From positions 558,001 through 622,000 of the forward strand of contig NZ_CP019630.1 of NCBI RefSeq assembly GCF_001999245.1: a stretch of DNA of 64,000 nucleotides. The letters run 5' to 3'. Within the stretch, counting starts at the first letter, position 1, and each line of letters starts with the position of its first letter. The stretch is from Roseibium algicola (GTDB taxonomy: Bacteria; Pseudomonadota; Alphaproteobacteria; Rhizobiales; Stappiaceae). The notes beneath the pieces were generated by a model. It worked only from the letters and a program-made list of their open reading frames with translations, was not told the DNA's origin and did no database searches. The translations under genes were made by a program, and so were the position numbers. Below are positions 1 to 64,000 of this stretch, piece by piece.

Positions 1-1088
1 AACATCAACACGCCGTTGTCGACGGCCGGGCCTCGCTTTTCGATCGCGGTCGAGGTGTTGATCCGGAACGCCGTATTGTAAAGCCCGAACCTCTGTACGG
101 CGGACGCCCCGAAATAGAAGCCGTCTCCCCCCTCGTCCTCATCGCTAATGACATAGGCAAGATCCAGATTGGCCGTGCTCTTGCGGAAATCGGCCTCGGT
201 GAACAAGCCGAGAAGGAAGGCACTGTCGTCGAGTTCATTGTCGCCGCGGCGGATATTGTTCCAGCCGAAAACGCCGGTTGCCCTCAGATCCGGCGTCAGG
301 CCGGGAATGACGATCGTGTCGCGCGTGATGCCGAGCGCGTCGACACTGTCGTTGATCATCATGCCTTCCTGAAAGAACAGGGGCTGACGGCCGATGGAAA
401 ATCCGAAGTCGAAATTGCGGTTGTCGTCCGGATCGAGGTTCGGGAAAATCTCGCCGAACTCCCCCTCGAAGAAAAGTGTCGTCACATAGGGATTGAGCCC
501 GTTGACATATTCAACGCCACCTTCATCCGTATAGAGAATGCCCGTGTTCCGGCGTTTTTCCGTCAAGGGCGAAAACCCGATGAGGATCCGCTCGGTAGGT
601 GTCAGTTTCAGATTGGCAAAGATGTCGATACGGCTCGCCCAGAACTGGCGCGGATCTTCAACGCCGTTGGCATAGTGGCCAATTGCGGTGCGCGCGTCGC
701 CGAACACCCAAAGCGCCGGTTGCCAGATTGCCCCGGTCGGCAATTCGATACCGGGCGCAAGATTTCCGCTGGCGAGGAATTTCTCGCCGCGCTGGAAGAT
801 CGGTGGCGTCGGTTCAGGCTCCTCATCTTCCGCTATGATCGGAACTGCATCGGTGCTCAATTCGCTTGAATGGTGGTCACCGGCAATCAGGGGGGCAGGC
901 CCGCTGTTTTCTTCCTGATGCTTGCGGACTTCCGCTTCCGTGACCATGGGAATGGGGTCGTCGCTCAAGGCACTGCCCGCTGCCCATACCTGCCCGCCGG
1001 CCTGCAGAAGAAGCGCAGCCGAAGCCACCGTCGTGATTGCCCACGCTCTGAACCGCCGTCCCCGAGTTCTGCTTGCCTGGTACCTCAT
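1..1088 (-). CDS. Outer-membrane beta-barrel (porin-like) protein, C-terminus cut by window edge
   Basis: The frame is open from an ATG at 1088 to the first base of the window, giving about 362 residues of an incomplete protein. The N-terminus has basic residues, a hydrophobic stretch and an AxA-like site (ending VWAAGS), so it is probably exported. After an acidic linker the chain is rich in alternating aromatic and polar strands and Gly/Asn/Asp turns, as in outer-membrane barrels. Its ATG overlaps the stop codon of the upstream cytochrome gene (ATGA), so the two are translated together. This suggests a barrel working with a multiheme cytochrome, possibly as an electron conduit or assembly partner. 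I recognise no specific family. The missing C-terminus would show whether it ends in an aromatic barrel signature. Confidence 0.7.
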   Translation of the reverse strand, partial: MRYQASRTRGRRFRAWAITTVASAALLLQAGGQVWAAGSALSDDPIPMVTEAEVRKHQEENSGPAPLIAGDHHSSELSTDAVPIIAEDEEPEPTPPIFQRGEKFLASGNLAPGIELPTGAIWQPALWVFGDARTAIGHYANGVEDPRQFWASRIDIFANLKLTPTERILIGFSPLTEKRRNTGILYTDEGGVEYVNGLNPYVTTLFFEGEFGEIFPNLDPDDNRNFDFGFSIGRQPLFFQEGMMINDSVDALGITRDTIVIPGLTPDLRATGVFGWNNIRRGDNELDDSAFLLGLFTEADFRKSTANLDLAYVISDEDEGGDGFYFGASAVQRFGLYNTAFRINTSTAIEKRGPAVDNGVLM

Positions 1089-3400
1089 TTGAGCACGACA
1101 CTCGCCTTGCGCGTCCACAGCACGGAGCTGCCCTGCACCACCTTGCGCGCGATACCGGCCGGGCTCATGCCGTAGTCGAAGCCCGCTCCCTGAATGGCCG
1201 CGATCAGGTTGACCGGCACCATCTGTGAAATCAGCTTCACCGAGATGGAATAGCGTTCACCCGGCTTCAGGTTTTCGGCGGGAACGGCATAGGTCGCGGT
1301 GCGGCTTGCCCCCGGTTCCAGGTTCTGCTTGTGCTTTCTGGCCCCGCGCGGCCTGCCGTAGATGGTGGTTGCCCGGCGTTCCGGCCGAACGAGCGGCAGA
1401 ACGTCCGTCGAAGTGTTCACCGCCAGCACCTGTTCGCGTTCACCGCCACGCAGCAACCGGACCACGAACTTGGATTGCAGGCTGAACAGGTCCTTGTCGA
1501 GCTTCAGCTCGCCATTGTGAACGTAAAGCGAGTGGGCATCGCGAACGTCGCCATTGGGGTCTCGGTCACCGGACACATAAACCGTGTTGCCCTTGCTGTC
1601 CTTGACCGTCACCTGAAGGAATATCAGCCGTTCGGCGTCAAACCCGGTCGGCACACCGTGTCCGTCCGTGCCGCTGCTGACATCGACGGAGAACTTGAGA
1701 GCCCGGCTGGTGTTGTCGACAATGGTGATGTCGCTCAGCTTGAAGCCGTTGCGCAGCACCTGAAGCCGTGCCTGACGCGCCTTTTCCAGCCGCTCGAACT
1801 GGGTATCCAGGATCTCGCGGCCATCATAACGATCATCGATGGACGACCAGGCTTCGGGAAACTTGTAGCCGTCCTTGACGTTGTCCTCGAACTTGTCCGT
1901 TCCCCAACCGGCGCCGACATTGAACTGCAGCCATTCAGCCAGCGTCTTGAACTCCGCCGCCTCGACGTTGTGCGGGAAAATGCCCGGATGAATGATCGAG
2001 TAATCAGGGCCTGCAAACATGTGGTTGGTCAGTTTGCGGTTACGGGTCGGGACATCACCAACGATTGCGGCGGGGCCGTAGTCATAGCCGGAGGCAACGC
2101 CCTGAACCTTGCCCATATGGCAGTCCTGGCAGGTCTCGCCCCGCTTGGCGGCCGGCGAGCGCTTGTATTCGGCAAAAGCCTCTTCAAGCTTGAAGCCGTT
2201 GAACAGCGTCACATCATGACAGGTGCCGCAAAAGCCTGGCTTGGTGAGCGCGAAGAAAGGCTTCGCCTCGGTATGGATGCTGCGTCCCGGATCATCCTTG
2301 CTTTGGGAAACCCGGTATTCCTCGGGCGTGTTCAGAACGCGCTTCAGCTCCTCGCCGCCCTTCGGGCCATAGACCGGCGAGAATACATCCCCCTCTTCCA
2401 GCGCGAACCGGCCACTGATCTTGCCGTAGTTTCGGCTGACGCGGTGGCAGGCAACGCAGGTGATGCCCTCCCGTGAGGTCGGGTTGCGCTTCAGGTTTGA
2501 GACATAGAGCGACTCGCCAATGTTCATGCCGACCGGGTTGTGACAGCGAATGCAAAAGTCGCCGTTGGTCGCGCTGGTCTTCATGTTGATGGTGGTCTGC
2601 ATCGCCATGTAGATCGGGCTCAGCTGCGCATAAGCATGCTGAGAAACGGACCATTGCTCATACTGGCCAGGGTGGCAGGTCGCACAGGTGTTTGCGGAGG
2701 GATATTTGCTTTCCAGGAAGAGCTTTTCATGCTCCGCATTGGCTGTTCGCCGGATCGTTTCTTCTTTTTTCTTGCCTTCGACGGTTTCGGTCAGCCCGGT
2801 TCCGCCGCCACTCAGCAGGTCGTCATCATCGCCAACTGTCAGAAGGTCATCATCGGAAAGAAGATCGTCATCTCCTGCCAGAAGGTCGTCGCCGGAAACA
2901 TCGGCCCCGTCGCCCGCAAGCAGGTCATCACCTTCAAGCAAATCATCCCCGGCCAGAAGGTCATCTCCAGCCAGAAGATCATCTCCATCAGCCTTGGGAT
3001 CATCACCTGCCAGCAGATCGTCACCATCGGAAACAGAGGCGGCACCGGGTTCCTCTGCGGTCAGCAGATCATCGCTTCCGTCATCGGAAGGCAGCAGGTC
3101 GTCACTGCTGTCCGTCAGAATCGCCTCATCCGAAACTGCGTCTTCGGCGGGCGTCAGCAAGTCATCATTCTGTTCGGCTTGCGCCAGGATCAGGCGATCG
3201 CCGGCGCTCCTGCCGTTTTCGAGTTGGGATACGAAATCGACCAGCGCCCGTACATCGCCAGATTGGATAAGCTGCTGGTGATACTGCCGAAATTCGTCTG
3301 AAAAAGCGGCTGCGCGATCAACACTGCCGGCGCCGGAAAGGATGAGTATTCCGAAAAGAGGCTTCAAAAACGGTCGAAAAAATTCCGATAAACGCGACAT
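1085..3400 (-). CDS. Exported pentaheme c-type cytochrome with Asp-Asp-Leu-Leu repeat linker
   Basis: The product is about 771 residues. It has a signal peptide (basic start, hydrophobic core, RAAA-FSD cleavage region) and so acts outside the cytoplasm. Residues about 79-196 hold twelve copies of DDLL, mostly as G/S-DDLL-A/S-G, forming a very acidic linker. Five CXXCH heme-attachment motifs follow: CATCH (about 239), CIRCH (283), CVACH (315), CGTCH (391) and CQDCH (424). The last 320 residues lack hemes and look beta-rich. The heme part resembles cytochrome c554-like multiheme proteins. I chose the ATG at 3400, preceded by GGATCTGGA, over an upstream TTG at 3415 because it starts the signal peptide. 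The stop overlaps the start of the barrel gene (ATGA). The electron partner is unknown. Confidence 0.82.
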   Translation of the reverse strand: MSRLSEFFRPFLKPLFGILILSGAGSVDRAAAFSDEFRQYHQQLIQSGDVRALVDFVSQLENGRSAGDRLILAQAEQNDDLLTPAEDAVSDEAILTDSSDDLLPSDDGSDDLLTAEEPGAASVSDGDDLLAGDDPKADGDDLLAGDDLLAGDDLLEGDDLLAGDGADVSGDDLLAGDDDLLSDDDLLTVGDDDDLLSGGGTGLTETVEGKKKEETIRRTANAEHEKLFLESKYPSANTCATCHPGQYEQWSVSQHAYAQLSPIYMAMQTTINMKTSATNGDFCIRCHNPVGMNIGESLYVSNLKRNPTSREGITCVACHRVSRNYGKISGRFALEEGDVFSPVYGPKGGEELKRVLNTPEEYRVSQSKDDPGRSIHTEAKPFFALTKPGFCGTCHDVTLFNGFKLEEAFAEYKRSPAAKRGETCQDCHMGKVQGVASGYDYGPAAIVGDVPTRNRKLTNHMFAGPDYSIIHPGIFPHNVEAAEFKTLAEWLQFNVGAGWGTDKFEDNVKDGYKFPEAWSSIDDRYDGREILDTQFERLEKARQARLQVLRNGFKLSDITIVDNTSRALKFSVDVSSGTDGHGVPTGFDAERLIFLQVTVKDSKGNTVYVSGDRDPNGDVRDAHSLYVHNGELKLDKDLFSLQSKFVVRLLRGGEREQVLAVNTSTDVLPLVRPERRATTIYGRPRGARKHKQNLEPGASRTATYAVPAENLKPGERYSISVKLISQMVPVNLIAAIQGAGFDYGMSPAGIARKVVQGSSVLWTRKASVVLK

Positions 3401-3787
3401 TCCAGATCCACACAAAACATGTTCTCAGGCCATCGCTTACACCGATCCCCCAACTCAAATTCACACTACGGAAACCTCAGGACAACATCAAAAGAAAACT
3501 GTTCACAAATTAGCCGCATTTTCGCCTTGGTAAATTCGCGGCTAACCGCAGAAACAAACAGAGCAACGCACTGTCGCGTCGCTAACCGGTGCCTTCAAAT
3601 TTCGGGCAATGGCGTGAATCAATTGCGTTGCCGGCAGCATTCGCCCGGAAGGTCACAAAGTTGCTGCCGCTGTGTTTCCGCTCGCAACAACACATTCTCG
3701 CAAAACAATGTTTGCGTCACACCAGCACACAGACTGGATTACCTGCAGCGCAGCGAAATAGGACTATGAAGGTGGGAAGAAGGAAAG
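3401..3787. other. Intergenic region upstream of the cytochrome gene
   Basis: No convincing coding frame, RNA gene or strong promoter was seen. The stretch ends at the left end of the integrated element and presumably carries the promoter of the cytochrome/barrel pair, which reads away to the left. I found no FNR-type or other redox-regulator box. Confidence 0.4.
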
Positions 3788-3812
3788 TGGCGGAGAGGAA
3801 GGGATTCGAACC
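3788..3812 (-). repeat. Distal att site: 25-bp copy of the tRNA-Ser 3' end
   Basis: The 25 bases are identical to 5152-5176, covering the CCA end, discriminator base, 3' acceptor strand and T-arm of tRNA-Ser on the minus strand. Identity ends sharply at 3813 (g, where the tRNA copy has c at 5177) and at 3787/5151. No other tRNA part is present, so this is an attachment-site duplication rather than a decayed full tRNA gene. Confidence 0.85.
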
Positions 3813-3856
3813 GAACTCTTTAGAATCCTTATTTTTCAATAACTTATATTGATTTT

Positions 3857-3907
3857 GGTAGGAATTCCACCAAGTTTCTACCAAGTAGCTACCAAGCTTC
3901 TACTAAA
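3857..3907 (+). repeat. Left iteron array (four 11-bp units)
   Basis: Four head-to-tail units of about 11 bp with consensus close to TTCTACCAAG are preceded by an inverted half-unit GGTAGGAA. The array starts 44 bp inside the distal att copy. The helical-turn spacing and position suggest binding sites for an integrase arm domain or an excisionase. Confidence 0.75.
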
Positions 3908-4006
3908 TTCCAGAGCAAATTTTGCGGCGGGCGAACCGCGAAAAAGCACGACTTCTGGGAGCTCAACTTCCCCCAATGATGCGATAAAGCTGACTGCTGA
4001 AAGTAC

Positions 4007-4858
4007 CTAGGCATCAGAAGGTTTGCGAGAAACAAGGTACGTTACAAAAGATGCGCAAGCGCCCAACATGAACAACGCATCAGCTTCATCAACATGAGCT
4101 TCATTTTGAAAAACGAGCGCATGTCGGACACCTTCTTCATCACTCGTATATCCGTAGAGTGCGCTAAAAGCAGTCTTTAAGCCTCCATGCAGGCGGCCGT
4201 CTTTTTCCAGCACTGCCAGAGCTGCTCCCAGTGTCCCCTTATTTGGGGCGAGCAAAAGAGCCATTGATTCTACCGCATTAATGCTCTCCCTCACGGAGGC
4301 CGCCCATTCGCCGTCGCGAAGTGCCGTTCCTGCTGAAATCAAATGAGACCTCGCAGCAATGGAACCACTTTTTTCAGTATCAGTGATGGCGCGCTCAAAT
4401 GCCTCGGCTTGCTCCTCGGAGCCAATTGCAATAATTCTTTGTTCTACGATGCGATATGCTGCGCGAGATTCTACAAACGCTCGTGACAAATCTCTCTTGA
4501 GCTCGTGGCTACATTGTGGATTGCGAACAAAAAACTCAATCGCATCAAACAAAAAGCCAATTTCTGACTTTTGGGTTAGCTCTTGCAAACCCTTCAAGAG
4601 GTCAGTTGGATTTGCTCTGTAGTTTGAAATTCTTTGCTTGAGAAATTTTACGTGAAAGTCCTGAGCAACGCGTCCCCAAGCTTTATTATAAAATATACCA
4701 TTATAGTTGGAACCAGTATTTCGATCCCATTCAAGCTGAAGGTAGTACTCAAGCAACTGCCTAAGTTCACTTGACACTTCGCCAAGCTTGAGCTGCGGCG
4801 GCACTTGACTGAGACCTGCTCTCTGCGAAAAAGGAATGTAAGGGTCTTCAGTTGTCAT
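4007..4858 (-). CDS. AbiJ-like abortive-infection protein (AbiJ N-terminal domain plus HEPN-like C-terminus)
   Basis: The product is 283 residues. The N-terminus (about 7-45, beginning IPFSQRAG and continuing ELRQLLEYYL) resembles the AbiJ_NTD4 domain found at the head of AbiJ proteins. The C-terminus (about 165-283) matches the conserved AbiJ tail, with YTSDEEGVRHAL at 237-248 and DEADALFMLGACASFVTYL near 258-275, a region regarded as HEPN-like and probably RNA-targeting. AbiJ proteins belong to abortive-infection phage defence. It is the only gene inside the tRNA-Ser element, and its AT-rich codon use differs from neighbours, supporting transfer. The start ATG at 4858 has only a weak ribosome site. 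Family assignment is by recalled motifs, not a search. Confidence 0.75.
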   Translation of the reverse strand: MTTEDPYIPFSQRAGLSQVPPQLKLGEVSSELRQLLEYYLQLEWDRNTGSNYNGIFYNKAWGRVAQDFHVKFLKQRISNYRANPTDLLKGLQELTQKSEIGFLFDAIEFFVRNPQCSHELKRDLSRAFVESRAAYRIVEQRIIAIGSEEQAEAFERAITDTEKSGSIAARSHLISAGTALRDGEWAASVRESINAVESMALLLAPNKGTLGAALAVLEKDGRLHGGLKTAFSALYGYTSDEEGVRHALVFQNEAHVDEADALFMLGACASFVTYLVSRKPSDA

Positions 4859-5038
4859 TCAATGCATATACCCCAAAGCGGGCACGTACGTTCGCAATCA
4901 AAACCACTTTTTTCGAGTTTCCACCGTTTCGTCGCTTGGTACGAAGCGAACTTGCGCCCAGGGAGTGATGGGAGAAGATAGCGGACTTAACGTTGGAAAT
5001 TAACGATCACGAACGGAGCTTTCTTACTCTCCGCCACT

Positions 5039-5089
5039 GGTAGAAATTCTACCAAAAATCTACCAAGCCTCTACCAAAATTCTACTAAA
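5039..5089 (+). repeat. Right iteron array (four 11-bp units)
   Basis: The array holds an inverted half-unit GGTAGAAA then four 11-bp units close to TTCTACCAAA, matching 41 of 51 positions of the left array in the same orientation. It ends 62 bp before the tRNA-Ser core. Immediately outside it, 5027-5036 is an inverted 10-bp copy of the att core end (ctctccgcca), which may be chance or part of the recombination site. Confidence 0.75.
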
Positions 5090-5151
5090 AAAACGGGAGA
5101 AACGCTTGGGTTTTTAGAAAAACCGCAGAAAACTGCCAAAAAAATAGGCAA

Positions 5152-5241
5152 TGGCGGAGAGGAAGGGATTCGAACCCTCGAGACGGTTGCCCGTCTACTC
5201 CCTTAGCAGGGGAGCGCCTTCGACCACTCGGCCACCTCTCC
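5152..5241 (-). tRNA. tRNA-Ser, anticodon GCT
   Basis: On the minus strand the gene runs from acceptor strand GGAGAGG (5241-5235) to CCTCTCC followed by G and an encoded CCA (5152-5154). The anticodon loop is CTGCTAA between stems ending TCCCC and GGGAG, giving GCT (serine AGC/AGU codons). A long variable arm, as expected for class II tRNA-Ser, and a normal T-arm (GGTTCGAATCC) are present. The gene is intact and its 3' end was used as the attachment site of the adjoining element. Confidence 0.95.
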
Positions 5242-5580
5242 GGTAACGCCCGTGTACGAATAAAAGCCTCACAGTTCAAGGCGTTTTTTACGCCTTGTCA
5301 CTTTTTCCACCGCGCTTGGCCTCGCAACTTCTGGAAGGTGAAGACAGGCATCGAACGCTGAAATCCGGCATCGTCTTCACAAATCGCGGAACCAGACGCT
5401 TGGTTCGTTTGAAAATGAACCGCCTCTTTCCACCCGTCGCAAGTCGGGTTGGCAATTCGCTCGCCAGGTTTCGCTTTTTTTTCCTCACCACCCGGCCACC
5501 GTCACATCTTGGAGTTGACTTTTGGCGCGCCACCGGCAAAACGACCCTCTTTCATCATTGAATTTGGCTTTGGGTGATAC
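5242..5580. other. Intergenic region upstream of tRNA-Ser and the DUF1796 gene
   Basis: Short open frames occur on both strands but none resembles a protein or has a good ribosome site. The region should hold the tRNA-Ser promoter (minus strand) and the promoter of the DUF1796 gene. I could not pick out a confident -35/-10 pair. Confidence 0.4.
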
Positions 5581-6375
5581 TTGAAAAACGTTTTTGTTTC
5601 GCTGGGTGGCGGGTGTGACGCTGCGACAAACCTCAAGAAGCTGGGCCTGAGGCATGAGCAATACCCCTTCGACTGGCTCTGGAACCTTGATGCGGGCCTG
5701 GACTACGTCTCGAAAATTATAGCGACAGACTTCAAGGGCCTGACCAGCAAGCACGACTATACTTACGCCTCGCATCAAATAAATCCGGTTGAGAAGTTCC
5801 TCATTTTCAAGAACTACCCGAAAATCGCGCATCTGCACTCCAATCCACACGACAGCAGTGACGTATTGGCGGACTACAGGGTTCGGATTGACAGGTTCAG
5901 GAAACTCATCAAAGACACCGGTAAAAAAACGACCTTCATCTACTATCGCAACGCGGCAGTGGCGGAAGAAAATTCGATAAACGACTTTCATGCAGAAGTT
6001 TCGCATCTGAAAAGCGAAACAACCCTTTTTGAAGAGATGATGGCGCGTCTTCATCCAGACAAAACATTTTCTCTGGTCAGTCTTCTTGCAATACCCGCGA
6101 CCTGTTTTGACAATCACGCTCTCAGGGAAAATTTGCGACACACCTGCTCGTGCAACCGGTCTGCAAGAACGACATTCGAAATTGTCCCGATGCGTGACGA
6201 TCGCTACCCGGAACAATTCAATGCATGGACAGACGAGTGGACTGCGGCGCTCAGACGAGCCAAGGCTGTTTCGCCACTGGACATAATGCGCGGAAAGATG
6301 TCGAAACGGAAAATTCGCACCCGGAAGAAACTGACCAGGCTTCTGCCCCGGGCTTCTGCCAGGCTGCTGGGTTAG
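5581..6375 (+). CDS. DUF1796 family putative cysteine peptidase
   Basis: The product is 264 residues. The opening VSLGGGCDAATNLKKLGLR followed by YPFDW is the hallmark of the DUF1796 family, predicted to be papain-like cysteine peptidases, with the Cys of GCD as candidate nucleophile. A basic tail (KMSKRKIRTRKK) follows the domain. Translation appears to start at a TTG at 5581 preceded by GGGTGA; no ATG lies near the conserved N-terminus. It stands alone, beside the tRNA-Ser element and on the opposite strand. Substrate unknown. Such genes are often found near glycan or envelope loci, which fits loosely here. Confidence 0.72.
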   Translation: MKNVFVSLGGGCDAATNLKKLGLRHEQYPFDWLWNLDAGLDYVSKIIATDFKGLTSKHDYTYASHQINPVEKFLIFKNYPKIAHLHSNPHDSSDVLADYRVRIDRFRKLIKDTGKKTTFIYYRNAAVAEENSINDFHAEVSHLKSETTLFEEMMARLHPDKTFSLVSLLAIPATCFDNHALRENLRHTCSCNRSARTTFEIVPMRDDRYPEQFNAWTDEWTAALRRAKAVSPLDIMRGKMSKRKIRTRKKLTRLLPRASARLLG

Positions 6376-6516
6376 GGAACGTTTTTCCTGAGGTGGTTCA
6401 TCGCGCTACCAGAAAGTCTCAAACCCTTCTCGCATGATGATTGACTGGCCTGCCGCCGTCTGCAGGAACAGATCCAGTTCCCGTCTTCCCCTTCATAATT
6501 CAGCCGCAGTCCTCTG

Positions 6517-7317
6517 GTGCGATGGACATTCTTCAACTTGGCCGGGTATCGGAGAAGTGCCATAGCCGAGCTCGCCCCTCCGACGCATCTGACACGGTTT
6601 GTCGCGGAAAGGTTTCCGTGGATCTGTGCGCTCTGGCTGCACCTTGCGCTCTATGCGTTGTTGAGCGATGCGGCGCTGTGGCGGACGATCCTGCCAGAAC
6701 CGCCCGAGCCTGTCTCCGTCGAGATCATTCCCGAATACCTGCCGCCAAGTCTGCCGGAAACCGCGCTGGAAGAAACCGACGAGAGCCAGTCGCAAACTGC
6801 GGCAATCTCCCCGCAATCCAGTGCTGATCCGTTGTCAGGTTCGAACGCGTCTTCGGAACAGATGCCTTCTTCGAATGCCACCTTGCCCGCGCCGACGGAC
6901 CCATCTTCTTCGAGGACCAGGCCCGATCAGGAATGGGTTACTGCAAATGCCTATTTTGCCAATGATGTCCTGAACGACCCACGTTCCGCACAGGCACGCG
7001 AGTTTCTGCCAACCTTGACCAGTGAAGACGGACGCGAACAGATTTGCGCGCTGGAGGCAATGGAGCAAGTTCGTCATGCGCGGCCGGGATTCAAGCCGAC
7101 ACGGCTTGCGCCACATGCTTTCCGCAATTCATTTCAGAAGGAAGATATGATTGTCGTGCCCGCCGGAGCCCTCAGAAGCAACCGGGTCTGGTACGAGATC
7201 GCCTATCGATGCCGGCTGGACGCCAGCGGCAAGATCGTCAGCGGGTTCGAATATGCCCTTGGTGCACCAATCGACCGCTCGATCTGGGATGAGTACGGTC
7301 TGGCGCCGATCCATTGA
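6517..7317 (+). CDS. DUF930 domain protein with TonB-like N-terminus
   Basis: The product is about 266 residues. It has one hydrophobic segment near residues 35-52 (ALWLHLALYALL), then a Pro/Glu/Ser-rich stretch as in TonB-like periplasm-spanning linkers, then a C-terminal domain from about 150. The motif REQICALEAMEQVRH followed by a basic P-rich stretch and WYEIAYRCRLD matches DUF930, a family largely limited to alphaproteobacteria and of unknown role. It should be anchored in the inner membrane with its domain in the periplasm. The GTG at 6517 has no good ribosome site, so the true start may be slightly further in. Confidence 0.7.
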   Translation: MRWTFFNLAGYRRSAIAELAPPTHLTRFVAERFPWICALWLHLALYALLSDAALWRTILPEPPEPVSVEIIPEYLPPSLPETALEETDESQSQTAAISPQSSADPLSGSNASSEQMPSSNATLPAPTDPSSSRTRPDQEWVTANAYFANDVLNDPRSAQAREFLPTLTSEDGREQICALEAMEQVRHARPGFKPTRLAPHAFRNSFQKEDMIVVPAGALRSNRVWYEIAYRCRLDASGKIVSGFEYALGAPIDRSIWDEYGLAPIH

Positions 7318-7429
7318 CTGGAGCGGTCCCGGCAAGGGGCCGGAAACTGGACGCGGCAGAAAACTGTGCTGCCGCGTCAGGTTGTGGATACCGGTTCAGG
7401 TGCCGTTCGGCCGGCAGCCTTGATCCGGT

Positions 7430-7699
7430 TCAATGCATCGACAGCCATTCACGAGCCGACCGCTGAGCTTCGGCGATTTCGGAAGTGGACATTTCACCGG
7501 AAATTTCCTTGCGGTAGCGAGCTGCGTCCTTGTTGCCTTTGAGGGCGGCAATGTTGAACCACTTGTGCGCTGTGATGAGATCGGTCATGCCGTGACGGCC
7601 GCAAGCGCTATCCAGACCCATCTGGAACAGGATGTCCGCGGTAACCGGCTTTTCGCCCATGATGGCCATATCGGCCGAGTGCATTTCAAAACGAGCCAT
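7430..7699 (-). CDS. Sel1-repeat-like small protein
   Basis: The product is 89 residues. The stretch DLITAHKWFNIAALKGNKDAARYR is a Sel1-type (TPR-like) helix pair, and such short proteins are conserved in Hyphomicrobiales. The start ATG at 7699 is preceded by AGGGGAGCG; the open frame continues upstream but without a ribosome site. It has no signal peptide. Sel1 repeats usually mediate protein contacts and no partner is evident. It converges with the DUF930 gene and is preceded by a long non-coding region. Confidence 0.65.
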   Translation of the reverse strand: MARFEMHSADMAIMGEKPVTADILFQMGLDSACGRHGMTDLITAHKWFNIAALKGNKDAARYRKEISGEMSTSEIAEAQRSAREWLSMH

Positions 7700-8237
7700 A
7701 ACGCTCCCCTTTCTTCTGTCTGACTTCTGCGGAACAGCTCCGATCCTTCTGGATCCACCGTTCCGGTTCCCTACTGCCAACCGGTCACTTTGCTGAACAC
7801 AATGGCTTGGCAAGGACCGATCTAAGAAACACAAGCTTTCGTGAAGCTTTCCCCGTTGTTTCTTGACGTCTACTTCATCAGCAGCAGTTAAAAGGGGCGT
7901 TAAAAGACAGGTTTAACGTAATGCGAACAAAATTTTAAATAAGTCTGAAATTCATATTGCGGTAAGTATATGATTGCGATTTTCCCTTTTTAATCAGTCA
8001 CATTCTCCGAAAATTTGACAAGGCCCATCAACCTTCTGTTCACCATGGATTCGTTTCCACAATTCTTTGTCCGGCTTTATTTCGTTCCCTTCCCTTCACA
8101 AAACCAGACTTTACCTCCCTTCGGCGTTCAGGAGGATTTTCGGACGACCTGACGTTGGGTGACGGCTTTTCAGCACGTTTCCCGGGCTATACATTCCCTT
8201 TCCGTAAACGGAAGGCATTCCGCTTTGGGAGGAACTT
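7700..8237. other. 538-bp AT-rich intergenic region
   Basis: Lies between divergent genes, so it should carry promoters for both. A TTGACA occurs at 8015-8020 but I could not pair it with a good -10. The frames present are short and unlike proteins. No tRNA or clear hairpin was seen. Confidence 0.4.
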
Positions 8238-8660
8238 ATGCTGAAAACCATTCTGTCGTCCGCACTTCTTGCGGGCGCCATCATCACCGCATCCGCAACA
8301 ATGTCTCTCGCAGGCGATGCCAAGGGAGACTGGGTCCGTCCGAACGGGGCATCCAAGATCCGGATAAGCTCCTGCGGCAGCTCCTTGTGCGGCAAGCTGA
8401 TATGGCTGCGGGAGCCGCGAAACGACACCAGGAACCCGGACGCGGCCAAGCGGGACCGCCCGCTGCTGGGAGTACAGATCGTTCAGGCCATGAAACCCAC
8501 CGACAAGGAAAACCAGTGGAAGGGCAAGGTCTATAACGCCGAGGACGGCAAGACCTATACCGGCTTCATCGAGCTGACGTCCGCCAACGCGTTGAAACTG
8601 GAGGGCTGCGTGATGGGCGGCCTCATCTGCAAGGGCGAAACCTGGAAACGGGAACAATAA
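8238..8660 (+). CDS. Secreted DUF2147 protein
   Basis: The product is 140 residues. It has a signal peptide (MLKTILSSALLAGAIITA, cleavage after a site near SLAG) and a DUF2147 domain. The domain shows GDWVRPNGASKIRI, a Cys pair (SSCGSSLCGKLIWL), KWKGKVYNAEDGKTYTG-type strands and a closing ELT..NALKLEGCV. DUF2147 proteins are small periplasmic beta-sandwich proteins of unclear function, often with paired cysteines. The start is set by GGGAGGAACTT before the ATG. A diverged second copy follows 115 bp downstream on the same strand, so the two look like an old tandem duplication. Confidence 0.8.
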   Translation: MLKTILSSALLAGAIITASATMSLAGDAKGDWVRPNGASKIRISSCGSSLCGKLIWLREPRNDTRNPDAAKRDRPLLGVQIVQAMKPTDKENQWKGKVYNAEDGKTYTGFIELTSANALKLEGCVMGGLICKGETWKREQ

Positions 8661-8775
8661 ACGGCTGAACAAAGTCCGAAATCGCCAGATCCTGTCGATT
8701 TGGCCTTTCCTCCGTCGCAATTGCCGGTCAGAGATTGTGGCGCAGTCGTCACCAGCATTGCGACGGGGGATAATC

Positions 8776-9249
8776 GTGGTTCCTGTTTCTTTCTTTGTTT
8801 CTGCGTTTCCGACTTCCAGACTGTTATCGAAAGCCGGTCTGTTCGCTCTCCTGCTTGCAGGCACGGGGGGCCAAGCCATTGCAGCCCCGGACATCAACGG
8901 CAAATGGCTGACACCGGCAGGTGCCGTCATCCAGATTCAAAAATGCGGCAAGGTGCCCTGCGGCAAGATTGTCCGGTTTCCGGCCCCCAAAGGCTATTCA
9001 ATGGAAAACACGCCGGATCTCAAAAACAAGGACGAAAGCAAGCGCAAACGGAAGGTGCTCGGCCTGACCGTGCTCTGGCGCATGGCACCGCAGAAAGATG
9101 GCTGGAAAGGACGGGTCTATGATCCGCGTCGCGGCTTCAGCGCGGATGCCACTCTGCGCCCGAAGAACGCCTCCGCCCTGGAAGTACAGGGCTGCGTCCG
9201 CGTCGTTTTCAATGTCTGCGAAAAGGAAACCTGGCGACGGGTCGACTGA
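8776..9249 (+). CDS. Second secreted DUF2147 protein
   Basis: The product is about 157 residues from the GTG at 8776, preceded by CGGGGGATAATC; a GTG at 8737 would add 13 residues but has no clear ribosome site. A signal peptide ends near GGQAIA-APD. The domain matches the upstream paralogue strand for strand: INGKWLTPAGAVIQI, KCGKVPCGKIVRF, WKGRVYDPRRG and ALEVQGCV, with the same cysteine pairs. It is exported to the periplasm. The role is unknown. Similarity outside the core is low, so the copies have diverged and may serve different partners. Confidence 0.78.
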   Translation: MVPVSFFVSAFPTSRLLSKAGLFALLLAGTGGQAIAAPDINGKWLTPAGAVIQIQKCGKVPCGKIVRFPAPKGYSMENTPDLKNKDESKRKRKVLGLTVLWRMAPQKDGWKGRVYDPRRGFSADATLRPKNASALEVQGCVRVVFNVCEKETWRRVD

Positions 9250-9280
9250 CATCGCCGGTTTACCAGGTCAGCCCGGATCC

Positions 9281-9679
9281 ATGTCTGACACGTGCCTCAC
9301 GCCCGACGATATCGAAACGCTCACCAGACTGGAGGAAAGCCTGTGGCGAGCGGAAACGCAGTACGATCCGGTCCTGATGGACCGGATCTTTGCGGATGGC
9401 TTTTTTGAGTTCGGCCGATCCGGCCGTATCTATCCGCGTGAAGACCTGATCCTGCCCGCGCGTGCCGCACGACCTATCGACGTACGCCTGCCCCTGCCCG
9501 GCCTCAAGTTCACCGTGATCGACACGAATTCGGTTCTCGTGACCTATGTCAGTGAGGTCAGGCGTGAGCTTGGTAACGTTGAAAGGGCAAACCGCAGTTC
9601 GATCTGGAGCAGACGAGACGGAGCCTGGCAGTTACGGTTCCATCAAGGCACAGCGCGCCAGACACCGACTGATAAATGA
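9281..9679 (+). CDS. DUF4440 / NTF2-like protein
   Basis: The product is 132 residues. The pattern LTRLEESLWRAETQYDPVLMDRIFADGFFEFG, then a beta-sheet half ending WQLRFHQGT, is the DUF4440 branch of the NTF2-like superfamily, whose cone fold often forms a small-ligand pocket. No catalytic residues can be assigned. The ATG at 9281 starts the recognisable domain; the frame continues upstream into the DUF2147 gene but that part is antiphase noise. It ends 4 bp before the convergent acetyltransferase gene. Confidence 0.68.
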   Translation: MSDTCLTPDDIETLTRLEESLWRAETQYDPVLMDRIFADGFFEFGRSGRIYPREDLILPARAARPIDVRLPLPGLKFTVIDTNSVLVTYVSEVRRELGNVERANRSSIWSRRDGAWQLRFHQGTARQTPTDK

Positions 9680-9683
9680 TGGC

Positions 9684-10160
9684 TCAGACGAACATCTTCT
9701 TGTAGCCGTGATGGCTCTGGTCGTAGCCAAGCCGCTTGTAAAAGTGATGTGAGCCTTCGCGTTCCTTGTTCGACGTCAGCTGCACCATGCAGGCGTTGCC
9801 CTGCCGTGCCAGGTCTTCAGCCCTTGCCATCATCAGTCGCCCGACACCGGACCCACGCTGGTCTGCCCGCACGTGAACGCTTTCCAGTTCAACCCTCGGA
9901 CGCCCCTGGAAGGCGAGCCCCTTCATGAAATGGATCTGGAAGGTGCCGACCACTTCTCCGCTTTCGGCAAGCGCGACGTAGATATCGCACTCGGGTGCGG
10001 CGACAAGTGCGTCAAATGCCGGGCGGTAGTCCTGCCAGTCGGCAAATTCCCTGTCCTTGCGGACACTGGTCGCCCCCGCATTGATGATGGCGACGATCTC
10101 GCGAAGGTGCTCCGGGCGGGCTTTTTCGATGGAAACGGTCGAGGCAATTGTGACCGGCAT
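9684..10160 (-). CDS. GNAT family N-acetyltransferase
   Basis: The product is 158 residues. The GNAT core is clear: VELESVHVRADQRGSGVGRLMM contains the acetyl-CoA-binding Q/R-x-x-G-x-G loop, followed by ACMVQLTSNKEREGSHHFYKRLGY typical of the last helix and strand. The substrate is unknown and the protein is cytoplasmic. The ATG at 10160 begins the domain. The frame extends upstream into the GT39 gene region, but that extension is not GNAT-like. It follows the GT39 gene by 35 bp on the same strand and may be cotranscribed. Confidence 0.82.
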   Translation of the reverse strand: MPVTIASTVSIEKARPEHLREIVAIINAGATSVRKDREFADWQDYRPAFDALVAAPECDIYVALAESGEVVGTFQIHFMKGLAFQGRPRVELESVHVRADQRGSGVGRLMMARAEDLARQGNACMVQLTSNKEREGSHHFYKRLGYDQSHHGYKKMFV

Positions 10161-10195
10161 CTTCGGTTCGCGCCTTTGGTCAGGAAAGATTACGG

Positions 10196-11740
10196 TCAGC
10201 GGCAGATTGGGCTCTCGGGCGGGAGCTTGGCTACGCCCCACCAGCTTGTCCGCCAGCCAGGCGGCTTCCACAAATGCGGCCAAGCGCCGGTGAGGTAGGT
10301 TGCCTCAAGCGCCTCGCCGGCATCCCAGAAGGCGACCTGACTGAAGCGCTCCATTGCAGACGTGTCCGGCTCCTTGTCCCCCTCTTCCCAGATGAAGAAG
10401 CAGCTTTGTCGCGGTGGCGTTCTGGCCGGAATGGCCTTGGTCACCAGCCGGGCATCGGGAAACAAAACCCTCAGATTGCCGCCTGTATAGCCATCATCGG
10501 CAATCAGTGTGGCGTCTGCTGCACCCAGGTCAGCCAGAGGTGCCTTCAGGTCCACGTAAGGCTTCATGTGCCGGCACTTGCCACCGCACCATGTCTTGTC
10601 CGGCGCGACCAACCCTGGTACCCGGGCGAGAAAGGCAACCGCGACAACCGCCAGAACAACGGCCGTCAGCCAGCGCCATTGCTTTTCAAATCCAAAGCGT
10701 TCCAGGTCGGCGAACAGCCACACCGGCAGCAGCAGAAGCAGCGGGTGCATGTGCCGTTCCTTGACGTAGGTCGCACCTGTGATCGCAATCATCAGCGCCG
10801 TCAGCAGGATCATCAGGAGAACCGTGCGCCCGCACAGGCGCGCTGCGTCACTCACGGCAGGTGTTTCGGGCTTTTTGCGGCCAAGATAGCGCGGCCAGAA
10901 CAGCAGGAGCAGCAGCGGGACCAGCGGAACCGAGAAACCGACAAGTCCGAAGGCAAGTTTCCCGAGCCCCTCGCCTGCGCGCATCAGATGCGATGTTTCA
11001 GCACTGACACCCATGGTGTCGGAAACCGATGCCAGCAGCTTCAGTCCTTCGCTGAAGATCCAATAGGCATAGGGGCTGTAGATCAGTGCCATCGCGAAAG
11101 GCACCAGCAACAGGCCCGAAAGGCGCAGCCGGGTGCGCCATGCCGGGTCGCTGGCCGCCGCCAGGATCAGGGCAAGTACAAAAATCGGGTAGGAATGCTT
11201 GCCCAGCAGTCCAGCCCCCGCCGCCATGCCAAACAGCACGTAGTAGCCGAGCCGCTGTGTCTCCAGCGCCTTCAGGAAGAAGAAGGCGCTCATGGCGCAG
11301 GCTGTAGTCAACACCACCGTGTGGGTGACGCCTTCATGAAGGTTCCAGCCGAACTGGTAGAAGAGCGAATAGGAAAAGACACACAGGGCTGCAAGGCGCG
11401 TGTCGTGAATGGCCTTGCGTGCGATCAGAAACAGAAACAGCGCGGCAACCGAGATCAGGGTATATTTGACGAAAAGCGCTGCCCAGATTGTAGGGCCGAA
11501 CAATTGCTGCGCAGACCAGAGCAGCCACTCGTAAAGCGGCGGCTGACGCAGCATGTAACCGGGCTCCAGTGTCTGCACCAGAACGTTCTCGAACATATCG
11601 TCCGTACCAAGGACGGGCGTGTTCAACGCCCTCAGCAGGATATGCGCGAGCCCCCAAAGGGCGACGACGCCCCAGACCCCGAGGGGCGTGGCATAAAACG
11701 GAGCCGGCCCTGTACCGGCGGTCGAACTGCGAAACATCAT
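10196..11740 (-). CDS. GT39-family membrane glycosyltransferase
   Basis: The product is 514 residues with about eleven hydrophobic segments. An early loop holds the acidic pair GTDDMFENV and then LRQPPLYEWLLW, the arrangement of ArnT/PMT-type (GT39) enzymes that transfer sugars from polyprenyl phosphates on the outer face of the inner membrane. A soluble C-terminal part (from about residue 395) follows. The acceptor is unknown; lipid A or protein are both possible in the family. The double ATG start at 11740 has a weak ribosome site. The gene stands apart from the glycan cluster at 32-42 kb. Confidence 0.75.
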   Translation of the reverse strand: MMFRSSTAGTGPAPFYATPLGVWGVVALWGLAHILLRALNTPVLGTDDMFENVLVQTLEPGYMLRQPPLYEWLLWSAQQLFGPTIWAALFVKYTLISVAALFLFLIARKAIHDTRLAALCVFSYSLFYQFGWNLHEGVTHTVVLTTACAMSAFFFLKALETQRLGYYVLFGMAAGAGLLGKHSYPIFVLALILAAASDPAWRTRLRLSGLLLVPFAMALIYSPYAYWIFSEGLKLLASVSDTMGVSAETSHLMRAGEGLGKLAFGLVGFSVPLVPLLLLLFWPRYLGRKKPETPAVSDAARLCGRTVLLMILLTALMIAITGATYVKERHMHPLLLLLPVWLFADLERFGFEKQWRWLTAVVLAVVAVAFLARVPGLVAPDKTWCGGKCRHMKPYVDLKAPLADLGAADATLIADDGYTGGNLRVLFPDARLVTKAIPARTPPRQSCFFIWEEGDKEPDTSAMERFSQVAFWDAGEALEATYLTGAWPHLWKPPGWRTSWWGVAKLPPESPICR

Positions 11741-11794
11741 GGCAGGGGGATACTAGATTTTCAGAAGCCTGTAACCTCGCATTTTCCCTTGCGA

Positions 11795-11826
11795 AAACAA
11801 AAACGCGCGGCTCGACGCCGCGCGCT
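11795..11826 (-). terminator. Rho-independent terminator of the amino acid ABC operon
   Basis: Read on the minus strand: an 8-bp GC stem (CGCGCGGC with GCCGCGCG, loop GTCGA) followed by TTTTTGTTTT. It begins about 24 bp past the stop of the substrate-binding protein gene, the last gene of the operon. Confidence 0.85.
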
Positions 11827-11848
11827 TCAAGCGTTCAGCCGGCAGGCC

Positions 11849-12637
11849 TTAAAGTGCAGGCAAAGGCGGCAACGGCGTCTTCAGCCACTTCTCTGACAGC
11901 TCGCCCAGCTTGCCGTTCAGCTTCTTGTGCAGAACGAAAACGTTGACCCATTGCAGAAGGTCGATGTTGCCCGTCTTCACACCGATGAAAGACGGCGAAT
12001 TGGCGATGATGAACTTGTTTTCCAGATTGAAGTCCGGGTTGTCATTGGAAATGCCCAAAGCCACCATGTTGCCGGTCACGATAACGTCGGCCTGGCCGGA
12101 AACATAAGCCGCAATGGTGGCCGCGTTGTCGCCAAACCTGATGATTTCCGCATCTTCCGGTGCATCCGCCGTGATTGCCAGATCTTCAAGTGTGCCGCTG
12201 GTCACCGCTATTTTCTTGCCGGAAAAATCCGCGATGGTGGATACGGCCACGTCAGGCTTGGCAAAGGCTCCGGAAAAGAACGGAGCATAGGCGTGAGAGA
12301 ACCAGATCGACTTTGCGCGTTCCGGATTGGCACCGAGTGTTGCAATCACGAGATCAGCCTTGTCGGTTTCCAGAAACGGAATGCGCTGCTTGGAAGTGAC
12401 GGGCACCAGCTCCAGCTCCACGCCAAGGTCTTCCGCGATCATCTTTGCGACGTCGATATCGTAGCCTTCATATTCGCCTTCGCTGCCCAGCGAGCCAAAA
12501 GGCGGAAAATTCTCCGGCGTAGCGATCTTGATCTTGCCGGCTTCCAGAATGTCCTTCAGCTCTGCAGATGCAGGACTAGCAATCATCAATGCGGCAGAAA
12601 CTGCCAAGCCTGTCAGCCCCAAAATTTTTTTCAACAT
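11849..12637 (-). CDS. Polar amino acid ABC transporter, periplasmic substrate-binding protein
   Basis: The product is 262 residues. A signal peptide ends at SPASA-ELK. The mature protein has the type 2 periplasmic binding fold of the GlnH/HisJ group: GKIKIATPENFPPFGS, YEGYDIDVAKMIAEDLGVEL, KADLVIATLGANPERAKSI and a closing LNGKLGELSEKWLKTP. The Arg of the ANPER segment would contact the ligand carboxylate. Ribosome site GGAGGG. It is the last gene of the operon after two permeases, followed by a strong terminator. The specific amino acid cannot be read from the sequence. Confidence 0.85.
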   Translation of the reverse strand: MLKKILGLTGLAVSAALMIASPASAELKDILEAGKIKIATPENFPPFGSLGSEGEYEGYDIDVAKMIAEDLGVELELVPVTSKQRIPFLETDKADLVIATLGANPERAKSIWFSHAYAPFFSGAFAKPDVAVSTIADFSGKKIAVTSGTLEDLAITADAPEDAEIIRFGDNAATIAAYVSGQADVIVTGNMVALGISNDNPDFNLENKFIIANSPSFIGVKTGNIDLLQWVNVFVLHKKLNGKLGELSEKWLKTPLPPLPAL

Positions 12638-12676
12638 TACGCGACCCTCCTTCGGTTGTTCTTGAAGCGCGATTTG

Positions 12677-13387
12677 TCAGGCGGCGGCGGCAGCCCCGCC
12701 CTTGGACGATGTGGATCCGAGGCGCTTTTCAAGGCGCCGCGACCACACAGACAACGGAAAACAAAGAGAAAAATAGATCATCGCCATCAGCGGATAGATG
12801 ACAAAGGGTTGGGTGCCCGGCACGGGCGCGTTCGCCCAGCGCTTGCCGACCGTCATCAGGTCGTGAAAGCCGATGATATAGGCAAGCGACGTGCCCTTGA
12901 TGATCTGCACCATGAAGCCGACCGTGGGCGCAATGGCCAGGCGAAACGCCTGTGGCAGAATGATCAGGAACATGATCTGGGCGAAGGTCATGCCCAGCGC
13001 CTTGCCGCCTTCATGCTGGCCTGCCGGTATGGCCGTCAGTGCCCCGCGCCAGACTTCGGCCAGATAGGCACTGGTATAAAGCGTCAGGGCAATGCCGGCC
13101 GCTCGCCACGGGTCAATCTGGATTTCGAAAAGATGCGGAATACCCAGCCCGAGCAGAAACAGCAGCATCAGCAAGGGCACTGACTGGAACAGCCAGGTGT
13201 AGGCGGTGAAGATCTTCCGCAATATCTTGACCGGTGAGACCCGCGAAGCGGTTACGCATGCGCCGATCAAGCCCCCACCGATGAAAGCGATCAGAGACAG
13301 ATAGATCGTGTATTGGGTGGCTTCCAGAAGCTGGAACAGGACGATGCCGAATGGTTTGCCAAGGATGGCCACGAAGGCGTCTTTCAT
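12677..13387 (-). CDS. Amino acid ABC transporter permease (second subunit)
   Basis: The product is 236 residues with about five membrane segments. It is of the HisM/GlnP type, with the conserved cytoplasmic loop GGKALGMTFAQIMFLIILPQA that docks on the ATPase. The ATG at 13387 overlaps the stop of the first permease gene (ATGA), so it is translationally coupled; the upstream in-frame ATG at 13402 is less likely. The C-terminus ends in a small Ala run. No ATP-binding gene accompanies the pair in this locus. Confidence 0.85.
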   Translation of the reverse strand: MKDAFVAILGKPFGIVLFQLLEATQYTIYLSLIAFIGGGLIGACVTASRVSPVKILRKIFTAYTWLFQSVPLLMLLFLLGLGIPHLFEIQIDPWRAAGIALTLYTSAYLAEVWRGALTAIPAGQHEGGKALGMTFAQIMFLIILPQAFRLAIAPTVGFMVQIIKGTSLAYIIGFHDLMTVGKRWANAPVPGTQPFVIYPLMAMIYFSLCFPLSVWSRRLEKRLGSTSSKGGAAAAA

Positions 13388-14064
13388 CGAACCACCTTCC
13401 ATTTGAACAACCGGTCATGCAGCAGCGCCAGAAGGGTTTTGAACCCCAGCGACATCAACAGGTAGATCACCGTCAGGGTGAAGAAGATCTCGAACGAGCG
13501 AAAATTCCGGCTGTCGATGAAGAGACCTGCCCATGTCAGGTCCGTCACGCCGATTTCCGAAATGATGCCGGTTGTCAGGAACAGGAAGATGAACTGGCTG
13601 TTGAGCGAAGGATACATGGCGGCAACGGCCTGCGGCAGGCACACTTTCACGAAGCTGAGCCAGCGCGGCAGACCGAGTGCATCGGCGGCTTCCGTTTGCC
13701 CCGCGCCGAGGGACGCCAGGCCCGCGCGCAGGATCTCCGCAAAATAGGCGGAAAAATTGATGGAGAGTGCCAGCAGCGCATGGGCCCAGAAGGGCCATTG
13801 GTACCCAAGAAGCAGCGGTAAACCGAAGGCGACGAAAAACATCTGCACGATCAATGGCGTGTTGCGGATGAATTCAACATAGGCTGCCGCCAGTTGGGCA
13901 AGAACCGGCACCCTGTAGTGGCGGACTGCCGCCAGCAGCACGGCGAGGAGAAACCCCAGGATGCCGCCGCCGATTGTCAGCGCAGCGCTGATCAATGCGC
14001 CCTTGGCGAGCAGCCACAAATATTCCGGATTCCGGTAGATCTCGAAAAATCTAAGGTTGGACAT
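13384..14064 (-). CDS. Amino acid ABC transporter permease (first subunit)
   Basis: The product is 226 residues and a paralogue of the following permease. It shows the HisQ/GlnP signature EFIRNTPLIVQMFFVAFGLP and the ATPase-docking loop ADALGLPRWLSFVKVCLPQA. About five transmembrane helices are visible. The ATG at 14064 is preferred to a TTG at 14085 by position relative to the domain. It is the first gene of the operon. The upstream region has no recognisable regulator or ATPase gene, so the pair must use an ATPase encoded elsewhere. Confidence 0.85.
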   Translation of the reverse strand: MSNLRFFEIYRNPEYLWLLAKGALISAALTIGGGILGFLLAVLLAAVRHYRVPVLAQLAAAYVEFIRNTPLIVQMFFVAFGLPLLLGYQWPFWAHALLALSINFSAYFAEILRAGLASLGAGQTEAADALGLPRWLSFVKVCLPQAVAAMYPSLNSQFIFLFLTTGIISEIGVTDLTWAGLFIDSRNFRSFEIFFTLTVIYLLMSLGFKTLLALLHDRLFKWKVVR

Positions 14065-14451
14065 TGATACCAACCAGAGAAACAAGGCCGTGCTTCATCA
14101 AAAACTTCCAATGGTTCAAACCAGAGTTGGAAGAGCAAGGCTTGTGCCAAAGGAAAGAATTGCAGGCGTTCGCCATGAACCTGCAGCTGAACTTCAATGA
14201 TGCGCGAACAACGGAGGCACTTGCCTCGATATTGGGCAAAATAACAAGGCAGTCCGACCTGACAACCAGGCATGACTGGTGGTCACGCAGATACCGTGCT
14301 GCCTGGAACAACTGATCAAGCACCGGGTTGAGGCTGTGCATCGTGCAGCTATTACATCTTCAAAGCCCCTGGGAATGTAGGGATGCTCAATCTGTAACGC
14401 TTGCCTGACGGACACTGCCTCGATGGATGCGACAGGCTTGCTGGATCGCTG
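14065..14451. other. 387-bp intergenic region
   Basis: Lies between the amino acid permease operon and the tetR gene. Small frames on both strands do not match anything I know. It should hold the promoter of the ABC operon (minus strand). No strong hairpin or RNA gene was seen; a decayed gene cannot be excluded. Confidence 0.35.
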
Positions 14452-15063
14452 TTATCGGGGCCGGTTTGCCATTGCCCTGAAAGCCTCGACACATTGGTCG
14501 GCTGCAGCAAGCAAGGCGTCCTCGCACACGCCATCACGGGCCAGAACCGACATTCCCGTTTGCATCGAGAAGAGCATCGTTGCCGCGGCTGCGGTATCGA
14601 AGTCACCGGGAAGTTCACCTTCCTCCTTTGCCTGCTCGATGCGTGCCTGCAGTTGGAGAAGATTGTTCTTCCGCATCTTACTCAAGCCCGCCGGAACGGA
14701 CTGGTCCTCGGTGCAACTGTGTTGAGCTCCCAGTACGACCATGCAGCCAGGTGGTTGTCCGGTCATGCAATAGGCTTCTGCAGAGCGTGTCAGGAAGAAC
14801 CGGACCGCATCGAAAATTGAGGGGGCCTCGTCCAAACCGGTCCAGATACCGTTGTGATAGTTCTCGACGTAGTGAGCCAGGGCTTCGCGGAAAAGCTCCT
14901 GCTTGCTGCCGAAGGCAGCGTAAAGGCTGGGTGTGTTTATTCCCATGGCCGATGTCAGATCGCTCAGCGATGTTCCCTCGTAGGTCTTCGACCAGAAAAC
15001 ACGCATCGCCCGTTCAAGAGCCTCTTCCCGGTCAAATTTTCTTGGACGGCCTCTCGTTGCCAT
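14452..15063 (-). CDS. TetR family transcriptional regulator
   Basis: The product is 203 residues. The N-terminal DNA-binding domain (about 1-55) reads RGRPRKFDREEALERAMRVFW, TSLSDLTSAMGI and SLYAAFGSKQELF, the AcrR/TetR helix-turn-helix. The ligand domain is of the TetR_C type with a Cys in PPGCMVVLGA and others near SCTEDQ. It is divergent from the SDR/MFS pair, with a 12-bp palindrome in the shared promoter region. It therefore probably represses that pair and itself, inferred from layout only. Confidence 0.88.
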   Translation of the reverse strand: MATRGRPRKFDREEALERAMRVFWSKTYEGTSLSDLTSAMGINTPSLYAAFGSKQELFREALAHYVENYHNGIWTGLDEAPSIFDAVRFFLTRSAEAYCMTGQPPGCMVVLGAQHSCTEDQSVPAGLSKMRKNNLLQLQARIEQAKEEGELPGDFDTAAAATMLFSMQTGMSVLARDGVCEDALLAAADQCVEAFRAMANRPR

Positions 15064-15163
15064 TCAAACCCTTTCTGTATCGATCGATAAATAAATCACT
15101 TGACCCTTGAACACAAGCAGTCCATCTAATTTTGTATCAATCACTACAAAAAAGGAATCGACG
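15064..15163. promoter_or_regulatory. Shared tetR/SDR promoter region with candidate TetR operator
   Basis: A perfect 12-bp palindrome, TATCGATCGATA, lies at 15078-15089, just upstream of tetR. A TTGACC (15100-15105) with a weak TCTAAT-like -10 at 15125-15130 points towards the SDR gene. Operator assignment follows from the symmetry and the divergent layout, and is unproven. Confidence 0.5.
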
Positions 15164-15901
15164 ATGACATTGATTGGAAAAACAGCCTTCGTGACAGGGG
15201 GAAGCCGGGGCATCGGTGCAGCAATCGCCCGCAAGCTCGCCGAGGATGGAGCTGATGTAGCGATCAGTTATGCATCAAACGAGGACGCGGCCGCAGGGAC
15301 GGTTGCGGCGATCGAAAAGACGGGCCGCAAGGCACTGGCCATTCGTGCCGACAACAGCAAGGCCAATGAGTTGCAGGGCGCGATCAACAAGGCTGCATCC
15401 ACCTTCGGAAAGATCGATATTCTGGTGAACAACGCCGGCGTCTTTCTCGTTGGCCCGGTCGACCAACTGTCCCTGGAGGACTTCGACACATCCCTGGCAG
15501 TCAATCTTCGTGCTGTGTTCGTTGCATCAAAAGCCGCGGTCACGCACATGCCGGACGGAGGCAGGATCATCTCGATCGGCAGTAATCTTGCAGCTCAGGC
15601 GCCCATGGCCGGACTGGTGGCCTATAGCGCAACCAAGGCAGGTGTCACCGGATTGACCCATGCGCTTGCGCGTGATCTCGGCTCCCGGCGGATAACGGTA
15701 AACGCCGTGCATCCGGGCTCCACAGATACGGACATGAACCCTGCCGACGGTCCGTTTGCCGACGGGCAACGGGCCCTCATGGCACGGCAAGCCTATGCAC
15801 AGCCTGAAGAAATTGCCAATGTTGTCGCTTTTCTCGCCTCGGACGCTGCACAGTCTGTTACAGGAGCAGACTGGTTGATCGACAATGGTGCCAACGCTTG
15901 A
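15164..15901 (+). CDS. SDR family oxidoreductase
   Basis: The product is 245 residues. It is a classical short-chain dehydrogenase: TGGSRGIGAAIARKL (NADP(H)-type glycine loop with a basic residue), NNAG at about 87, catalytic Ser in SIGSNLA, Tyr and Lys in AYSATKAG, and PG after the active site (HPGSTDT). It resembles FabG-like 3-oxoacyl reductases, though the substrate is likely a xenobiotic or carbonyl compound given the TetR/MFS setting. The start at 15164 follows AAAGGAATCGACG. The stop overlaps the MFS start by one base (TGATG), so the two form an operon. Confidence 0.88.
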   Translation: MTLIGKTAFVTGGSRGIGAAIARKLAEDGADVAISYASNEDAAAGTVAAIEKTGRKALAIRADNSKANELQGAINKAASTFGKIDILVNNAGVFLVGPVDQLSLEDFDTSLAVNLRAVFVASKAAVTHMPDGGRIISIGSNLAAQAPMAGLVAYSATKAGVTGLTHALARDLGSRRITVNAVHPGSTDTDMNPADGPFADGQRALMARQAYAQPEEIANVVAFLASDAAQSVTGADWLIDNGANA

Positions 15902-17067
15902 TGACAAGAGGTTCTTCCAAAGCCACAGCCCTGACAATCGGGCTGTCGGCACTGGTGCTGGTGGCGACGGAATTCGTCGTCATCGGCCTTGCGCCTGCAA
16001 TGTCGGCGCAGCTGGACATGACACCCTCGCAATCCGGCTGGCTGGTGACGTGGTTTGCCATTGGCTCCGCCCTCGCCGCGCCGTTCCTTTCCGCGTATCT
16101 GTCTGATACATCTCCGGCGAAGGTGCTCGGCTGGATGATGCTGCCCAACTCCGCCAACCTGATATTGATCGTATTGCCGAATTTCGAGCTTGCCGCCGCT
16201 CTCCGGGTCGCTCAGGGAGCGGCATTGCCGGTCTACATCAGTTTCGCAAGCTCTCACCTCTCCCAGGTGTATGGCGCCGGCAAAGGCGTCGCGAAAGTTT
16301 ACATCGGCGTTACGCTCGGTGTCGTCCTGGCGCCGTCTTGCGGAACATTCTTTGCAGAACGGTTTGGCTGGCAAACCCCTGTCGCAGGCCTTGGTTTGTT
16401 GTCAGTGGTCCTGCTGTTCGCCAATCTGAGGCTTCATTTGCCACCTTTCCAGGCAAAGACAGCCAGCGCACTTTCCCTGCTTCGCCGTCCATCGTTTCTC
16501 TGTCAGCTTTTCCTGTCTGTCTGCGTTTTCTCGGCAATGTTCGCTGGCTATTCGTATCTCACCAGCCTGTTGGCCAACGCCGGGCTTGAAGGAGATCAGA
16601 TGTCCATCGCGCTGCTGGTTTTCGGTGCAGCCGGCCTCGCCGGGAACTGGGTCGGAGGAAGGACTGCCGACCATGCGTTGGCCGGCGCCATTGTCGTTCC
16701 ATTGCTTGTTTCAGGCGGAGCCATGGCCTTCGGCCTTCTGGCGACTGCTCCCATCCTGCTTTTGACAGTCGTCCTGATTGCCTGGGGCATGGCCCACGCT
16801 GCCGGCTTCGTGCTGTCGCAGGTGCGCGTGATGACGGCAGGGCCTGATCACAAGAGTTTCGCGGCATCCATGAACATTGCAGCCGCCAATGTCGGCATTG
16901 CACTTGGTACCTTCGTGGGCGGATGGATGCTTGAAACGGGTGGCGTAGCCTCAATGAGCGCAACCGCAGCTCTGTTTGCATTACTATGTGTCGCAACGGT
17001 CATGTTGCTCGCAGCACTGCCCAAGCGGTTTCGCTCACCTGCCCCGGAGGCCGCAGACCGGATCTGA
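15901..17067 (+). CDS. MFS transporter (drug-efflux type)
   Basis: The product is about 388 residues with twelve predicted membrane segments. The N-terminus, LTIGLSALVLVATEFVVIGLAPAM followed by DMTPSQSGWLVTWFAIGSALAAP, is typical of the DHA1 family of proton-driven efflux pumps. It overlaps the preceding SDR gene by one base and is under the same divergent TetR regulator. Efflux of the compound sensed by TetR is the natural reading. The substrate is unknown. Confidence 0.85.
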   Translation: MTRGSSKATALTIGLSALVLVATEFVVIGLAPAMSAQLDMTPSQSGWLVTWFAIGSALAAPFLSAYLSDTSPAKVLGWMMLPNSANLILIVLPNFELAAALRVAQGAALPVYISFASSHLSQVYGAGKGVAKVYIGVTLGVVLAPSCGTFFAERFGWQTPVAGLGLLSVVLLFANLRLHLPPFQAKTASALSLLRRPSFLCQLFLSVCVFSAMFAGYSYLTSLLANAGLEGDQMSIALLVFGAAGLAGNWVGGRTADHALAGAIVVPLLVSGGAMAFGLLATAPILLLTVVLIAWGMAHAAGFVLSQVRVMTAGPDHKSFAASMNIAAANVGIALGTFVGGWMLETGGVASMSATAALFALLCVATVMLLAALPKRFRSPAPEAADRI

Positions 17068-17122
17068 ACCAAGCGCACCAACTGAACGTCACCGAGAACC
17101 TGTTGTCTGCTGAACAGTTATG

Positions 17123-17141
17123 TCCACTGAGCTTCAGTGGA
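17123..17141. terminator. Small hairpin between convergent MFS and lysE genes
   Basis: An 8-bp perfect stem, TCCACTGA with TCAGTGGA around loop GCT, lies 56 bp past the MFS stop and 50 bp from the lysE stop. There is no T-run on either side, so termination strength is doubtful. Confidence 0.35.
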
Positions 17142-17190
17142 AATTGTCCTGAAAGCTTGAAACAGGCAGTTGGCAGCGAGGTCTTTCCGC

Positions 17191-17811
17191 TCAAGGCCGG
17201 AATGTAGCCAGTTTGTAGGCTGCGAAGGAGAAGAAGACGCCCAGCGTTGCACTTATCCAGCGCTGACTGCGCCGATAGAAGCGGATGACGGGTGCGCTTG
17301 AAAACGTTACTGCATAGGCGACATGCCCGATGATGGAAATTGCCGTACTCAGGCCAATCAGCAGCAGACCGCCCCATAGCGGCGTATCAGCGCCCAGGCC
17401 TATCCCGACAATCGCGATCCAATGCAGTGCCGCCTTCGGGTTGGTCATCTGTATAGCGAGCCCCTGCAGGAACAGATTGCGTCCCCTTGCACCGGTCACA
17501 TGCATTGCGTTGGCCGGCCTTGAAGCCGCACGGAATGCCTTGAATGCCAACCACAACAGGTAGGCCGCCCCGAAAATCTTCAGAACGGTAACGGCCTGGG
17601 CATAAGCGGCAATCAGTGCAGTCAGTCCGGCAACCGTGAAGGTTGCCCATAGACCGGAGCCTGCGCCTACACCCAACGCGAGCTGGGTGCCGGACTTGCG
17701 ACCACGTTCCATCGACGTCCCGATGATGGCGAGGATGTTTGGTCCAATGCTGATGAAACCAAGAGAGAAGATGCCGAGAGCCAGAAAAAGGCTCGCAAGA
17801 TGATCGTTCAT
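17191..17811 (-). CDS. LysE family amino acid exporter
   Basis: The product is 206 residues with about six membrane segments. The opening FISIGPNILAIIGTSMERGRKSGTQLALGVGAGSGLW is the LysE/RhtB signature (P-x-x-x-x-x after a G-P-N). Members export amino acids or homoserine lactones by proton antiport. The substrate cannot be assigned. The gene is monocistronic, convergent with the MFS gene. Start ATG 17811 lies behind a GGAGGG-like site (revcomp of ccctcc). Confidence 0.85.
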   Translation of the reverse strand: MNDHLASLFLALGIFSLGFISIGPNILAIIGTSMERGRKSGTQLALGVGAGSGLWATFTVAGLTALIAAYAQAVTVLKIFGAAYLLWLAFKAFRAASRPANAMHVTGARGRNLFLQGLAIQMTNPKAALHWIAIVGIGLGADTPLWGGLLLIGLSTAISIIGHVAYAVTFSSAPVIRFYRRSQRWISATLGVFFSFAAYKLATFRP

Positions 17812-17883
17812 TGCCCCTCCCGGGTGTGGATGGCATTACGTGCGCAACAGCGCTTCGGCCCGATCAGAGCACTCAACGTGCCT

Positions 17884-18279
17884 TCAGTCCAGAAAGGTCC
17901 AGCTATCCGCGCCATCGAAGTGACGCAGCCCGATGGCCTCGATGGTTCCAGGAGGCGCTAGCCGGAGGTTGACTGCCAACCGATCGGGAAACTCAGCCGA
18001 CAGGCTTTGCCAGTGGGTGGTGCAGCCGCAAGTGCTGCAGGTGTGGAAAGCCAGTCCCTTGTCGCCCCAGACGTAGCTGAGTGTTGCTCCGGGGGCCGCC
18101 TTGATCTCGATATCGCCAGCTTCGCCATGCCCCCAGACGGTGCCCAGTCGGCGGCAGATGGAGCAGTTGCATTCGACGGCTTGTCGAGGCGGTGTCTTCA
18201 TTTCGTAATACACCGCCCCGCAATGGCAGGAACCGGTGATGGGCAGCTCAACTTTCGGCGCTGTCCCCTCACCGCTCAT
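17884..18279 (-). CDS. GFA family protein (glutathione-dependent formaldehyde-activating-like)
   Basis: The product is 131 residues. Zinc ligands of the GFA/CENP-V fold are present: GSCHCGAVYYE, CNCSICRRLG and HTCSTCGCTTHW. The family includes S-(hydroxymethyl)glutathione synthase, but most members have other or unknown roles. Cytoplasmic. It lies 4 bp after the gatB start-to-stop unit (gatB ends downstream at 18284 on the same strand), so it is upstream-transcribed and may be cotranscribed with gatB. Confidence 0.82.
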   Translation of the reverse strand: MSGEGTAPKVELPITGSCHCGAVYYEMKTPPRQAVECNCSICRRLGTVWGHGEAGDIEIKAAPGATLSYVWGDKGLAFHTCSTCGCTTHWQSLSAEFPDRLAVNLRLAPPGTIEAIGLRHFDGADSWTFLD

Positions 18280-18283
18280 GGTC

Positions 18284-19765
18284 TTACTCCAGACCGATCT
18301 TCTGCTTCAGCATGTCGCTGACGGCCTGCGGGTTGGCCTTGCCCTGGGACTGTTTCATCACCTGGCCGACGAACCACCCGAGAAGACCCGGCTTGGCGAT
18401 TGCCTGCTGAACCTTGTCCGGGTTTGCGGCAATGATTTCGTCGACGATGGCTTCAATCGCACCAAGGTCGGTCACCTGCTTCATGCCACGTTCTTCGACG
18501 ATCTTCGCCGGGTCGCCACCTTCGGTCCACACGATCTCGAACAGGTCCTTGGCGATCTTGCCGGAGATGACGCCGTCCTTGATCAGATCGACGATACCGC
18601 CAAGCTGCGCCGCGGAAACCGGGCTGGTCGAAAGGTCCTTGCCTTCCTTGTTCAGGCGGCCGAAGAGCTCGTTGATCACCCAGTTGGCAGCCAGTTTGGC
18701 GTCGCGGCCCTTGGCGACTTCCTCGAAGAAATCGGCAGAAGCTTTTTCGGCAATCAGGATCTCGGCGTCATAGGCGGTGAGGCCATAGTCGCCCATGAAG
18801 CGGTTCTTCTTGTCGTCCGGCAGTTCCGGCAGGTGCTGTGCCAGTTCGTCGACGAACGCCTGCGTGAACTCCAGCGGCAGCAGGTCGGGATCCGGGAAAT
18901 AGCGGTAGTCATGCGCTTCTTCCTTGGACCGCATGGACCGTGTTTCGCCCTTCACAGCATCGAACAGGCGGGTTTCCTGATCGACGGAGCCGCCGTCTTC
19001 AAGAAGTGCTACCTGGCGACGTGCTTCATATTCAATGGCCTGGCCGACAAAGCGGATCGAGTTGACGTTCTTGATCTCGCAGCGCGTACCGAATTCACCG
19101 CCCGGACGGCGGACGGAAACGTTGACATCGGCGCGCATGGACCCCTGGTCCATGTTGCCGTCGCAGGTGCCGAGATAGCGCAGGATAGTGCGCAACTTGG
19201 TCAGATAGGCTTTTGCCTCGTCGGAAGACCGCAGGTCCGGCTTGGAGACGATTTCCATCAGCGCCACGCCGGAACGGTTCAAGTCAACGAATGACATGGT
19301 CGGATGCTGGTCGTGCAGAGACTTGCCGGCGTCCTGCTCAAGGTGCAGGCGCTCCACACCGATCTCGACCTGTTCGTCCGGCATGTCGAGAAGGATCTTG
19401 CCTTCTCCGACAATCGGCTGCTTGAACTGGGAGATCTGGTAGCCCTGCGGCAAATCCGGATAGAAATAGTTCTTGCGGTCGAACACGGACTTCAGATTGA
19501 TCTCGGCCTTGAGACCGAGGCCGGTGCGGATCGCCTGACGCACGCATTCCTCGTTGATCACCGGCAGCATGCCCGGCATGGCCGCGTCCACGAGGCTGAC
19601 GTTATCGTTGGGGTCCTTGCCGAATTCCGTTGAGGCGCCGGAAAAGAGCTTGGCTTCGGACGTGACCTGGGCATGGACTTCCATACCGATCACGATTTCC
19701 CAATCGCCCGTCGCGCCCTTGATGAATTTCTTCGGATCGGGTGTGCGTACGTCGACAATCGTCAT
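18284..19765 (-). CDS. gatB: Aspartyl/glutamyl-tRNA amidotransferase subunit B
   Basis: The product is about 493 residues, the usual GatB length. Characteristic stretches are [52 protein letters not shown] and [35 protein letters not shown]. The C-terminal YqeY/GatB tail domain is present. With GatA and GatC, which are not in the window, it converts misacylated Glu-tRNA(Gln) or Asp-tRNA(Asn). It carries the kinase/transamidase active site and a zinc site. I prefer the ATG at 19765 over a TTG at 19774. Essential housekeeping gene. Confidence 0.96.
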
Positions 19766-20117
19766 AGTCGTCAAAAATCCTGTTCGTTTTGATTTCGCGT
19801 CTGGTCAACCAGCTGGAAAGACATGCTGCGGCGCGAATTTGTAGCCGTTTGATGACCTAGTCGGGAATTGTCCTGGCTGCAAGGTTTTCCTTGCCTGAAG
19901 CGTCAGCTTTCGCACAGCAGGACGCGCCTTTCCTGTCTGCTTGCCTGGCAATCGCGCATTGCGAAGCGTTGCAACAAGCATCCGTGTCGCCACGGACGAG
20001 CGGAATGCCCCCCCGGCCTGATCATTTCCAGAGCCAGGAAACACGACCAACATGCGTGCAACGGAAGGTCACAGTGGCAATTGCTTTGTCAGCGCGACAA
20101 GACTCAGCCTTGCGCCA
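19766..20117. other. 352-bp intergenic region
   Basis: Between gatB and the FlhB-like gene. An 82-codon frame on the minus strand (19805-20053) has odd composition and no ribosome site, so I do not call it. Nothing else is recognised. Confidence 0.35.
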
Positions 20118-20402
20118 TCATTCCTGCGGCGGGTGCTTGGCCTGGCCAGTCCGCATGATGAAGCCGATCAGCACGGCGACCGCCTGATAAAGCTCGATCG
20201 GAATTTCCTGGTCGACCTCAATCTGCGACAGGGCCTCAGCCATCATCGGGTTCTGTTCAATCGGCACGCCAGCTTCCCGCGCAAGACGTTCGATCTGTTC
20301 AGCCATGGAGCCCGCGCCTTTGGCGGTAACAACGGGAGCGCCCTCGTTCTCATATTGCAGTGCGACCGCAAGCTTCTTCCCGGATTTGTCCTTTTCACTC
20401 AT
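20118..20402 (-). CDS. FlhB C-terminal-domain-like export switch protein
   Basis: The product is 94 residues, matching only the cytoplasmic C-terminal domain of FlhB/EscU: KLAVALQYENEGAPVVTAKGAGSMAEQIERLAREAGVPIEQNPMMAEAL and then VDQEIPIELYQAVAVLIGFI. The NPTH autocleavage motif and all membrane helices are absent; the protein begins after that point. Stand-alone FlhB-C proteins (FlhX, YlqH) can partly replace the cleaved FlhB domain in flagellar export. It follows a FliK-like gene by 13 bp, the same pairing as ylqG-ylqH in Bacillus. No other flagellar gene lies in the window. Confidence 0.85.
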   Translation of the reverse strand: MSEKDKSGKKLAVALQYENEGAPVVTAKGAGSMAEQIERLAREAGVPIEQNPMMAEALSQIEVDQEIPIELYQAVAVLIGFIMRTGQAKHPPQE

Positions 20403-20415
20403 TGCCGGTTCCGTC

Positions 20416-22953
20416 TCACGATTGCCTGTCGATCAATGCGCCGTATTTGGCCGCTGTTCTGGGTGGGAGCCCCCGGATCAGCCGCAGTTCCTGAAGATCC
20501 AGCCCCGCATCGGCAAAAGCGGCTTCCATGGTTTCGCGAACAGCGTTCAGGCTGTCGAAGGTTTCCTTGCGATCCACCCACAAGCTGGCATAGGTACCGC
20601 CGCCGCGCAGACTGATGGCAGCTTCCAGCGGTCCTGTCGCGGTCAGATCGAGTGCAAACCGCAGCCGCCAGGCGGGTTCCCCCTCATCATCTTCCTGGTT
20701 TCCGGCCCCATCGCGGCCGACCTGCATTTGCATCACGGCCGTTTCATTGCCAAACGCGAGCGGCAGCTCAACCACAAGATCCATCGGACGGGACGCTGCG
20801 CGCGGTCCATCGTCCCTGGACAGTTTCGTATTGCTGAGCTGCGTCAGCCGCAGGCGCGCCAGGGCCGAATCCGTTTCCTTCAGAAGTGCCTGCAGATTTT
20901 GCGAAGCAGCTCCTGCCCAGAACCCGCTGCTGGTCTGTTGCGCCTGGCCTTGTGGTGCACCATGCCGGGATGGCGCCGGAGGCTGTCCTGCGGGGTGGGT
21001 GATTTCAGAGCGGGCACCCAACTGCTGAAGCAGTGCCTTGAACGACAAAAGGGCGGATTTCAAATCCGGCAGCGCGACTTGACCCTGCGGCTGCGCTCCG
21101 GAAGGCAGGGACAATTGTGCTTCGCGAAACTGTCCGGACAATCTTACAGCCTGTTGCAGATCCTGCGCGGTCGGTGCCTGGGCCGACGACAAGCGTAGAC
21201 CAAGAATCTGCTGCATTGCCTTGACCACGGGATCCGGCAAAGAAACGTTCCCGCTGTTCTGCGCGGACATCAGGCTTCCTATCTGGGCGAAAAGGCTCCC
21301 AAGGCCGGCCTGCTGCTCACTGAGCGGTTGCTTCAGCAATTCGGCAATCTTATTGGCAGGCTGCTGCCCCACCCCTGAAGCCTGCGCGGTTGGGTTCGGG
21401 GCTCCCGCAGTCGGCACGGATGCACCAACGGATGCAGGATAAGTCTGAGGGATCGCCGTTCGCGTCAGGACTACGGGCTGTCCTCCAACTGTCTGAAATG
21501 CGCCGTTTGACTGCCCTGTAGCTTGATTGGGCACGCCTGTGCCAGGCAGGCTTGCAGCTGGAGGAGAAGCGGAGTTGGCACCCGCCCCCGCGGCGGTTGA
21601 TGCGAATTGCGAGCCCTGGACAGGCGTTGATCCAGGCGGCCCCCCCGACTGGGTATTTGCCTGCACCGTGCTTGATACCGGCGCTCCGGCCCCTGCACCT
21701 GCCGGAACCTGACCGGGCGCTTTTCCGGGGACTGCACTTTGCACACCAGCGGCGCTTGTGGCAGGTGCAGGCGCGTTTCCTGAAGCAGCCCCCACTGGAG
21801 CTGCCGGATTACCTTGTAAAGGCGGCGGTGCTGGCGTTGCCAGCGTGCCCGCAGAAACCGTGGATGGTGGTGCCTGAACAGAACCAGCGGCAGGTGAAAC
21901 TGCGGCAGCGTTCGCTACGGGCTGGTTCACCGATGTTCCGGGTTGCGTGGGCATGCCTGTAACCGTTGAGGCAACTGCTGCCGGCTGCGAAACCGGTTGT
22001 CCACCGGTCAGGTTCGACAGGCTCGCCGCACCTTGTCCGGTAGCAGCCGTAACAGGTACGCCTCCCCCCGACGGCACTTGCCCAGCCGCAGACCCTGCCG
22101 GAGGTGCAGGCTGTCCCGGTTGAGAGATCCCGGAAGATGGCGTGCCCACCGGTGGCGCGGTAGCGACTTGCGGCTGCGCGGGCCCACCCGAAAGGCCATT
22201 TGGCGCAGGTGCGGAACCCTGGGACGGGGCAGCAGCTGGCTGCGTCGACGCCGAGTTCTGCGTAGAAGCCCCTGCCGGAGGTGTCACTCCAGCGATTGTT
22301 TGTCCAGATGCTCCTGTCGGCGGAAGAGGCTGACCGGTTGCGACGTTTCCTGAAGCCGGAGGCTGCGCGGCGCCGGCCGCCGGCGGAGCGCTGGTTGGCG
22401 AAGACGCCCCCGGCAGAGGTGTTTGCGGCAAGGTCTGGGGATTGCCGGCAGTCTGGCCCGGAGCCGTGTTGACCGAAAGGACCTGAACCAGATGCGCCAG
22501 AACCGGCGACGGCCGCGGATAGGCGGTTGCCGTTGAAGGTTGCGGTTGCAGGGGCGCTCCGGATTCGGATTGCCCAGGAGCCTGGCCGGTCTGGCCCTTT
22601 GACGCCTGTACTTGGGGTGCTTGAGCTTGGGATGCTTGGGCTTGGGATGCTTGGGCTTGAGAAGCTGTCGCCGGCGCGGAAGGTTGCTGCTGCGGCTGCT
22701 CCTTGCCCACAGTGATCAGGATCGCAGGTTGCTGTTTGGAGCCGCTGACGGTAACTGTAACCTCGCCGCCTTCAGGAAGTGGTGCGGGAACACGCAGCTC
22801 CAGTTTTGCGTCGGGTGTCGCAAGGCGCACCACACCACCCGGCAGGTTTGCCTCAACCTTGGCCTTGAGTTCCGTTCCCGGCACAAGTCCCTGAGTTACT
22901 GTGCCATTGCCGGTTGCCTGGGGCAGCGGCGAGGCGCTTACCGTTTCAACCAT
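20416..22953 (-). CDS. FliK-like hook-length control protein with very long low-complexity region
   Basis: The product is 845 residues. A short beta-rich N-terminal domain (about 1-80) is followed by about 470 residues rich in Pro, Ala, Gln, Gly and Ser, including SQAQA tandem repeats near residue 100. A structured C-terminal domain from about 565 follows, with PMDLVVELPLAFGNETAVMQMQV and LDLTATGPLEAAISLRGGG. That C-terminal part is the FliK_C type, which contacts FlhB to switch export specificity. The adjacent FlhB-C gene supports this. It resembles Bacillus YlqG rather than canonical FliK in context. Cytoplasmic or secreted. Confidence 0.78.
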   Translation of the reverse strand: MVETVSASPLPQATGNGTVTQGLVPGTELKAKVEANLPGGVVRLATPDAKLELRVPAPLPEGGEVTVTVSGSKQQPAILITVGKEQPQQQPSAPATASQAQASQAQASQAQAPQVQASKGQTGQAPGQSESGAPLQPQPSTATAYPRPSPVLAHLVQVLSVNTAPGQTAGNPQTLPQTPLPGASSPTSAPPAAGAAQPPASGNVATGQPLPPTGASGQTIAGVTPPAGASTQNSASTQPAAAPSQGSAPAPNGLSGGPAQPQVATAPPVGTPSSGISQPGQPAPPAGSAAGQVPSGGGVPVTAATGQGAASLSNLTGGQPVSQPAAVASTVTGMPTQPGTSVNQPVANAAAVSPAAGSVQAPPSTVSAGTLATPAPPPLQGNPAAPVGAASGNAPAPATSAAGVQSAVPGKAPGQVPAGAGAGAPVSSTVQANTQSGGPPGSTPVQGSQFASTAAGAGANSASPPAASLPGTGVPNQATGQSNGAFQTVGGQPVVLTRTAIPQTYPASVGASVPTAGAPNPTAQASGVGQQPANKIAELLKQPLSEQQAGLGSLFAQIGSLMSAQNSGNVSLPDPVVKAMQQILGLRLSSAQAPTAQDLQQAVRLSGQFREAQLSLPSGAQPQGQVALPDLKSALLSFKALLQQLGARSEITHPAGQPPAPSRHGAPQGQAQQTSSGFWAGAASQNLQALLKETDSALARLRLTQLSNTKLSRDDGPRAASRPMDLVVELPLAFGNETAVMQMQVGRDGAGNQEDDEGEPAWRLRFALDLTATGPLEAAISLRGGGTYASLWVDRKETFDSLNAVRETMEAAFADAGLDLQELRLIRGLPPRTAAKYGALIDRQS

Positions 22954-23199
22954 CCCACCGTCTCCAGGTGTTGCGGCGCTCCGATTTGCAGGAGGCGGCC
23001 TGGCAGGGGTTCAGAATCATGAACCTGCAGTATGGCTGGTTTCGCAATGCTTGCCCAGAGTTGACCCTGATCAAGGTAACGCAGGTGTTTCTGCTGCATT
23101 GTGTCCTTCATAACCGGTGCCGGAAACCAGAGCGGCATCAAGAGACAGAAGGCCTTGGCAGACAATGTCTGCACATGTCCCGTCGGAAGGAGAAACGGC

Positions 23200-23451
23200 T
23201 TGAACTGGATGGATCGCCTCAACGAACGCGCGGAACTGATGGGCAGGATGCTGGACACAATCGGCGCGATGAACCACGTCCCGACCGGTGTGCACACGGG
23301 TGCGGCGTTAAGGTCTGCCGCCTATCGATGCATCAACTGCAGCGAAACCGAAGCCTGTCGTGCCTGGCTTGAACGCCATCCCGATGGCGCGGATGAAGCC
23401 CTGCCGAACTGTCCCAACGCTCCCCTGTTCAACAGCTGGATCGACAGCTGA
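23200..23451 (+). CDS. DUF6455 family small cysteine protein
   Basis: The product is about 83 residues. It shows RAELMGRMLDTIG, YRCINCSETEACRAWL and PNCPNAPLFNSW. The CxxC...C pattern followed by CPN is typical of DUF6455, a small alphaproteobacterial family of unknown function, perhaps metal-binding. A TTG at 23200 lies seven bases after AAGGAGA and fits better than the ATG at 23209, which has no ribosome site at proper distance. No signal peptide. It lies divergent from the FliK-like gene and converges on the next membrane protein gene. Confidence 0.7.
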   Translation: MNWMDRLNERAELMGRMLDTIGAMNHVPTGVHTGAALRSAAYRCINCSETEACRAWLERHPDGADEALPNCPNAPLFNSWIDS

Positions 23452-23470
23452 AAACGCGGCAGCACCGGCT

Positions 23471-23773
23471 TCAGGCGCGCTTCACGCGGCGGCTGAGCCA
23501 ATAGGTCACGGCAGACGCAATCAAACCGCCGACAAAGCGGAACGGAAAGACAGCCAGCGCACCGGCATCATGCGCAAAAGGCTGCGGCACGGGCAGCGCG
23601 CCAATCGCCACATCCAGAATGAGCGTCAGCGCTGCCGCCGCGAATCCCGCGATCCAGAGCTTTTGCAGCCGGTCGGCCTTCCACCCCAGATACCCGCCGA
23701 TCAGCAGCGCAAACGGGTTGAGCAGGCCAGCAAGGCCGAAGAGGTCGTACCAGGTTTCTGAAAGCGTCATCAT
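23471..23773 (-). CDS. Small membrane protein of unknown function
   Basis: The product is 100 residues with three hydrophobic segments: LFGLAGLLNPFALLIGGYLGW, LWIAGFAAAALTLILDVAIGALPV and VFPFRFVGGLIASAVTYWL. A basic tail follows (SRRVKRA). Inner-membrane location is likely. The ATG at 23773 follows GAGGAAGCC. I do not recognise the family. It ends 20 bp from the convergent DUF6455 gene. Confidence 0.6.
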   Translation of the reverse strand: MMTLSETWYDLFGLAGLLNPFALLIGGYLGWKADRLQKLWIAGFAAAALTLILDVAIGALPVPQPFAHDAGALAVFPFRFVGGLIASAVTYWLSRRVKRA

Positions 23774-24059
23774 GGCTTCCTCATAGCCTTGTGCGGGACA
23801 AAATGCGAGCCGGTTTCCAAGTTTAAGGACATAAGTCCGGCGGCAAATTGCTGCAGTCTCGTCTCAGCAGTTGGGCGTAAAGCCATGTAATTGAATGAAA
23901 CAGTCCCATTTTCCTGGCATAACGCGGGGACATGACCCTCAGCTCACCTAAATTTAGACGGTTTTGTACAGCAAAACTCTGTGCTACTTTTGTGAATGCA
24001 AGTATTTGACATGCATTGCCTCTGGCAGCTCCCATTCCTTAAATTAAGTTTTAAAGGCC

Positions 24060-24314
24060 ATGACTTTACTCTCATCTATTGAAACAGACGACCCAACAGT
24101 CGACACGCTCTTCAAGACCGACCGACGCCTTGCCATATTGTGCAATCACTGTGGCCGGTTCCGTTACATGAACTTTTCACGGTTCACCGGAGACCAGAAA
24201 GTCTCGTCCTTGAGCGAAACACTTACTTGCGCTTCCTGCGGCTCGCGGGATGTCGAGGCCATTGCGGTTTCCCGCAACCCGGACAACGGCTACTGGCCGG
24301 CTGAACACAGCTGA
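24060..24314 (+). CDS. Small zinc-ribbon protein
   Basis: The product is 84 residues. Two CxxC pairs (LCNHCGR near residue 28 and TCASCGS near 56) spaced by about 28 residues form a zinc ribbon. RRLAILCNHCGRFRYMN suggests a nucleic-acid or protein-contact ribbon. No other domain. Family unknown to me; similar short ribbons are frequent in Hyphomicrobiales. Monocistronic, with AT-rich upstream DNA. Confidence 0.6.
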   Translation: MTLLSSIETDDPTVDTLFKTDRRLAILCNHCGRFRYMNFSRFTGDQKVSSLSETLTCASCGSRDVEAIAVSRNPDNGYWPAEHS

Positions 24315-24510
24315 AGCGTTTTCACCCGGTCGAACCAGGAAATCGAAATCCTGCGTTTCCAGATCGCAGCAGATTTGCAACAGCCTCTGCAAATCTCCCA
24401 GCCTCACCGCTGCATTGAGCCTCGGCGCGTTGTCGCGTTTGGCAGCGTGTGCTAAGGGCCTTCCCTCCAACTGAGAGGTTTTATGCGCGGATTGCAACAG
24501 TCCCGGTAGA

Positions 24511-24532
24511 CCCCGGCTGACGTCAGTCGGGG
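24511..24532. promoter_or_regulatory. 22-bp near-perfect palindrome upstream of the UPF0386 gene
   Basis: CCCCGGCTGACGTCAGTCGGGG is symmetric except for one position pair. It lies between the zinc-ribbon gene and the UPF0386 gene, 77 bp before the latter's start. It may be an operator, or a hairpin ending the upstream transcript, although no T-run follows. Confidence 0.4.
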
Positions 24533-24608
24533 CCAGTCACATCAGCACTGCAGGCGATTAGCTGCGGTGACTGAAGATCTGTGCATACTTTCAGGCAAAT
24601 TCAAATCA

Positions 24609-24866
24609 ATGGACATTTCCAAAGCCGAGCAGCGGGTCCTCCACCTGCTGGCTCAAGGCGGCTATATCCTTCTGGAAAAGGATGAGGATGGCCGTGTCAT
24701 CAAACATGAAACCGTCACCCGTGAAGGCTGGTTCTGGAGCGGCTGCTCACCACAGCTTTTCCATAAGCTGAAATACAAACGGCTGATCGCCTCCAGGAAC
24801 AGCGGCCCTTATCGGATCACGCCGCTGGGTCTGAAACGTGTAAGGGCTCAACTGGACAACAGGTGA
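24609..24866 (+). CDS. UPF0386 / YjhX-like protein
   Basis: The product is 85 residues. The order MDISKAEQRVLHLLAQGG, REGWFWSGCS, FHKLKYKRLI and closing PYRITPLGLKRVRAQLDNR matches the YjhX/UPF0386 family along its whole length, a winged-helix-like fold. E. coli YjhX is listed as a putative toxin partnered with the acetyltransferase YjhQ. No such partner is adjacent here, so a stand-alone DNA-binding role is equally likely. The ATG at 24609 starts the family domain. Confidence 0.82.
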   Translation: MDISKAEQRVLHLLAQGGYILLEKDEDGRVIKHETVTREGWFWSGCSPQLFHKLKYKRLIASRNSGPYRITPLGLKRVRAQLDNR

Positions 24867-24925
24867 AATCAGGAGCCGGGACAGCCTATTGGCGTCCCGG
24901 CAACTTTTCCAAAGCCGCTTGTGAG

Positions 24926-25390
24926 TCAGTCCCTGGCGAAATCCGGACGATCGCCAAGGAGAAAGCGGGGGCCACGTCCCTTGCTGGCCGCTGCGTCTCC
25001 TGCGTTGTAGAGCTGGCAAGTTTTCATAGACAGGCATCCGCAGCCGATGCAGCCATCAAGCTTGTTGCGCAAGGCGGTCATCCGTTCGATTTTCCGATCA
25101 AGGTGAGATCGGAAATCTCTGCTGATCCTTGTCCAGTCCGCCTTGGTCGGTGCCCGCCCCTCCGGCAACCTTTGGAGCTGCGCCGCGATCTCCGCAATCG
25201 AGAACCCGAATTCCTGTGCGACCAGTACAAAGGACAGGCGCCTGATGTCGGCCCTTAAGAATCGCCGCTGGCCGCCAGCGTTCCGGCTTGGGTGCACCAG
25301 TCCCTTCTCTTCGTAAAACCGGATCGCCGAAACGGACAGTCCCGTCCGCTCGGACAGATCCCCGATGGTTAGAAGATCGGTGCCTTTCAT
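24926..25390 (-). CDS. soxR: Redox-sensitive transcriptional activator SoxR
   Basis: The product is 154 residues. The MerR-type helix-turn-helix is at the N-terminus (LTIGDLSERTGLSVSAIRFYEEKGLV). A dimer helix follows, then the [2Fe-2S] ligands C114, C117, C119 and C125 in CIGCGCLSMKTC, diagnostic of SoxR. It is activated by redox-cycling compounds. It is divergent from the VOC gene and a SoxR box lies in the shared promoter, so that gene is its likely target. E. coli-type soxS is not present, as usual outside enterics. The ATG at 25390 is preferred to an upstream TTG. Confidence 0.93.
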   Translation of the reverse strand: MKGTDLLTIGDLSERTGLSVSAIRFYEEKGLVHPSRNAGGQRRFLRADIRRLSFVLVAQEFGFSIAEIAAQLQRLPEGRAPTKADWTRISRDFRSHLDRKIERMTALRNKLDGCIGCGCLSMKTCQLYNAGDAAASKGRGPRFLLGDRPDFARD

Positions 25391-25420
25391 AACCTTCGTC
25401 AAAATATCGCCTCGTCTCTC

Positions 25421-25451
25421 TTGACCTCAACTAAGGTTGAGGAATTATGTC
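25421..25451 (+). promoter_or_regulatory. SoxR box and SoxR-type promoter of the VOC gene
   Basis: An 18-bp operator, CCTCAACTAAGGTTGAGG (25425-25442), has perfect 7-bp arms and is the SoxR-box pattern. It lies between TTGACC (25421-25426) and TATGTC (25446-25451). The 19-bp spacer is the overlong spacing typical of MerR-family activated promoters. Transcription runs towards the VOC gene. Confidence 0.92.
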
Positions 25452-25490
25452 TGGTGTCCACAAAAGGTCAAACCCTGAAAGGACACCGAG

Positions 25491-25880
25491 ATGAGCAGTG
25501 CATTCCTGGAACATGTGAACGTCACGGTCAGTGACCCGGAAGCGACCGCCAAACGTCTGGAAAGCTGGTTCGGCTGGAAGGTTCGCTGGAAAGGTGCAAG
25601 CCTTGGCGGCGGCACGACGTATCACATCGGCAACGAAACCAGCTACGTGGCGGCCTATTCACCGCCTGGTACAACCAGCAAGGTTGCCGGAGACAGCTAC
25701 AGCCACCACGGTGGGCTCAACCACATCGCGGTCGTCGTCGACGACATCGACGCAACCGAAGCAGTGATCAAGGCCGATGGCTATCACACGCACAATCACG
25801 GCGACTACGAGCCGGGTCGCAGGTTCTATTTCGACGATGACGATGGCATCGAGTTTGAAGTGGTCAGCTACAAGAAGTGA
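25491..25880 (+). CDS. VOC family (glyoxalase-like) protein under SoxR control
   Basis: The product is 129 residues. It shows FLEHVNVTVSDPEATAKRL, HHGGLNHIAVVVDDIDATEAVIK and FYFDDDDGIEFEVVSY, one VOC module with candidate metal ligands His8, His near 75 and Glu near 122. The role may be resistance to, or conversion of, a redox-active compound, since a textbook SoxR promoter drives it. ATG at 25491 follows AAGGACACCGAG. Cytoplasmic. Confidence 0.85.
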   Translation: MSSAFLEHVNVTVSDPEATAKRLESWFGWKVRWKGASLGGGTTYHIGNETSYVAAYSPPGTTSKVAGDSYSHHGGLNHIAVVVDDIDATEAVIKADGYHTHNHGDYEPGRRFYFDDDDGIEFEVVSYKK

Positions 25881-25935
25881 ATGATACGCACCCCGTCAGG
25901 ACGGTTTCCCACCGTCCCGCCGGGATGTTTTTGTT

Positions 25936-27177
25936 CTAGTGGCCCGTCAGCACCAGCGTCTGGATCGGGAACAGCAGCGCCTGAAGCCGAATGATCATGG
26001 CATGGACGAGACCGACCGTGTCGACCACGTGCAGGAAGATGAACTCACCGGTTCCAATCGGTTCGCCCGACGACAGACGGTCATGATTGCTGGTGTAAGC
26101 GTTGACCGTGCAAATTGCGCCCGGTGGCAAGTCAGCCAGGCCGTCTTCGTAAAGCGGTTCCAGCAAGGTGGTGATCGTTGCCGGTTTCACACTTTGAGCG
26201 GCATCAAAAAGCTGGCCTGAGGTTGTTATCTGCCCGGAAGCGATCTGCGACTGCACTTCTGTCACGACCAGCGGAATAATGGTGAAAGGTACGGCTCCGC
26301 AGAACGCTTCCGCCACCATTCCTTCCTTGAGAACCTGGGCCTCGATCTGGCCGAAACCCGCAACGATTCGCTCTCGCTGTGCATCCGTGGGAATTAGCAC
26401 GCCTGCAGGCCGCATCATCGGGTTGACGATGTCACCTGGGCGCAGGATGAACTGGCTCATGGTGCCGTCCACACCGGCGTAGACGGTCATCTTCTCCAGT
26501 TCCACTTGCGCCTCGTGCAATCTGGCCTCCGCGCTTTTCAGGCGCGCGGGCAGATATACCGTGATCTTGGTCTGGATGAGTTCCTGATTCGACTGCGCCG
26601 CGCGCAGTGCGCCGGTTCGCGCATCCACCGTGTTCTGCAGCTTTTCGATGTCCCGTTCACTCACGACATTGGCATTGCGGGTGAAGAGTTCCTGCCTCGT
26701 GTCGAGCTCGTCCTGCGCCTGCTTCAGTGCAGCCTGCGCCTGCTCGGTCTGGGCATTGGCAACAGCCAGTTCGCTCTGGGCCAGCGCAAGCTCTCCCTGG
26801 ATTTCGACCAATTGCTGTTGCGCGGTCACGACATCCGCTTCCTGGCGCGTGCTGTCGAGCTTGAAAATCGGGTCACCTGCCTTGATGGCCACTTCAAGCT
26901 CACGCGGCACGAAGGTTTCGACGACCCTGCCGGAACTTTCCGGCAGTATCGGAATGGTCCGGAATGTCGAAACCGCCGTGGTTGCCGTTGGATGATAATA
27001 GAAAATCAGCGTGATCAGGGACACGGTCAGCATCAGGCAGAGCACGATGCCGTAGCGCAGCTCGAACCAGACCGAATAGAGCGTAATTTCCCGGCCGATG
27101 CGCTTTCCCTGCACATATCTGCGGATCAGATAGTCGGGCAATATGGTGAGAAGAGAACAGAACAGAAGCTCAAACAT
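25936..27177 (-). CDS. HlyD family membrane-fusion (adaptor) protein
   Basis: The product is about 413 residues. An N-terminal membrane region (FELLFCSLLTILPDYLI, then LCLMLTVSLITLIFYY) is followed by a lipoyl half-motif, a long coiled coil (about 130-245, QQQLVEIQGELALAQSELAVANAQ) and a second lipoyl half (YAGVDGTMSQFILRPGD). This is the HlyD/EmrA layout. The start at 27177 overlaps the end of the upstream membrane-protein gene by 8 bp, so the two are coupled. No transporter gene is nearby. Unlike most adaptors it has an extra early hydrophobic segment, so topology is uncertain. Confidence 0.82.
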   Translation of the reverse strand: MFELLFCSLLTILPDYLIRRYVQGKRIGREITLYSVWFELRYGIVLCLMLTVSLITLIFYYHPTATTAVSTFRTIPILPESSGRVVETFVPRELEVAIKAGDPIFKLDSTRQEADVVTAQQQLVEIQGELALAQSELAVANAQTEQAQAALKQAQDELDTRQELFTRNANVVSERDIEKLQNTVDARTGALRAAQSNQELIQTKITVYLPARLKSAEARLHEAQVELEKMTVYAGVDGTMSQFILRPGDIVNPMMRPAGVLIPTDAQRERIVAGFGQIEAQVLKEGMVAEAFCGAVPFTIIPLVVTEVQSQIASGQITTSGQLFDAAQSVKPATITTLLEPLYEDGLADLPPGAICTVNAYTSNHDRLSSGEPIGTGEFIFLHVVDTVGLVHAMIIRLQALLFPIQTLVLTGH

Positions 27178-27676
27178 GTTTGTTCTCCTGTTCGGCTGTC
27201 GATGCAGTGGAAAGACCGGTTGGCGTTGGCGGTGGTTCGTGAGGCGCTCCCTCCGACGCACTCGTGCCGGCCTCCAGCTCCTGCTCTTCCTGCTCAAGAT
27301 CATGCTCGACCAAGGTTTCGGACGAAACACCACCCGTTCCGGCCAGACGACTCAGGGAATGGGCCATCGATTCCAGCGGTGTCCAGAAATCGGGAAGCTG
27401 AATGAAGGCGAGCAGAAGCGCTGCAACCCAGAAGATGTTGTTGTGAGTGAAAAGAGCCAGAAGGCCGAGGACCGCAACAAGCTCGAACTGCATGCGCCCA
27501 TGTTTGTGAGCAAGCCGTTCGGGGATCGAATGCAGGTGCAGATAGAACACCCCGACAAGGATCCCGCCGAAAATCAGCACGACCAGCATCACGGTAAAAA
27601 GCCAATCACCACCGTCCGCAGCCGGTATGAAAGGCGGCAGATGATGCGGAGCAAGCTCGTGCATATTTTCCGCCAT
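27170..27676 (-). CDS. Small inner-membrane protein coupled to the HlyD-type adaptor
   Basis: The product is 168 residues. Two or three membrane segments (about 25-48, 65-95) are followed by a Glu/Ser/Pro-rich tail from about 110. It overlaps the HlyD gene by 8 bp, so the proteins probably work together in the inner membrane. I do not recognise the family. Similar two-gene sets of a short membrane protein and an HlyD-like adaptor occur in alphaproteobacteria; function unknown. Confidence 0.65.
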   Translation of the reverse strand: MAENMHELAPHHLPPFIPAADGGDWLFTVMLVVLIFGGILVGVFYLHLHSIPERLAHKHGRMQFELVAVLGLLALFTHNNIFWVAALLLAFIQLPDFWTPLESMAHSLSRLAGTGGVSSETLVEHDLEQEEQELEAGTSASEGAPHEPPPTPTGLSTASTAEQENKHV

Positions 27677-27876
27677 CGGAATTCCCCCTTACGCCCCTCG
27701 CTCCGCCCGATATGGCGGAAGCAGTAGCGTAACCTTAAAAGGGATTTCCGGTCATGCGTATGAAAAAGTGTGACTTTGGAGGACTTTGACACAACCTATC
27801 CGGCCGCAACCCTTCAGCCACCAACCGGATAGATCTGTTCTTCTTGCCGCTCTGGCAGCCCCCGCAAACAGCGGTG

Positions 27877-28644
27877 TTAGCGGGGTGCCATGCGGATTGC
27901 GCCGTCGAGACGAATGGTTTCGCCGTTCAGCATGTCGTTTTCGCAGATGGATTTGACCAGCTTCGCATATTCGGTCGCCTTGCCGAGGCGCGAAGGGAAC
28001 GGAACTTGTTGGCCAAGCGAATCCTGGACCTCCTGTGACAGACCCAACAGCATGGGCGTCTCGAAGATGCCCGGTGCGATCGTCATGACACGAATGCCGG
28101 ACTTGGAAAGGTCACGGGCGACAGGCAACGTCATTCCTGCAACCCCTGCCTTGGAGGCTGCATAGGCCACCTGACCGATCTGGCCATCGAAGGCAGCAAC
28201 CGAAGCCGTGGAAACAATCACACCACGTCCACCGTCGGCCGTGACAGGCTCCAGTGCGGCCATGCCCGTTGCTGCAATCGACAGGCACCGGAAAGACCCG
28301 ATCAGGTTGACGGAAATCACCTTCTCGAACATGTCCATCGGGTGAGGTTCGCCGCGAGACGTCGTCTTCGCCACCGGTGCAATACCCGCGCAATTGACCA
28401 GAATCCGCTCCTGGCCGTGAGCTGCGCGTGCCTTTTCGAAACCGGCTTCGACGCTTGCCTGGTCAGTCACATCGACATCGGCAAAGACACCGCCAATCTC
28501 TGCGGCGACCTCTTCCCCCTGACCGGCATTGCGATCGAACAGCGTCACCTTGACGCCTTCGGCCGCAAGCATGCGCGCGGTGGCGGCTCCGAGCCCGGAT
28601 GCACCGCCTGTCACGATGGCTGAAAGTGTTGAGTCCAGTTTCAC
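27877..28644 (-). CDS. SDR family dehydrogenase (3-hydroxyacyl-CoA dehydrogenase type II-like)
   Basis: The product is 255 residues. NAD-type SDR: VTGGASGLGAATARML, FDRNAG (acidic residue selecting NAD), NCAG near residue 90, active-site Ser in VSTASVAA, Tyr and Lys in AYAASKAG, and APGIFETPM. Overall it resembles HSD17B10-like enzymes of short-chain acyl and steroid oxidation. The GTG at 28644 follows GGAGGTTTCT. It is monocistronic. The AT-rich 150 bp upstream contains repeated TTGA/TCAAT elements but no clear operator. Confidence 0.85.
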   Translation of the reverse strand: MKLDSTLSAIVTGGASGLGAATARMLAAEGVKVTLFDRNAGQGEEVAAEIGGVFADVDVTDQASVEAGFEKARAAHGQERILVNCAGIAPVAKTTSRGEPHPMDMFEKVISVNLIGSFRCLSIAATGMAALEPVTADGGRGVIVSTASVAAFDGQIGQVAYAASKAGVAGMTLPVARDLSKSGIRVMTIAPGIFETPMLLGLSQEVQDSLGQQVPFPSRLGKATEYAKLVKSICENDMLNGETIRLDGAIRMAPR

Positions 28645-28800
28645 AGAAACCTCCAAACGGATGCAATTCATTGAAATCAATGAATTTAATCTACTCAATT
28701 GACGATTAGGTCAATTTTGAAGGCAAATTGGCCCAGATTGACAGTTCGGTCAAGTGTTTCAGTATTGACCAAAAAGGCAGTTCGGCGGCCCTCCAACGGC

Positions 28801-30156
28801 CTATCTGGCCAGAACCACCAGGTCCACAGGACGCTTGATACCTTGGACCGCCGCATCCGACCTTGCTTCGATCAAGGGCAGATCATGGCCCTGTGCAACG
28901 GCCAGATCAAATGTCGCCTTGTCTGTCAGCGCCTTGGTTCCCTGGCTCTTGTTGGCGTCTTCCAGCTTGGCAGCGCAGTTGACAGCGTCACCAATGACCG
29001 TGAATTCCAGGCGCTCCCTGGAACCGATCACACCGACCGTGACCGGCCCGGCGGCAGCCGCTGTTCCAATGCGCAATTGTCCCGGCCAGCCGGCGTCCCG
29101 AAAACGCTGCTGTTCCCGCTCCACGGTTTCCACCAGACGTTTGGCCGCTCGTAGCGCATCGGCGGCGTAGGTCGTTGAGGGATAGACAGCGCCGAAGGTT
29201 GCCAGGATGCCGTCACCCAGAAACTTGTCTACCCGTCCTCCTTCCTCAACGATCACGTCAACCGCCAGGTTCTGGTACTCGGCCAGGACCGCCAGCACAG
29301 TTTCCGGAGGCAAAGTGGCGGAGGTGGAAGTAAAGGAACGGATGTCGGCATAAAGAATGGCGGCATCGCGCAAGCTTCCTTCGCCGGCCTGCAACTCCGT
29401 GTCTGCTCCGGTGATAGAGGCCGCAACTTCCGGCGAGAAGAAGCGGCTCAGGTCCATTGCAGCCGCGTGGTCTTTCGAAGCCTCGAACAGCATCGACCGT
29501 CCCCTGTAGAGGGCAACGGACAGAATGACCGTCACGGCCAGGATAACCATGGTCTTGTCCAGTTCGGCACCAATCAGGATGGTGTTGCCCGTCAGGTAGT
29601 CGACATAGTTACGGGTCACGCGCATGTGGTCCATGTCTGCGAACACCGCATAAAACACCAGTCCGAGCCAGCCAGTGACCGCCACAAGGCCTGTGGTCAA
29701 TACGAAGCGAGGATCGAACCGCAAAGCCCTGAGCCCGATGAAGAGGAAGACATACATCAAGGTTGGGGTCTTCAAATAGAACGTCGGATGCTGGCCGTAT
29801 TGAATGTGAAACGAAAAGATCAACCCGACCAGGAGGGCCATGTCGACACCGATCGACACAAATAGATACCAGCGCGGCAATTCAAACCTGTACGACAGCA
29901 CAAGCCGAAGGACGGTGAACAGAAAGTAGGCTGCAAGGGCAATAGGCACGAAGTTGAAACCAGCCGATCCCTCAGCCCTTGGTGCAATGGCGTAAAGCAG
30001 TGAGAAAAACAGCACGAGCCCAAGCTGGACCCAGCCTATCAGGCGCTCGGAGGACGCTTCTCGGGCACGGATTTCGGCCCTGACCCGTTCCGGAATGCCG
30101 GTATCCGGAGGTCCGCCTTGCAGGATGTAACGCAGTGTCTGAGATATGGTGGTCAT
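28801..30156 (-). CDS. Membrane-bound class III adenylate/guanylate cyclase
   Basis: The product is 451 residues. Six membrane segments (about 40-225) precede a class III cyclase domain: ILYADIRSFT and LGDGILATFGA carry the two metal-binding Asp residues, and VIGSRERLEFTVIGDAVNCAAKLE holds the dimer-arm contacts. It should make cAMP (or cGMP) at the inner face of the membrane in response to a membrane signal. It lies beside a LuxR-type regulator gene but separated by 100 bp. A cNMP-binding protein gene lies 2.6 kb away and may be an effector (inference). Confidence 0.86.
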   Translation of the reverse strand: MTTISQTLRYILQGGPPDTGIPERVRAEIRAREASSERLIGWVQLGLVLFFSLLYAIAPRAEGSAGFNFVPIALAAYFLFTVLRLVLSYRFELPRWYLFVSIGVDMALLVGLIFSFHIQYGQHPTFYLKTPTLMYVFLFIGLRALRFDPRFVLTTGLVAVTGWLGLVFYAVFADMDHMRVTRNYVDYLTGNTILIGAELDKTMVILAVTVILSVALYRGRSMLFEASKDHAAAMDLSRFFSPEVAASITGADTELQAGEGSLRDAAILYADIRSFTSTSATLPPETVLAVLAEYQNLAVDVIVEEGGRVDKFLGDGILATFGAVYPSTTYAADALRAAKRLVETVEREQQRFRDAGWPGQLRIGTAAAAGPVTVGVIGSRERLEFTVIGDAVNCAAKLEDANKSQGTKALTDKATFDLAVAQGHDLPLIEARSDAAVQGIKRPVDLVVLAR

Positions 30157-30255
30157 CTCGCCGCCGATAAGACGTTGCTCGTGCGCGGATTTTCCACCGG
30201 CACCGCGAATTGCGCAAGCGACCCCGCGGTAAAGTGAGTGGACGTGAGCAGGCCC

Positions 30256-31407
30256 TTACCGGTTGCCTTGCAAACGCAATTGCTCAACACTGCGCACAAG
30301 TTCGGCTTGACGTCGCGACCCGGTCTTGGAGAGCGCAGCCTTGATCTGGTTGCGCACGGTATAAATGCTGATCTCGCGGTCCTGGGCTATTTCCGCCGGT
30401 GTCCGGCCGTCTGCGAGCTTCAGGACCGTTGCCGCTTCTGCCGGGCTGAGACCAAGCTTCTTCTGCATTTCAGCCAGGAACCTATCGCTGCCGGCTTCGG
30501 GCCTGACCGCCAGAAGTACTGCAGAGACCGCCTTGTTCATGAAAACACCGAAGGGCGTCTTGTCCAGATCCCCCAGTTGCAAACCTATTGAGCGACAGGT
30601 CCAGTTCCTGCCTCTGCCATCCCTTGCCTGCCAGTTTCGAAACACATCGAAACCACCCATGGATTGAAGCTGCACGAAACCAGCGAACCTGCCTTGATCC
30701 TCTTCGGACCGGAAATGCAGACGCCTGTCGAAACCACAACCGACAAGAGAGCCTGAGGCCAGGAGCTTTTGCGCCTCCGCGCAGGCATAGTGGATCCGCA
30801 TCGCGGTATCGATCACAAAAATCGCCGTTCCAGATCCCATGAGATGCTGTTCGGCAGCCCATTTCTCGAAGGTCAGTCCGGAGATGGTCCGATTGATTTC
30901 CAGTGACTGGCGGATGACCGGGGCGAGTTGCGCGCACAGGCGAAGCCAGTCGTCTTCGTATTTGTCGCGATCCTTCGAGCGCATGTTGCCACCGAGCAGG
31001 AACATGCGATCGCCATCCAGCGCCAGCATCGACCCACCGCCACCGGTAATATCTTCAAGCGGCAACAAAAGGTCGGCGTAGAACTGGGTCTTTTTCAGCG
31101 TTTCAGGTCGGCACAGCTGATGGGTTGATACGACGTCTCCCACCTTGCAGGTGGCAAAGTTGGCAGCAAACGGGTTCTTGTCCGCGTAGTGCTCGTCATA
31201 AAGTTCCAGAATGTACGGGTCGTATCCTGACGAAAAGGTGAGCGGTGTGGCTTTGGTCAGGTCGTCGTAGCCGATCAGCTGCGTGCATACGCGCGTACCA
31301 AGGCTGCAGCTCAGCGTGTCGAGAAAAACCTGCCACCGCCCAGGATCCAGCGCCGCCGATACAGCGAGGTTCGACAGCCTAATCAATTCTTCTGCTGCGA
31401 CAGCCAA
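30256..31407 (-). CDS. LuxR-family regulator with C-terminal helix-turn-helix
   Basis: The product is 383 residues. A long N-terminal part (about 1-300) appears to include a PAS-like stretch (GTAIFVIDTAMRIHYACAEAQKLLA). The C-terminus is a GerE/LuxR helix-turn-helix: LSPAEAATVLKLADGRTPAEIAQDREISIYTVRNQIKAALSKTG. No autoinducer domain is recognised, so the signal is unknown. A TTG start at 31407 follows GGGGGGAA. The targets are unknown; the neighbouring cyclase is a candidate. Confidence 0.8.
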   Translation of the reverse strand: MAVAAEELIRLSNLAVSAALDPGRWQVFLDTLSCSLGTRVCTQLIGYDDLTKATPLTFSSGYDPYILELYDEHYADKNPFAANFATCKVGDVVSTHQLCRPETLKKTQFYADLLLPLEDITGGGGSMLALDGDRMFLLGGNMRSKDRDKYEDDWLRLCAQLAPVIRQSLEINRTISGLTFEKWAAEQHLMGSGTAIFVIDTAMRIHYACAEAQKLLASGSLVGCGFDRRLHFRSEEDQGRFAGFVQLQSMGGFDVFRNWQARDGRGRNWTCRSIGLQLGDLDKTPFGVFMNKAVSAVLLAVRPEAGSDRFLAEMQKKLGLSPAEAATVLKLADGRTPAEIAQDREISIYTVRNQIKAALSKTGSRRQAELVRSVEQLRLQGNR

Positions 31408-31838
31408 CCCTTCCCCCCGGGAGTTCTTGCGGCATCACGCCAGTAAACGAAGTCGGGCAGACCAGATTGACGCTTCAGCTTCCGCTAAGCCCGCTCCGCC
31501 TTGACGCTCCACCTCAATACATATGCAAAAAACGGAGGCAGCGCGTTAACATTGATCAAGTTCCGACCATTTCGTCATTGCGCCAGTCTTGCAGAGGCCG
31601 GCACACTTCCAATTACTGGCCAACTATCCGCCCTTCCCCAGCTGCGGAAAATACATATTTATAGTCCAAATGGACCATGCAAGTAATTCCTACACCCTGT
31701 AAACAACTATTGATCGTATCCGGCAGGCACGTGTGACGGCGTTTCAAGTCACAAGTGTTTGTTTTCCGGCGGCAATCTCGGGATTCCCGCATTCCAGCAA
31801 CCGGCGATCGATCTATTTTTAAGCCTTATTGATTTTTT
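31408..31838 (+). other. Intergenic region that may encode a plus-strand small RNA
   Basis: Both flanking genes are on the minus strand, yet this region runs into a strong plus-strand terminator (31839-31867). No protein frame is convincing. A transcript ending at the terminator would start somewhere in this region; candidate promoter parts (TTGACG at 31501, a TATTTATA stretch near 31657) are not well matched. Called as a possible non-coding RNA locus only. Confidence 0.35.
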
Positions 31839-31867
31839 GGGCGGCTATTTGAGCCGCCCTTTTTTTA
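31839..31867 (+). terminator. Strong Rho-independent terminator facing no annotated gene
   Basis: GGGCGGCT, loop ATTTG, AGCCGCCC, then eight T residues. The T-run is only on the plus strand, so it stops plus-strand transcription. The nearest genes on both sides are minus strand. Confidence 0.88.
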
Positions 31868-31901
31868 TTATTGAAACGAGGCTTGTCTGGCAGGGCGGTG
31901 C

Positions 31902-32726
31902 TTATGGCTTGAGGGTCATGCCTTCGCTGGCGACCAGTGTTCCGGGATAAGCGTTTTGAGCGGCGAGACCGATTTCATCAAGCTCGTCGTCGGACCTGCG
32001 CGGATCATGATGGAAGAGAACGGGGGTCTTTACGTTGCCGGCCTTTGCCAGCTCGACAGCCTTCTGCCAGGTGGAGTGTCCCCAACCCTTGTAGGTGTCG
32101 TATTCGTCGTCAGTGAACATGGCGTCATAGATCATGACGTCGGAATTGCGCACGAAATCAGGTAGAGCTGCATCAATTTCCGGATCGCCATGTTCGTGAT
32201 CCGTGATGATGCAAATCGATTTGCCCTTAAATTCGAAGCGGTAACCACACGCTCCACCGGGGTGGTTAAGCCGCGTGGTGCGGATGACGAGATCATCGGT
32301 ACGCGGGATCAGGTCTCCGGCATTGAAGGACTTGAACTCAACCGCCTTCAACGTCTTGGCCGCCACTGGAAAGATCGGCGGCGACATGATCCGGCTAACG
32401 ATGTCAACGAGGCTGGTTTCGTCCTGAAAGTGTCCGGCCCAGGCAGTGACGGAGAAGCTCGGATCATAGGCAGGTTTAAAAAAGGGAAGACCGCAGATGT
32501 GGTCGAGATGGGTATGGGTGAAGAGCAAATCGAAGGTTCGTGTCTTGCACCTGCAGATTTCCATGCCCAGATTTCGGGCGCCGGAACCGCAATCGACCAG
32601 AACCAGTGCGTCGCCGGCCCGGATCTCGAAACACGACGTTTCGCCGCCATAGCGGAGTGTGCTCGACCCCGGCGTCGGGGTGGACCCTCTGACGCCCCAG
32701 CAACGAAGCGAAAATTCCTCAGCCAC
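31902..32726 (-). CDS. MBL-fold metallo-hydrolase
   Basis: The product is 274 residues. The metal motif HTHLDH is at 71-76, further ligands lie in TDHEHGD (about 184-190) and a His in LFHHDP near 250. This is the RNase Z/PhnP-type branch (COG1235), which includes cyclic phosphodiesterases. It is the last of three minus-strand genes with a cNMP-binding protein and an unusual ABC exporter. A phosphodiesterase role next to a cyclic-nucleotide sensor is attractive but unproven. GTG start at 32726 follows GGGAGTAACAC. Confidence 0.82.
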   Translation of the reverse strand: MAEEFSLRCWGVRGSTPTPGSSTLRYGGETSCFEIRAGDALVLVDCGSGARNLGMEICRCKTRTFDLLFTHTHLDHICGLPFFKPAYDPSFSVTAWAGHFQDETSLVDIVSRIMSPPIFPVAAKTLKAVEFKSFNAGDLIPRTDDLVIRTTRLNHPGGACGYRFEFKGKSICIITDHEHGDPEIDAALPDFVRNSDVMIYDAMFTDDEYDTYKGWGHSTWQKAVELAKAGNVKTPVLFHHDPRRSDDELDEIGLAAQNAYPGTLVASEGMTLKP

Positions 32727-32736
32727 GTGTTACTCC

Positions 32737-33195
32737 CTAACCGCTGGCAGCCCCTCGACGTGCGTCGGCAAGATCCCGGGTCGTCCGTTCAAGCCGCAGC
32801 GCCAGTGTCCGCATCACCTCCAGCGAGATATCCGGAAATTCTTTCAATAGTTTCAAGAAATCGTCTTTCGAAACAGTGAGAACATCCATGTCATTCGCTG
32901 CGACCAGTGTCGCGGTTCTTGGTACGTCGCACAGAATAGCGATTTCGCCAACAATTGAATTTTCCGAAACCTGCGCTACCTTTTTTTCTCCCTCAGGCGT
33001 GTCGACCAGAACATCCGCATCGCCGGACAGGATGATGAAGGCGCAATCACCTTCTTCTCCCTGGGAGCAAAGACGTTCGCCGGAGGGGTACTCGGTCCGA
33101 TCACTGATGAAGGCCAGAAGCCTCAGCTTGGTCTCGTCGATCCCGCGGAACAATGGCACCTTGCGGAGTGCCTCGACTTCGGTTTCAAGTGTCAT
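32737..33195 (-). CDS. Single-domain cyclic-nucleotide-binding protein
   Basis: The product is 152 residues, essentially one Crp-type cNMP domain: FRGIDETKLRLLAFISDRTEYPSGERLCSQGEEGDCAFIILSG, the phosphate-binding cassette VGEIAILCDVPRTATLVA, then helices. The PRTAT Arg is the usual phosphate ligand. No DNA-binding domain is present, so it should act on a partner protein rather than DNA. Its neighbours, an MBL-fold hydrolase and an ABC exporter, are the obvious candidates. 10 bp from the MBL gene, 100 bp from the ABC gene, all in one direction. Confidence 0.85.
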   Translation of the reverse strand: MTLETEVEALRKVPLFRGIDETKLRLLAFISDRTEYPSGERLCSQGEEGDCAFIILSGDADVLVDTPEGEKKVAQVSENSIVGEIAILCDVPRTATLVAANDMDVLTVSKDDFLKLLKEFPDISLEVMRTLALRLERTTRDLADARRGAASG

Positions 33196-33294
33196 CTTCT
33201 TCTCCCGCGCCCGTTGTTTTTTCGTTCCGACCGAACCGAATCGCCCGGCCGGTCTCCGCAGACCGGTTGCCCACCTATTGTCACACCCACCGTC

Positions 33295-35877
33295 TTACCC
33301 TTTTTCTGAAAGCCGTCCTTGATCCAGAATGAAGCGCTGATCGAATTCAGCTGCTATTTCGGCATTGGACGTGCCGAACAGGAATGTTTTGCCGGACAGG
33401 ATTTGCCTCAAGCCTTCGCGAAGCGTCTTGTCCTCGTCCGTCATACCGGTGGCGATATCGTCCAATATGGTGATTTTTGCGTTTTTCAGAAGACCGCGGA
33501 CCAGTGCGATCTTGCGGCGCTGGCCGGCAGACAGGCGCGAACCGGACACTCCGACGTGATATCCGAAGCCCGCATAGATGATCGGGCGCCGTAAACCGGT
33601 TTCCTCGACAATGGTGCGGATAACATCGTCGATACGCCGCCGGGCATCCCGGCGGTCGACGCGTGCACGCCCGAACAGGAGGTTGTCCTCGATGGTAAGC
33701 GGCGGCAGATAGACATCCGGATCAAAGGCAACGAAGTTGTCGCTGTTCTTGACGACCTCTTCCAGGAACGTCTGGCGGGCGCTGATGATATCGCGCTTCA
33801 ATTCGTCGGTCATGACACCCAGACGATGCCGGGCGGGGACCAGCTTGAAGGCCAGCCCGGTCAGACGTGACCGATCGGCGTCTGTCAGGCCCGGGCGTGG
33901 CTGATCGGACTTGGCGATACGGACAATGCGCTCGAAATCCGGAATCTCATCCAGCGTGATGAAGGAGTAAGCGCCGAGCAGACCGCTGTCGCCGGAAACA
34001 TTGGAGAACAGTTCCAGCATGGTTTCGGCAATCTTGAGGCCGATTTGCTGAAGCTTCTGATCGAAGCCCGTTTCCGCCAGGAAGGCCTTGACCTCATCGA
34101 GGTCCGGCACCTGGTCCATGGTGATTTCCGGATCGGCCGGCACGGCAAAGAACAGGTTGTCCGCCAGGCTGGCACTCGCATTGAAGCGATCGCGATGCCA
34201 CAGCTCGACCAGGCCACCGAGTTCGGGTTCGTGGGCAATGCGCTCGGCGAGTGCCTTGCGCACGTTCAGGATCTTGTCGGCAAAGCCATCGTCCATGGTC
34301 GGATCGAACCGCGACTGCAGACCGAGCCGATAGATGTCCTTGTCGATCTTGACGGTCTCGAGCAGTTCAAGCGCCCTAGTGTCGAGTTCTTTCTCGTTAC
34401 CGACACCCGCGGCAGCGAAATCGTCCCAATCGGCGGCAAGGTCATACGTTGGGTTGCGTGTTTCCTTGGCTTCGGCAAGCCGCCGCTTGTAGTTCTTCAG
34501 GCTTTCCCCCTCCCGCTGGGGCGGAACGAGCGGACGGTGGCGCAGACCGTAATAGAGGTTGTCCCGGATCGTACCCGTCCAGACATGCACTGCCCCGCCG
34601 ACATAAGCGATTTGCCGGCCGAGAGTGGCGTCCGTCAACTTGTCGAGATCGTGGCTGCCGATGCAGACCTTGCCGGAGACGGCCGCAACGAGCCCGGCGG
34701 CAAGCTGCAGGACCTCCGACCTTCCGGATCCGTCCGGACCAACAATCGCGCAAGCACTGCCGGACGGAACGGTCAGCGAAACGTCGACAACCTCCTGTCC
34801 GGCCGCGCCGCCGGAGAAATTGACATTCTCGAGCTTGACGTCGCCGGAAAGGTCGACCGTATCGTCCGAGGTCAGGCGCTCCTTGTCATAGATATCCGAC
34901 GGGTCGAAGTTTTCGACAACAGTCTGATACTTGACGCTGACGTCCGCAGTCATCTGGTAGAAGGAAAGCAGCTCTTTCCAGGGGCCAGCCAGATCCTTGT
35001 AGGCCGCGATGACCGCCAGCAGGGCACCGATGCTCAGATTGCCCTGAATGACCAGATACCCGCCGATCAGGTAGAAGAAGAACGGCGTCAGCTGGTTCAT
35101 GAAGTTGTTCAGGAACTTGATCAGGAATTTCCGGTTGAAGATGTCATACCGGATCTTGAAGTTCTCGTAGAGGCGGTCGGAGATATCCGCCGAATGCCAG
35201 GCCGCCGCGTCGTTGGCATGGATTTCGGCAACGCCCGTGATGCTCTCGCCAACCTTGTCGGCAATGACGCGGATGTTGCGCACCCGCTGCCGGGACAACA
35301 GCACCACCTTGCGCTGCAAAAGCGGGATCACATAGCCCTGGATGGGATAGGAACTGATGGCAGCAAGCCCCAGTAGCGGGTCCTGCATGAAGATGAAGCC
35401 GATCTGAACGATCAGCATGCCGCCCTGGTAGGCCGGCAGCGCAAAGGCTTCACCAATGTAACCGCCGACATCCTCCACTTCCGACGTGATCATCGGAATG
35501 ATTTCGCCTGAACTGACCTTTCTGAAATGCGGCAAGCGGAAGCGAAGCACCCGCTGGAACAGCTCGAACCGCAGGCGCCGGAGCATGCGTTCGCCGAGAC
35601 GTCCCTTGTAGACGTTGAGATAGAATTTCAGCCCGTTCGAAACCACGACCAGAAACAGGAAGGCAAAACACAGAAGAAGAAGATATGGAACTTGATCGAA
35701 ATCGACGCCAAGGATCGTCCGCGGAAAATTATCTCCCTGGACGGCATCATTGACAATCAGTTTTGGCAGTTCGAGAAGGACATAGACCACCGGGTATGTG
35801 AGTACGGTGACCATGAGAATGAAGATTTGCTGTCTGGCGCTGTATTTCCAAATAAAACCGAAAAGGCTCTTTTCCAT
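33295..35877 (-). CDS. ABC exporter-like protein with split and altered nucleotide-binding domain
   Basis: The product is 860 residues. Residues 1-325 carry an ABC exporter membrane domain of about six helices. The nucleotide-binding domain begins near 345. Walker A reads GPDGSGRSE (about 380-388), with Arg where Lys is expected. The Q-loop Gln is missing (AYVGGAVHVW). About 290 residues then separate TIRDNL (436) from TIEDNL (728), with SLADNL at 570 between them. The signature (SGSRLSAGQ, about 778) and Walker B (ITILDD, Asp for catalytic Glu, about 802) follow. The H-loop region reads GTSNAE with no His. Start ATG 35877 follows GGATGAGCTT. Divergent from the glycan operon. Export of a glycolipid or regulatory role is inferred. 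Confidence 0.85.
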   Translation of the reverse strand: MEKSLFGFIWKYSARQQIFILMVTVLTYPVVYVLLELPKLIVNDAVQGDNFPRTILGVDFDQVPYLLLLCFAFLFLVVVSNGLKFYLNVYKGRLGERMLRRLRFELFQRVLRFRLPHFRKVSSGEIIPMITSEVEDVGGYIGEAFALPAYQGGMLIVQIGFIFMQDPLLGLAAISSYPIQGYVIPLLQRKVVLLSRQRVRNIRVIADKVGESITGVAEIHANDAAAWHSADISDRLYENFKIRYDIFNRKFLIKFLNNFMNQLTPFFFYLIGGYLVIQGNLSIGALLAVIAAYKDLAGPWKELLSFYQMTADVSVKYQTVVENFDPSDIYDKERLTSDDTVDLSGDVKLENVNFSGGAAGQEVVDVSLTVPSGSACAIVGPDGSGRSEVLQLAAGLVAAVSGKVCIGSHDLDKLTDATLGRQIAYVGGAVHVWTGTIRDNLYYGLRHRPLVPPQREGESLKNYKRRLAEAKETRNPTYDLAADWDDFAAAGVGNEKELDTRALELLETVKIDKDIYRLGLQSRFDPTMDDGFADKILNVRKALAERIAHEPELGGLVELWHRDRFNASASLADNLFFAVPADPEITMDQVPDLDEVKAFLAETGFDQKLQQIGLKIAETMLELFSNVSGDSGLLGAYSFITLDEIPDFERIVRIAKSDQPRPGLTDADRSRLTGLAFKLVPARHRLGVMTDELKRDIISARQTFLEEVVKNSDNFVAFDPDVYLPPLTIEDNLLFGRARVDRRDARRRIDDVIRTIVEETGLRRPIIYAGFGYHVGVSGSRLSAGQRRKIALVRGLLKNAKITILDDIATGMTDEDKTLREGLRQILSGKTFLFGTSNAEIAAEFDQRFILDQGRLSEKG

Positions 35878-35901
35878 AAGCTCATCCAAACAGACAAGGA
35901 T

Positions 35902-35928
35902 CAAATATGTGCAAGCAGATCATATTTG
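35902..35928. promoter_or_regulatory. Inverted repeat in the ABC/glycan-operon divergent promoter region
   Basis: CAAATATG and CATATTTG, perfect 8-bp arms with an 11-bp gap, lie 25 bp upstream of the ABC start in the 231-bp divergent intergenic region. Position and symmetry suggest an operator. The binding protein is unknown. The remainder of the gap holds two GGGGCAGT copies, the second acting as the ribosome site of the first glycosyltransferase. Confidence 0.5.
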
Positions 35929-36108
35929 GTATATTAGCGATCCGAGTTAGTTGCGCCAGCCGGGATTAACATTTGCCACAACCGCTTTAAAAGGGTCCGC
36001 AGACCGTTCCTTGTCGAAAGTCCCCTGTCAAGAAATATCCGCACGTGACAAGGGCCAATCAATTGAGACATAAGCCTTTCGGGGCAGTTTTACAAATTTA
36101 GGGGCAGT

Positions 36109-37323
36109 ATGAGTTCCAAGACGCCGAAGATCCTCATTTACAGCCACGATTCCTTCGGGTTGGGCCATCTCAGACGCTGCCGGGCCATTGCGCAATCCCT
36201 GGTCGGGGACTTCGATACGCTGTCTGTCCTGATCCTGTCCGGCTCCCCGATCATCGGCAGTTTCGAGTTTCGCTCCCGTGTCGATTTCGTTCGCATTCCC
36301 GGCGTGATCAAGCTGCGCAACGGCGAGTACACGCCGTTGTCGCTGCATATCAACATCGACCAGACGTTGGCGATCAGGTCATCAATCATCGAACACACCG
36401 CAAAGGTGTTCGATCCGGACATTTTCATCGTCGACAAGGAACCGCTTGGCCTGCGTGGGGAAGTGCTGCGGACGCTGGAAGCCCTGAAGGATACCGACAC
36501 CCAGCTCGTACTCGGCCTGCGCGATGTCATGGACGACCCGAAGGTGCTGAAGGAAGAGTGGGACCGCAAGAACGTCTATCCGGCCCTGCGCGACCTTTAC
36601 GACGAGATCTGGATCTACGGACCGGAAGATATCTGTGATCCGCTGGAAGGCATCGACCTGCCGCAATCGGTGCGCGACAAGCTGCGCTATACCGGTTACC
36701 TGCGCCGCGAGCTACCGAAATCGGCGCTTGAAAATCCCGCACCCGCGCCGTTTGACGAAGAACCCTATATCCTGGTGACGCCAGGCGGCGGTGGCGATGG
36801 CGTTGAAATGGTCGACTGGGTGATGCGCGCCTACGAAGCCCGGCAACGTCCGCTTTTCCCGGCCCTGATCGTGCTTGGCCCCTTCATGCCGGCGGCCGCC
36901 GCAACCCAGTTCAGCGAGCGTGCCGAACACCTGCGCGACGTCGAGATCATCCGCTTCACACCGCAGATCGAACCCTATCTTGCCAATGCCACTGCCATTG
37001 TCGGCATGGGGGGTTACAATACGTTCTGCGAGATCCTGTCCTTCGACAAGCCAACCCTGATGGTACCGCGTGTCATTCCGCGCCGGGAACAGGCTATCCG
37101 GGCTGAGCGAGCCGAACAAAGCGGCCTCTTGAAGGTGTTGCCGATCGACCAGTATCCGGATCCCGACCTGATGGCTACGGCCTTGTCCGAACTTCCGGGC
37201 ATGGCTTCGCCTTCGGCAGCCGGCGTCGACAACCTGCTTGGCGGTCTGGATATCATCTCCAACCGCGTTGGAGAAATCTTCGACGAACAGCAGGCAGCCA
37301 GCCGGAAGCTGGTCAACTTCTGA
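36109..37323 (+). CDS. MurG-like glycosyltransferase (COG4671 type)
   Basis: The product is 404 residues with a GT-B two-domain layout. The N-terminal HDSFGLGHLRRCRAIAQSL and the C-terminal VTPGGGGDG, FTPQIEPYLANATAIVGMGGYNTFCEIL and PRVIPRREQAIRAERAEQSG are the GT28-like donor-binding region. It is the first gene of a five-gene glycan operon. The ribosome site is AGGGGCAGT directly before the ATG. A paralogue is the fourth gene of the operon. Sugar and acceptor unknown. Cytoplasmic, perhaps membrane-associated. Confidence 0.82.
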   Translation: MSSKTPKILIYSHDSFGLGHLRRCRAIAQSLVGDFDTLSVLILSGSPIIGSFEFRSRVDFVRIPGVIKLRNGEYTPLSLHINIDQTLAIRSSIIEHTAKVFDPDIFIVDKEPLGLRGEVLRTLEALKDTDTQLVLGLRDVMDDPKVLKEEWDRKNVYPALRDLYDEIWIYGPEDICDPLEGIDLPQSVRDKLRYTGYLRRELPKSALENPAPAPFDEEPYILVTPGGGGDGVEMVDWVMRAYEARQRPLFPALIVLGPFMPAAAATQFSERAEHLRDVEIIRFTPQIEPYLANATAIVGMGGYNTFCEILSFDKPTLMVPRVIPRREQAIRAERAEQSGLLKVLPIDQYPDPDLMATALSELPGMASPSAAGVDNLLGGLDIISNRVGEIFDEQQAASRKLVNF

Positions 37324-37364
37324 CCATCGCCACCCGCAAATCGCATTCTTTCAAGGGCTGACCG

Positions 37365-38585
37365 ATGTCCCGTATCGCCGTTGTGGTCAAAGGCTATCCT
37401 CGCCTGTCCGAAACCTTTATCGCCCAGGAAATGCTTGGTCTGGAGCGGCGAGGTATCGAGATCCTGATCGTCGCCCTGCGCAAGCCGTACGACCCGTACA
37501 TTCACGATCTGCACCGGCAGATTTCAGCAGAAGTCATGTATCTGCCGGAATACGTGAAAGACGACCCGGCCCGGGTTGCCCGCGCCAAACGCTGGGCGGA
37601 GAAACAGCCGACCTTCGAGGCTGCCAAGGCTCTGTTCGATGCCGATTTCGCGCATCAACCCAACGCCGACCGGCGACGCCGGTGGGCCCAGGGTTGCGTC
37701 TTCGCCCATGAACTGCCGGAAGACGTGACCTGGATCTACACCCACTATCTGCACACCCCCTGCTCCACCTCGCGTTATGCGGCGCATCTATCCGGCCGCA
37801 AATGGTCTTTCTCCGCACACGCCAAGGACATCTGGACCAGCCCCGACTGGGATCTGAAAACCAAGATCAACGATGCGGCCTGGGGCGTGACCTGTACCGC
37901 GGTCAATGCCGAACACCTGAAAGGCCTTGCCGAGGATCCGGACAAGATCGAGCTGCTTTATCACGGCCTCGACTTTTCCGGCTTTCCGGAGCCCAAGACC
38001 AAAGCCACGACGCGTGATGGCAGCGGTGAGCCCGTGCGCCTGGTTTCCGTTGGCCGGGCCGTGGAAAAGAAAGGCTATGACGACCTTCTGGATGCTCTTG
38101 CAAAACTGCCTGCGGCTCTCAACTGGCACTTCACCCATATCGGCGGCGGAGACCTTTCCGAGCACCTGAAGGCACAGGCGGATGCGCTTGCACTGTCGGA
38201 CAGAATCACCTGGCGGGGGGCGCAGCCGCGCGAGGAGGTGATCGCCACCTGCCGCGAAGCGGATCTCTTCGTCCTGCCATCGAAGCTCGCGAAATCCGGT
38301 GACCGCGACGGCCTGCCCAATGTCCTGATGGAAGCCCAGTCCATGGGCATCTGCTGCCTGTCCACCAAGGTTTCGGCGATACCCGAACTGATCCTCGACG
38401 GTGAAACCGGTGTGCTTGTTACCCCTGGCGCACCAAAGGAACTGGCCGAGGCCATGCAGCGCCTTATTACCGCCCCCGAGACCCGTCACGGTCTCGGCCT
38501 TGCCGCGGCCACGAGGGTCAGAACAACGTTCTCGACAGACCCCGGCCTCGACCGCCTTGCAGACAAGTTCCGCAAAGTCCTTTAG
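37365..38585 (+). CDS. Glycosyltransferase family 4 protein
   Basis: The product is 406 residues with a GT-B fold. It has an N-terminal KGYPRLSETFIAQEMLGLERRG, then WSFSAHAKDIW, then C-terminal VSVGRAVEKKGYDDLLDAL and LPSKLAKSGDRDGLPNVLMEAQSMG, which contains the EX7E-like motif of retaining GT4 enzymes. It is the second gene of the operon, 41 bp after the first. The donor is likely a nucleotide sugar; specificity cannot be read. Confidence 0.87.
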   Translation: MSRIAVVVKGYPRLSETFIAQEMLGLERRGIEILIVALRKPYDPYIHDLHRQISAEVMYLPEYVKDDPARVARAKRWAEKQPTFEAAKALFDADFAHQPNADRRRRWAQGCVFAHELPEDVTWIYTHYLHTPCSTSRYAAHLSGRKWSFSAHAKDIWTSPDWDLKTKINDAAWGVTCTAVNAEHLKGLAEDPDKIELLYHGLDFSGFPEPKTKATTRDGSGEPVRLVSVGRAVEKKGYDDLLDALAKLPAALNWHFTHIGGGDLSEHLKAQADALALSDRITWRGAQPREEVIATCREADLFVLPSKLAKSGDRDGLPNVLMEAQSMGICCLSTKVSAIPELILDGETGVLVTPGAPKELAEAMQRLITAPETRHGLGLAAATRVRTTFSTDPGLDRLADKFRKVL

Positions 38586-38604
38586 GCAGAACCCCAGGAA
38601 AACC

Positions 38605-39732
38605 ATGAAAATTGCCTTCACTGCCCCGATGAAGCCCCTGGATCATCCGGTCCCGTCCGGTGACCGGACCATGGGACGGTTGATCGTGAAGGCTCTGGAA
38701 AGTCTGGGGCACGAAGTGACGATTGCCAGCCGTTTCAGGTCCTGGCGCAAGGATGGCAGCGACGGCATTCAGTCAGAGGTACGGAATGAGGCGCTGGCAG
38801 AGGCAGACCGGATAAGCGCCGACTGGCAACAATCAGGCTATCGGCCGGATCTGTTCCTGACCTATCATCTCTATCACAAGGCGCCGGACTGGATCGGCCC
38901 GGCGCTTGCCGACCGGTTCGACCTTCCCTATGCGATCGTTGAAGCCAGCCGTGCGCCGAAACGGCAGCAGGGCGACTGGGCCTTCGGGTTTGCCGCCGCG
39001 GATGAAGCCTTGAAGCGCGCCGATGCCGTTGCCGCCATCCACAACGCTGATGCCGAATGCCTTGCGGCGGTCGTGCCGCATCGTTGCCTGTCGGTCCTGC
39101 TGCCGTTTCTGGATGCCGATCCCTTTCTCGCCGCATCGACCAATGCCAAGCCGCTTGCGGCAAGTCCTTTGAAACTGCTCTCCGTGGGCATGATGCGCGA
39201 AGGTGACAAGCAGCGCTCTTACGAAGTGCTTGCCGCGGCACTGGGCGAACTTCGGGACCTGCCCTGGCATCTGACGCTCATCGGCGACGGCCCGATGCGC
39301 GAGCAGGTCCTTGGCCTGTTTCCACCCGAACGGATCACCTGGCTCGGCGCCCTTGCCGGTGAAGACCTGCCAGCTCAATACGCGCGGCACGACCTCTTCG
39401 TCTGGCCCGCAATCCGGGAAGCATTTGGTCTCGTGTTTCTGGAAGCGCAGGCAGCAGGCGTCGGCGTGATTGCCGGTGACACATTCGGAGTTCCCGACAT
39501 TGTCCGTGATGGCGAAACGGGTTTGCTGTCCCCCGAGGGCGATATATCCGCACTTGCCGCCAACCTCAGCCGTGCCATGCGGGAACCGGCGCTTGTGGAC
39601 AGGCTTGGCCTGGCAGCCCGCCACCACATCCTTCATTTCCATACGCTTTCGGCAGGCGCTGCCCGGCTGGAAACACTTGCCGAAAAGGCCATGCGGAACC
39701 ACTTGAGCCGCCGGGAGACGAAAGACGCATGA
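38605..39732 (+). CDS. Glycosyltransferase family 4 protein
   Basis: The product is 375 residues. The C-terminal GT4 part is clear: LLSVGMMREGDKQRSYEVLA, LIGDGPMREQVL, ITWLGALAGEDLPAQYARHDLFVWPAIREAFGLVFLEAQAAG and DGETGLLSPEGD. The N-terminal GT-B half starts IAFTAPMKPLDHPVPSGDR. The ATG at 38605 lies 19 bp after the preceding gene. The stop overlaps the next gene's ATG (ATGA). The third gene of the operon. Confidence 0.87.
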   Translation: MKIAFTAPMKPLDHPVPSGDRTMGRLIVKALESLGHEVTIASRFRSWRKDGSDGIQSEVRNEALAEADRISADWQQSGYRPDLFLTYHLYHKAPDWIGPALADRFDLPYAIVEASRAPKRQQGDWAFGFAAADEALKRADAVAAIHNADAECLAAVVPHRCLSVLLPFLDADPFLAASTNAKPLAASPLKLLSVGMMREGDKQRSYEVLAAALGELRDLPWHLTLIGDGPMREQVLGLFPPERITWLGALAGEDLPAQYARHDLFVWPAIREAFGLVFLEAQAAGVGVIAGDTFGVPDIVRDGETGLLSPEGDISALAANLSRAMREPALVDRLGLAARHHILHFHTLSAGAARLETLAEKAMRNHLSRRETKDA

Positions 39733-40883
39733 GCTTCAAGGCCCTCATACATGTTCAGCATCTGCTCGGGACAGGCCATGTCGTGCGGGCCGCTGCCATC
39801 GGCAAGGCACTGGCCGCCGAAGGCGTTGAGGTGACACTTGCCAGCGGCAACACCATACCGCCGACACTCGACACCGGATCACTGAATATCGTCGAACTGC
39901 CAGCCTGCAGAAGTCCGGACGCGACCTTCAAGCGTCTTGTGACTTTGGACAATGAAGATATTGACGATGCTTGGAAAATCGCTCGCGTTAAAGCATCGAT
40001 TCAAGTTCTTGAGGCCGACGACTTCGACCTGCTCCTGACCGAGACCTACCCCTTCGGTCGTCGCCAGCTTGACTTCGAACTGGCCCCTCTTCTGGAAACC
40101 GCAAAGGCGAGCAGCAAGGTCCCGCTGATTGCCACTTCCATTCGCGACATTCTGGTGCGCAAGAAGCAGCTCTGGAAAGAACGCTGGATGGCCGACCAGG
40201 CGCTGAAATTCTACGACCGGATCCTGATCCATTCCGATCCGGACTTCATCCGCCTTGCAGACAGTTTCCCCTTTGCCGAGGAAGTCGACCACCTGGTTCG
40301 CTACACCGGTTATGTCGGCGGCGATCCACGGCCTGCTGTGGAAGGACCGGACGGCGAGGACGAGGTGATCATTTCCTGCGGTGGCGGCGCCGTTGCCGAA
40401 AGCCTGCTGTCGGCGGCATTGGAAGCCAGACCGCTGTCGCGCCGTGCGGAAGACACGCCGTGGCGGGTGCTGATCGGTCACGACATTTCCGACGACGCCT
40501 TTGCCATTTACCGGCAAAGCGCGGTGGATGGCGTCATTGTCGAGCGCGCCCGGCGCGACTTTCCGGACCTTTTGAAACGGGCACGCCTTTCCGTCAGCCA
40601 GGCAGGCTACAACACCGTGCTCGACATTCTTCAGGCCGGTGTTCCGGCTGTCTTCGTGCCCTTTGCCCAGATCAACGAGACCGAACAGACACAGCGCGCG
40701 GAAGCGCTTGCCGGCCATGGACGGGCAATCGTTACGCCGGAAGCAGGCCTCACACCAGAGCGGCTTGCCGCTGCTATTGACGATGCGCTGGCTCTTCCGC
40801 GCAGCAAGCACACCGTCCGCCTGGGTGGTGCGGAGGAAAGCGCCCGTGTCCTCCTTCAAGACCTGAAAGACCGGATGTCATGA
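39729..40883 (+). CDS. MurG-like glycosyltransferase (paralogue of operon gene 1)
   Basis: The product is 384 residues. The opening HVQHLLGTGHVVRAAAIGKAL and later ISCGGGAVAES, ARLSVSQAGYNTVLDILQAGVPAVFVPF and ETEQTQRAEALAGHGRAI match the COG4671/GT28 type of the first operon gene. The pair may build a repeating unit or act as a complex. It overlaps its neighbours on both sides by 4 bp (ATGA), so stoichiometric coupled synthesis is likely. Confidence 0.84.
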   Translation: MSFKALIHVQHLLGTGHVVRAAAIGKALAAEGVEVTLASGNTIPPTLDTGSLNIVELPACRSPDATFKRLVTLDNEDIDDAWKIARVKASIQVLEADDFDLLLTETYPFGRRQLDFELAPLLETAKASSKVPLIATSIRDILVRKKQLWKERWMADQALKFYDRILIHSDPDFIRLADSFPFAEEVDHLVRYTGYVGGDPRPAVEGPDGEDEVIISCGGGAVAESLLSAALEARPLSRRAEDTPWRVLIGHDISDDAFAIYRQSAVDGVIVERARRDFPDLLKRARLSVSQAGYNTVLDILQAGVPAVFVPFAQINETEQTQRAEALAGHGRAIVTPEAGLTPERLAAAIDDALALPRSKHTVRLGGAEESARVLLQDLKDRMS

Positions 40884-41650
40884 CCACTGACCCGCAGCGC
40901 TTCCGGCAGGAGCTTACCGATCATCTCGACTGGTTTGCCGAACGCGGCCGCAAGGTCCGCTTCTGGTGGCGCGACGACGACGCCATCGAACCGACACCAG
41001 CCCTTGAACGCATGTTGTCTCTTGCCAACAATCATGACGTCGATGTGGCGTTCGCGGTCATCCCGAAGATGGCGACGAAAGCCCTTGCAGATCGGTTCGC
41101 CGATGAACGACATGCGCTGGTTCTGCAACACGGCTGGCAGCACAAGAATTTCCAGCGGAAGGACCTCGGCGAAAAAGCAGCCGAGCTTGGTTCCCGGCGG
41201 GATCCGGACGACCTGATGGCCGAGCTCAAGGCAGGTCATGACCGCCTGTGGGAACTCTTTGGCGACAAGTTCGTGAAGGCCATGGTGCCGCCCTGGAACC
41301 GGATCGATCCTGAAATCTCCCGCCGCCTGCCCGGTATCGGCCTGTCGGGTCTTTCTACCTTCACCTGGCACAACTTTCCGCGTGCGCATCAGCTCCAGTC
41401 GCACATCGACATCCTGAAATGGAAAAAGCAGGTGCGCTTCATCGGCTGGGAAAGCGCGCGGCTGCGCTTCGACCTGCAGCTCACCCGCCGGCGCAACACC
41501 GGCTCCGAGCCGGTTGGCCTCCTGACCCACCATCTGGTGCATGACGACGGCTGCTTCGAGTTTCTGGAGATCTTTCTGGAAATCGCCGCTCATCATGAAG
41601 GCGCTGAATGGCCGGAGGTGAAAAGCCTCTTTGGCGAGAACGGTTCCTAG
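40880..41650 (+). CDS. Polysaccharide deacetylase-like protein
   Basis: The product is 256 residues. It has the metal-binding layout of NodB-type deacetylases in divergent form: RDDDA (31-35, catalytic and metal Asp), HGWQH (84-88, the two metal His) and PPWNR (137-141). There is no signal peptide, so it would act in the cytoplasm on a nucleotide- or lipid-linked sugar intermediate, unusual for the family. It is the last gene of the operon, overlapping gene four by 4 bp. Deacetylation of an N-acetylated glycan is the likely step. Confidence 0.82.
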   Translation: MTTDPQRFRQELTDHLDWFAERGRKVRFWWRDDDAIEPTPALERMLSLANNHDVDVAFAVIPKMATKALADRFADERHALVLQHGWQHKNFQRKDLGEKAAELGSRRDPDDLMAELKAGHDRLWELFGDKFVKAMVPPWNRIDPEISRRLPGIGLSGLSTFTWHNFPRAHQLQSHIDILKWKKQVRFIGWESARLRFDLQLTRRRNTGSEPVGLLTHHLVHDDGCFEFLEIFLEIAAHHEGAEWPEVKSLFGENGS

Positions 41651-41900
41651 CCGTTCGGATGAGAGCATCTGTCTGAGGTGAGAGGCGTCAGACGAGCACA
41701 AATTGTGCGTCTCCCCGGCCAAGCACCGCGCAGATTCGGAACTTACTCCCTACGGTCGCCCGGGGTGACCTTTTAGAGGTGATCTACTCCTGCGAGATGG
41801 TCTTCCTTACCAGAATGGATCAGGAGCTTGCAGCTTGGGCAGGTCTGCCGCATAGCTGCGCCAGATCCAAATCCGTTGAGTCGACGCAAAGGCCCAAGGC

Positions 41901-42206
41901 ATGAAAGACACGCTCTACGTACTCGCCCCTGGATTTGAAGACCCCGCCTATCCCGGCAAGACATTCTACTGCTGGCATTGCGCGCTCATGGAAGGCGTGC
42001 TCGCCTCGTTTCCGGAGCTTGCGGACCGGCTTGACGTTCGCCGCATTGCCTGGCCGAAACCACGCAGGGACGTGGCCGAACTTCTGGGGGAAGACAATCA
42101 GTCCCTGCCTGTGCTGGTGCTCTCCGAAGGCGGCTTCATCAATGACAAGGACGCGATCCTTACCGCCCTCACCGAGCGCCACGGCTTTCCCCATCCTCAT
42201 CCGTGA
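41901..42206 (+). CDS. DUF3088 family protein
   Basis: The product is 101 residues. LYVLAPGFEDPAYPGKTFYCWHCALMEGVLASFP, then RRIAWPKPRRDVAELLGEDNQSLPVLVLSEG, is the DUF3088 signature, a thioredoxin-like small family with a CWHC-type motif (Cys at about 24 and 27). This suggests a redox or metal role; none is proven. The ATG at 41901 has a weak ribosome site. It converges with the msrA-like gene, 32 bp apart, and both could deal with oxidised thiols (speculative). Confidence 0.75.
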   Translation: MKDTLYVLAPGFEDPAYPGKTFYCWHCALMEGVLASFPELADRLDVRRIAWPKPRRDVAELLGEDNQSLPVLVLSEGGFINDKDAILTALTERHGFPHPHP

Positions 42207-42238
42207 CAGACAAACATCAGACCTGTTTACAGTCTTCG

Positions 42239-42757
42239 CTATTCCGCTGCTTCCAGTCGTTCCGGCTTCAGAGCAGCAACAAATTGTTTGCGCAGGAGGG
42301 CGAGCTTCGGGTCGATATAGGTCTTGCAGAACGGGCGTTCCGGCCCCTTGGCATAGTAGTTCCGGAACTGTTCGTCCGAGGCCTTGAACTCGGCAAGCGT
42401 CATTACACGCGTCACAAGCGGTTCGTCAAAGCGCTGCTGCAAGGCGCGCATCAGCCTTCCGACCTTCACACCTGTCCCGGCGTCATAGACGTAAACGGCA
42501 CTGCGATACTTGCCGCGCATCTTGTGGTGGGAGGTGCTGGAGTGGGTGCGCAGATGGATCTCGAGCAGGACTTCCAGCGGCAGTGCGACCGGATCGAAGG
42601 TCACCACCACCGCTTCTGACCAGGCATTTTCTGGCGGATCGGAGCGGATGAAGCCCTGTTCCACCTTCGAAATGCCCGCAATTGCCTGAAAGACGGCCTC
42701 CGTGCACCAATGGCACCCGCCGCCCAGCCCGATTTTCACCCCGGCCTCCAATGTCAT
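42239..42757 (-). CDS. msrA: Peptide methionine sulfoxide reductase MsrA, divergent type
   Basis: The product is 172 residues. The active-site motif reads GGGCHWCTEAVFQ (Cys15) where typical MsrA has GCFWG/C. Later conserved blocks are recognisable but altered: EVLLEIHLRTHSSTSHHKMRGKYRSAVYV (usual H-D-P-T...QYRSAIY) and FRNYYAKGPERPFCKTYIDPKLALLRK. It reduces methionine-S-sulfoxide in proteins. Cys18 and Cys near 150 are potential resolving residues. The ATG at 42757 follows GGGAGC; a longer frame upstream lacks a site. Confidence 0.82.
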   Translation of the reverse strand: MTLEAGVKIGLGGGCHWCTEAVFQAIAGISKVEQGFIRSDPPENAWSEAVVVTFDPVALPLEVLLEIHLRTHSSTSHHKMRGKYRSAVYVYDAGTGVKVGRLMRALQQRFDEPLVTRVMTLAEFKASDEQFRNYYAKGPERPFCKTYIDPKLALLRKQFVAALKPERLEAAE

Positions 42758-43049
42758 GATCGATGCTCCCAGTGTGACGTCAGGCATTTCGTTTGCAAAA
42801 CGGCTTGGGGGAGATTCCCCCAGACGAGATCTTATGCCGACAATTGACAGGCTGCGCACAACATAAGATTGTGAGGCGTGATCAATCGCGCGACCCTTCA
42901 TCTAACCGTGGTGCATATCGTCGTTCCCGCAGGGGACGCGAGGGGATCACTGTTGGCTGAAGACATCTAGCCGGATCGCATCGCAACCCTGCTTCGAAGA
43001 GCAGGGTTTGTCAGATGCCTGCTCTCTCGATCCAACGAATGAGAGCAAA

Positions 43050-43598
43050 ATGAGCATTTCAGACATCCCCGCGGAATTTGCACCGGTCTCCAGGGCAGGT
43101 AACTGGCCCGAAGGCCTGATTATACGCGCCGAAAGACCGGACGACGTGGACGGTTTGACCGTCCTGCAAGGTCTGCCGAAGTTCCGGGCGGGTACCTTGC
43201 GCCTGCCCTACCCACGGCGCAAGGACATCGAGGCCCGTGTGAACCAGTCCTCACCGGATAAGGTGTCCCTTGTCGGCATTTTGGGCGGGACTCTGGTCGC
43301 CGCCGCCGGTTTTGCCCGTTCCGCCGGACGGCGCGGACATGCGGCCAGTCTGGGCATGGGCGTGCACGACGATTACACCGGACGCGGGATCGGCCGGGCG
43401 ATGCTGACAGAGCTGATCGAGATTGCGGACAACTGGATGAACATCCGCCGTCTGGAATTGACCGTCTTCACCGACAATGAAGCCGCCGTCAGGCTCTATC
43501 AGACACTTGGCTTCGAAATAGAAGGCACCCACAAGGACTTTGCCTTCCGCTCCGGGTCGTTTGTCGACGCCTATGCGATGGCGCGGCTCAGGAGGTGA
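43050..43598 (+). CDS. GNAT family N-acetyltransferase
   Basis: The product is 182 residues. The acetyl-CoA loop is in SLGMGVHDDYTGRGIGRAMLTELIEIAD, followed by RRLELTVFTDNEAAVRLYQTLGFEIEGTHKDFAFR, characteristic of the GNAT fold and close to RimI/PhnO-like enzymes. The substrate is unknown. The ATG at 43050 is followed by the start of the domain at about residue 22. A palindromic intergenic repeat lies 30 bp after its stop. Confidence 0.82.
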   Translation: MSISDIPAEFAPVSRAGNWPEGLIIRAERPDDVDGLTVLQGLPKFRAGTLRLPYPRRKDIEARVNQSSPDKVSLVGILGGTLVAAAGFARSAGRRGHAASLGMGVHDDYTGRGIGRAMLTELIEIADNWMNIRRLELTVFTDNEAAVRLYQTLGFEIEGTHKDFAFRSGSFVDAYAMARLRR

Positions 43599-43627
43599 GT
43601 GAAAGGCGCCAGCTTCTGATCTCTTTC

Positions 43628-43747
43628 CTTGTCGTCCCGGTTTGCCGCGCAAGCGGCGAGACCGGGACCCAGTATCCGTGAGACCCGGCCGAAAACCACG
43701 GCGGGGTCAGCAGATTACTGGATCCCGGCCTTCGCTGGGATGACAAG
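43628..43747. repeat. 120-bp palindromic intergenic repeat (REP/MITE-like)
   Basis: Outer arms CTTGTCGTCCC and GGGATGACAAG are inverted (10/11). Inner arms GGGACCCAGTA and TACTGGATCCC are also inverted (10/11). The GTC-ATCCCGG...CCGGGATGAC core is the pattern of widespread alphaproteobacterial intergenic palindromes. A shorter relative is at 46423-46469. No coding capacity. Confidence 0.75.
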
Positions 43748-43844
43748 TTCCTCGTGCCCGACGTTGCAGAAAATCAAGGGTTTTGAAGCCATCCGGACAA
43801 CAGCCACGGCAATGCGAAGCACACGTGCTCCAACCCCTTCTGCC

Positions 43845-44072
43845 TCAGGCCGCTTCCCTTTTCTCTGCCGCCTTCGGATTGGCTGCAAAGTCGATGGCGG
43901 CTTTGAGGACATCCGGATCGCCGATCTGGTTGGCGAGGATGAGGATCAGCCTGGCATTCATGCAGTTTGCTTCCTCGTCACTCATATGGCGCTGACTGGA
44001 GACCAGATACTCATAAAAGCCGTCCGGATCGGGAAGGTTTCGTGTCAGGTTCAGCTTCAGATTTAGGGCCAT
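43845..44072 (-). CDS. DUF2783 family protein
   Basis: The product is 75 residues. FYEYLVSSQRHMSDEEANCMNARLILILANQIGD is the DUF2783 pattern, a short helical family usually next to FAD-dependent aromatic hydroxylases, as here. It may be a small accessory or assembly subunit of the flavoprotein. It lies 3 bp after the FAD gene. No metal or catalytic residues are evident. Confidence 0.82.
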   Translation of the reverse strand: MALNLKLNLTRNLPDPDGFYEYLVSSQRHMSDEEANCMNARLILILANQIGDPDVLKAAIDFAANPKAAEKREAA

Positions 44073-44075
44073 GGT

Positions 44076-45686
44076 TCATGCGCCTCCCATCGCGGTTTTC
44101 AAGGCGGCTTCCACCTTGTTGTCGTTGAAATAGCGCCAGCGAGCGGCAATATGCTGGTCCGGGCGGATCAGGTAGACCGTGCCGGGAGCCGCGTCGTAAC
44201 GGGCTGCAAGTGTTCCGTCCTTGTCCTGCAGGTCCTTGCCCACACGCAGGACACGGGCCTTGACATTGCCGGCTGACACATCTGTTGCGGCTTCATCACC
44301 AAAGACAAGCAAGGTGAACCCGTCGCCGATCTGGTTGAGGAACCAGGCCGCCTCGCCGTTCACTTTTACAGGCGCGTCGGCGCAACAGGTGCCCGGGGAC
44401 ATCTTGCCTGCGAAACTGGATTCGTCGGCCGTATTGAGCGCGCTTTCAACATAAGGTGTCGGCGCCGACAGACGTCCGGAGTTGACCAGTGGTTTGGCAA
44501 AGTCGGTCACCTCCGAAAGATCCAGAACCGCGTCCCGGAACCTGCGCGAGGCCTCGTTTTTCGGTGTGATGAAATCGGTGGAACGGGTCGAGTTCAACAG
44601 GTTGTCATCCGCCGCGAAGGCTCGCTCCGTGTGGTAGCTGTCGATGAGGCTTTCCGGGGCGTCTCCGTCCAGCACCAGTTTCAGCTTCCAGCCCAGATTG
44701 TCGATGTCCTGCACGCCGGTGTTGGCGCCGCGTGCGCCGAAGGGTGAAACCTGATGGGCAGCATCGCCCGCGAACAGTACCCGGCCATAACGGAAGTTAT
44801 CGATCCGCCGGCAGGCAAACTGATAGACGGAGGCCCATTCCAGCTCGAACTCCTTGTCCTCTCCCAGCATCGCCTTGACGCGCGGAATGATGTTTTCCGG
44901 CTTTTTCTCCTCTTCCGGATCGGCCTCCCAGCCAAGCTGAAAATCCAGCCGCCAGACATCGTCGCACTGCTTGTGCAGAAGAGCAGACTGCCCCCGGTGG
45001 AACGGCGGGTCGAACCAGAACCAGCGCTCGGTCGGAAAATCGGCCTTCATGATGATGTCGGCGATCAGGAACCGATCCTGGAAGAACTGGCCGGAAAAGC
45101 CTGCCCCGACCATCTTGCGTGTGTCGGAGTTGGCGCCATCGCAGGCAACCACCCAGTCTGCTTCCATCTTGAAGACGCCGTCAGGCGTTTCGACGGTCAG
45201 CACGACATGATCGTCACCCTGCTGCAGGTTCAGGAGCTTGTGCTTCCAGCGCAAGTCGATGAGGTTCGATTTCTGAGCCTCGTCGACCATGTATTCCTCC
45301 AGATAATATTGCTGGAGGTTGATGAAGGCCGGGATCTTGTGGCCGTCTTCCGGCAGAAGGTCGAATGTGTAGGCAAGGTCGTCGCGGAAGAAGACCTTGC
45401 CGATCTTCCATTCGATACCCTTGTCGATCATGCGTGTGGCGCAGCCGAGCCTGTCCCAGATCTCCAGCGGGCGTTTGGCGTAACAGACCGCGCGCGAACC
45501 GATGGAAACGGTGTTGTTGTCGTCCAGAACAACGGTGGGGATGCCCCGCTGGGCGAAATCAAGCGCAGCCGTCAGTCCGATCGGCCCAGCCCCGATCACC
45601 ACCACCTTGTGGCGCTTGACCGTACCTGTCTGCTGCTCCTCCGACTGACGATAACTGTATTGCGGATATTGATAGGTCTGAAACAT
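44076..45686 (-). CDS. FAD-dependent aromatic monooxygenase (MhpA/PheA-type)
   Basis: The product is 536 residues. FAD motifs: VVVIGAGPIGLTAALDFA near 29-46, DGANSDTRKMVG in the middle and LFAGDAAHQVSPFGARGANTGVQDIDNLGWKL, diagnostic of class A flavin hydroxylases. A thioredoxin-like C-terminal domain follows from about 400. It should hydroxylate an aromatic ring with NAD(P)H and O2. It lies between a VOC dioxygenase-like gene and DUF2783 in one operon. The ATG at 45686 follows GGAGGAGAGCCCG. The substrate is unknown. Confidence 0.87.
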   Translation of the reverse strand: MFQTYQYPQYSYRQSEEQQTGTVKRHKVVVIGAGPIGLTAALDFAQRGIPTVVLDDNNTVSIGSRAVCYAKRPLEIWDRLGCATRMIDKGIEWKIGKVFFRDDLAYTFDLLPEDGHKIPAFINLQQYYLEEYMVDEAQKSNLIDLRWKHKLLNLQQGDDHVVLTVETPDGVFKMEADWVVACDGANSDTRKMVGAGFSGQFFQDRFLIADIIMKADFPTERWFWFDPPFHRGQSALLHKQCDDVWRLDFQLGWEADPEEEKKPENIIPRVKAMLGEDKEFELEWASVYQFACRRIDNFRYGRVLFAGDAAHQVSPFGARGANTGVQDIDNLGWKLKLVLDGDAPESLIDSYHTERAFAADDNLLNSTRSTDFITPKNEASRRFRDAVLDLSEVTDFAKPLVNSGRLSAPTPYVESALNTADESSFAGKMSPGTCCADAPVKVNGEAAWFLNQIGDGFTLLVFGDEAATDVSAGNVKARVLRVGKDLQDKDGTLAARYDAAPGTVYLIRPDQHIAARWRYFNDNKVEAALKTAMGGA

Positions 45687-45760
45687 CGGGCTCTCCTCCC
45701 AGATCCGCCAAGGCGGCATCAATCGAACGGCATTTGCCGCACTGGCGGCATGTGTCTTGC

Positions 45761-46303
45761 TCACACATCGGCCAGCTCTTTGGCGTGCAGCCATTCAGCG
45801 TGTTTCGGGGCCCTTTTGGTCTTCGACCATTCTTCCAGCATCTCCCACTTGACCTCGTCCAGGCGAGCCAGAAGCTGGTCTTCTTCGGGATCCGGGCAAG
45901 CCAGCTCGACACGGTGACCGTTGGGATCGAAGAAATAGATGGAGTGGAAGATTGAGTGGTCGGTCACACCCAGAACCTCGACACCGTTCTTTTCCAGGTG
46001 GTCCTTGAACGCAATCAGCTCGTCCCGATCCTTCACCTTGAAGGCGATATGCTGTACCCAGCGCGGCGTATTCGGGTCAAACCCCATCTCGGGTTTGGTC
46101 GGCAGTTCGAAGAACGCCAGGACGTTGCCGTTTCCGGCATCCAGGAAGACGTGCATGTAGGGATCGGGATCGTGGGTGGAGGGCACATGATCTTCGGCGA
46201 TCGCCAGAACAAAATCCATGTTCAGCATCTTGCCGTACCATTCCACGGTTTCCTTGGCGTCCTTGCAACGATAGGCGACGTGATGCATCTGCTCGATTTT
46301 CAT
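45761..46303 (-). CDS. VOC family dioxygenase-like protein
   Basis: The product is 180 residues. IEQMHHVAYRCKDAKETVEWY, RWVQHIAFKVKDRDELIAFK and HSIYFFDPNGHRVELA form one VOC domain with His8, His near 87 and Glu near 135 as candidate metal ligands, as in type I extradiol ring-cleavage dioxygenases. It is the first gene of the operon with the FAD hydroxylase, giving a plausible hydroxylate-then-cleave pair. The C-terminal helix (about 145-180) is an extra. ATG 46303 follows GGAGCGGTCCC. Confidence 0.84.
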   Translation of the reverse strand: MKIEQMHHVAYRCKDAKETVEWYGKMLNMDFVLAIAEDHVPSTHDPDPYMHVFLDAGNGNVLAFFELPTKPEMGFDPNTPRWVQHIAFKVKDRDELIAFKDHLEKNGVEVLGVTDHSIFHSIYFFDPNGHRVELACPDPEEDQLLARLDEVKWEMLEEWSKTKRAPKHAEWLHAKELADV

Positions 46304-46323
46304 GGGACCGCTCCTCCAAATTA

Positions 46324-46394
46324 GTTACATATGTAACCATATAGCTCCACAGCCTATCCGCCTTGATCTAAGTCAAATTGGTTACATTCGCAAC
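46324..46394 (-). promoter_or_regulatory. Operator region of the aromatic operon: two copies of a palindrome
   Basis: GTTACATATGTAAC (46324-46337) is a perfect 14-bp palindrome 21 bp upstream of the VOC start. A diverged copy, GTTACATTCGCAAC, lies at 46381-46394. This spacing fits two helical-face sites for a dimeric repressor of the MarR or similar type. No regulator gene is adjacent. Confidence 0.6.
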
Positions 46395-46422
46395 TAATTT
46401 AACGACCAATCCACGCAACACC

Positions 46423-46469
46423 GTCACCCCGGACAAATGCGACCAGGTCGAACACCGATCCGGGATGAC
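46423..46469. repeat. 47-bp palindromic intergenic repeat, short relative of 43628-43747
   Basis: Arms GTCACCCCGGA and TCCGGGATGAC are inverted with one mismatch, separated by 25 bases. This is the short form of the alphaproteobacterial palindrome found at 43628. Confidence 0.7.
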
Positions 46470-46509
46470 AAACCCTCCTCAAAATCAGGCGACCAACCTC
46501 GTGTTGGAA

Positions 46510-46538
46510 TTGACAGGCCATGACCTGCGTTCTCATAT
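46510..46538 (+). promoter_or_regulatory. Candidate promoter of the nitrile hydratase operon
   Basis: TTGACA (46510-46515), a 17-bp spacer and TCATAT (46533-46538), 27 bp upstream of the nthA start. The -35 is consensus and the -10 poor, so an activator may be needed. No Co-responsive riboswitch is visible. Confidence 0.4.
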
Positions 46539-46565
46539 GAGGTACCTGCCAGCGAGGAGCTTTCC

Positions 46566-47207
46566 ATGTCCGCTCACGAACACGATCATTCCCATGATCA
46601 CGACCATTCCGAATTGAGCGAGATAGAGCTGCGTGTACGCGCTTTGGAAACGCTGCTGACGGAAAAGGGATATATCGATCCCCCTGCCCTGGACGAATTG
46701 ATCGAGACTTACGAAACCAAGATCGGCCCCAAGAACGGCGCCCGCGTTGTTGCGCGGGCGTGGGCGGATGCAGACTACCGGGACCGGCTCCTGAAAGACG
46801 CGACCTCAGCGATTGCCGAGTTCGGCTTCACTGGCCGTCAGGGTGAACACATGGTGGCGGTCGAGAATACCGACCAGACCCACAACATGGTCGTTTGTAC
46901 ACTGTGCTCCTGTTATCCCTGGACAGTGCTGGGCTTGCCGCCTGTCTGGTACAAGTCTGCTCCCTATCGGTCCCGCGCCGTGCGCGACCCGCGAGGTGTT
47001 CTGGATGAATTTGGCGTAAAGCTGCCGGATGATACCGAAGTCCGCGTCTGGGATTCGACGGCTGAAATCCGCTATCTGGTGATCCCCAAACGCCCTGCGG
47101 GAACAGACGGATGGAGCGAGGAACGTCTGGCGGATCTCGTCACCCGCAACAGCATGATCGGTACCGGGCTGGCGCTCGATCCTTCCGAACTGGAGGATGC
47201 GGCATGA
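46566..47207 (+). CDS. nthA: Nitrile hydratase alpha subunit, cobalt type
   Basis: The product is 213 residues. The metal motif VCTLCSC (C111, C114, C116) has Thr in the second place, which marks the cobalt type rather than the iron type (VCSLCSC). The [23 protein letters not shown] block and PRGVLDEFG are conserved. It hydrates nitriles to amides with the beta subunit. The N-terminus [12 protein letters not shown] is a His/Asp-rich extension likely to bind metal. The start ATG follows GGAGCTTTCC. The stop overlaps the nthB start (ATGA). Confidence 0.95.
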
Positions 47208-47866
47208 ACGGCGCCCAGGATCTTGGCGGACAGATGGGCTTTGGCCCCATCGAACTGGAAGAAAACGAACCCAACTTCCATGCCAAATGGGAAGAACGCG
47301 CGTTTGCGGTAACGCTGGCCATGGGCGCAACCGGCTCCTGGACGCTTGATGCCTCACGCTTTGCCCGCGAATCCTTGCCGCAAGTTACCTACCTGACCTC
47401 CAGCTATTACGAGATCTGGACCAGAGGGCTTGAAAAACTTGTGCTGGCCAATGGCCTCGTTACGGAAGAGGAACTGAAACAAGGCCGGAAACTTGAAGCC
47501 GCGAAGCCGGTCAAGCGCGTGCTCTCGGCAGACGCTGTTGCCGGAGTTCTGTCCAAAGGCGCACCGGTCGACCGAGAAGAACATCAGCCCGCCCGTTTCC
47601 GCGTCGGTGACAAGGTCCATACGCGGCGCATGAACCCCGAACACCACACGCGCCTTCCCCGCTATGCCCGCGATGCTGTTGGCACGATCGAGGTCATTCA
47701 CGGCGTTCATGTGTTCCCGGATACCAACGCGCACGGCGAGGGCGAACAGCCGACCTGGCTTTATGGTGTCCTCTTCAAGGGTACCGACATCTGGGGTCCT
47801 GACAGCGATCCCAAGCTTTCCCTGCGTATCGATCTCTGGGAGCCTTATCTTGACCTTGCCCGATAA
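47204..47866 (+). CDS. nthB: Nitrile hydratase beta subunit
   Basis: The product is 220 residues. It begins [16 protein letters not shown] and continues [34 protein letters not shown] and later [43 protein letters not shown] and [10 protein letters not shown], the standard beta subunit. It overlaps both nthA (4 bp) and the accessory gene (17 bp), so all three are translated together and the accessory protein is available during cobalt insertion. Confidence 0.95.
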
Positions 47867-48206
47867 GTTTCTCGAAACGCCGCGCCTGCCGCTGGATGAA
47901 GACGGCGGGCCGGTGTTCGGTGCTCCCTGGGAAGCCAGGGTTTTCGCCATGACGGTGAAAGCCCATGAAGCCGGAGTGTTTACCTGGGGCGAATGGGCTG
48001 AGGCTCTGGGCGCCGAGCTTGCCAAGGATGGCGACGGAAGCGGCGAGACCGAAGGCTATTACGACCGTTGGCTGGCGGCCTTCGAAGGTCTGCTCACAGC
48101 CAAGAACATTGCCGCAGCCGGACAACTTGCAGACCTGCGCAAGGCCTGGGACGACGCGGCCAGGGCCACGCCGCACGGCGCACCAATCGTTCTTCAGAGG
48201 TCCTGA
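47850..48206 (+). CDS. Nitrile hydratase accessory (activator) protein
   Basis: The product is about 118 residues. PRLPLDEDGGPVFGAPWEARVFAMTVKAHEAGVFTWGEWAEALG resembles the N-terminal part of NHase beta and the P14K/NhlE-type activators of cobalt enzymes. It helps insert cobalt by self-subunit swapping. The TTG at 47850 lies seven bases after GGGAG and overlaps the nthB end; no ATG precedes the domain. Confidence 0.85.
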   Translation: MTLPDKFLETPRLPLDEDGGPVFGAPWEARVFAMTVKAHEAGVFTWGEWAEALGAELAKDGDGSGETEGYYDRWLAAFEGLLTAKNIAAAGQLADLRKAWDDAARATPHGAPIVLQRS

Positions 48207-48214
48207 GGGAGACC

Positions 48215-48667
48215 ATGCGCCTGTTGCTTCCACCTCCGGTCGTCGTCGGGATCGGACTGCTTCTGCTGTATGCCGGCGCCAGGCTGTTCCCGGCGCTGAA
48301 CCTCACCTTTTCAGGTCAGACTTCGATCGCCGCGGTGTTGCTCATTGCCGGACTGGCAATTGGCGGACACGCGCTTTTTCGCTTTGTCATGGCGGGAACG
48401 ACCTTCAACCCCGTAACACCGGATAAAGCCAGAACTCTGGTGACCCGAGGTTTCTACAGGGTGTCGCGCAACCCGATGTATGTCGCCGACGTTCTGCTGC
48501 TATTGGCATTCGGCACCTACCTCGGTACGGCGACGGTTTTCGCCGTCGTTCCGGCTTTTGTCTGGTACCTGACCGAATTCCAGATCAGGCCTGAAGAAGA
48601 GCATCTGAAGCGCCTGTTCGGTCAGGAGTATCTCGACTATTGCGCGCGCGTTCGCCGCTGGATCTGA
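48215..48667 (+). CDS. Isoprenylcysteine carboxyl methyltransferase-like membrane protein
   Basis: The product is 150 residues with about four membrane segments. The C-terminal GFYRVSRNPMYVADVLLLLAFG and EEEHLKRLFGQEYLDYCARVRRWI match the ICMT/PEMT-like family (NPMY with the ExxxL and YxxYxxxVRRWI blocks). Such enzymes methylate small molecules or lipids with S-adenosylmethionine at the membrane. The ATG follows GGGAGACC and lies 8 bp after the accessory gene, so it is in the nitrile hydratase operon; its role there is unclear. Confidence 0.8.
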   Translation: MRLLLPPPVVVGIGLLLLYAGARLFPALNLTFSGQTSIAAVLLIAGLAIGGHALFRFVMAGTTFNPVTPDKARTLVTRGFYRVSRNPMYVADVLLLLAFGTYLGTATVFAVVPAFVWYLTEFQIRPEEEHLKRLFGQEYLDYCARVRRWI

Positions 48668-48683
48668 CGGCTGGCAACGTCAC

Positions 48684-49574
48684 TCAATTCCCGAGGTAGA
48701 GACTGCTCTTTTCCTTGAAGGCGTCGGCCGCAAAGCGAAGAAAGGTTCGGACCCTGGCGACGTTCTTCAGGTCCGGATGGGTCAGGATCCAGATATCGAA
48801 GTAACGGCTCGGTTCGACGCCCGGCAGGCGGATCAAGTCGGGATCAGGATCCCCCAGAAAGCAGGGCAAACGGCCGATGCCCATGCCGGCCCGAACGGCC
48901 GCATGCATCGTGATCATGTCGTCGGTGACCGTTGCCACCTCGCCATTGGGGTACCGATCGCGCATTTCCTTCGGCACCTTGTTTCCCCACCATTTGAAGG
49001 CGATGAAAGGCACCGCCTGCGATGTGACCGTTTCGAGCGCCGCGTCCCGGTATCGGCGGGCAAAGTCTCTCGACACGTAGAAACAGCGGTTCTGGCCTGT
49101 GGCAAGACGGCCAAACAGGCTTTCATCGGGCTTGTCGGTGACACGCACCGCGATATCGGCCTCGCGCCGGTGCAGGCTCAGAATTTCGTTGGCCGCATTC
49201 ATGGTGACGTCGATGCCCGGGTGCCGCTCCTTGAAGCGCGCGACAATCTCGGCCAGTTGCACCTGGAAAATAAGCTGTGCCGCTGTAACCCGTAATGGGC
49301 CTTCGAGTTCGGTATCCTTGGCGGCAATGCGCATGTCCAGCGCAAGCACTTCCAATTCCATCCGGCGGGCGGCTTCAACCGCCTCTTCGCCGGCGGTGGT
49401 CGGCGTGAACCCTTCCGGAAGACGGTCGAACAGACGTGCGCCGATTTCCTCTTCCAGCGCCGACAGCCGCCGCGACACCGTAGAATGCGTCACACCAAGG
49501 CTGCGGGCGGCCTTGGTCAGGCTGCCGGCATTGGCAATGGCGAGCACGAATTTCAGATCATCCCAGCTATACAT
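48684..49574 (-). CDS. LysR family transcriptional regulator
   Basis: The product is 296 residues. The N-terminal DNA-binding domain reads MYSWDDLKFVLAIANAGSLTKAARSLGVTHSTVSRRLSALEEEIGARLFDR. The LysR substrate domain follows from about residue 90. It is divergent from the DUF1330 gene by 101 bp and convergent with the nitrile hydratase operon. The DUF1330 gene is the likely target. The inducer is unknown. ATG at 49574 chosen at the domain start; the frame continues upstream without a ribosome site. Confidence 0.87.
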   Translation of the reverse strand: MYSWDDLKFVLAIANAGSLTKAARSLGVTHSTVSRRLSALEEEIGARLFDRLPEGFTPTTAGEEAVEAARRMELEVLALDMRIAAKDTELEGPLRVTAAQLIFQVQLAEIVARFKERHPGIDVTMNAANEILSLHRREADIAVRVTDKPDESLFGRLATGQNRCFYVSRDFARRYRDAALETVTSQAVPFIAFKWWGNKVPKEMRDRYPNGEVATVTDDMITMHAAVRAGMGIGRLPCFLGDPDPDLIRLPGVEPSRYFDIWILTHPDLKNVARVRTFLRFAADAFKEKSSLYLGN

Positions 49575-49675
49575 GGCACGTGCATTTTTGCACAGTTCGG
49601 TTACGAATTTGAAGAATTTTTCGCAAACCGCCTCTGCGATACGATTCTGGCATCTCAAGCAAAGGAGACCAAGAG

Positions 49676-49963
49676 ATGTCCATTCAAGCGATTGCCATGA
49701 TCACGGTGACGGATCGCGAAGCGCTCGGCGCCTATCGTGAAAAAGCTGCAGACGCTCTCGCCCGCCATGGCGGCAGCGTCATTGCAGCGGATCCCGAACC
49801 TCTGGTCCTGGAAGCGGCTATCGATGCGCCGAACATGGTTGCCCTGCTGTCCTTCCCCACGCCCGACGCCGCCAAGGCCTGGCATCGCGACCCGGACCTT
49901 GCCGATGTACACGCCCTTCGGAACAAGGGCGGCAAGTCGACGATTGTCGTGCTTCCGGGTTGA
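49676..49963 (+). CDS. DUF1330 family protein
   Basis: The product is 95 residues. AIAMITVTDREALGAYREKAADALARHGG and LLSFPTPDAAKAWHRDPDLADVHALRNKGGKSTIVVLPG are the DUF1330 pattern, a dimeric alpha-beta barrel-like (ferredoxin) fold of unknown role. The ATG follows AAAGGAGACCAAGAG. It sits divergently from the LysR gene and in front of a strong palindrome. Confidence 0.82.
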   Translation: MSIQAIAMITVTDREALGAYREKAADALARHGGSVIAADPEPLVLEAAIDAPNMVALLSFPTPDAAKAWHRDPDLADVHALRNKGGKSTIVVLPG

Positions 49964-50062
49964 TCACCTGTCACTGGGCAAATCGTCCTCTCGAGGAGGA
50001 TCACCAAGTGCACTCCAAGAACAGGGGAGCCGCTGCCTGAGCACGCCTCCCCCTCTGGAAAC

Positions 50063-50105
50063 AACACACCCCTGCCTCCTCAGGCTGAGGAGGCAGGGGT
50101 GTGTT
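50063..50105. terminator. Perfect 20-bp inverted repeat between convergent genes
   Basis: AACACACCCCTGCCTCCTCA (50063-50082), loop GGC, and its exact complement (50086-50105). It lies between the DUF1330 stop (49963) and the convergent methyltransferase stop (50143). The stem is far stronger than a normal terminator and lacks a T-run. It may stop transcription from both sides or be a processing signal. Confidence 0.7.
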
Positions 50106-50142
50106 CGCCATATTCAATGCTGTTTTTCGGGCTCTCCGGCGC

Positions 50143-50736
50143 TTACCGAACCGGCTTCACCAGGCGCATGCGCCAGGTGACGCCTTTCTTGTCGGAGACG
50201 AGACGATAGTCATCGAGCACTTCCCACTTGCTGGTATCGTCGGTTGCTTCCCAGAGCTTGTTGATCAGCTTGTTTGCACCTGACTCCGGCTTTTTCGGTG
50301 AATACATCGACAGGGCGATAACACCGTTTTCCTTCAGGAACGGGACGTAGCGGGCAACGACGGCAGCCGGGTCATCCGCGAAGTGAAGAACCTCGTTGAA
50401 GACAATGGCGGAGAACGTTTCACCTTCCTGCGCTTCGAAAGTGTGCATGTCGCCTGCCCGCAGGCTGGCGATGGCCGGGTCGACATTGGCGATCTGCAGG
50501 GAAGCCGGGGAAAGATCCATGCCGACATAGCGCTTGACGCCCATGGGCTGCAAACGCTCGTAGAGCAGGCCTTCGCCGCAGCCGATATCGAGAACGTCAT
50601 CCATGGAGCCGGTCAGGCTCAGCCACATGCCGATAATGCCGTATCGGCCGCTTTCAGGCAGCGAGCGCAGGAAGGCCCAGCGACCGGCTTCATATTCCTC
50701 GTCCCAGCCAGCGGCGGTGGTGGCATTCTTCGACAT
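50143..50736 (-). CDS. Class I SAM-dependent methyltransferase
   Basis: The product is 197 residues. The Rossmann glycine loop is VLDIGCGEGLLYERL, then YVGMDLSPASLQIA, GDMHTF and IVFNEVLHFADDP. It is close to small-molecule methyltransferases of the Methyltransf_11/12 type. It probably acts alone; the substrate is unknown. It is downstream of the oligopeptide permease genes on the same strand, separated by a small hairpin, so it is likely a separate or leaky transcript. Confidence 0.82.
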   Translation of the reverse strand: MSKNATTAAGWDEEYEAGRWAFLRSLPESGRYGIIGMWLSLTGSMDDVLDIGCGEGLLYERLQPMGVKRYVGMDLSPASLQIANVDPAIASLRAGDMHTFEAQEGETFSAIVFNEVLHFADDPAAVVARYVPFLKENGVIALSMYSPKKPESGANKLINKLWEATDDTSKWEVLDDYRLVSDKKGVTWRMRLVKPVR

Positions 50737-50757
50737 TGTGACTTCCTAACAGCAAGA

Positions 50758-50774
50758 CGGGCCAGAACGGCCCG
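50758..50774 (-). terminator. Weak hairpin after the oligopeptide transporter operon
   Basis: CGGGCC, loop AGAAC, GGCCCG between the last permease gene and the methyltransferase gene. On the minus strand it is followed by TCTTGCTGTT, which is not a good T-run. Confidence 0.4.
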
Positions 50775-50798
50775 CCGGTTCTTCAGATTTCAGATGCA

Positions 50799-51977
50799 TC
50801 ACTTATAGGGATCTGCCGCGTCGCGCAAACCATCGCCAAGGAAATTGAACGCCAGGACGACAATGATGATCGGCAGCACCGGAGCCATCAGCCAGGGATA
50901 GACGGTCACCACCGAAATATTCTGCGCTTCGTTCAAGAGAACACCCCAGGAAACCGCCGGCCGACGCAGACCGAGGTTAAGATAGGACAGCGCAGTCTCA
51001 CCCAGGATCATGGACGGGATCGACAGCGTCGCCGACGCGATGATGTGGCTGGTGAAACCCGGCAGCAGATGCCGCGTGATGACGCGCTTCGGCTTGGCCC
51101 CCATCAGGACAGCTGCCTTGGCGTATTCCTCTTCACGCAGGGACAGCAGCTTCGACCTGACGGCACGGGCAAGCCCGGGCCAATCCAGCAGACCAAGGAT
51201 GATCGTCAGTCCGAAATAGATCCAGACGGGGCTCCAGGTGACAGGCAGCGCCGCGGAGAGTGCCATCCAAAGAGGCAGTTCGGGAAGTGAGCGCAGGATC
51301 TCGATCGCCCGCTGGATCAGACTGTCGATCCAGCCGCCGAAATAGCCGGCTATCCCACCGAAGAAGAGCCCGAGAACGATTGAGATCACGACGCCGATCA
51401 GACCGACAGTGAGCGACAGCCGGGCCCCGTAGACCAGGCCCGAGAACTGATCGCGGCCAAGTCGGTCCGTCCCGAACAGGAACATCGTGCCGCCTTCCGC
51501 CGGACACACAAGGTGGAAGGAAGCGTCCCAGAGCCCCCAGAACTTGTATTTTGCGCCGCTGCAGAAGAAGCGGAGCGGCTGGACATTGTTCGGATCGTCC
51601 TTGAACACCCATTGCAGGGTTTCCATGTCGATTTCCGAGGTCATGCCGTAGACGAACGGACCGACAAGCTTGCCTTCGTGAAACAAGTGGATCGGTTGCG
51701 GCGGAGCATAAAGATGCATGCTGTCGCGGCTGTTGGCGCCATAGGGTGCAATTACTTCGGCAAAGGGAACGCAAAGATAGAACAGGATCAGGACCACGCC
51801 TGACCAGACCGCTATTTTGTGGCGCTTGAATTTCCACCACATGATCTTCCATTGGGAAGCCTGGTAGAAGCGCTCCTGCTCGGCGGTCATCTCCTCGGTG
51901 ACAGCCGGGTTGAACGGCGTCGGATCGACGTAATGCTCGACTTCGCGCGTGGGCGTGTTCTTCACGTCCATGGTCAT
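50799..51977 (-). CDS. Oligopeptide ABC transporter permease (YejE/OppC-type)
   Basis: The product is 392 residues. A conserved N-terminal extension (EEMTAEQERFYQASQWKIMWWKFKRHK) precedes the first helix, as in YejE-type permeases. The docking loop EYAKAAVLMGAKPKRVITRHLLPG is present. It has six membrane segments and a periplasmic loop with two Cys residues after the first. The ATG at 51977 overlaps the YejB-like stop (ATGA). It is the last gene of the transporter operon. Imports oligopeptides or microcin C-like compounds. Confidence 0.86.
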   Translation of the reverse strand: MTMDVKNTPTREVEHYVDPTPFNPAVTEEMTAEQERFYQASQWKIMWWKFKRHKIAVWSGVVLILFYLCVPFAEVIAPYGANSRDSMHLYAPPQPIHLFHEGKLVGPFVYGMTSEIDMETLQWVFKDDPNNVQPLRFFCSGAKYKFWGLWDASFHLVCPAEGGTMFLFGTDRLGRDQFSGLVYGARLSLTVGLIGVVISIVLGLFFGGIAGYFGGWIDSLIQRAIEILRSLPELPLWMALSAALPVTWSPVWIYFGLTIILGLLDWPGLARAVRSKLLSLREEEYAKAAVLMGAKPKRVITRHLLPGFTSHIIASATLSIPSMILGETALSYLNLGLRRPAVSWGVLLNEAQNISVVTVYPWLMAPVLPIIIVVLAFNFLGDGLRDAADPYK

Positions 51978-52999
51978 GACGAGGCCCTCCCGCCAAGACG
52001 AATGCGCGGATCGAGAACTGCCAGCAGCAGATCGGAGATCAGCATGCCGATCAGCGTCAACATGGCAACGAACAGCAGAATGAACCCTGACAGGAACTGA
52101 TCCTGCGATTGTAACGCGGACACAAGAACCGGACCGACTGTCGGAAGGCTCATCACCACCGAAACGATCACCGAGCCAGAAACAAGCGACGGGATCAGGT
52201 TGCCAATGTCGGCGATGAACGGGTTGATGGCCATGCGCAGGGGATATTTGACCAGCAGGTGGTTTTCCTTCAGCCCCTTCGCCCGGCCCGTGGTGACATA
52301 TTGCTTGTGAAGCTCGTCAAGCAGGTTGGCGCGCAGGCGCCGGATCATGGCCGCCGTGCCGGAGGTCCCGATCACGATGGTGGGCACGATCAGATGCGCC
52401 AGCACCGACATTGCCTTGTCGAAGCTCCAGGGCTGATCGATGTACTGAGGATCCATCAGGCCACCGACGGACAGGCCGAACCAGCGATTGAAGAAATAGA
52501 GGAGAATGAGCGCAAGCAGAAAGTTGGGGGTGGCAAGACCGATATAGCCCAGGAAAGTGAACCCGTAATCCCCCCAGGAATACTGGCGCGTTGCAGAGAA
52601 AATACCGATGGGGAACGACACCACGTAGACGAACAGGATCGTCGCGAAGTTCAGGACCACGGTCAAGGGAAGTGTCGGTCCTATGACCTGCTCCACCGGC
52701 TTGTCGAATTCGAACGACCAGCCCCAGTTGCCCTGGATCAACCCGTCGAAACCGTGAGGTCCCGGCCAGAGGCCAACCCAGATGAGGTAGCGCTCCATGA
52801 AGGGACGATCGAGAGAGAATTCCTTTCTCAGGAACTCGAGCTTGGCAACCGAGGAACTTTCACCGGAGGACTTCAGGGCAGCAATCTGGTTGGAAATGTA
52901 ATCACCGGACGGCAACTCGATGATGAAGAAAGTCAGCAGACTGATCACCAGCAAGGTGGGACCCATCATCAAAATACGTCGGACAATGTAATAGAGCAC
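51974..52999 (-). CDS. Oligopeptide ABC transporter permease (YejB/OppB-type)
   Basis: The product is 341 residues. MLYYIVRRILMMGPTLLVISLLTFFI is the typical first helix. The docking loop contains YVTTGRAKGLKENHLLVKYPLR. Six membrane helices. GTG start 52999 follows GGGGAGTTTAG. It lies 266 bp after the binding-protein gene, separated by two strong hairpins, and overlaps the second permease gene. Confidence 0.87.
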   Translation of the reverse strand: MLYYIVRRILMMGPTLLVISLLTFFIIELPSGDYISNQIAALKSSGESSSVAKLEFLRKEFSLDRPFMERYLIWVGLWPGPHGFDGLIQGNWGWSFEFDKPVEQVIGPTLPLTVVLNFATILFVYVVSFPIGIFSATRQYSWGDYGFTFLGYIGLATPNFLLALILLYFFNRWFGLSVGGLMDPQYIDQPWSFDKAMSVLAHLIVPTIVIGTSGTAAMIRRLRANLLDELHKQYVTTGRAKGLKENHLLVKYPLRMAINPFIADIGNLIPSLVSGSVIVSVVMSLPTVGPVLVSALQSQDQFLSGFILLFVAMLTLIGMLISDLLLAVLDPRIRLGGRASS

Positions 53000-53162
53000 C
53001 TAAACTCCCCTCAGCCCCGGCACTTTGCGCAAATCAGGCTCTGATTTCTGCACTTAAAGTCAAATTCGGTTTCGATAGTATGACGTTTTTCAACCAAGAG
53101 TCAGTCCCCGGAAAAACGACTGGCGGAACGGGCCGGATCAAGTCAGCCCGTCGCCTTTAAAG

Positions 53163-53242
53163 CGTTCGGTTCGGATAATCTTCCGAACCGAACGATATCC
53201 CTGACAGTTTCCCCGTCCGGTTGGTGTCAGAACCAGCCGGAC
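53163..53242 (-). other. Two strong stem-loops between binding-protein and permease genes
   Basis: Hairpin one: 53163-53194, a 13-bp perfect stem (CGTTCGGTTCGGA, loop TAATCT). Hairpin two: 53215-53242, 11 pairs with one wobble (GTCCGGTTGGT, loop GTCAGA). They sit just after the binding-protein stop on the transcript. No T-run follows either, so transcript stabilisation of the binding-protein message, with reduced permease expression, is the likely effect. I see no promoter in the rest of the gap. Confidence 0.6.
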
Positions 53243-53265
53243 CGGAAAACAAGCGGAACTGCTGC

Positions 53266-55152
53266 TTACTTGGCCATGTAGAATTCATCCATGCGGTGAA
53301 TTCCGAAATGGGCGCCAGGATCCCAGCCGTAGATACCTTCAAGCGGTACGTTTTCAACGTTCTTGATCACAACCGGCTGACGAACGCCGGAAACCAGACC
53401 GATATGAATGGTTTCGTCAGCATGGATCTGGAGCATTTCTTCCCAGATCTCGGTGCGCTCTTCCGGCGTTCTGGAGCTCAACCATGCGGTATAGAGTTCC
53501 ATCAGACGCTCGGCCGGGGCCCAGTCGGGTTTTTCACCGCCCTCACCCTGGGTTTCGAAATAGTCACCCCACTTGTGCCACGAAAGCGCGTCGCCACGCA
53601 CAGGGGCAAAGTCTTCCGGCGGCATTTCGGACGTCGGAATGCCGTTCTCGAAGCCGGACCATACAGACATCAGCAGGTCACCGGTGATGGCGCGCTCGCG
53701 CATGTTGTCACGCTGGCTCGGCTTGGCAAACAGAGCGACGCCGATCTCTTTCCACATTTCCTTGACCAGCTCCAGGGCATCATCCTGGACCTGTTCCTCG
53801 CCAGCTGTCTCCACGATGATTTCCAGCGGACGGCCATCGGACATCAGACGAATGCCGTTTCCGTTGCGCTTGGTGAGGCCGATTTCGTCCAGAAGCGCGT
53901 TCGCCTGTTCCGGATCGTATTCCGCCCACTTGGTGGTGAACTCGGCTTTGTAAAGCGGGCTGGACGCCAGCACCGTGTCGTTGCCCGGTGTTCCCAGTCC
54001 GAAGAACAGGACCCGGTTGAGCAGGTTGCGGTCGATCCCGAGCGACAGGGCATGACGGAACTTCGTGTTGCGCATCAGTTCACGCCAAACCGGATCCTTG
54101 ACCGTCAGGTTCGGCAGGATCGAGATCTCCGCACCCTTGGTGTTGGACCAGAGCGCGGTGACATAGTCATTGTCCTTTTCGCCCTTCTTCAGGACGGTAA
54201 TGTCGGCGAAGTTGAGGTTACGTGCCTGCAGGTTGCTTTCACCAGCCTGTGCCTTGGCCGGGATCAGCTTGCCGTCGGCAACCGTCATGATGATTTCGTC
54301 GACATATGGAAGCTGCTGACCGGTGCTGTCGACCCGGTGATAGTATGGATTGCGTTCCAGAACGAAGCGCAGGTCGCTGTCATCGCGGTTGCGCACCCAA
54401 GGCTGCAACGACGGCATGTCGACGTTCTGCGCGTTGTACATGTCGTCTTTTTTGTTATGGAGCGGTGCCCAGTCCCGCGCCTTCACCTTTGCAGCTTCCT
54501 TGGCGATCACATCAGGATCGCCGTATTTCTCGTGGAACTGCTTCAGATAGTGGGCTGGGCGATAGATGAACGGCGGACGGGACTTTGCCAGTTCCGGCAG
54601 GAACAGCGGGTTCGGCGAATCCCAGGTAAAGCGGACGGTGGTTTCGTCCAGGACCTCGAACTTGGGGCCTTTGCCGTTGGCCAGCAGGTACGGCGGCAGA
54701 CCTGACGGGGTCAGGCTTTCGTTGCTGACAATGTCCTCGAAAAAGTAGCGGAAATCCTCGGCACCGAAGGGATGGCCATCAGACCACTTGTGGCCGGCAC
54801 GCGTGTGAAGCGTGAAAATGCGGCCATCTTCAACATCGACGTTCGCCAGGATATCGGGAACCAGTTCCAGTTGCTCGTTGTAGCCAACGAGGCGGGCATA
54901 GCCCCAAACGTTGATCAGTCGGACATCCTTTGCCCGGCCGATCAGGGTGTCGATCTTGCCTCCCGGCTTGCCGACGGTTCGACCCTTGGCTTCAAGATCA
55001 ACGATCAGAGGGTCGGAAGGAACCCGTTCCGCCACGGGTGGCAGAGACGGATCAAGGCCCGGTGTTTCCTTCAACTCCAGCGCGGCCAGTGGCCCCGCTA
55101 TCAGAGCTACGGTCAGGAAAAGACCGGCCCTTACGGAATTCAAAAACTTCAT
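53266..55152 (-). CDS. Oligopeptide (YejA-type) ABC transporter substrate-binding protein
   Basis: The product is 628 residues with a signal peptide (FLTVALIAGPLAALELKE). The family 5 solute-binding pattern runs throughout: GYNEQLELVPDILANVDVEDGRIFTLHTRAGHKWSDGHPFGAEDF, FRHALSLGIDRNLLNRVLFFGLG and a C-terminal hinge. The length (over 600) and gene order resemble microcin C/oligopeptide Yej systems rather than DppA. It overlaps the upstream ATPase gene (ATGA). Periplasmic. Confidence 0.86.
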   Translation of the reverse strand: MKFLNSVRAGLFLTVALIAGPLAALELKETPGLDPSLPPVAERVPSDPLIVDLEAKGRTVGKPGGKIDTLIGRAKDVRLINVWGYARLVGYNEQLELVPDILANVDVEDGRIFTLHTRAGHKWSDGHPFGAEDFRYFFEDIVSNESLTPSGLPPYLLANGKGPKFEVLDETTVRFTWDSPNPLFLPELAKSRPPFIYRPAHYLKQFHEKYGDPDVIAKEAAKVKARDWAPLHNKKDDMYNAQNVDMPSLQPWVRNRDDSDLRFVLERNPYYHRVDSTGQQLPYVDEIIMTVADGKLIPAKAQAGESNLQARNLNFADITVLKKGEKDNDYVTALWSNTKGAEISILPNLTVKDPVWRELMRNTKFRHALSLGIDRNLLNRVLFFGLGTPGNDTVLASSPLYKAEFTTKWAEYDPEQANALLDEIGLTKRNGNGIRLMSDGRPLEIIVETAGEEQVQDDALELVKEMWKEIGVALFAKPSQRDNMRERAITGDLLMSVWSGFENGIPTSEMPPEDFAPVRGDALSWHKWGDYFETQGEGGEKPDWAPAERLMELYTAWLSSRTPEERTEIWEEMLQIHADETIHIGLVSGVRQPVVIKNVENVPLEGIYGWDPGAHFGIHRMDEFYMAK

Positions 55153-57035
55153 GCTGCAGTCCCCTCAAGCGCCCCGGCATTCTTCAGGCCAGGTGCGCAG
55201 ACAAAGTGATCCGGTTCCATTTCCACCAGCGACGGCGCCTGGCCGTCGGTCAATCGGAAAGGTTCCGGCCAAGATTGCGGCTCCGATGCTCTGTTGGCAT
55301 CTAGGGCGGCAAAATCCAGTGGTGCCGACAGGTCCGGCTCAGGCACGGCCGAAAGCAATGCTTTCGTGTACGGGTGCAGCGGATTGCCGACGACAGTTCG
55401 TGTTTCGCCCATCTCGACCAGTCGTCCACGGCACATGACCGCGATCCGGTCGGCAACATAGTCGACCACGGCCAGGTTATGGCTGACAAAGAGATAGGTC
55501 AGGTTCAGGTCGCGCTTGAGATCCTGCAGAAGGTTCAGGATCTGCGCCTGTACCGAGACGTCGAGCGCCGAGGTCGGTTCGTCGCACAACAGGAATTCCG
55601 GGTTCAGCGCGAGAGCTCGTGCGATCCCGATGCGCTGGCGTTGACCGCCGGAGAACGAATGCGGATAGCGGCGCAGGAAACGCGGGTCGAGCCCCACCAG
55701 GTTCATCAGATTGCGCGCGCGCTCGGCCCGCTCCTGAGGGGTGCCGATGCCGTGCACCTCAAGGGGTTCCATCAGCGTGTCGTTGATGGTCATGCGCGGG
55801 TTGAGCGAGGAGAACGGATCCTGGAAAATAAGCTGTACGCGGCGGCGATAGTCCATCAGTTCCGCGCCCTTGAGCTTGGAGATGTCTTCCAGCCCCTTGC
55901 CGCGATTGTAGAGGACGTTGCCGCCCTCGATACCGATTGCCCTCAGGATGGCCTTTGCTGCGGTGGTCTTGCCGGAACCCGATTCCCCTACGAGACCGAG
56001 ACACTCGCCACGGCGGATCGTCAGGTTGATGCTGTCGAGCGCGGTCATGGTCTTGACCTTGCCACCTAGGAAAGACCCCTTGCGCAGGGTGAACCGTTTG
56101 GTGACATCGCGCATTTCGACCAGTGGCTCGCCCGGCTTGACGTCGCAATGCGGGCGATTGGCCGTCAGTTCCTCAGAGCGGACCTTGATGGGCCGGATCG
56201 GCACTAGCCGCTCGTCCCGGTCCATGTGGAAGCTCGGGACCGCGTTGAGCAGAGCCTTCAGATAGTCGTGCTTCGGATTGGAGAAGAGCTGCTGGGCAGT
56301 GCCCTTTTCCATGATGCGGCCATGATAGATCACCGCGATTTCGTCGGCCATGTTGGCAACCACGCCAAAGTCGTGGGTGATCATCAGGACGGACATGCGC
56401 AGTTCGGCCTGAACTTCGCGAATGAGTTTCAGGATTTCCGCTTGAATTGTGACGTCGAGCGCGGTGGTAGGCTCGTCCGCGATCAACAGCGCGGGGCGGC
56501 AGATCATGGCCATCGCGATCATCGCGCGCTGGCGGAGCCCGCCTGACAGTTCGAACGGATAGGTGTCGAGAGCGCGCTCGGGATCAGGGAACTGGACCAG
56601 GCTCAGCATGGTCTTGGTCAGTTCACGTGCCTCGGCACTGGAAACATTGCGGTGAAGAAGTGCGGCTTCGCCGATCTGGTCGCCGATGGTATGCAGCGGC
56701 GACAGTGACGTCATCGGCTCCTGGAAAATGATCGCAACCCGGTTACCGCGCAGGTGCCGCATCTGCGGTCCCTTGCGCTCAAGCGCTGCAATATCGACAG
56801 GCGGCTCCGCGCCGGTCGGATCCGCCAGGATCACTTTCCCGGATGTAATGGATGCAGCCTGGGGCAGAAGACCCATGATCGTCTGCGATATGACCGTCTT
56901 GCCCGACCCGGATTCGCCCACCAGCGCGACAGTCCGGTTCTCGGGTACGACAAATGACACATTGTCGACCGCCCGGACCTGACCTTCCGCCGTATTAAAA
57001 TCAACCGTCAGTCCCTCAATCGAGAGAACATTCAC
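55149..57035 (-). CDS. Fused double ABC ATPase of oligopeptide transporter (YejF-type)
   Basis: The product is 628 residues with two complete nucleotide-binding domains. Each has Walker A GESGSGKT (about 40 and about 360), signatures LSGGLRQR and FSGGQRQR, and Walker B LLIADEPT and LLCDEPT. The fusion is typical of YejF and DppDF-type proteins. The last 60 residues form the oligopeptide ATPase C-terminal extension. The GTG at 57035 lies nine bases after GGGAGG; a TTG at 57056 is possible. First gene of the operon. Confidence 0.9.
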
Positions 57036-57325
57036 CGCGCATTTCCTCCCAGGCAAGGATTGTCTGACAGAGGCTTACTAAGCCCTCATTGCATTTGAAA
57101 GACAACCAAATTCGCCAGTGGATAGCAATGCAGGATTCATGAAAACAAACTGTGATGTTCGTCACAGTTTGCAAGAGCAGACCCGTTCCGCCACTCGATT
57201 AACGGGTGCAACCGAACGTTAAACTGCAATTGTCGAACGAGCCTGAAATCATTTTTTCTGCGTTCATCTGAACACGAAACAGACTAGCTGGAAGCCTGGC
57301 CGGCGGTCCAACGGTCCGGAAGGAA

Positions 57326-59203
57326 TCACTCCGCGGCAGACACCGGCCGCACCACGGGCCTGTGTACAGGCTTTGACTGCGGAAAGGGATCGAGCCAATA
57401 GACTTCCATCTGCCCGCTTCGGCCGCGCAGGTGATGCGCGCCGACCGGCCGCTGGTGCCGCTCACCAGGCAGATGCGCAACAGTGTCCGCACTCGCCAGG
57501 ATGACAACTTCCGGGTTTTCGGGAACTTCCTTGCCAAGCGTCTGCAGGCGTTCGGCCGCGTTCACGGTGTCGCCGACAACGGTATAGTTCCAGCGATCAA
57601 GCGCGCCGACGTTGCCGACAACCGCCGGGCCGGTGTGAATACCGATCCGAAGCGCCATCGGCGGACGCCCCTGGGTAACCGCGTTCAGATTCGACTGATG
57701 CAGCGCAGCTGCAATCCGGCGTGCGGTTCTGACAGCAGCCTCCGCATGGTCCGGGCGGGCATCGGGCGCGCCCCAGAAGGCCAGCATGCCATCCCCCAGG
57801 AACTTGTCGACCGTGCCGCCCTCGCCTTCGACAGCCTCGACCAGGATAGCGAAATGGTCATTCAGCAGGCTGGCGGTCTCTTCCGCACTCAGGTGCTCCG
57901 ACAAGGCCGTGAACCCGACTATATCGGTAAAGAGGATCGTGAGTTCGGCACCACGCGCCTGCGCTGCATTCCCGCCTCCCAGACGCATCAGCTTGATGAA
58001 CAGCGAGCGCGGCACATAGGTGTTCATGGCCTTGAGGCCTTCAACCATGGAATTGAAGGCGAGCGCCACCTGATCGATCTCCGCAACGCGGCTGCGCGGC
58101 AGGGGCTCTACTTCGTTGAGCGACAGGCTGCCGATGCGCTTGGACTGAACCGCAAGGTACCGCAACGGGCGAGCGACACGCCGCCCCATCCAGAATGCGA
58201 TCAGCACCGACACCACCAGTGCGCCGAAGCCGACAAACATGGAGCCTGCAAGACGCCGCAACTCGCGGGAGACCGTCGCGCTGAGGTAATACTGCCCGAC
58301 AGTCCAGGGCCGGTCGCTGAAACCATCCAGCTGGGCCTTCATGACGATATATTCTTCGTTGTTTGCATCAACGGTTGAAACGTCGATGCCGAGTTCCGCG
58401 GCTTTCTTGAATTCGTCCAGCTTTTCTTCATTTACCATGGCAGCCAGAACGGGGTCGCCGATCGTCTGCCAGGAACCCGGCAACTTGTCCTGAATGTTGC
58501 CACCGGTCTGGAGCCAGGGAGCGTCCGAATGCAGGATCACCTGATCACCGTCCGCGATGATGAAAACGGTATTGTCGCCACCCTCGTCCTGAGCAGAAAC
58601 GATGTGGGCAAGTTCTTCCATGGACGTCGCAGCCGTCAGCATGCCGGCAACCTTGCCGTCCCGCACCAACGGCACCGAAACATTCGCGAAAAGACCGACC
58701 TCGTGTTTGACGAGCGGGCCCCAGGTCGGCGGACTGTCGGCGCTCAATTGCGGCATTTCCTGCATGTTCATGCCGGGTGGCGGTGCGTCGGTTTCAATCC
58801 GCCACAGTTTGCCGGTCGGTGCCCGATAGATCCCCAGCTTGCTTCTGTCGGTCGAAGTCACCACCAGTGTGGTGATGTCGTGATTGGATTTCAGCGCGAT
58901 CGAGAGATCCTGCAGCGTCCTTTCCGTATCGTCGAAGCCGAGCGTGCCGTCGTCGAAATAGGGCTTCAGGCCGATGATCGCGTTTTCGACAGACACGAAA
59001 TGCGTCCGCAACTGCGTCTCGAGCGCCTGGGTGCTCAGGATCGTCTTGTCATTCAGCAGGGAAAACGTGTTGCGAAAGTTGGCCGAGACAGACAAGCCCA
59101 GCACAAGACCGATCGCAATCGCAACGAACGCACCGAACCCCAGCCCGACGATAGTCGTCAGGGGCAGCATTATGCGCCGGCCGGTGCGTTTCGATTTTTT
59201 CAT
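57326..59203 (-). CDS. Receptor-type class III adenylate/guanylate cyclase
   Basis: The product is 625 residues. One membrane helix (about 13-38) is followed by a large periplasmic sensor of the dCACHE type (about 45-320), a second helix (about 323-343), a HAMP linker (ARPLRYLAVQSKRI), and a cyclase domain. The cyclase has ILFTDIVGFT and LGDGMLAFWGAP with the metal-binding Asp residues, and NYTVVGDTVNAAERLQ. Cyclic AMP production would follow an extracellular signal, perhaps a small molecule given the CACHE fold. ATG 59203 has GGGTCACCGCCCA upstream. It is monocistronic. Confidence 0.87.
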   Translation of the reverse strand: MKKSKRTGRRIMLPLTTIVGLGFGAFVAIAIGLVLGLSVSANFRNTFSLLNDKTILSTQALETQLRTHFVSVENAIIGLKPYFDDGTLGFDDTERTLQDLSIALKSNHDITTLVVTSTDRSKLGIYRAPTGKLWRIETDAPPPGMNMQEMPQLSADSPPTWGPLVKHEVGLFANVSVPLVRDGKVAGMLTAATSMEELAHIVSAQDEGGDNTVFIIADGDQVILHSDAPWLQTGGNIQDKLPGSWQTIGDPVLAAMVNEEKLDEFKKAAELGIDVSTVDANNEEYIVMKAQLDGFSDRPWTVGQYYLSATVSRELRRLAGSMFVGFGALVVSVLIAFWMGRRVARPLRYLAVQSKRIGSLSLNEVEPLPRSRVAEIDQVALAFNSMVEGLKAMNTYVPRSLFIKLMRLGGGNAAQARGAELTILFTDIVGFTALSEHLSAEETASLLNDHFAILVEAVEGEGGTVDKFLGDGMLAFWGAPDARPDHAEAAVRTARRIAAALHQSNLNAVTQGRPPMALRIGIHTGPAVVGNVGALDRWNYTVVGDTVNAAERLQTLGKEVPENPEVVILASADTVAHLPGERHQRPVGAHHLRGRSGQMEVYWLDPFPQSKPVHRPVVRPVSAAE

Positions 59204-59318
59204 TGGGCGGTGACCCTTGTTGCGAACAGGCAGCTTACCTGCATGACGGTTTCCGTCAAATTAAGGCAAGCTTTCGACTTTCCACCGCAAAGGACTGCCA
59301 CCGCGATGTCTTTTGCCT

Positions 59319-59903
59319 TTAGCCGGTCAATCGACGCAGGGCCAGTTCCTGCAGCAAGATTATGGTTTTTGCGTCCATGATTTCACCGGAGCGGATCATC
59401 TCGAGCGCCTCGTCGAGGGGAACGTGCATCACCTCGATATCCTCCCCCTCGGTTTCCTTGCCGCCACCTTCGGCGACCTTGTCCTTCAGATGGTATGTCC
59501 CGCGGAAGAATGCCACATATTCGGTTACGGATCCCGGACTGCTGAATGCATCGAAGAGATGTTCCAGGTCCGAAACCTCAAATCCTGTTTCCTCGATCAG
59601 CTCCGCGCGCATGCGATCCTCCGGATGCGCACCTTCCAGAAGACCGGCGGGTGCTTCGATCAACATCGGGTCTCGGCCGGCAGCCCAGACTGGCAGCCGG
59701 AACTGGCGCGTCAGCAGCACGCAATTGCGTTCCGGATCGTAGAGCAGGCAGGTTGCTCCATGTCCCTTTTCGTAGACTTCACGCACCTGCGCCTGCCAGT
59801 CGCCGTCCCGGCGCCTGTACTCGATCCGGTGGCGGGTCAGCGTTCCCCAGGAATTGGACAGAACTTCGCTATCGGAGACCTTGAGGTAATCCGGGGTACT
59901 CAT
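59319..59903 (-). CDS. NudK-like NUDIX hydrolase (GDP-mannose or ADP-sugar pyrophosphatase type)
   Basis: The product is 194 residues. PMLIEAPAGLLEGAHPEDRMRAELIEETGFEVSDLEHLFDAFSSPGSVTEY has the NUDIX helix (AELIEETG; the box is slightly degenerate) and the SPGSVTE loop of NudK/YffH. It hydrolyses nucleotide sugars to sugar phosphate and NMP. Mg-binding Glu residues of the helix are kept. ATG 59903. It lies 17 bp after the CaiB-like gene and may be in one operon with it. Confidence 0.83.
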   Translation of the reverse strand: MSTPDYLKVSDSEVLSNSWGTLTRHRIEYRRRDGDWQAQVREVYEKGHGATCLLYDPERNCVLLTRQFRLPVWAAGRDPMLIEAPAGLLEGAHPEDRMRAELIEETGFEVSDLEHLFDAFSSPGSVTEYVAFFRGTYHLKDKVAEGGGKETEGEDIEVMHVPLDEALEMIRSGEIMDAKTIILLQELALRRLTG

Positions 59904-59920
59904 GGCAGTGCTTTCTTCGT

Positions 59921-61105
59921 TCAGGAGTTCGGGTCAGACGTGATGCCCAGTTCCTTCAGGATTTCTTCCGTGTGCTCGCCAAGTGCCGGTGCGGCGCGGT
60001 CCAGCACGAGTGTCCCGTTCCGAAACCTGATGGGCGTGCGGACGGAGGCAACGGAGCCGCCTTCGACACCGGTCGCCGGCAGGTCGACCTTCATATCCCG
60101 GTGCAACACCTGTTTGTCGTTGAAGACATCTTCCACGGAATTGATCGGTCCAGCCGGAACACCCTCGCCTTCAAGCGCGGCCAGGAGATCGTCGCGGGCT
60201 CTCGTCGACGTTTCCGCCGTCAGGATCGGTACAAGGTCTGAACGTGCGGCAACTCGCGCTGCGTTGGTGGCGTAGCGGGGATTGTCGGCAAGTTCCGGCA
60301 GGCCAAGAACAGCACAAAGGCGCCTGAACTGGCCATCATTGCCGACCGCGATGATCAGATGCCCGTCGCTGGCCGGAAAGACCTGGTAGGGAACGATGTT
60401 GGGATGCGCATTGCCCAGACGTTTCGGCGCCTTGCCCGAAACAAAGTAATTGAGCGCCTGGTTGGCCAGCACACCGACCTGTGCATCGAGCAATGCCATG
60501 TCGACCCATTCGCCTTCACCGGTTTCATCGCGGCGGCGCAAGGCGGCAAGAACGCCGACGACACCGTAAAGCCCGGTAAAGATATCCGCGAACGCCACCC
60601 CGATTTTCTGCGGGTCGCCTTCCGGGTCCCCGGTCAGATCCATGATGCCGCCCATGCCCTGGATCATGAAATCATAGCCGGCCCGATGAGCGTAGGGACC
60701 GTCCTGACCGAACCCGGTGATCGAACAATAGATCAGCTTCGGATTGACCTTGGAAAGGCTGTCGTAGTCGAGGCCGTATTTAGCGAGCCCACCGACCTTG
60801 AAGTTCTCGACCAGAATGTCGGCATCCGCCACCAGGCGGCGAACGAGGTCCTGACCTTCCTGTGTGCGAAAGTCGACCGCAATGGAACGCTTGCCGCGGT
60901 TACAGGCATGAAAATAGGCGGCATCCCGGTCCGCGCCCGCCTCGTCCTTGACAAATGGCGGTCCCCAGCCCCGGGTATCATCGCCTTGCGGGCTTTCCAC
61001 CTTGATGACGTCTGCCCCCAGGTCCGCCAGGGTCTGGCCCGTCCAGGGCCCGGCCAGAATGCGGGCCAGTTCGACAACCTTGATGCCTTTGAGCGGCGCG
61101 GTCAT
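59921..61105 (-). CDS. CaiB/BaiF family CoA-transferase (class III)
   Basis: The product is 394 residues. LKGIKVVELARILAGPWTGQTLADLGADVIKVESPQGDDTRGWGPPF is the class III CoA-transferase start. The conserved AFADIFTGLYG carries the likely catalytic Asp. It moves CoA between organic acids, e.g. in carnitine, bile acid or formyl/oxalyl metabolism; the acid is unknown. The ATG at 61105. Followed by a NudK-like gene in the same direction. Confidence 0.88.
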   Translation of the reverse strand: MTAPLKGIKVVELARILAGPWTGQTLADLGADVIKVESPQGDDTRGWGPPFVKDEAGADRDAAYFHACNRGKRSIAVDFRTQEGQDLVRRLVADADILVENFKVGGLAKYGLDYDSLSKVNPKLIYCSITGFGQDGPYAHRAGYDFMIQGMGGIMDLTGDPEGDPQKIGVAFADIFTGLYGVVGVLAALRRRDETGEGEWVDMALLDAQVGVLANQALNYFVSGKAPKRLGNAHPNIVPYQVFPASDGHLIIAVGNDGQFRRLCAVLGLPELADNPRYATNAARVAARSDLVPILTAETSTRARDDLLAALEGEGVPAGPINSVEDVFNDKQVLHRDMKVDLPATGVEGGSVASVRTPIRFRNGTLVLDRAAPALGEHTEEILKELGITSDPNS

Positions 61106-61132
61106 GTGTCTCTTCCTGAATAGTGCCGACGG

Positions 61133-61630
61133 TCAGGCTTCTGATGTCTTGCGATAGATATGATAGCGACCCCGGTGAATGCCATCCGGCTTTTTCAGGG
61201 TCTCGTAATTCGGCAGGTTGAGTTCGAGCGCGCACAGGATAATTCCGCCAACGGCCATGTGGGCATCTATTGAAGGAGCCAGCCAGGAAGCTGTCGCAAG
61301 GTCATTTGTAGGATCAGCCGAACCGATGTCGATATGGGCGAACGACGCCTTCGCCCCGATCCGCGGCCCGCAGAAAACAAGCGTGTCGCGAATGTTGCCG
61401 AGGATCATGTGATGCGCGTCCGGAGCGCAGCTCGGGTGGCAGTCCATGGCGAAATCGAATACGAAAATTTCCTTGTTCGGATAAATCTCGCGCAGGTGGT
61501 CATAGGTTCTGCCATTGCCCAACCCGAGTTCCAGGATAGGTCCGTCGACTTCGTTGACCTTGTCGACCAGAAATTCGAGCAATGTTTTCTGGGATGTCAT
61601 TCGACGAATAAAACTGTCCAAACGGCTCAT
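61133..61630 (-). CDS. Class I SAM-dependent methyltransferase-like protein
   Basis: The product is 165 residues. ILELGLGNGRTYDHLREIYPNKEIFVFDF is the SAM-binding loop and acidic strand end; the HIDIGS stretch follows. The family is a short alphaproteobacterial class I methyltransferase type with no known substrate. The ATG at 61630 lies behind GCAGGGAATTTTTTTA. A TTG at 61648 would be possible. It is the first gene before the CoA-transferase on the same strand, 27 bp away, possibly in one transcript. Confidence 0.75.
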   Translation of the reverse strand: MSRLDSFIRRMTSQKTLLEFLVDKVNEVDGPILELGLGNGRTYDHLREIYPNKEIFVFDFAMDCHPSCAPDAHHMILGNIRDTLVFCGPRIGAKASFAHIDIGSADPTNDLATASWLAPSIDAHMAVGGIILCALELNLPNYETLKKPDGIHRGRYHIYRKTSEA

Positions 61631-61899
61631 TAAAAAAATTCCCTGCAACTTACGACGCTCCTGACATAGACAATGCCCCGGCTGCCGTCAAAACCTCCCG
61701 TCCGTATTTAGGTGTTATCAAAGGCTGACGGAATACCAGCCCTTGCGGAAGGTCAAACAGGACTTTGCCGTAATCTGCGATCATGCTAACGCCTTAGGTC
61801 ATCCTCACATTTTCATGAGGGTGCGGTTGCGGCCTCCAAAAAGGGCCTTTCGGCCAGGCACAGGAAGGCAATTGCGCCTAACATCAGCAGGAGAATTCG

Positions 61900-64000
61900 A
61901 TGCGTTCAGAAACGGCGCCGGCCATACGGCTGGAAGACTATCAACCGCCACTTTATCGCATCGACAAGGTCGCCCTGAACGTTGAACTCGCCCCCGGCGC
62001 AACCCGCGTGACCGCGACTCTTGAGGTCAGCAGGCAACCGGGAACAGAGGCCGGCGCCCCGCTTGTGCTGGATGGTGACGAATTGTCACTTGCGGGCATC
62101 AAGCTGAACGGCGAAGCGCTTGCCGAGACTGCCTATGCAGCGACAGCCGATCGTCTCGAACTTGCCTCACCGCCTGCCGATCCGTTCGAGCTGACACTCG
62201 TGACCGAACTCGATCCGGACGCGAACACGAAGCTGATGGGGCTCTTCCGCTCTTCGGCAACCTATTGCACCCAATGCGAGGCCGAGGGCTTTCGCAGGAT
62301 TACCTATTTTCTGGACCGACCGGATGTCCTTGCCGTTTACACGACACGTCTGGAGGCCTCGAAGAAAGACTGCCCCGTTCTCCTGGCCAACGGCAATCTG
62401 ACGGAGACAGGAGATATCGACGGCACCGGCAGGCATTATGCCGTGTGGCACGACCCGCACCCCAAACCGGCCTATCTGTTCGCACTGGTTGCGGGCGATC
62501 TCGCCGAAGTTCCGGACACGTTCACCACCATGTCCGGCAAGGAGGTCGCACTCAACATCTACGTCGAGCATGGCAAGGAGAGCCTGTGTGACTGGGCCAT
62601 GGATTCGCTGAAGAGGTCCATGCGCTGGGACGAGGAAGTGTTTGGCCGAGAATACGATCTGGATGTGTTCAACATTGTCGCCGTGTCGGACTTCAATATG
62701 GGCGCGATGGAAAACAAGGGCCTCAATATCTTCAACGACAAGTACGTTCTGGCCGACCCGGAAACGGCAACCGACCAGGATTATGCCAATATTGAAGCCG
62801 TGATCGCACACGAATACTTCCACAACTGGACCGGAAACCGCATCACCTGCCGGGACTGGTTCCAGCTGTGCCTGAAGGAAGGCCTGACGGTGTTCCGCGA
62901 CCAGGAGTTTTCGTCCGACATGCGCTCGCGCGCGGTCAAGCGCATTGCCGATGTACGCTTGCTGAAGTCGCATCAGTTTCCGGAGGATGCAGGCCCGCTT
63001 GCACACCCCGTACGTCCGCGAACCTATCATGAAATCAATAACTTCTATACGGCGACTGTTTATGAAAAAGGCGCCGAGGTTGTTCGCATGCTTCAGACGC
63101 TTCTGGGCGAACAGAAGTTCCGGGCCGGACTGGACCTCTATTTCGACCGCCATGACGGCGAAGCAACCACAATCGAGGCATTCCTGTCCTGCTTCGAGGA
63201 AGCATCGTCCACCGATCTTGAACAGTTTTCGCTCTGGTACGAGCAGGCAGGAACGCCAGTCGTGTCGGTGGAAACGGAATATGATCCCGACCGCAAGTCC
63301 TTCACCGTTTCATTGTCCCAGGAAATCCCGCCCATTGCCGGCCAGAAGTCCAGCAAACCGGCAGTCATCCCGCTTCGTTTCGGGTTGATCGGCTCCAATG
63401 GCGAGGACATGGAAACAGGCTCCGTGGAGGGTGCCAACGTCGCCGGCGATGTGCTTGTGCTCGACAAGGCTCACCAGGACGTCGTCTTCCACAATGTCGC
63501 CGCCGCTCCCGTTCTGTCTCTTCTGCGCGGTTTCTCCGCACCCGTTCGTCTGAACCAGCCCCTGCATTCCGAGGAACTCCTGTTTCAGGCAGCACAGGAT
63601 CGGGATCCGTTCAATCGATGGCAGGCGGTGCAGACGCTGGCGATGCAGGACCTTGTGAGGCTTGCCGGTCTGGTCCGTGACGGCTCGGAAGGCACGCCGT
63701 CCGAAGACGTCATCGGTGTGTTCGCGTCTGTTCTGGGTGAAACCCAGCTGGATGAAGCCTTGCGTGCGCAGGCACTCACGTTACCCAGCGAAGCGGACGT
63801 CGCACAGGAAATCGGCAAGGACGTCAACCCGGACGCCATTCATACGGCCCGTCAGATGCTGCGGCGCGCAGTTGCCGCCCGCATCGCATCTTCCCTTGTC
63901 CCGTTCATTACCGACCAGTCCGCAGGTGGGACCTTTTCGCCGGATGCGCAGGCAGCCGGAAAAAGAGCGCTCGCACACCGTTGCCTGCATTATTACGCAG
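61900..64000 (+). CDS. pepN: Aminopeptidase N, 3' end beyond window
   Basis: About 700 residues are visible. The M1 peptidase motifs are intact: GAMEN (about 268-272), HEYFH (304-308) with a second Glu in LKEGLTVFRDQEF, and the substrate-binding block ending TVYEKGAEVVRM. It removes N-terminal amino acids from peptides in the cytoplasm. The ATG at 61900 follows AGGAGAATTCG. Length and layout match the E. coli-type PepN. The last part of the C-terminal helical domain is cut by the end of the window. Confidence 0.95.
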   Translation, partial: MRSETAPAIRLEDYQPPLYRIDKVALNVELAPGATRVTATLEVSRQPGTEAGAPLVLDGDELSLAGIKLNGEALAETAYAATADRLELASPPADPFELTLVTELDPDANTKLMGLFRSSATYCTQCEAEGFRRITYFLDRPDVLAVYTTRLEASKKDCPVLLANGNLTETGDIDGTGRHYAVWHDPHPKPAYLFALVAGDLAEVPDTFTTMSGKEVALNIYVEHGKESLCDWAMDSLKRSMRWDEEVFGREYDLDVFNIVAVSDFNMGAMENKGLNIFNDKYVLADPETATDQDYANIEAVIAHEYFHNWTGNRITCRDWFQLCLKEGLTVFRDQEFSSDMRSRAVKRIADVRLLKSHQFPEDAGPLAHPVRPRTYHEINNFYTATVYEKGAEVVRMLQTLLGEQKFRAGLDLYFDRHDGEATTIEAFLSCFEEASSTDLEQFSLWYEQAGTPVVSVETEYDPDRKSFTVSLSQEIPPIAGQKSSKPAVIPLRFGLIGSNGEDMETGSVEGANVAGDVLVLDKAHQDVVFHNVAAAPVLSLLRGFSAPVRLNQPLHSEELLFQAAQDRDPFNRWQAVQTLAMQDLVRLAGLVRDGSEGTPSEDVIGVFASVLGETQLDEALRAQALTLPSEADVAQEIGKDVNPDAIHTARQMLRRAVAARIASSLVPFITDQSAGGTFSPDAQAAGKRALAHRCLHYYA

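Follow-up and report, generated by a model that had tools for sequence, protein, structure and literature searches.

The term CIME denotes a cis-mobilizable element (PMC5704250), and in Dehalococcoides 15 islands located at ssrA have been reported without an integration module (PMC3146451). The movement of defence islands that lack transfer genes is described as unclear in the account of PMC10121019. Concerning the recombination sites, it is established that integrases bind arm-type sites by their N-terminal domain (PMC2951348). As for the cargo considered here, AbiJ proteins have been described as a HEPN family linked to abortive infection, to which N-terminal domains 1 to 5 are fused (PMC3710099). 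Integrase-less units located at tRNA genes and carrying defence cargo were not found in a literature search, which is not proof of their absence; the text available for PMC6360697 mentions an 85-kb region without integrase, not single-gene units of this kind.

The window, i.e. the whole stretch of 64,000 nt analysed here, corresponds to positions 558001-622000 of contig NZ_CP019630.1 (hereafter C1) of Roseibium algicola GCF_001999245.1 (genome of 6.65 Mb). It contains a very small element inserted at the 3' end of a tRNA-Ser gene, with the following features (window coordinates):

3788..5151, no strand: whole element, made of the distal core copy and the unique DNA that extends to the core within the tRNA gene (1364 bp start to start)
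3788..3812, minus strand: distal att core, a copy of the tRNA-Ser 3' end (25/25 identity)
3856..3907, minus strand: distal arm-type array, composed of four TTGGTAG-like units with a period of 11 bp and one inverted unit
4007..4858, minus strand: AbiJ_NTD4/PDC-S32 gene, 283 aa, sole cargo, co-directional with the tRNA (Pfam PF18863, 4.7e-14; PADLOC, 1.6e-57)
5023..5038, plus strand: inverted core-like 16-mer at the edge of the tRNA-side array (sequence identity 15/16)
5038..5089, minus strand: tRNA-side arm-type array, composed of four TTGGTAG-like units with a period of 11 bp and one inverted unit
5152..5176, minus strand: att core within the tRNA gene (25/25 identity)
5152..5241, minus strand: tRNA-Ser(GCU), intact integration target

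Judging from this organization, the element probably belongs to the CIME type: a tyrosine-integrase element that is non-autonomous, has been reduced to one gene with a putative role in phage defence and would be served by an integrase acting in trans. Apart from the PDC-S32 gene, the stretch between the cores holds one 91-aa antisense frame and nothing else among frames of at least 80 aa, and neither its frames nor an integrase profile search of it revealed any integrase gene or match. The arrays, which are 52 bp long and located 43 and 62 bp from the cores, have the same orientation and are identical at 42 of the 52 positions (81%), against 31/52 for the best of 500 pairs resampled at equal dinucleotide frequencies. 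Read in the direction of the tRNA, each of them consists of four direct TTGGTAG-like units with a period of 11 bp followed by one inverted unit, which sits at the same end of both arrays. A first-pass annotation had claimed a perfect 25-bp tRNA duplication, paired arrays of four 11-bp units in the same orientation and a single gene without integrase; all three were recovered, each array having the inverted unit in addition. The inverted core-like 16-mer, which the first-pass annotation does not mention either, is possibly a trace of an earlier rearrangement (the next best match in the 25 kb scanned, apart from the cores, is 12/16). The composition of the element is foreign: its G+C content is 45.6%, compared with a mean of 58.6% (sd 2.4) for stretches of the same size to its right, and none of the 1339-bp stretches from position 5300 onward goes down to this value.

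The tRNA-Ser core (at least 24/25) is present in 35 of the 36 other same-genus genomes searched, G023 having none. It occurs once in 34 of them and twice in G022, where the two copies are on separate contigs and both match the whole tRNA; no second nearby copy was detected in the 36 congeners. In the congeners G002 and G026, the right flank is found at 85–86% identity together with an intact tRNA, without the element. To the left of the tRNA, the homology with them is not regained before about C1:548,510; a further stretch of ~13 kb thus differs in the nearest congeners as well, and none of them offers an exact empty site that keeps both flanks. This stretch, which separates the element from the conserved left flank (window 1-3787; L065 from about 10509) and is missing there in G002 and G026, carries cytochrome-like genes, as read from its frames, and part of it is found elsewhere in G003 and G017. 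The cytochrome clusters of these two genomes were considered as marks of an empty site and rejected, as they are located elsewhere. Relatives of the window protein were found in two of the 60 other genomes, G029 (34%) and G040 (33%), neither of them at the tRNA-Ser site of the window, and in a search of plasmid DNA the matches of the 20 records listed, out of 129, are confined to the part of the query that is tRNA. At this tRNA-Ser, no different cargo was encountered between the same iterons, as envisaged in the first-pass annotation; the other units described below carry the same gene family, and their arms are different.

The two arrays are very probably arm sites of an integrase, because the same anatomy recurs in four of the five integrase-bearing tRNA elements scored, of which two are located at this very tRNA-Ser in congeners. 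Among 18 stretches from 17 congener genomes, a tyrosine integrase adjoins the tRNA-Ser in two, G024 and G029. The G024 element is 19.3 kb long, with a core copy of 22/25 and an integrase whose catalytic match is just below the cut-off; the G029 candidate element is about 51 kb long, with a core copy of 17/25 (14 bp exact) and an integrase that possesses an arm-binding domain. In both elements, each end carries short repeats spaced by 12 bp, with the same orientation at the two ends. An arm score, devised after the window, G024 and G029 had been seen, searched for an 8-mer (one mismatch allowed) repeated at 10–14 bp within 160 bp of both cores. Scored in the same orientation, the window element reached 6, i.e. 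arm-type repeats flank its core on both sides, and G230 (an integrase-bearing element described below) reached 4, G035-Arg 3, and G082 (an integrase-less unit, see below), G024 and G029 2 each, with 0 for the units G325 and G162 and for G035-Asn. Both G035 elements contain an integrase-like frame, so that four of the five integrase-bearing elements pass, G035-Asn being the exception. In the opposite orientation, the score is 0 in all nine elements, the window included, and 1 in 2700 resampled pairs gave any score. The earlier suggestion that an integrase-less cargo element had kept core and arm sites is supported by the anatomy of integrase-bearing elements.

It could be proposed instead that the arrays are operator or replication iterons and the core copy an unrelated duplication, a highly improbable explanation in our view. 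Scans of the collections for the 11-bp TTGGTAG/CTACCAA array alone retrieved at least 119 genome stretches and 17 viral ones, and 132 of the 136 have neither a tRNA within 500 bp nor a tRNA-like core, as this explanation would have it. A tRNA lies at 500 bp or less from the array in three stretches (L078, L105 and L108) and a tRNA-like core is present in one more (L197); integrase-like frames (E<1e-5, within ~3.5 kb) are found beside the arrays in five (L103, L108, L147, L177 and L197). In L108, from a Clostridia MAG (1041-1335), 79 bp separate the end of a tRNA-Pro from four CTACCAA units with an 11-bp period, after which come another pair and an integrase (Pfam, 5.7e-27). In L197, from a viral contig (2157-2460), TTGGTAG arrays in the same orientation lie on both sides of the tRNA-like core and adjoin an integrase-like gene (profile E 5e-42, Pfam match below cut-off), a layout that looks like the one expected of an unintegrated (phage-like) attachment site. 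It is because of L108 and L197, where such arrays are neighbours of an integrase and of a tRNA end (L108) or a tRNA-like core (L197), that a role other than that of arm sites is judged less likely. Furthermore, the arrays of the window are placed next to the cores, on the inner side of each and with a common orientation, like those of integrase-bearing elements; one of them is located 3' of the gene, and the element has no replication gene. Most of the 136 array stretches lack neighbours of this type. L108 and L197 differ from the window in the orientation of the array relative to the tRNA, in their cores and in their hosts, and are not the helper since their cores differ. Arrays of CTACCAA with an 11-bp period also recur on many contigs of single Bacteroidota MAGs (e.g. 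UBA7600 and RUG11699; L069-L187).

The integrase that the element would borrow, which the first-pass annotation placed elsewhere with the same arm unit, was sought in the own genome, in the order sample and in viral contigs, and no helper for this core was found in any of them. The own genome has 11 integrase matches and no second array beyond chance (arm pairs in the element and in two other single places, versus three for a reversed control). The exact array patterns were found in none of the 60 other genomes and in none of the 396 other genomes of the order sample (1/397, the own genome), and two scans of viral contigs for a core-plus-arm match gave 0 and 0. The arm pattern of G082 had 11 matches in viral contigs, nine of which share one near-identical stretch; in none of the 11 was there a tRNA, an integrase match or any of the core words tested.

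The only cargo gene encodes a protein that matches the Pfam domain AbiJ_NTD4 (PF18863; 53.6 bits for a cut-off of 34) and the PADLOC defence candidate PDC-S32; no match was obtained in NCBIfam, and the sequence matches in the PDB were weak, concerning coiled-coil subunits and a single ribosomal protein. Among the 814 relatives found, 120 were listed and 25 were aligned with the window protein; this alignment has 60 invariant positions, including R245 and H246, which are also nearly invariant across the 28 loci of the family described below. AbiJ_NTD4 is matched in 25 of these 28 loci. Searches of plasmid and phage proteins with the window protein returned 5 and 4 records, respectively. A scan of genome contigs and viral contigs with the single protein gave no match, and an alignment-based scan of viral contigs gave four loci, none with a tRNA. 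Judging from its AbiJ relatives, the window protein would be a defence RNase, with a putative HEPN domain in its C-terminal half. The element could also be as described above and its gene non-defensive, e.g. a stabilizer keeping the element in place, which we regard as unlikely; this explanation overlaps with the other readings, and its probability is not to be added to theirs. It draws on the fact that the defence assignment relies on family names and on the presence of a homologous frame in a Rhizobium phage record, and it is opposed by the listing of PDC-S32 as a defence candidate in PADLOC and by the link reported between AbiJ-type HEPN proteins and abortive infection (PMC3710099). The frame of this phage (RHEph01; L270, record 42512-43324) is of the AbiJ_NTD4 type, is 38% identical, lies near the end of the record and is annotated there as shorter hypothetical genes. 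The name PDC-S32 was not found mentioned in a literature search, AbiJ_NTD4 was found named in one paper, and we know of no member of the AbiJ_NTD4/PDC-S32 subfamily that has been tested.

The same gene family is found beside other tRNAs. PDC-S32 was searched in samples of the order (13/397 genomes at E<=1e-20), class (10/385) and phylum (7/398, both at E<=1e-15); as the window is in each sample and G577 in two, this gives 27 loci, and 28 with the G029 relative. A co-directional tRNA lies less than 700 bp upstream in seven of the 28, i.e. the window (Ser), G325 (Phe), G082 (Glu), G162 (Thr), G230 (Glu), G883 (Val) and G1107 (Ser(GGA)), and none is that close in the other 21, which include two loci with short upstream DNA that were counted as misses (6 bp in G1023 and 447 bp in G292). 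With the window left out, the tail for 6/27 is 8.6e-9, a value that applies to loci of many genera the density of tRNAs measured in two congeners (102 matches in 12.65 Mb). In the gene tree, where 8 of the 25 inner branches are well supported, the tRNA-linked genes appear in several places, and the window and G082 belong to a well-supported clade with G427 and G142.

Four of these loci, the window, G325, G082 and G162, are att-bounded units at four different tRNAs with PDC-S32 as their only long gene, the far-side copy of the tRNA 3' end being 16 bp in G325, 16-17 bp in G082 and 52 bp in G162. The class of such elements that had been guessed from the window alone is thus extended by three PDC-S32-only units. 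No integrase was detected in these three by profiles, which were grown from frames around the integrase matches of the own genome and can miss distant integrases, and their other open frames are 138 aa or less. Clear arms are seen in two of the four units, the window and G082, which has TTGTGTAA 12 bp apart at both ends; a repeated word is common to both ends of G325 without a periodic array, and G162 has the core copy without clear arms. No far tRNA copy was detected in the stretches examined for G883 and G1107. The PDC-S32 gene of G883 (L286 8130-8969), located by tRNA-Val, has an internal stop and is adjoined by TAGTACCC repeats 11 bp apart. In G577 (L296), a tyrosine-integrase-like gene lies ~3 kb away from PDC-S32 and a tRNA-Leu farther out, and no core copy was found. 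A census of 78 tRNA records (own genome without the tRNA of the window, and part of G035; 68 stretches, some overlapping) detected two att-bounded elements of 20 kb or less, of 12.6 and 7.8 kb, both from G035 and both with an integrase-like frame, and no other integrase-less unit in these two genomes. Integrase-less single-gene units at tRNAs are therefore not common in the own genome and G035.

PDC-S32 is also carried by integrase-bearing elements. The 12.3-kb G230 element is bounded by a tRNA-Glu and a 17-bp core copy and encodes a 457-aa integrase at its far end; PDC-S32 adjoins the tRNA, and TTACCC words occur three times at 13 bp at both ends. The 11.4-kb G427 element, inserted at a tRNA-Met with a 17-bp copy, encodes a 659-aa integrase at the tRNA end and PDC-S32 inside, which runs in the opposite direction; both ends of the element show GTGGTACAC-like repeats, which are outside the arm scoring. 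Its PDC-S32 protein is the closest to that of the window among the 28 loci (60%). No integrase-bearing element with PDC-S32 cargo was found to have the core and the arms of the window. As PDC-S32 is also cargo of complete elements, the loss of the integrase is therefore the simplest origin of the small units. In the main rival explanation, which we consider somewhat unlikely, a larger autonomous element would have been deleted in place down to one gene, leaving a dead and immobile remnant whose sites are intact because the deletion is recent. The existence of autonomous elements with the same cargo (G230 and G427) agrees with such a decay, as does the core copy without clear arms of G162, which decay predicts, and no helper is known for the core of the window. 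However, the four units are separate and carry the same gene family at four tRNAs, two of them have both arm arrays intact, and the core of the window is perfect.

Taken as a whole, the history of the element as a non-autonomous unit could be viewed as follows. The ancestor would have been an autonomous tRNA-site element carrying PDC-S32, like G230 and G427, which later lost its integrase. An integrase provided by another element and recognizing TTGGTAG-type arms would have inserted the unit at tRNA-Ser(GCU), and the re-entry of such an integrase into the cell would lead to its excision again. The PDC-S32 gene would be kept because it blocks phages, probably by an RNase-type abortive response such as that read from AbiJ relatives. 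For the window element, we infer both the movement in trans and the defence function. More tentatively, the single-gene PDC-S32 units might be a recurring class of trans-mobilized defence cassettes, each tuned to a different integrase; with the same reserve, a cassette could be viewed as one defence gene framed by the core and arms of an available tRNA-targeting integrase, a counterpart of MITEs and CALIN cassettes.

New here are the three further att-bounded units with PDC-S32 alone and the linkage of PDC-S32 to tRNAs in seven of the 28 loci. With the cis sites of an integrase and one gene, the 1.3-kb unit of the window is a very small test case for the movement of islands; the four units offer test objects, and G230 and G427 the integrase-bearing comparisons. 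If an integrase moves the unit in trans, a defence gene can be disseminated alone, with hardly any accompanying DNA, and island finders relying on integrases would miss such units. The data suggest that defence genes may move one at a time, in very small units that ride on the integrases of other elements.

Compared with known systems, the element of the window resembles CIMEs as described in PMC5704250, in that both attachment sites are kept (25/25 cores and two arrays) and genes for integration and transfer are lacking. It differs from the CIMEs of that description, decayed ICE or IME remnants that are often in tandem with another element, as it is a lone 1.3-kb single-gene unit and as units of this kind, with a gene of the same family, are found at other tRNAs. 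It does not fall under the definition of an IME or of a genomic island with its own integrase, as it has no integrase gene. The Dehalococcoides islands are likewise integrase-less and bounded by copies of the end of an RNA gene, but they involve a serine recombinase system and other cargo, and the text available for PMC3146451 mentions no arm arrays. According to the accounts given of them, the integrase-only defence islands of E. coli (PMC10121019) and the tmRNA islands of Pseudomonas (PMC12595487) also combine defence cargo, RNA-gene sites and no known transfer genes, but they encode an integrase, unlike the element of the window. Finally, CALIN and MITE hitchers, as presented in PMC11389934, are also non-autonomous and moved by an enzyme encoded elsewhere; they rely on attC sites or transposase ends, whereas the element of the window has tRNA cores and arm sites. 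With this difference, it would work like a hitcher that depends on the integrase of another element.
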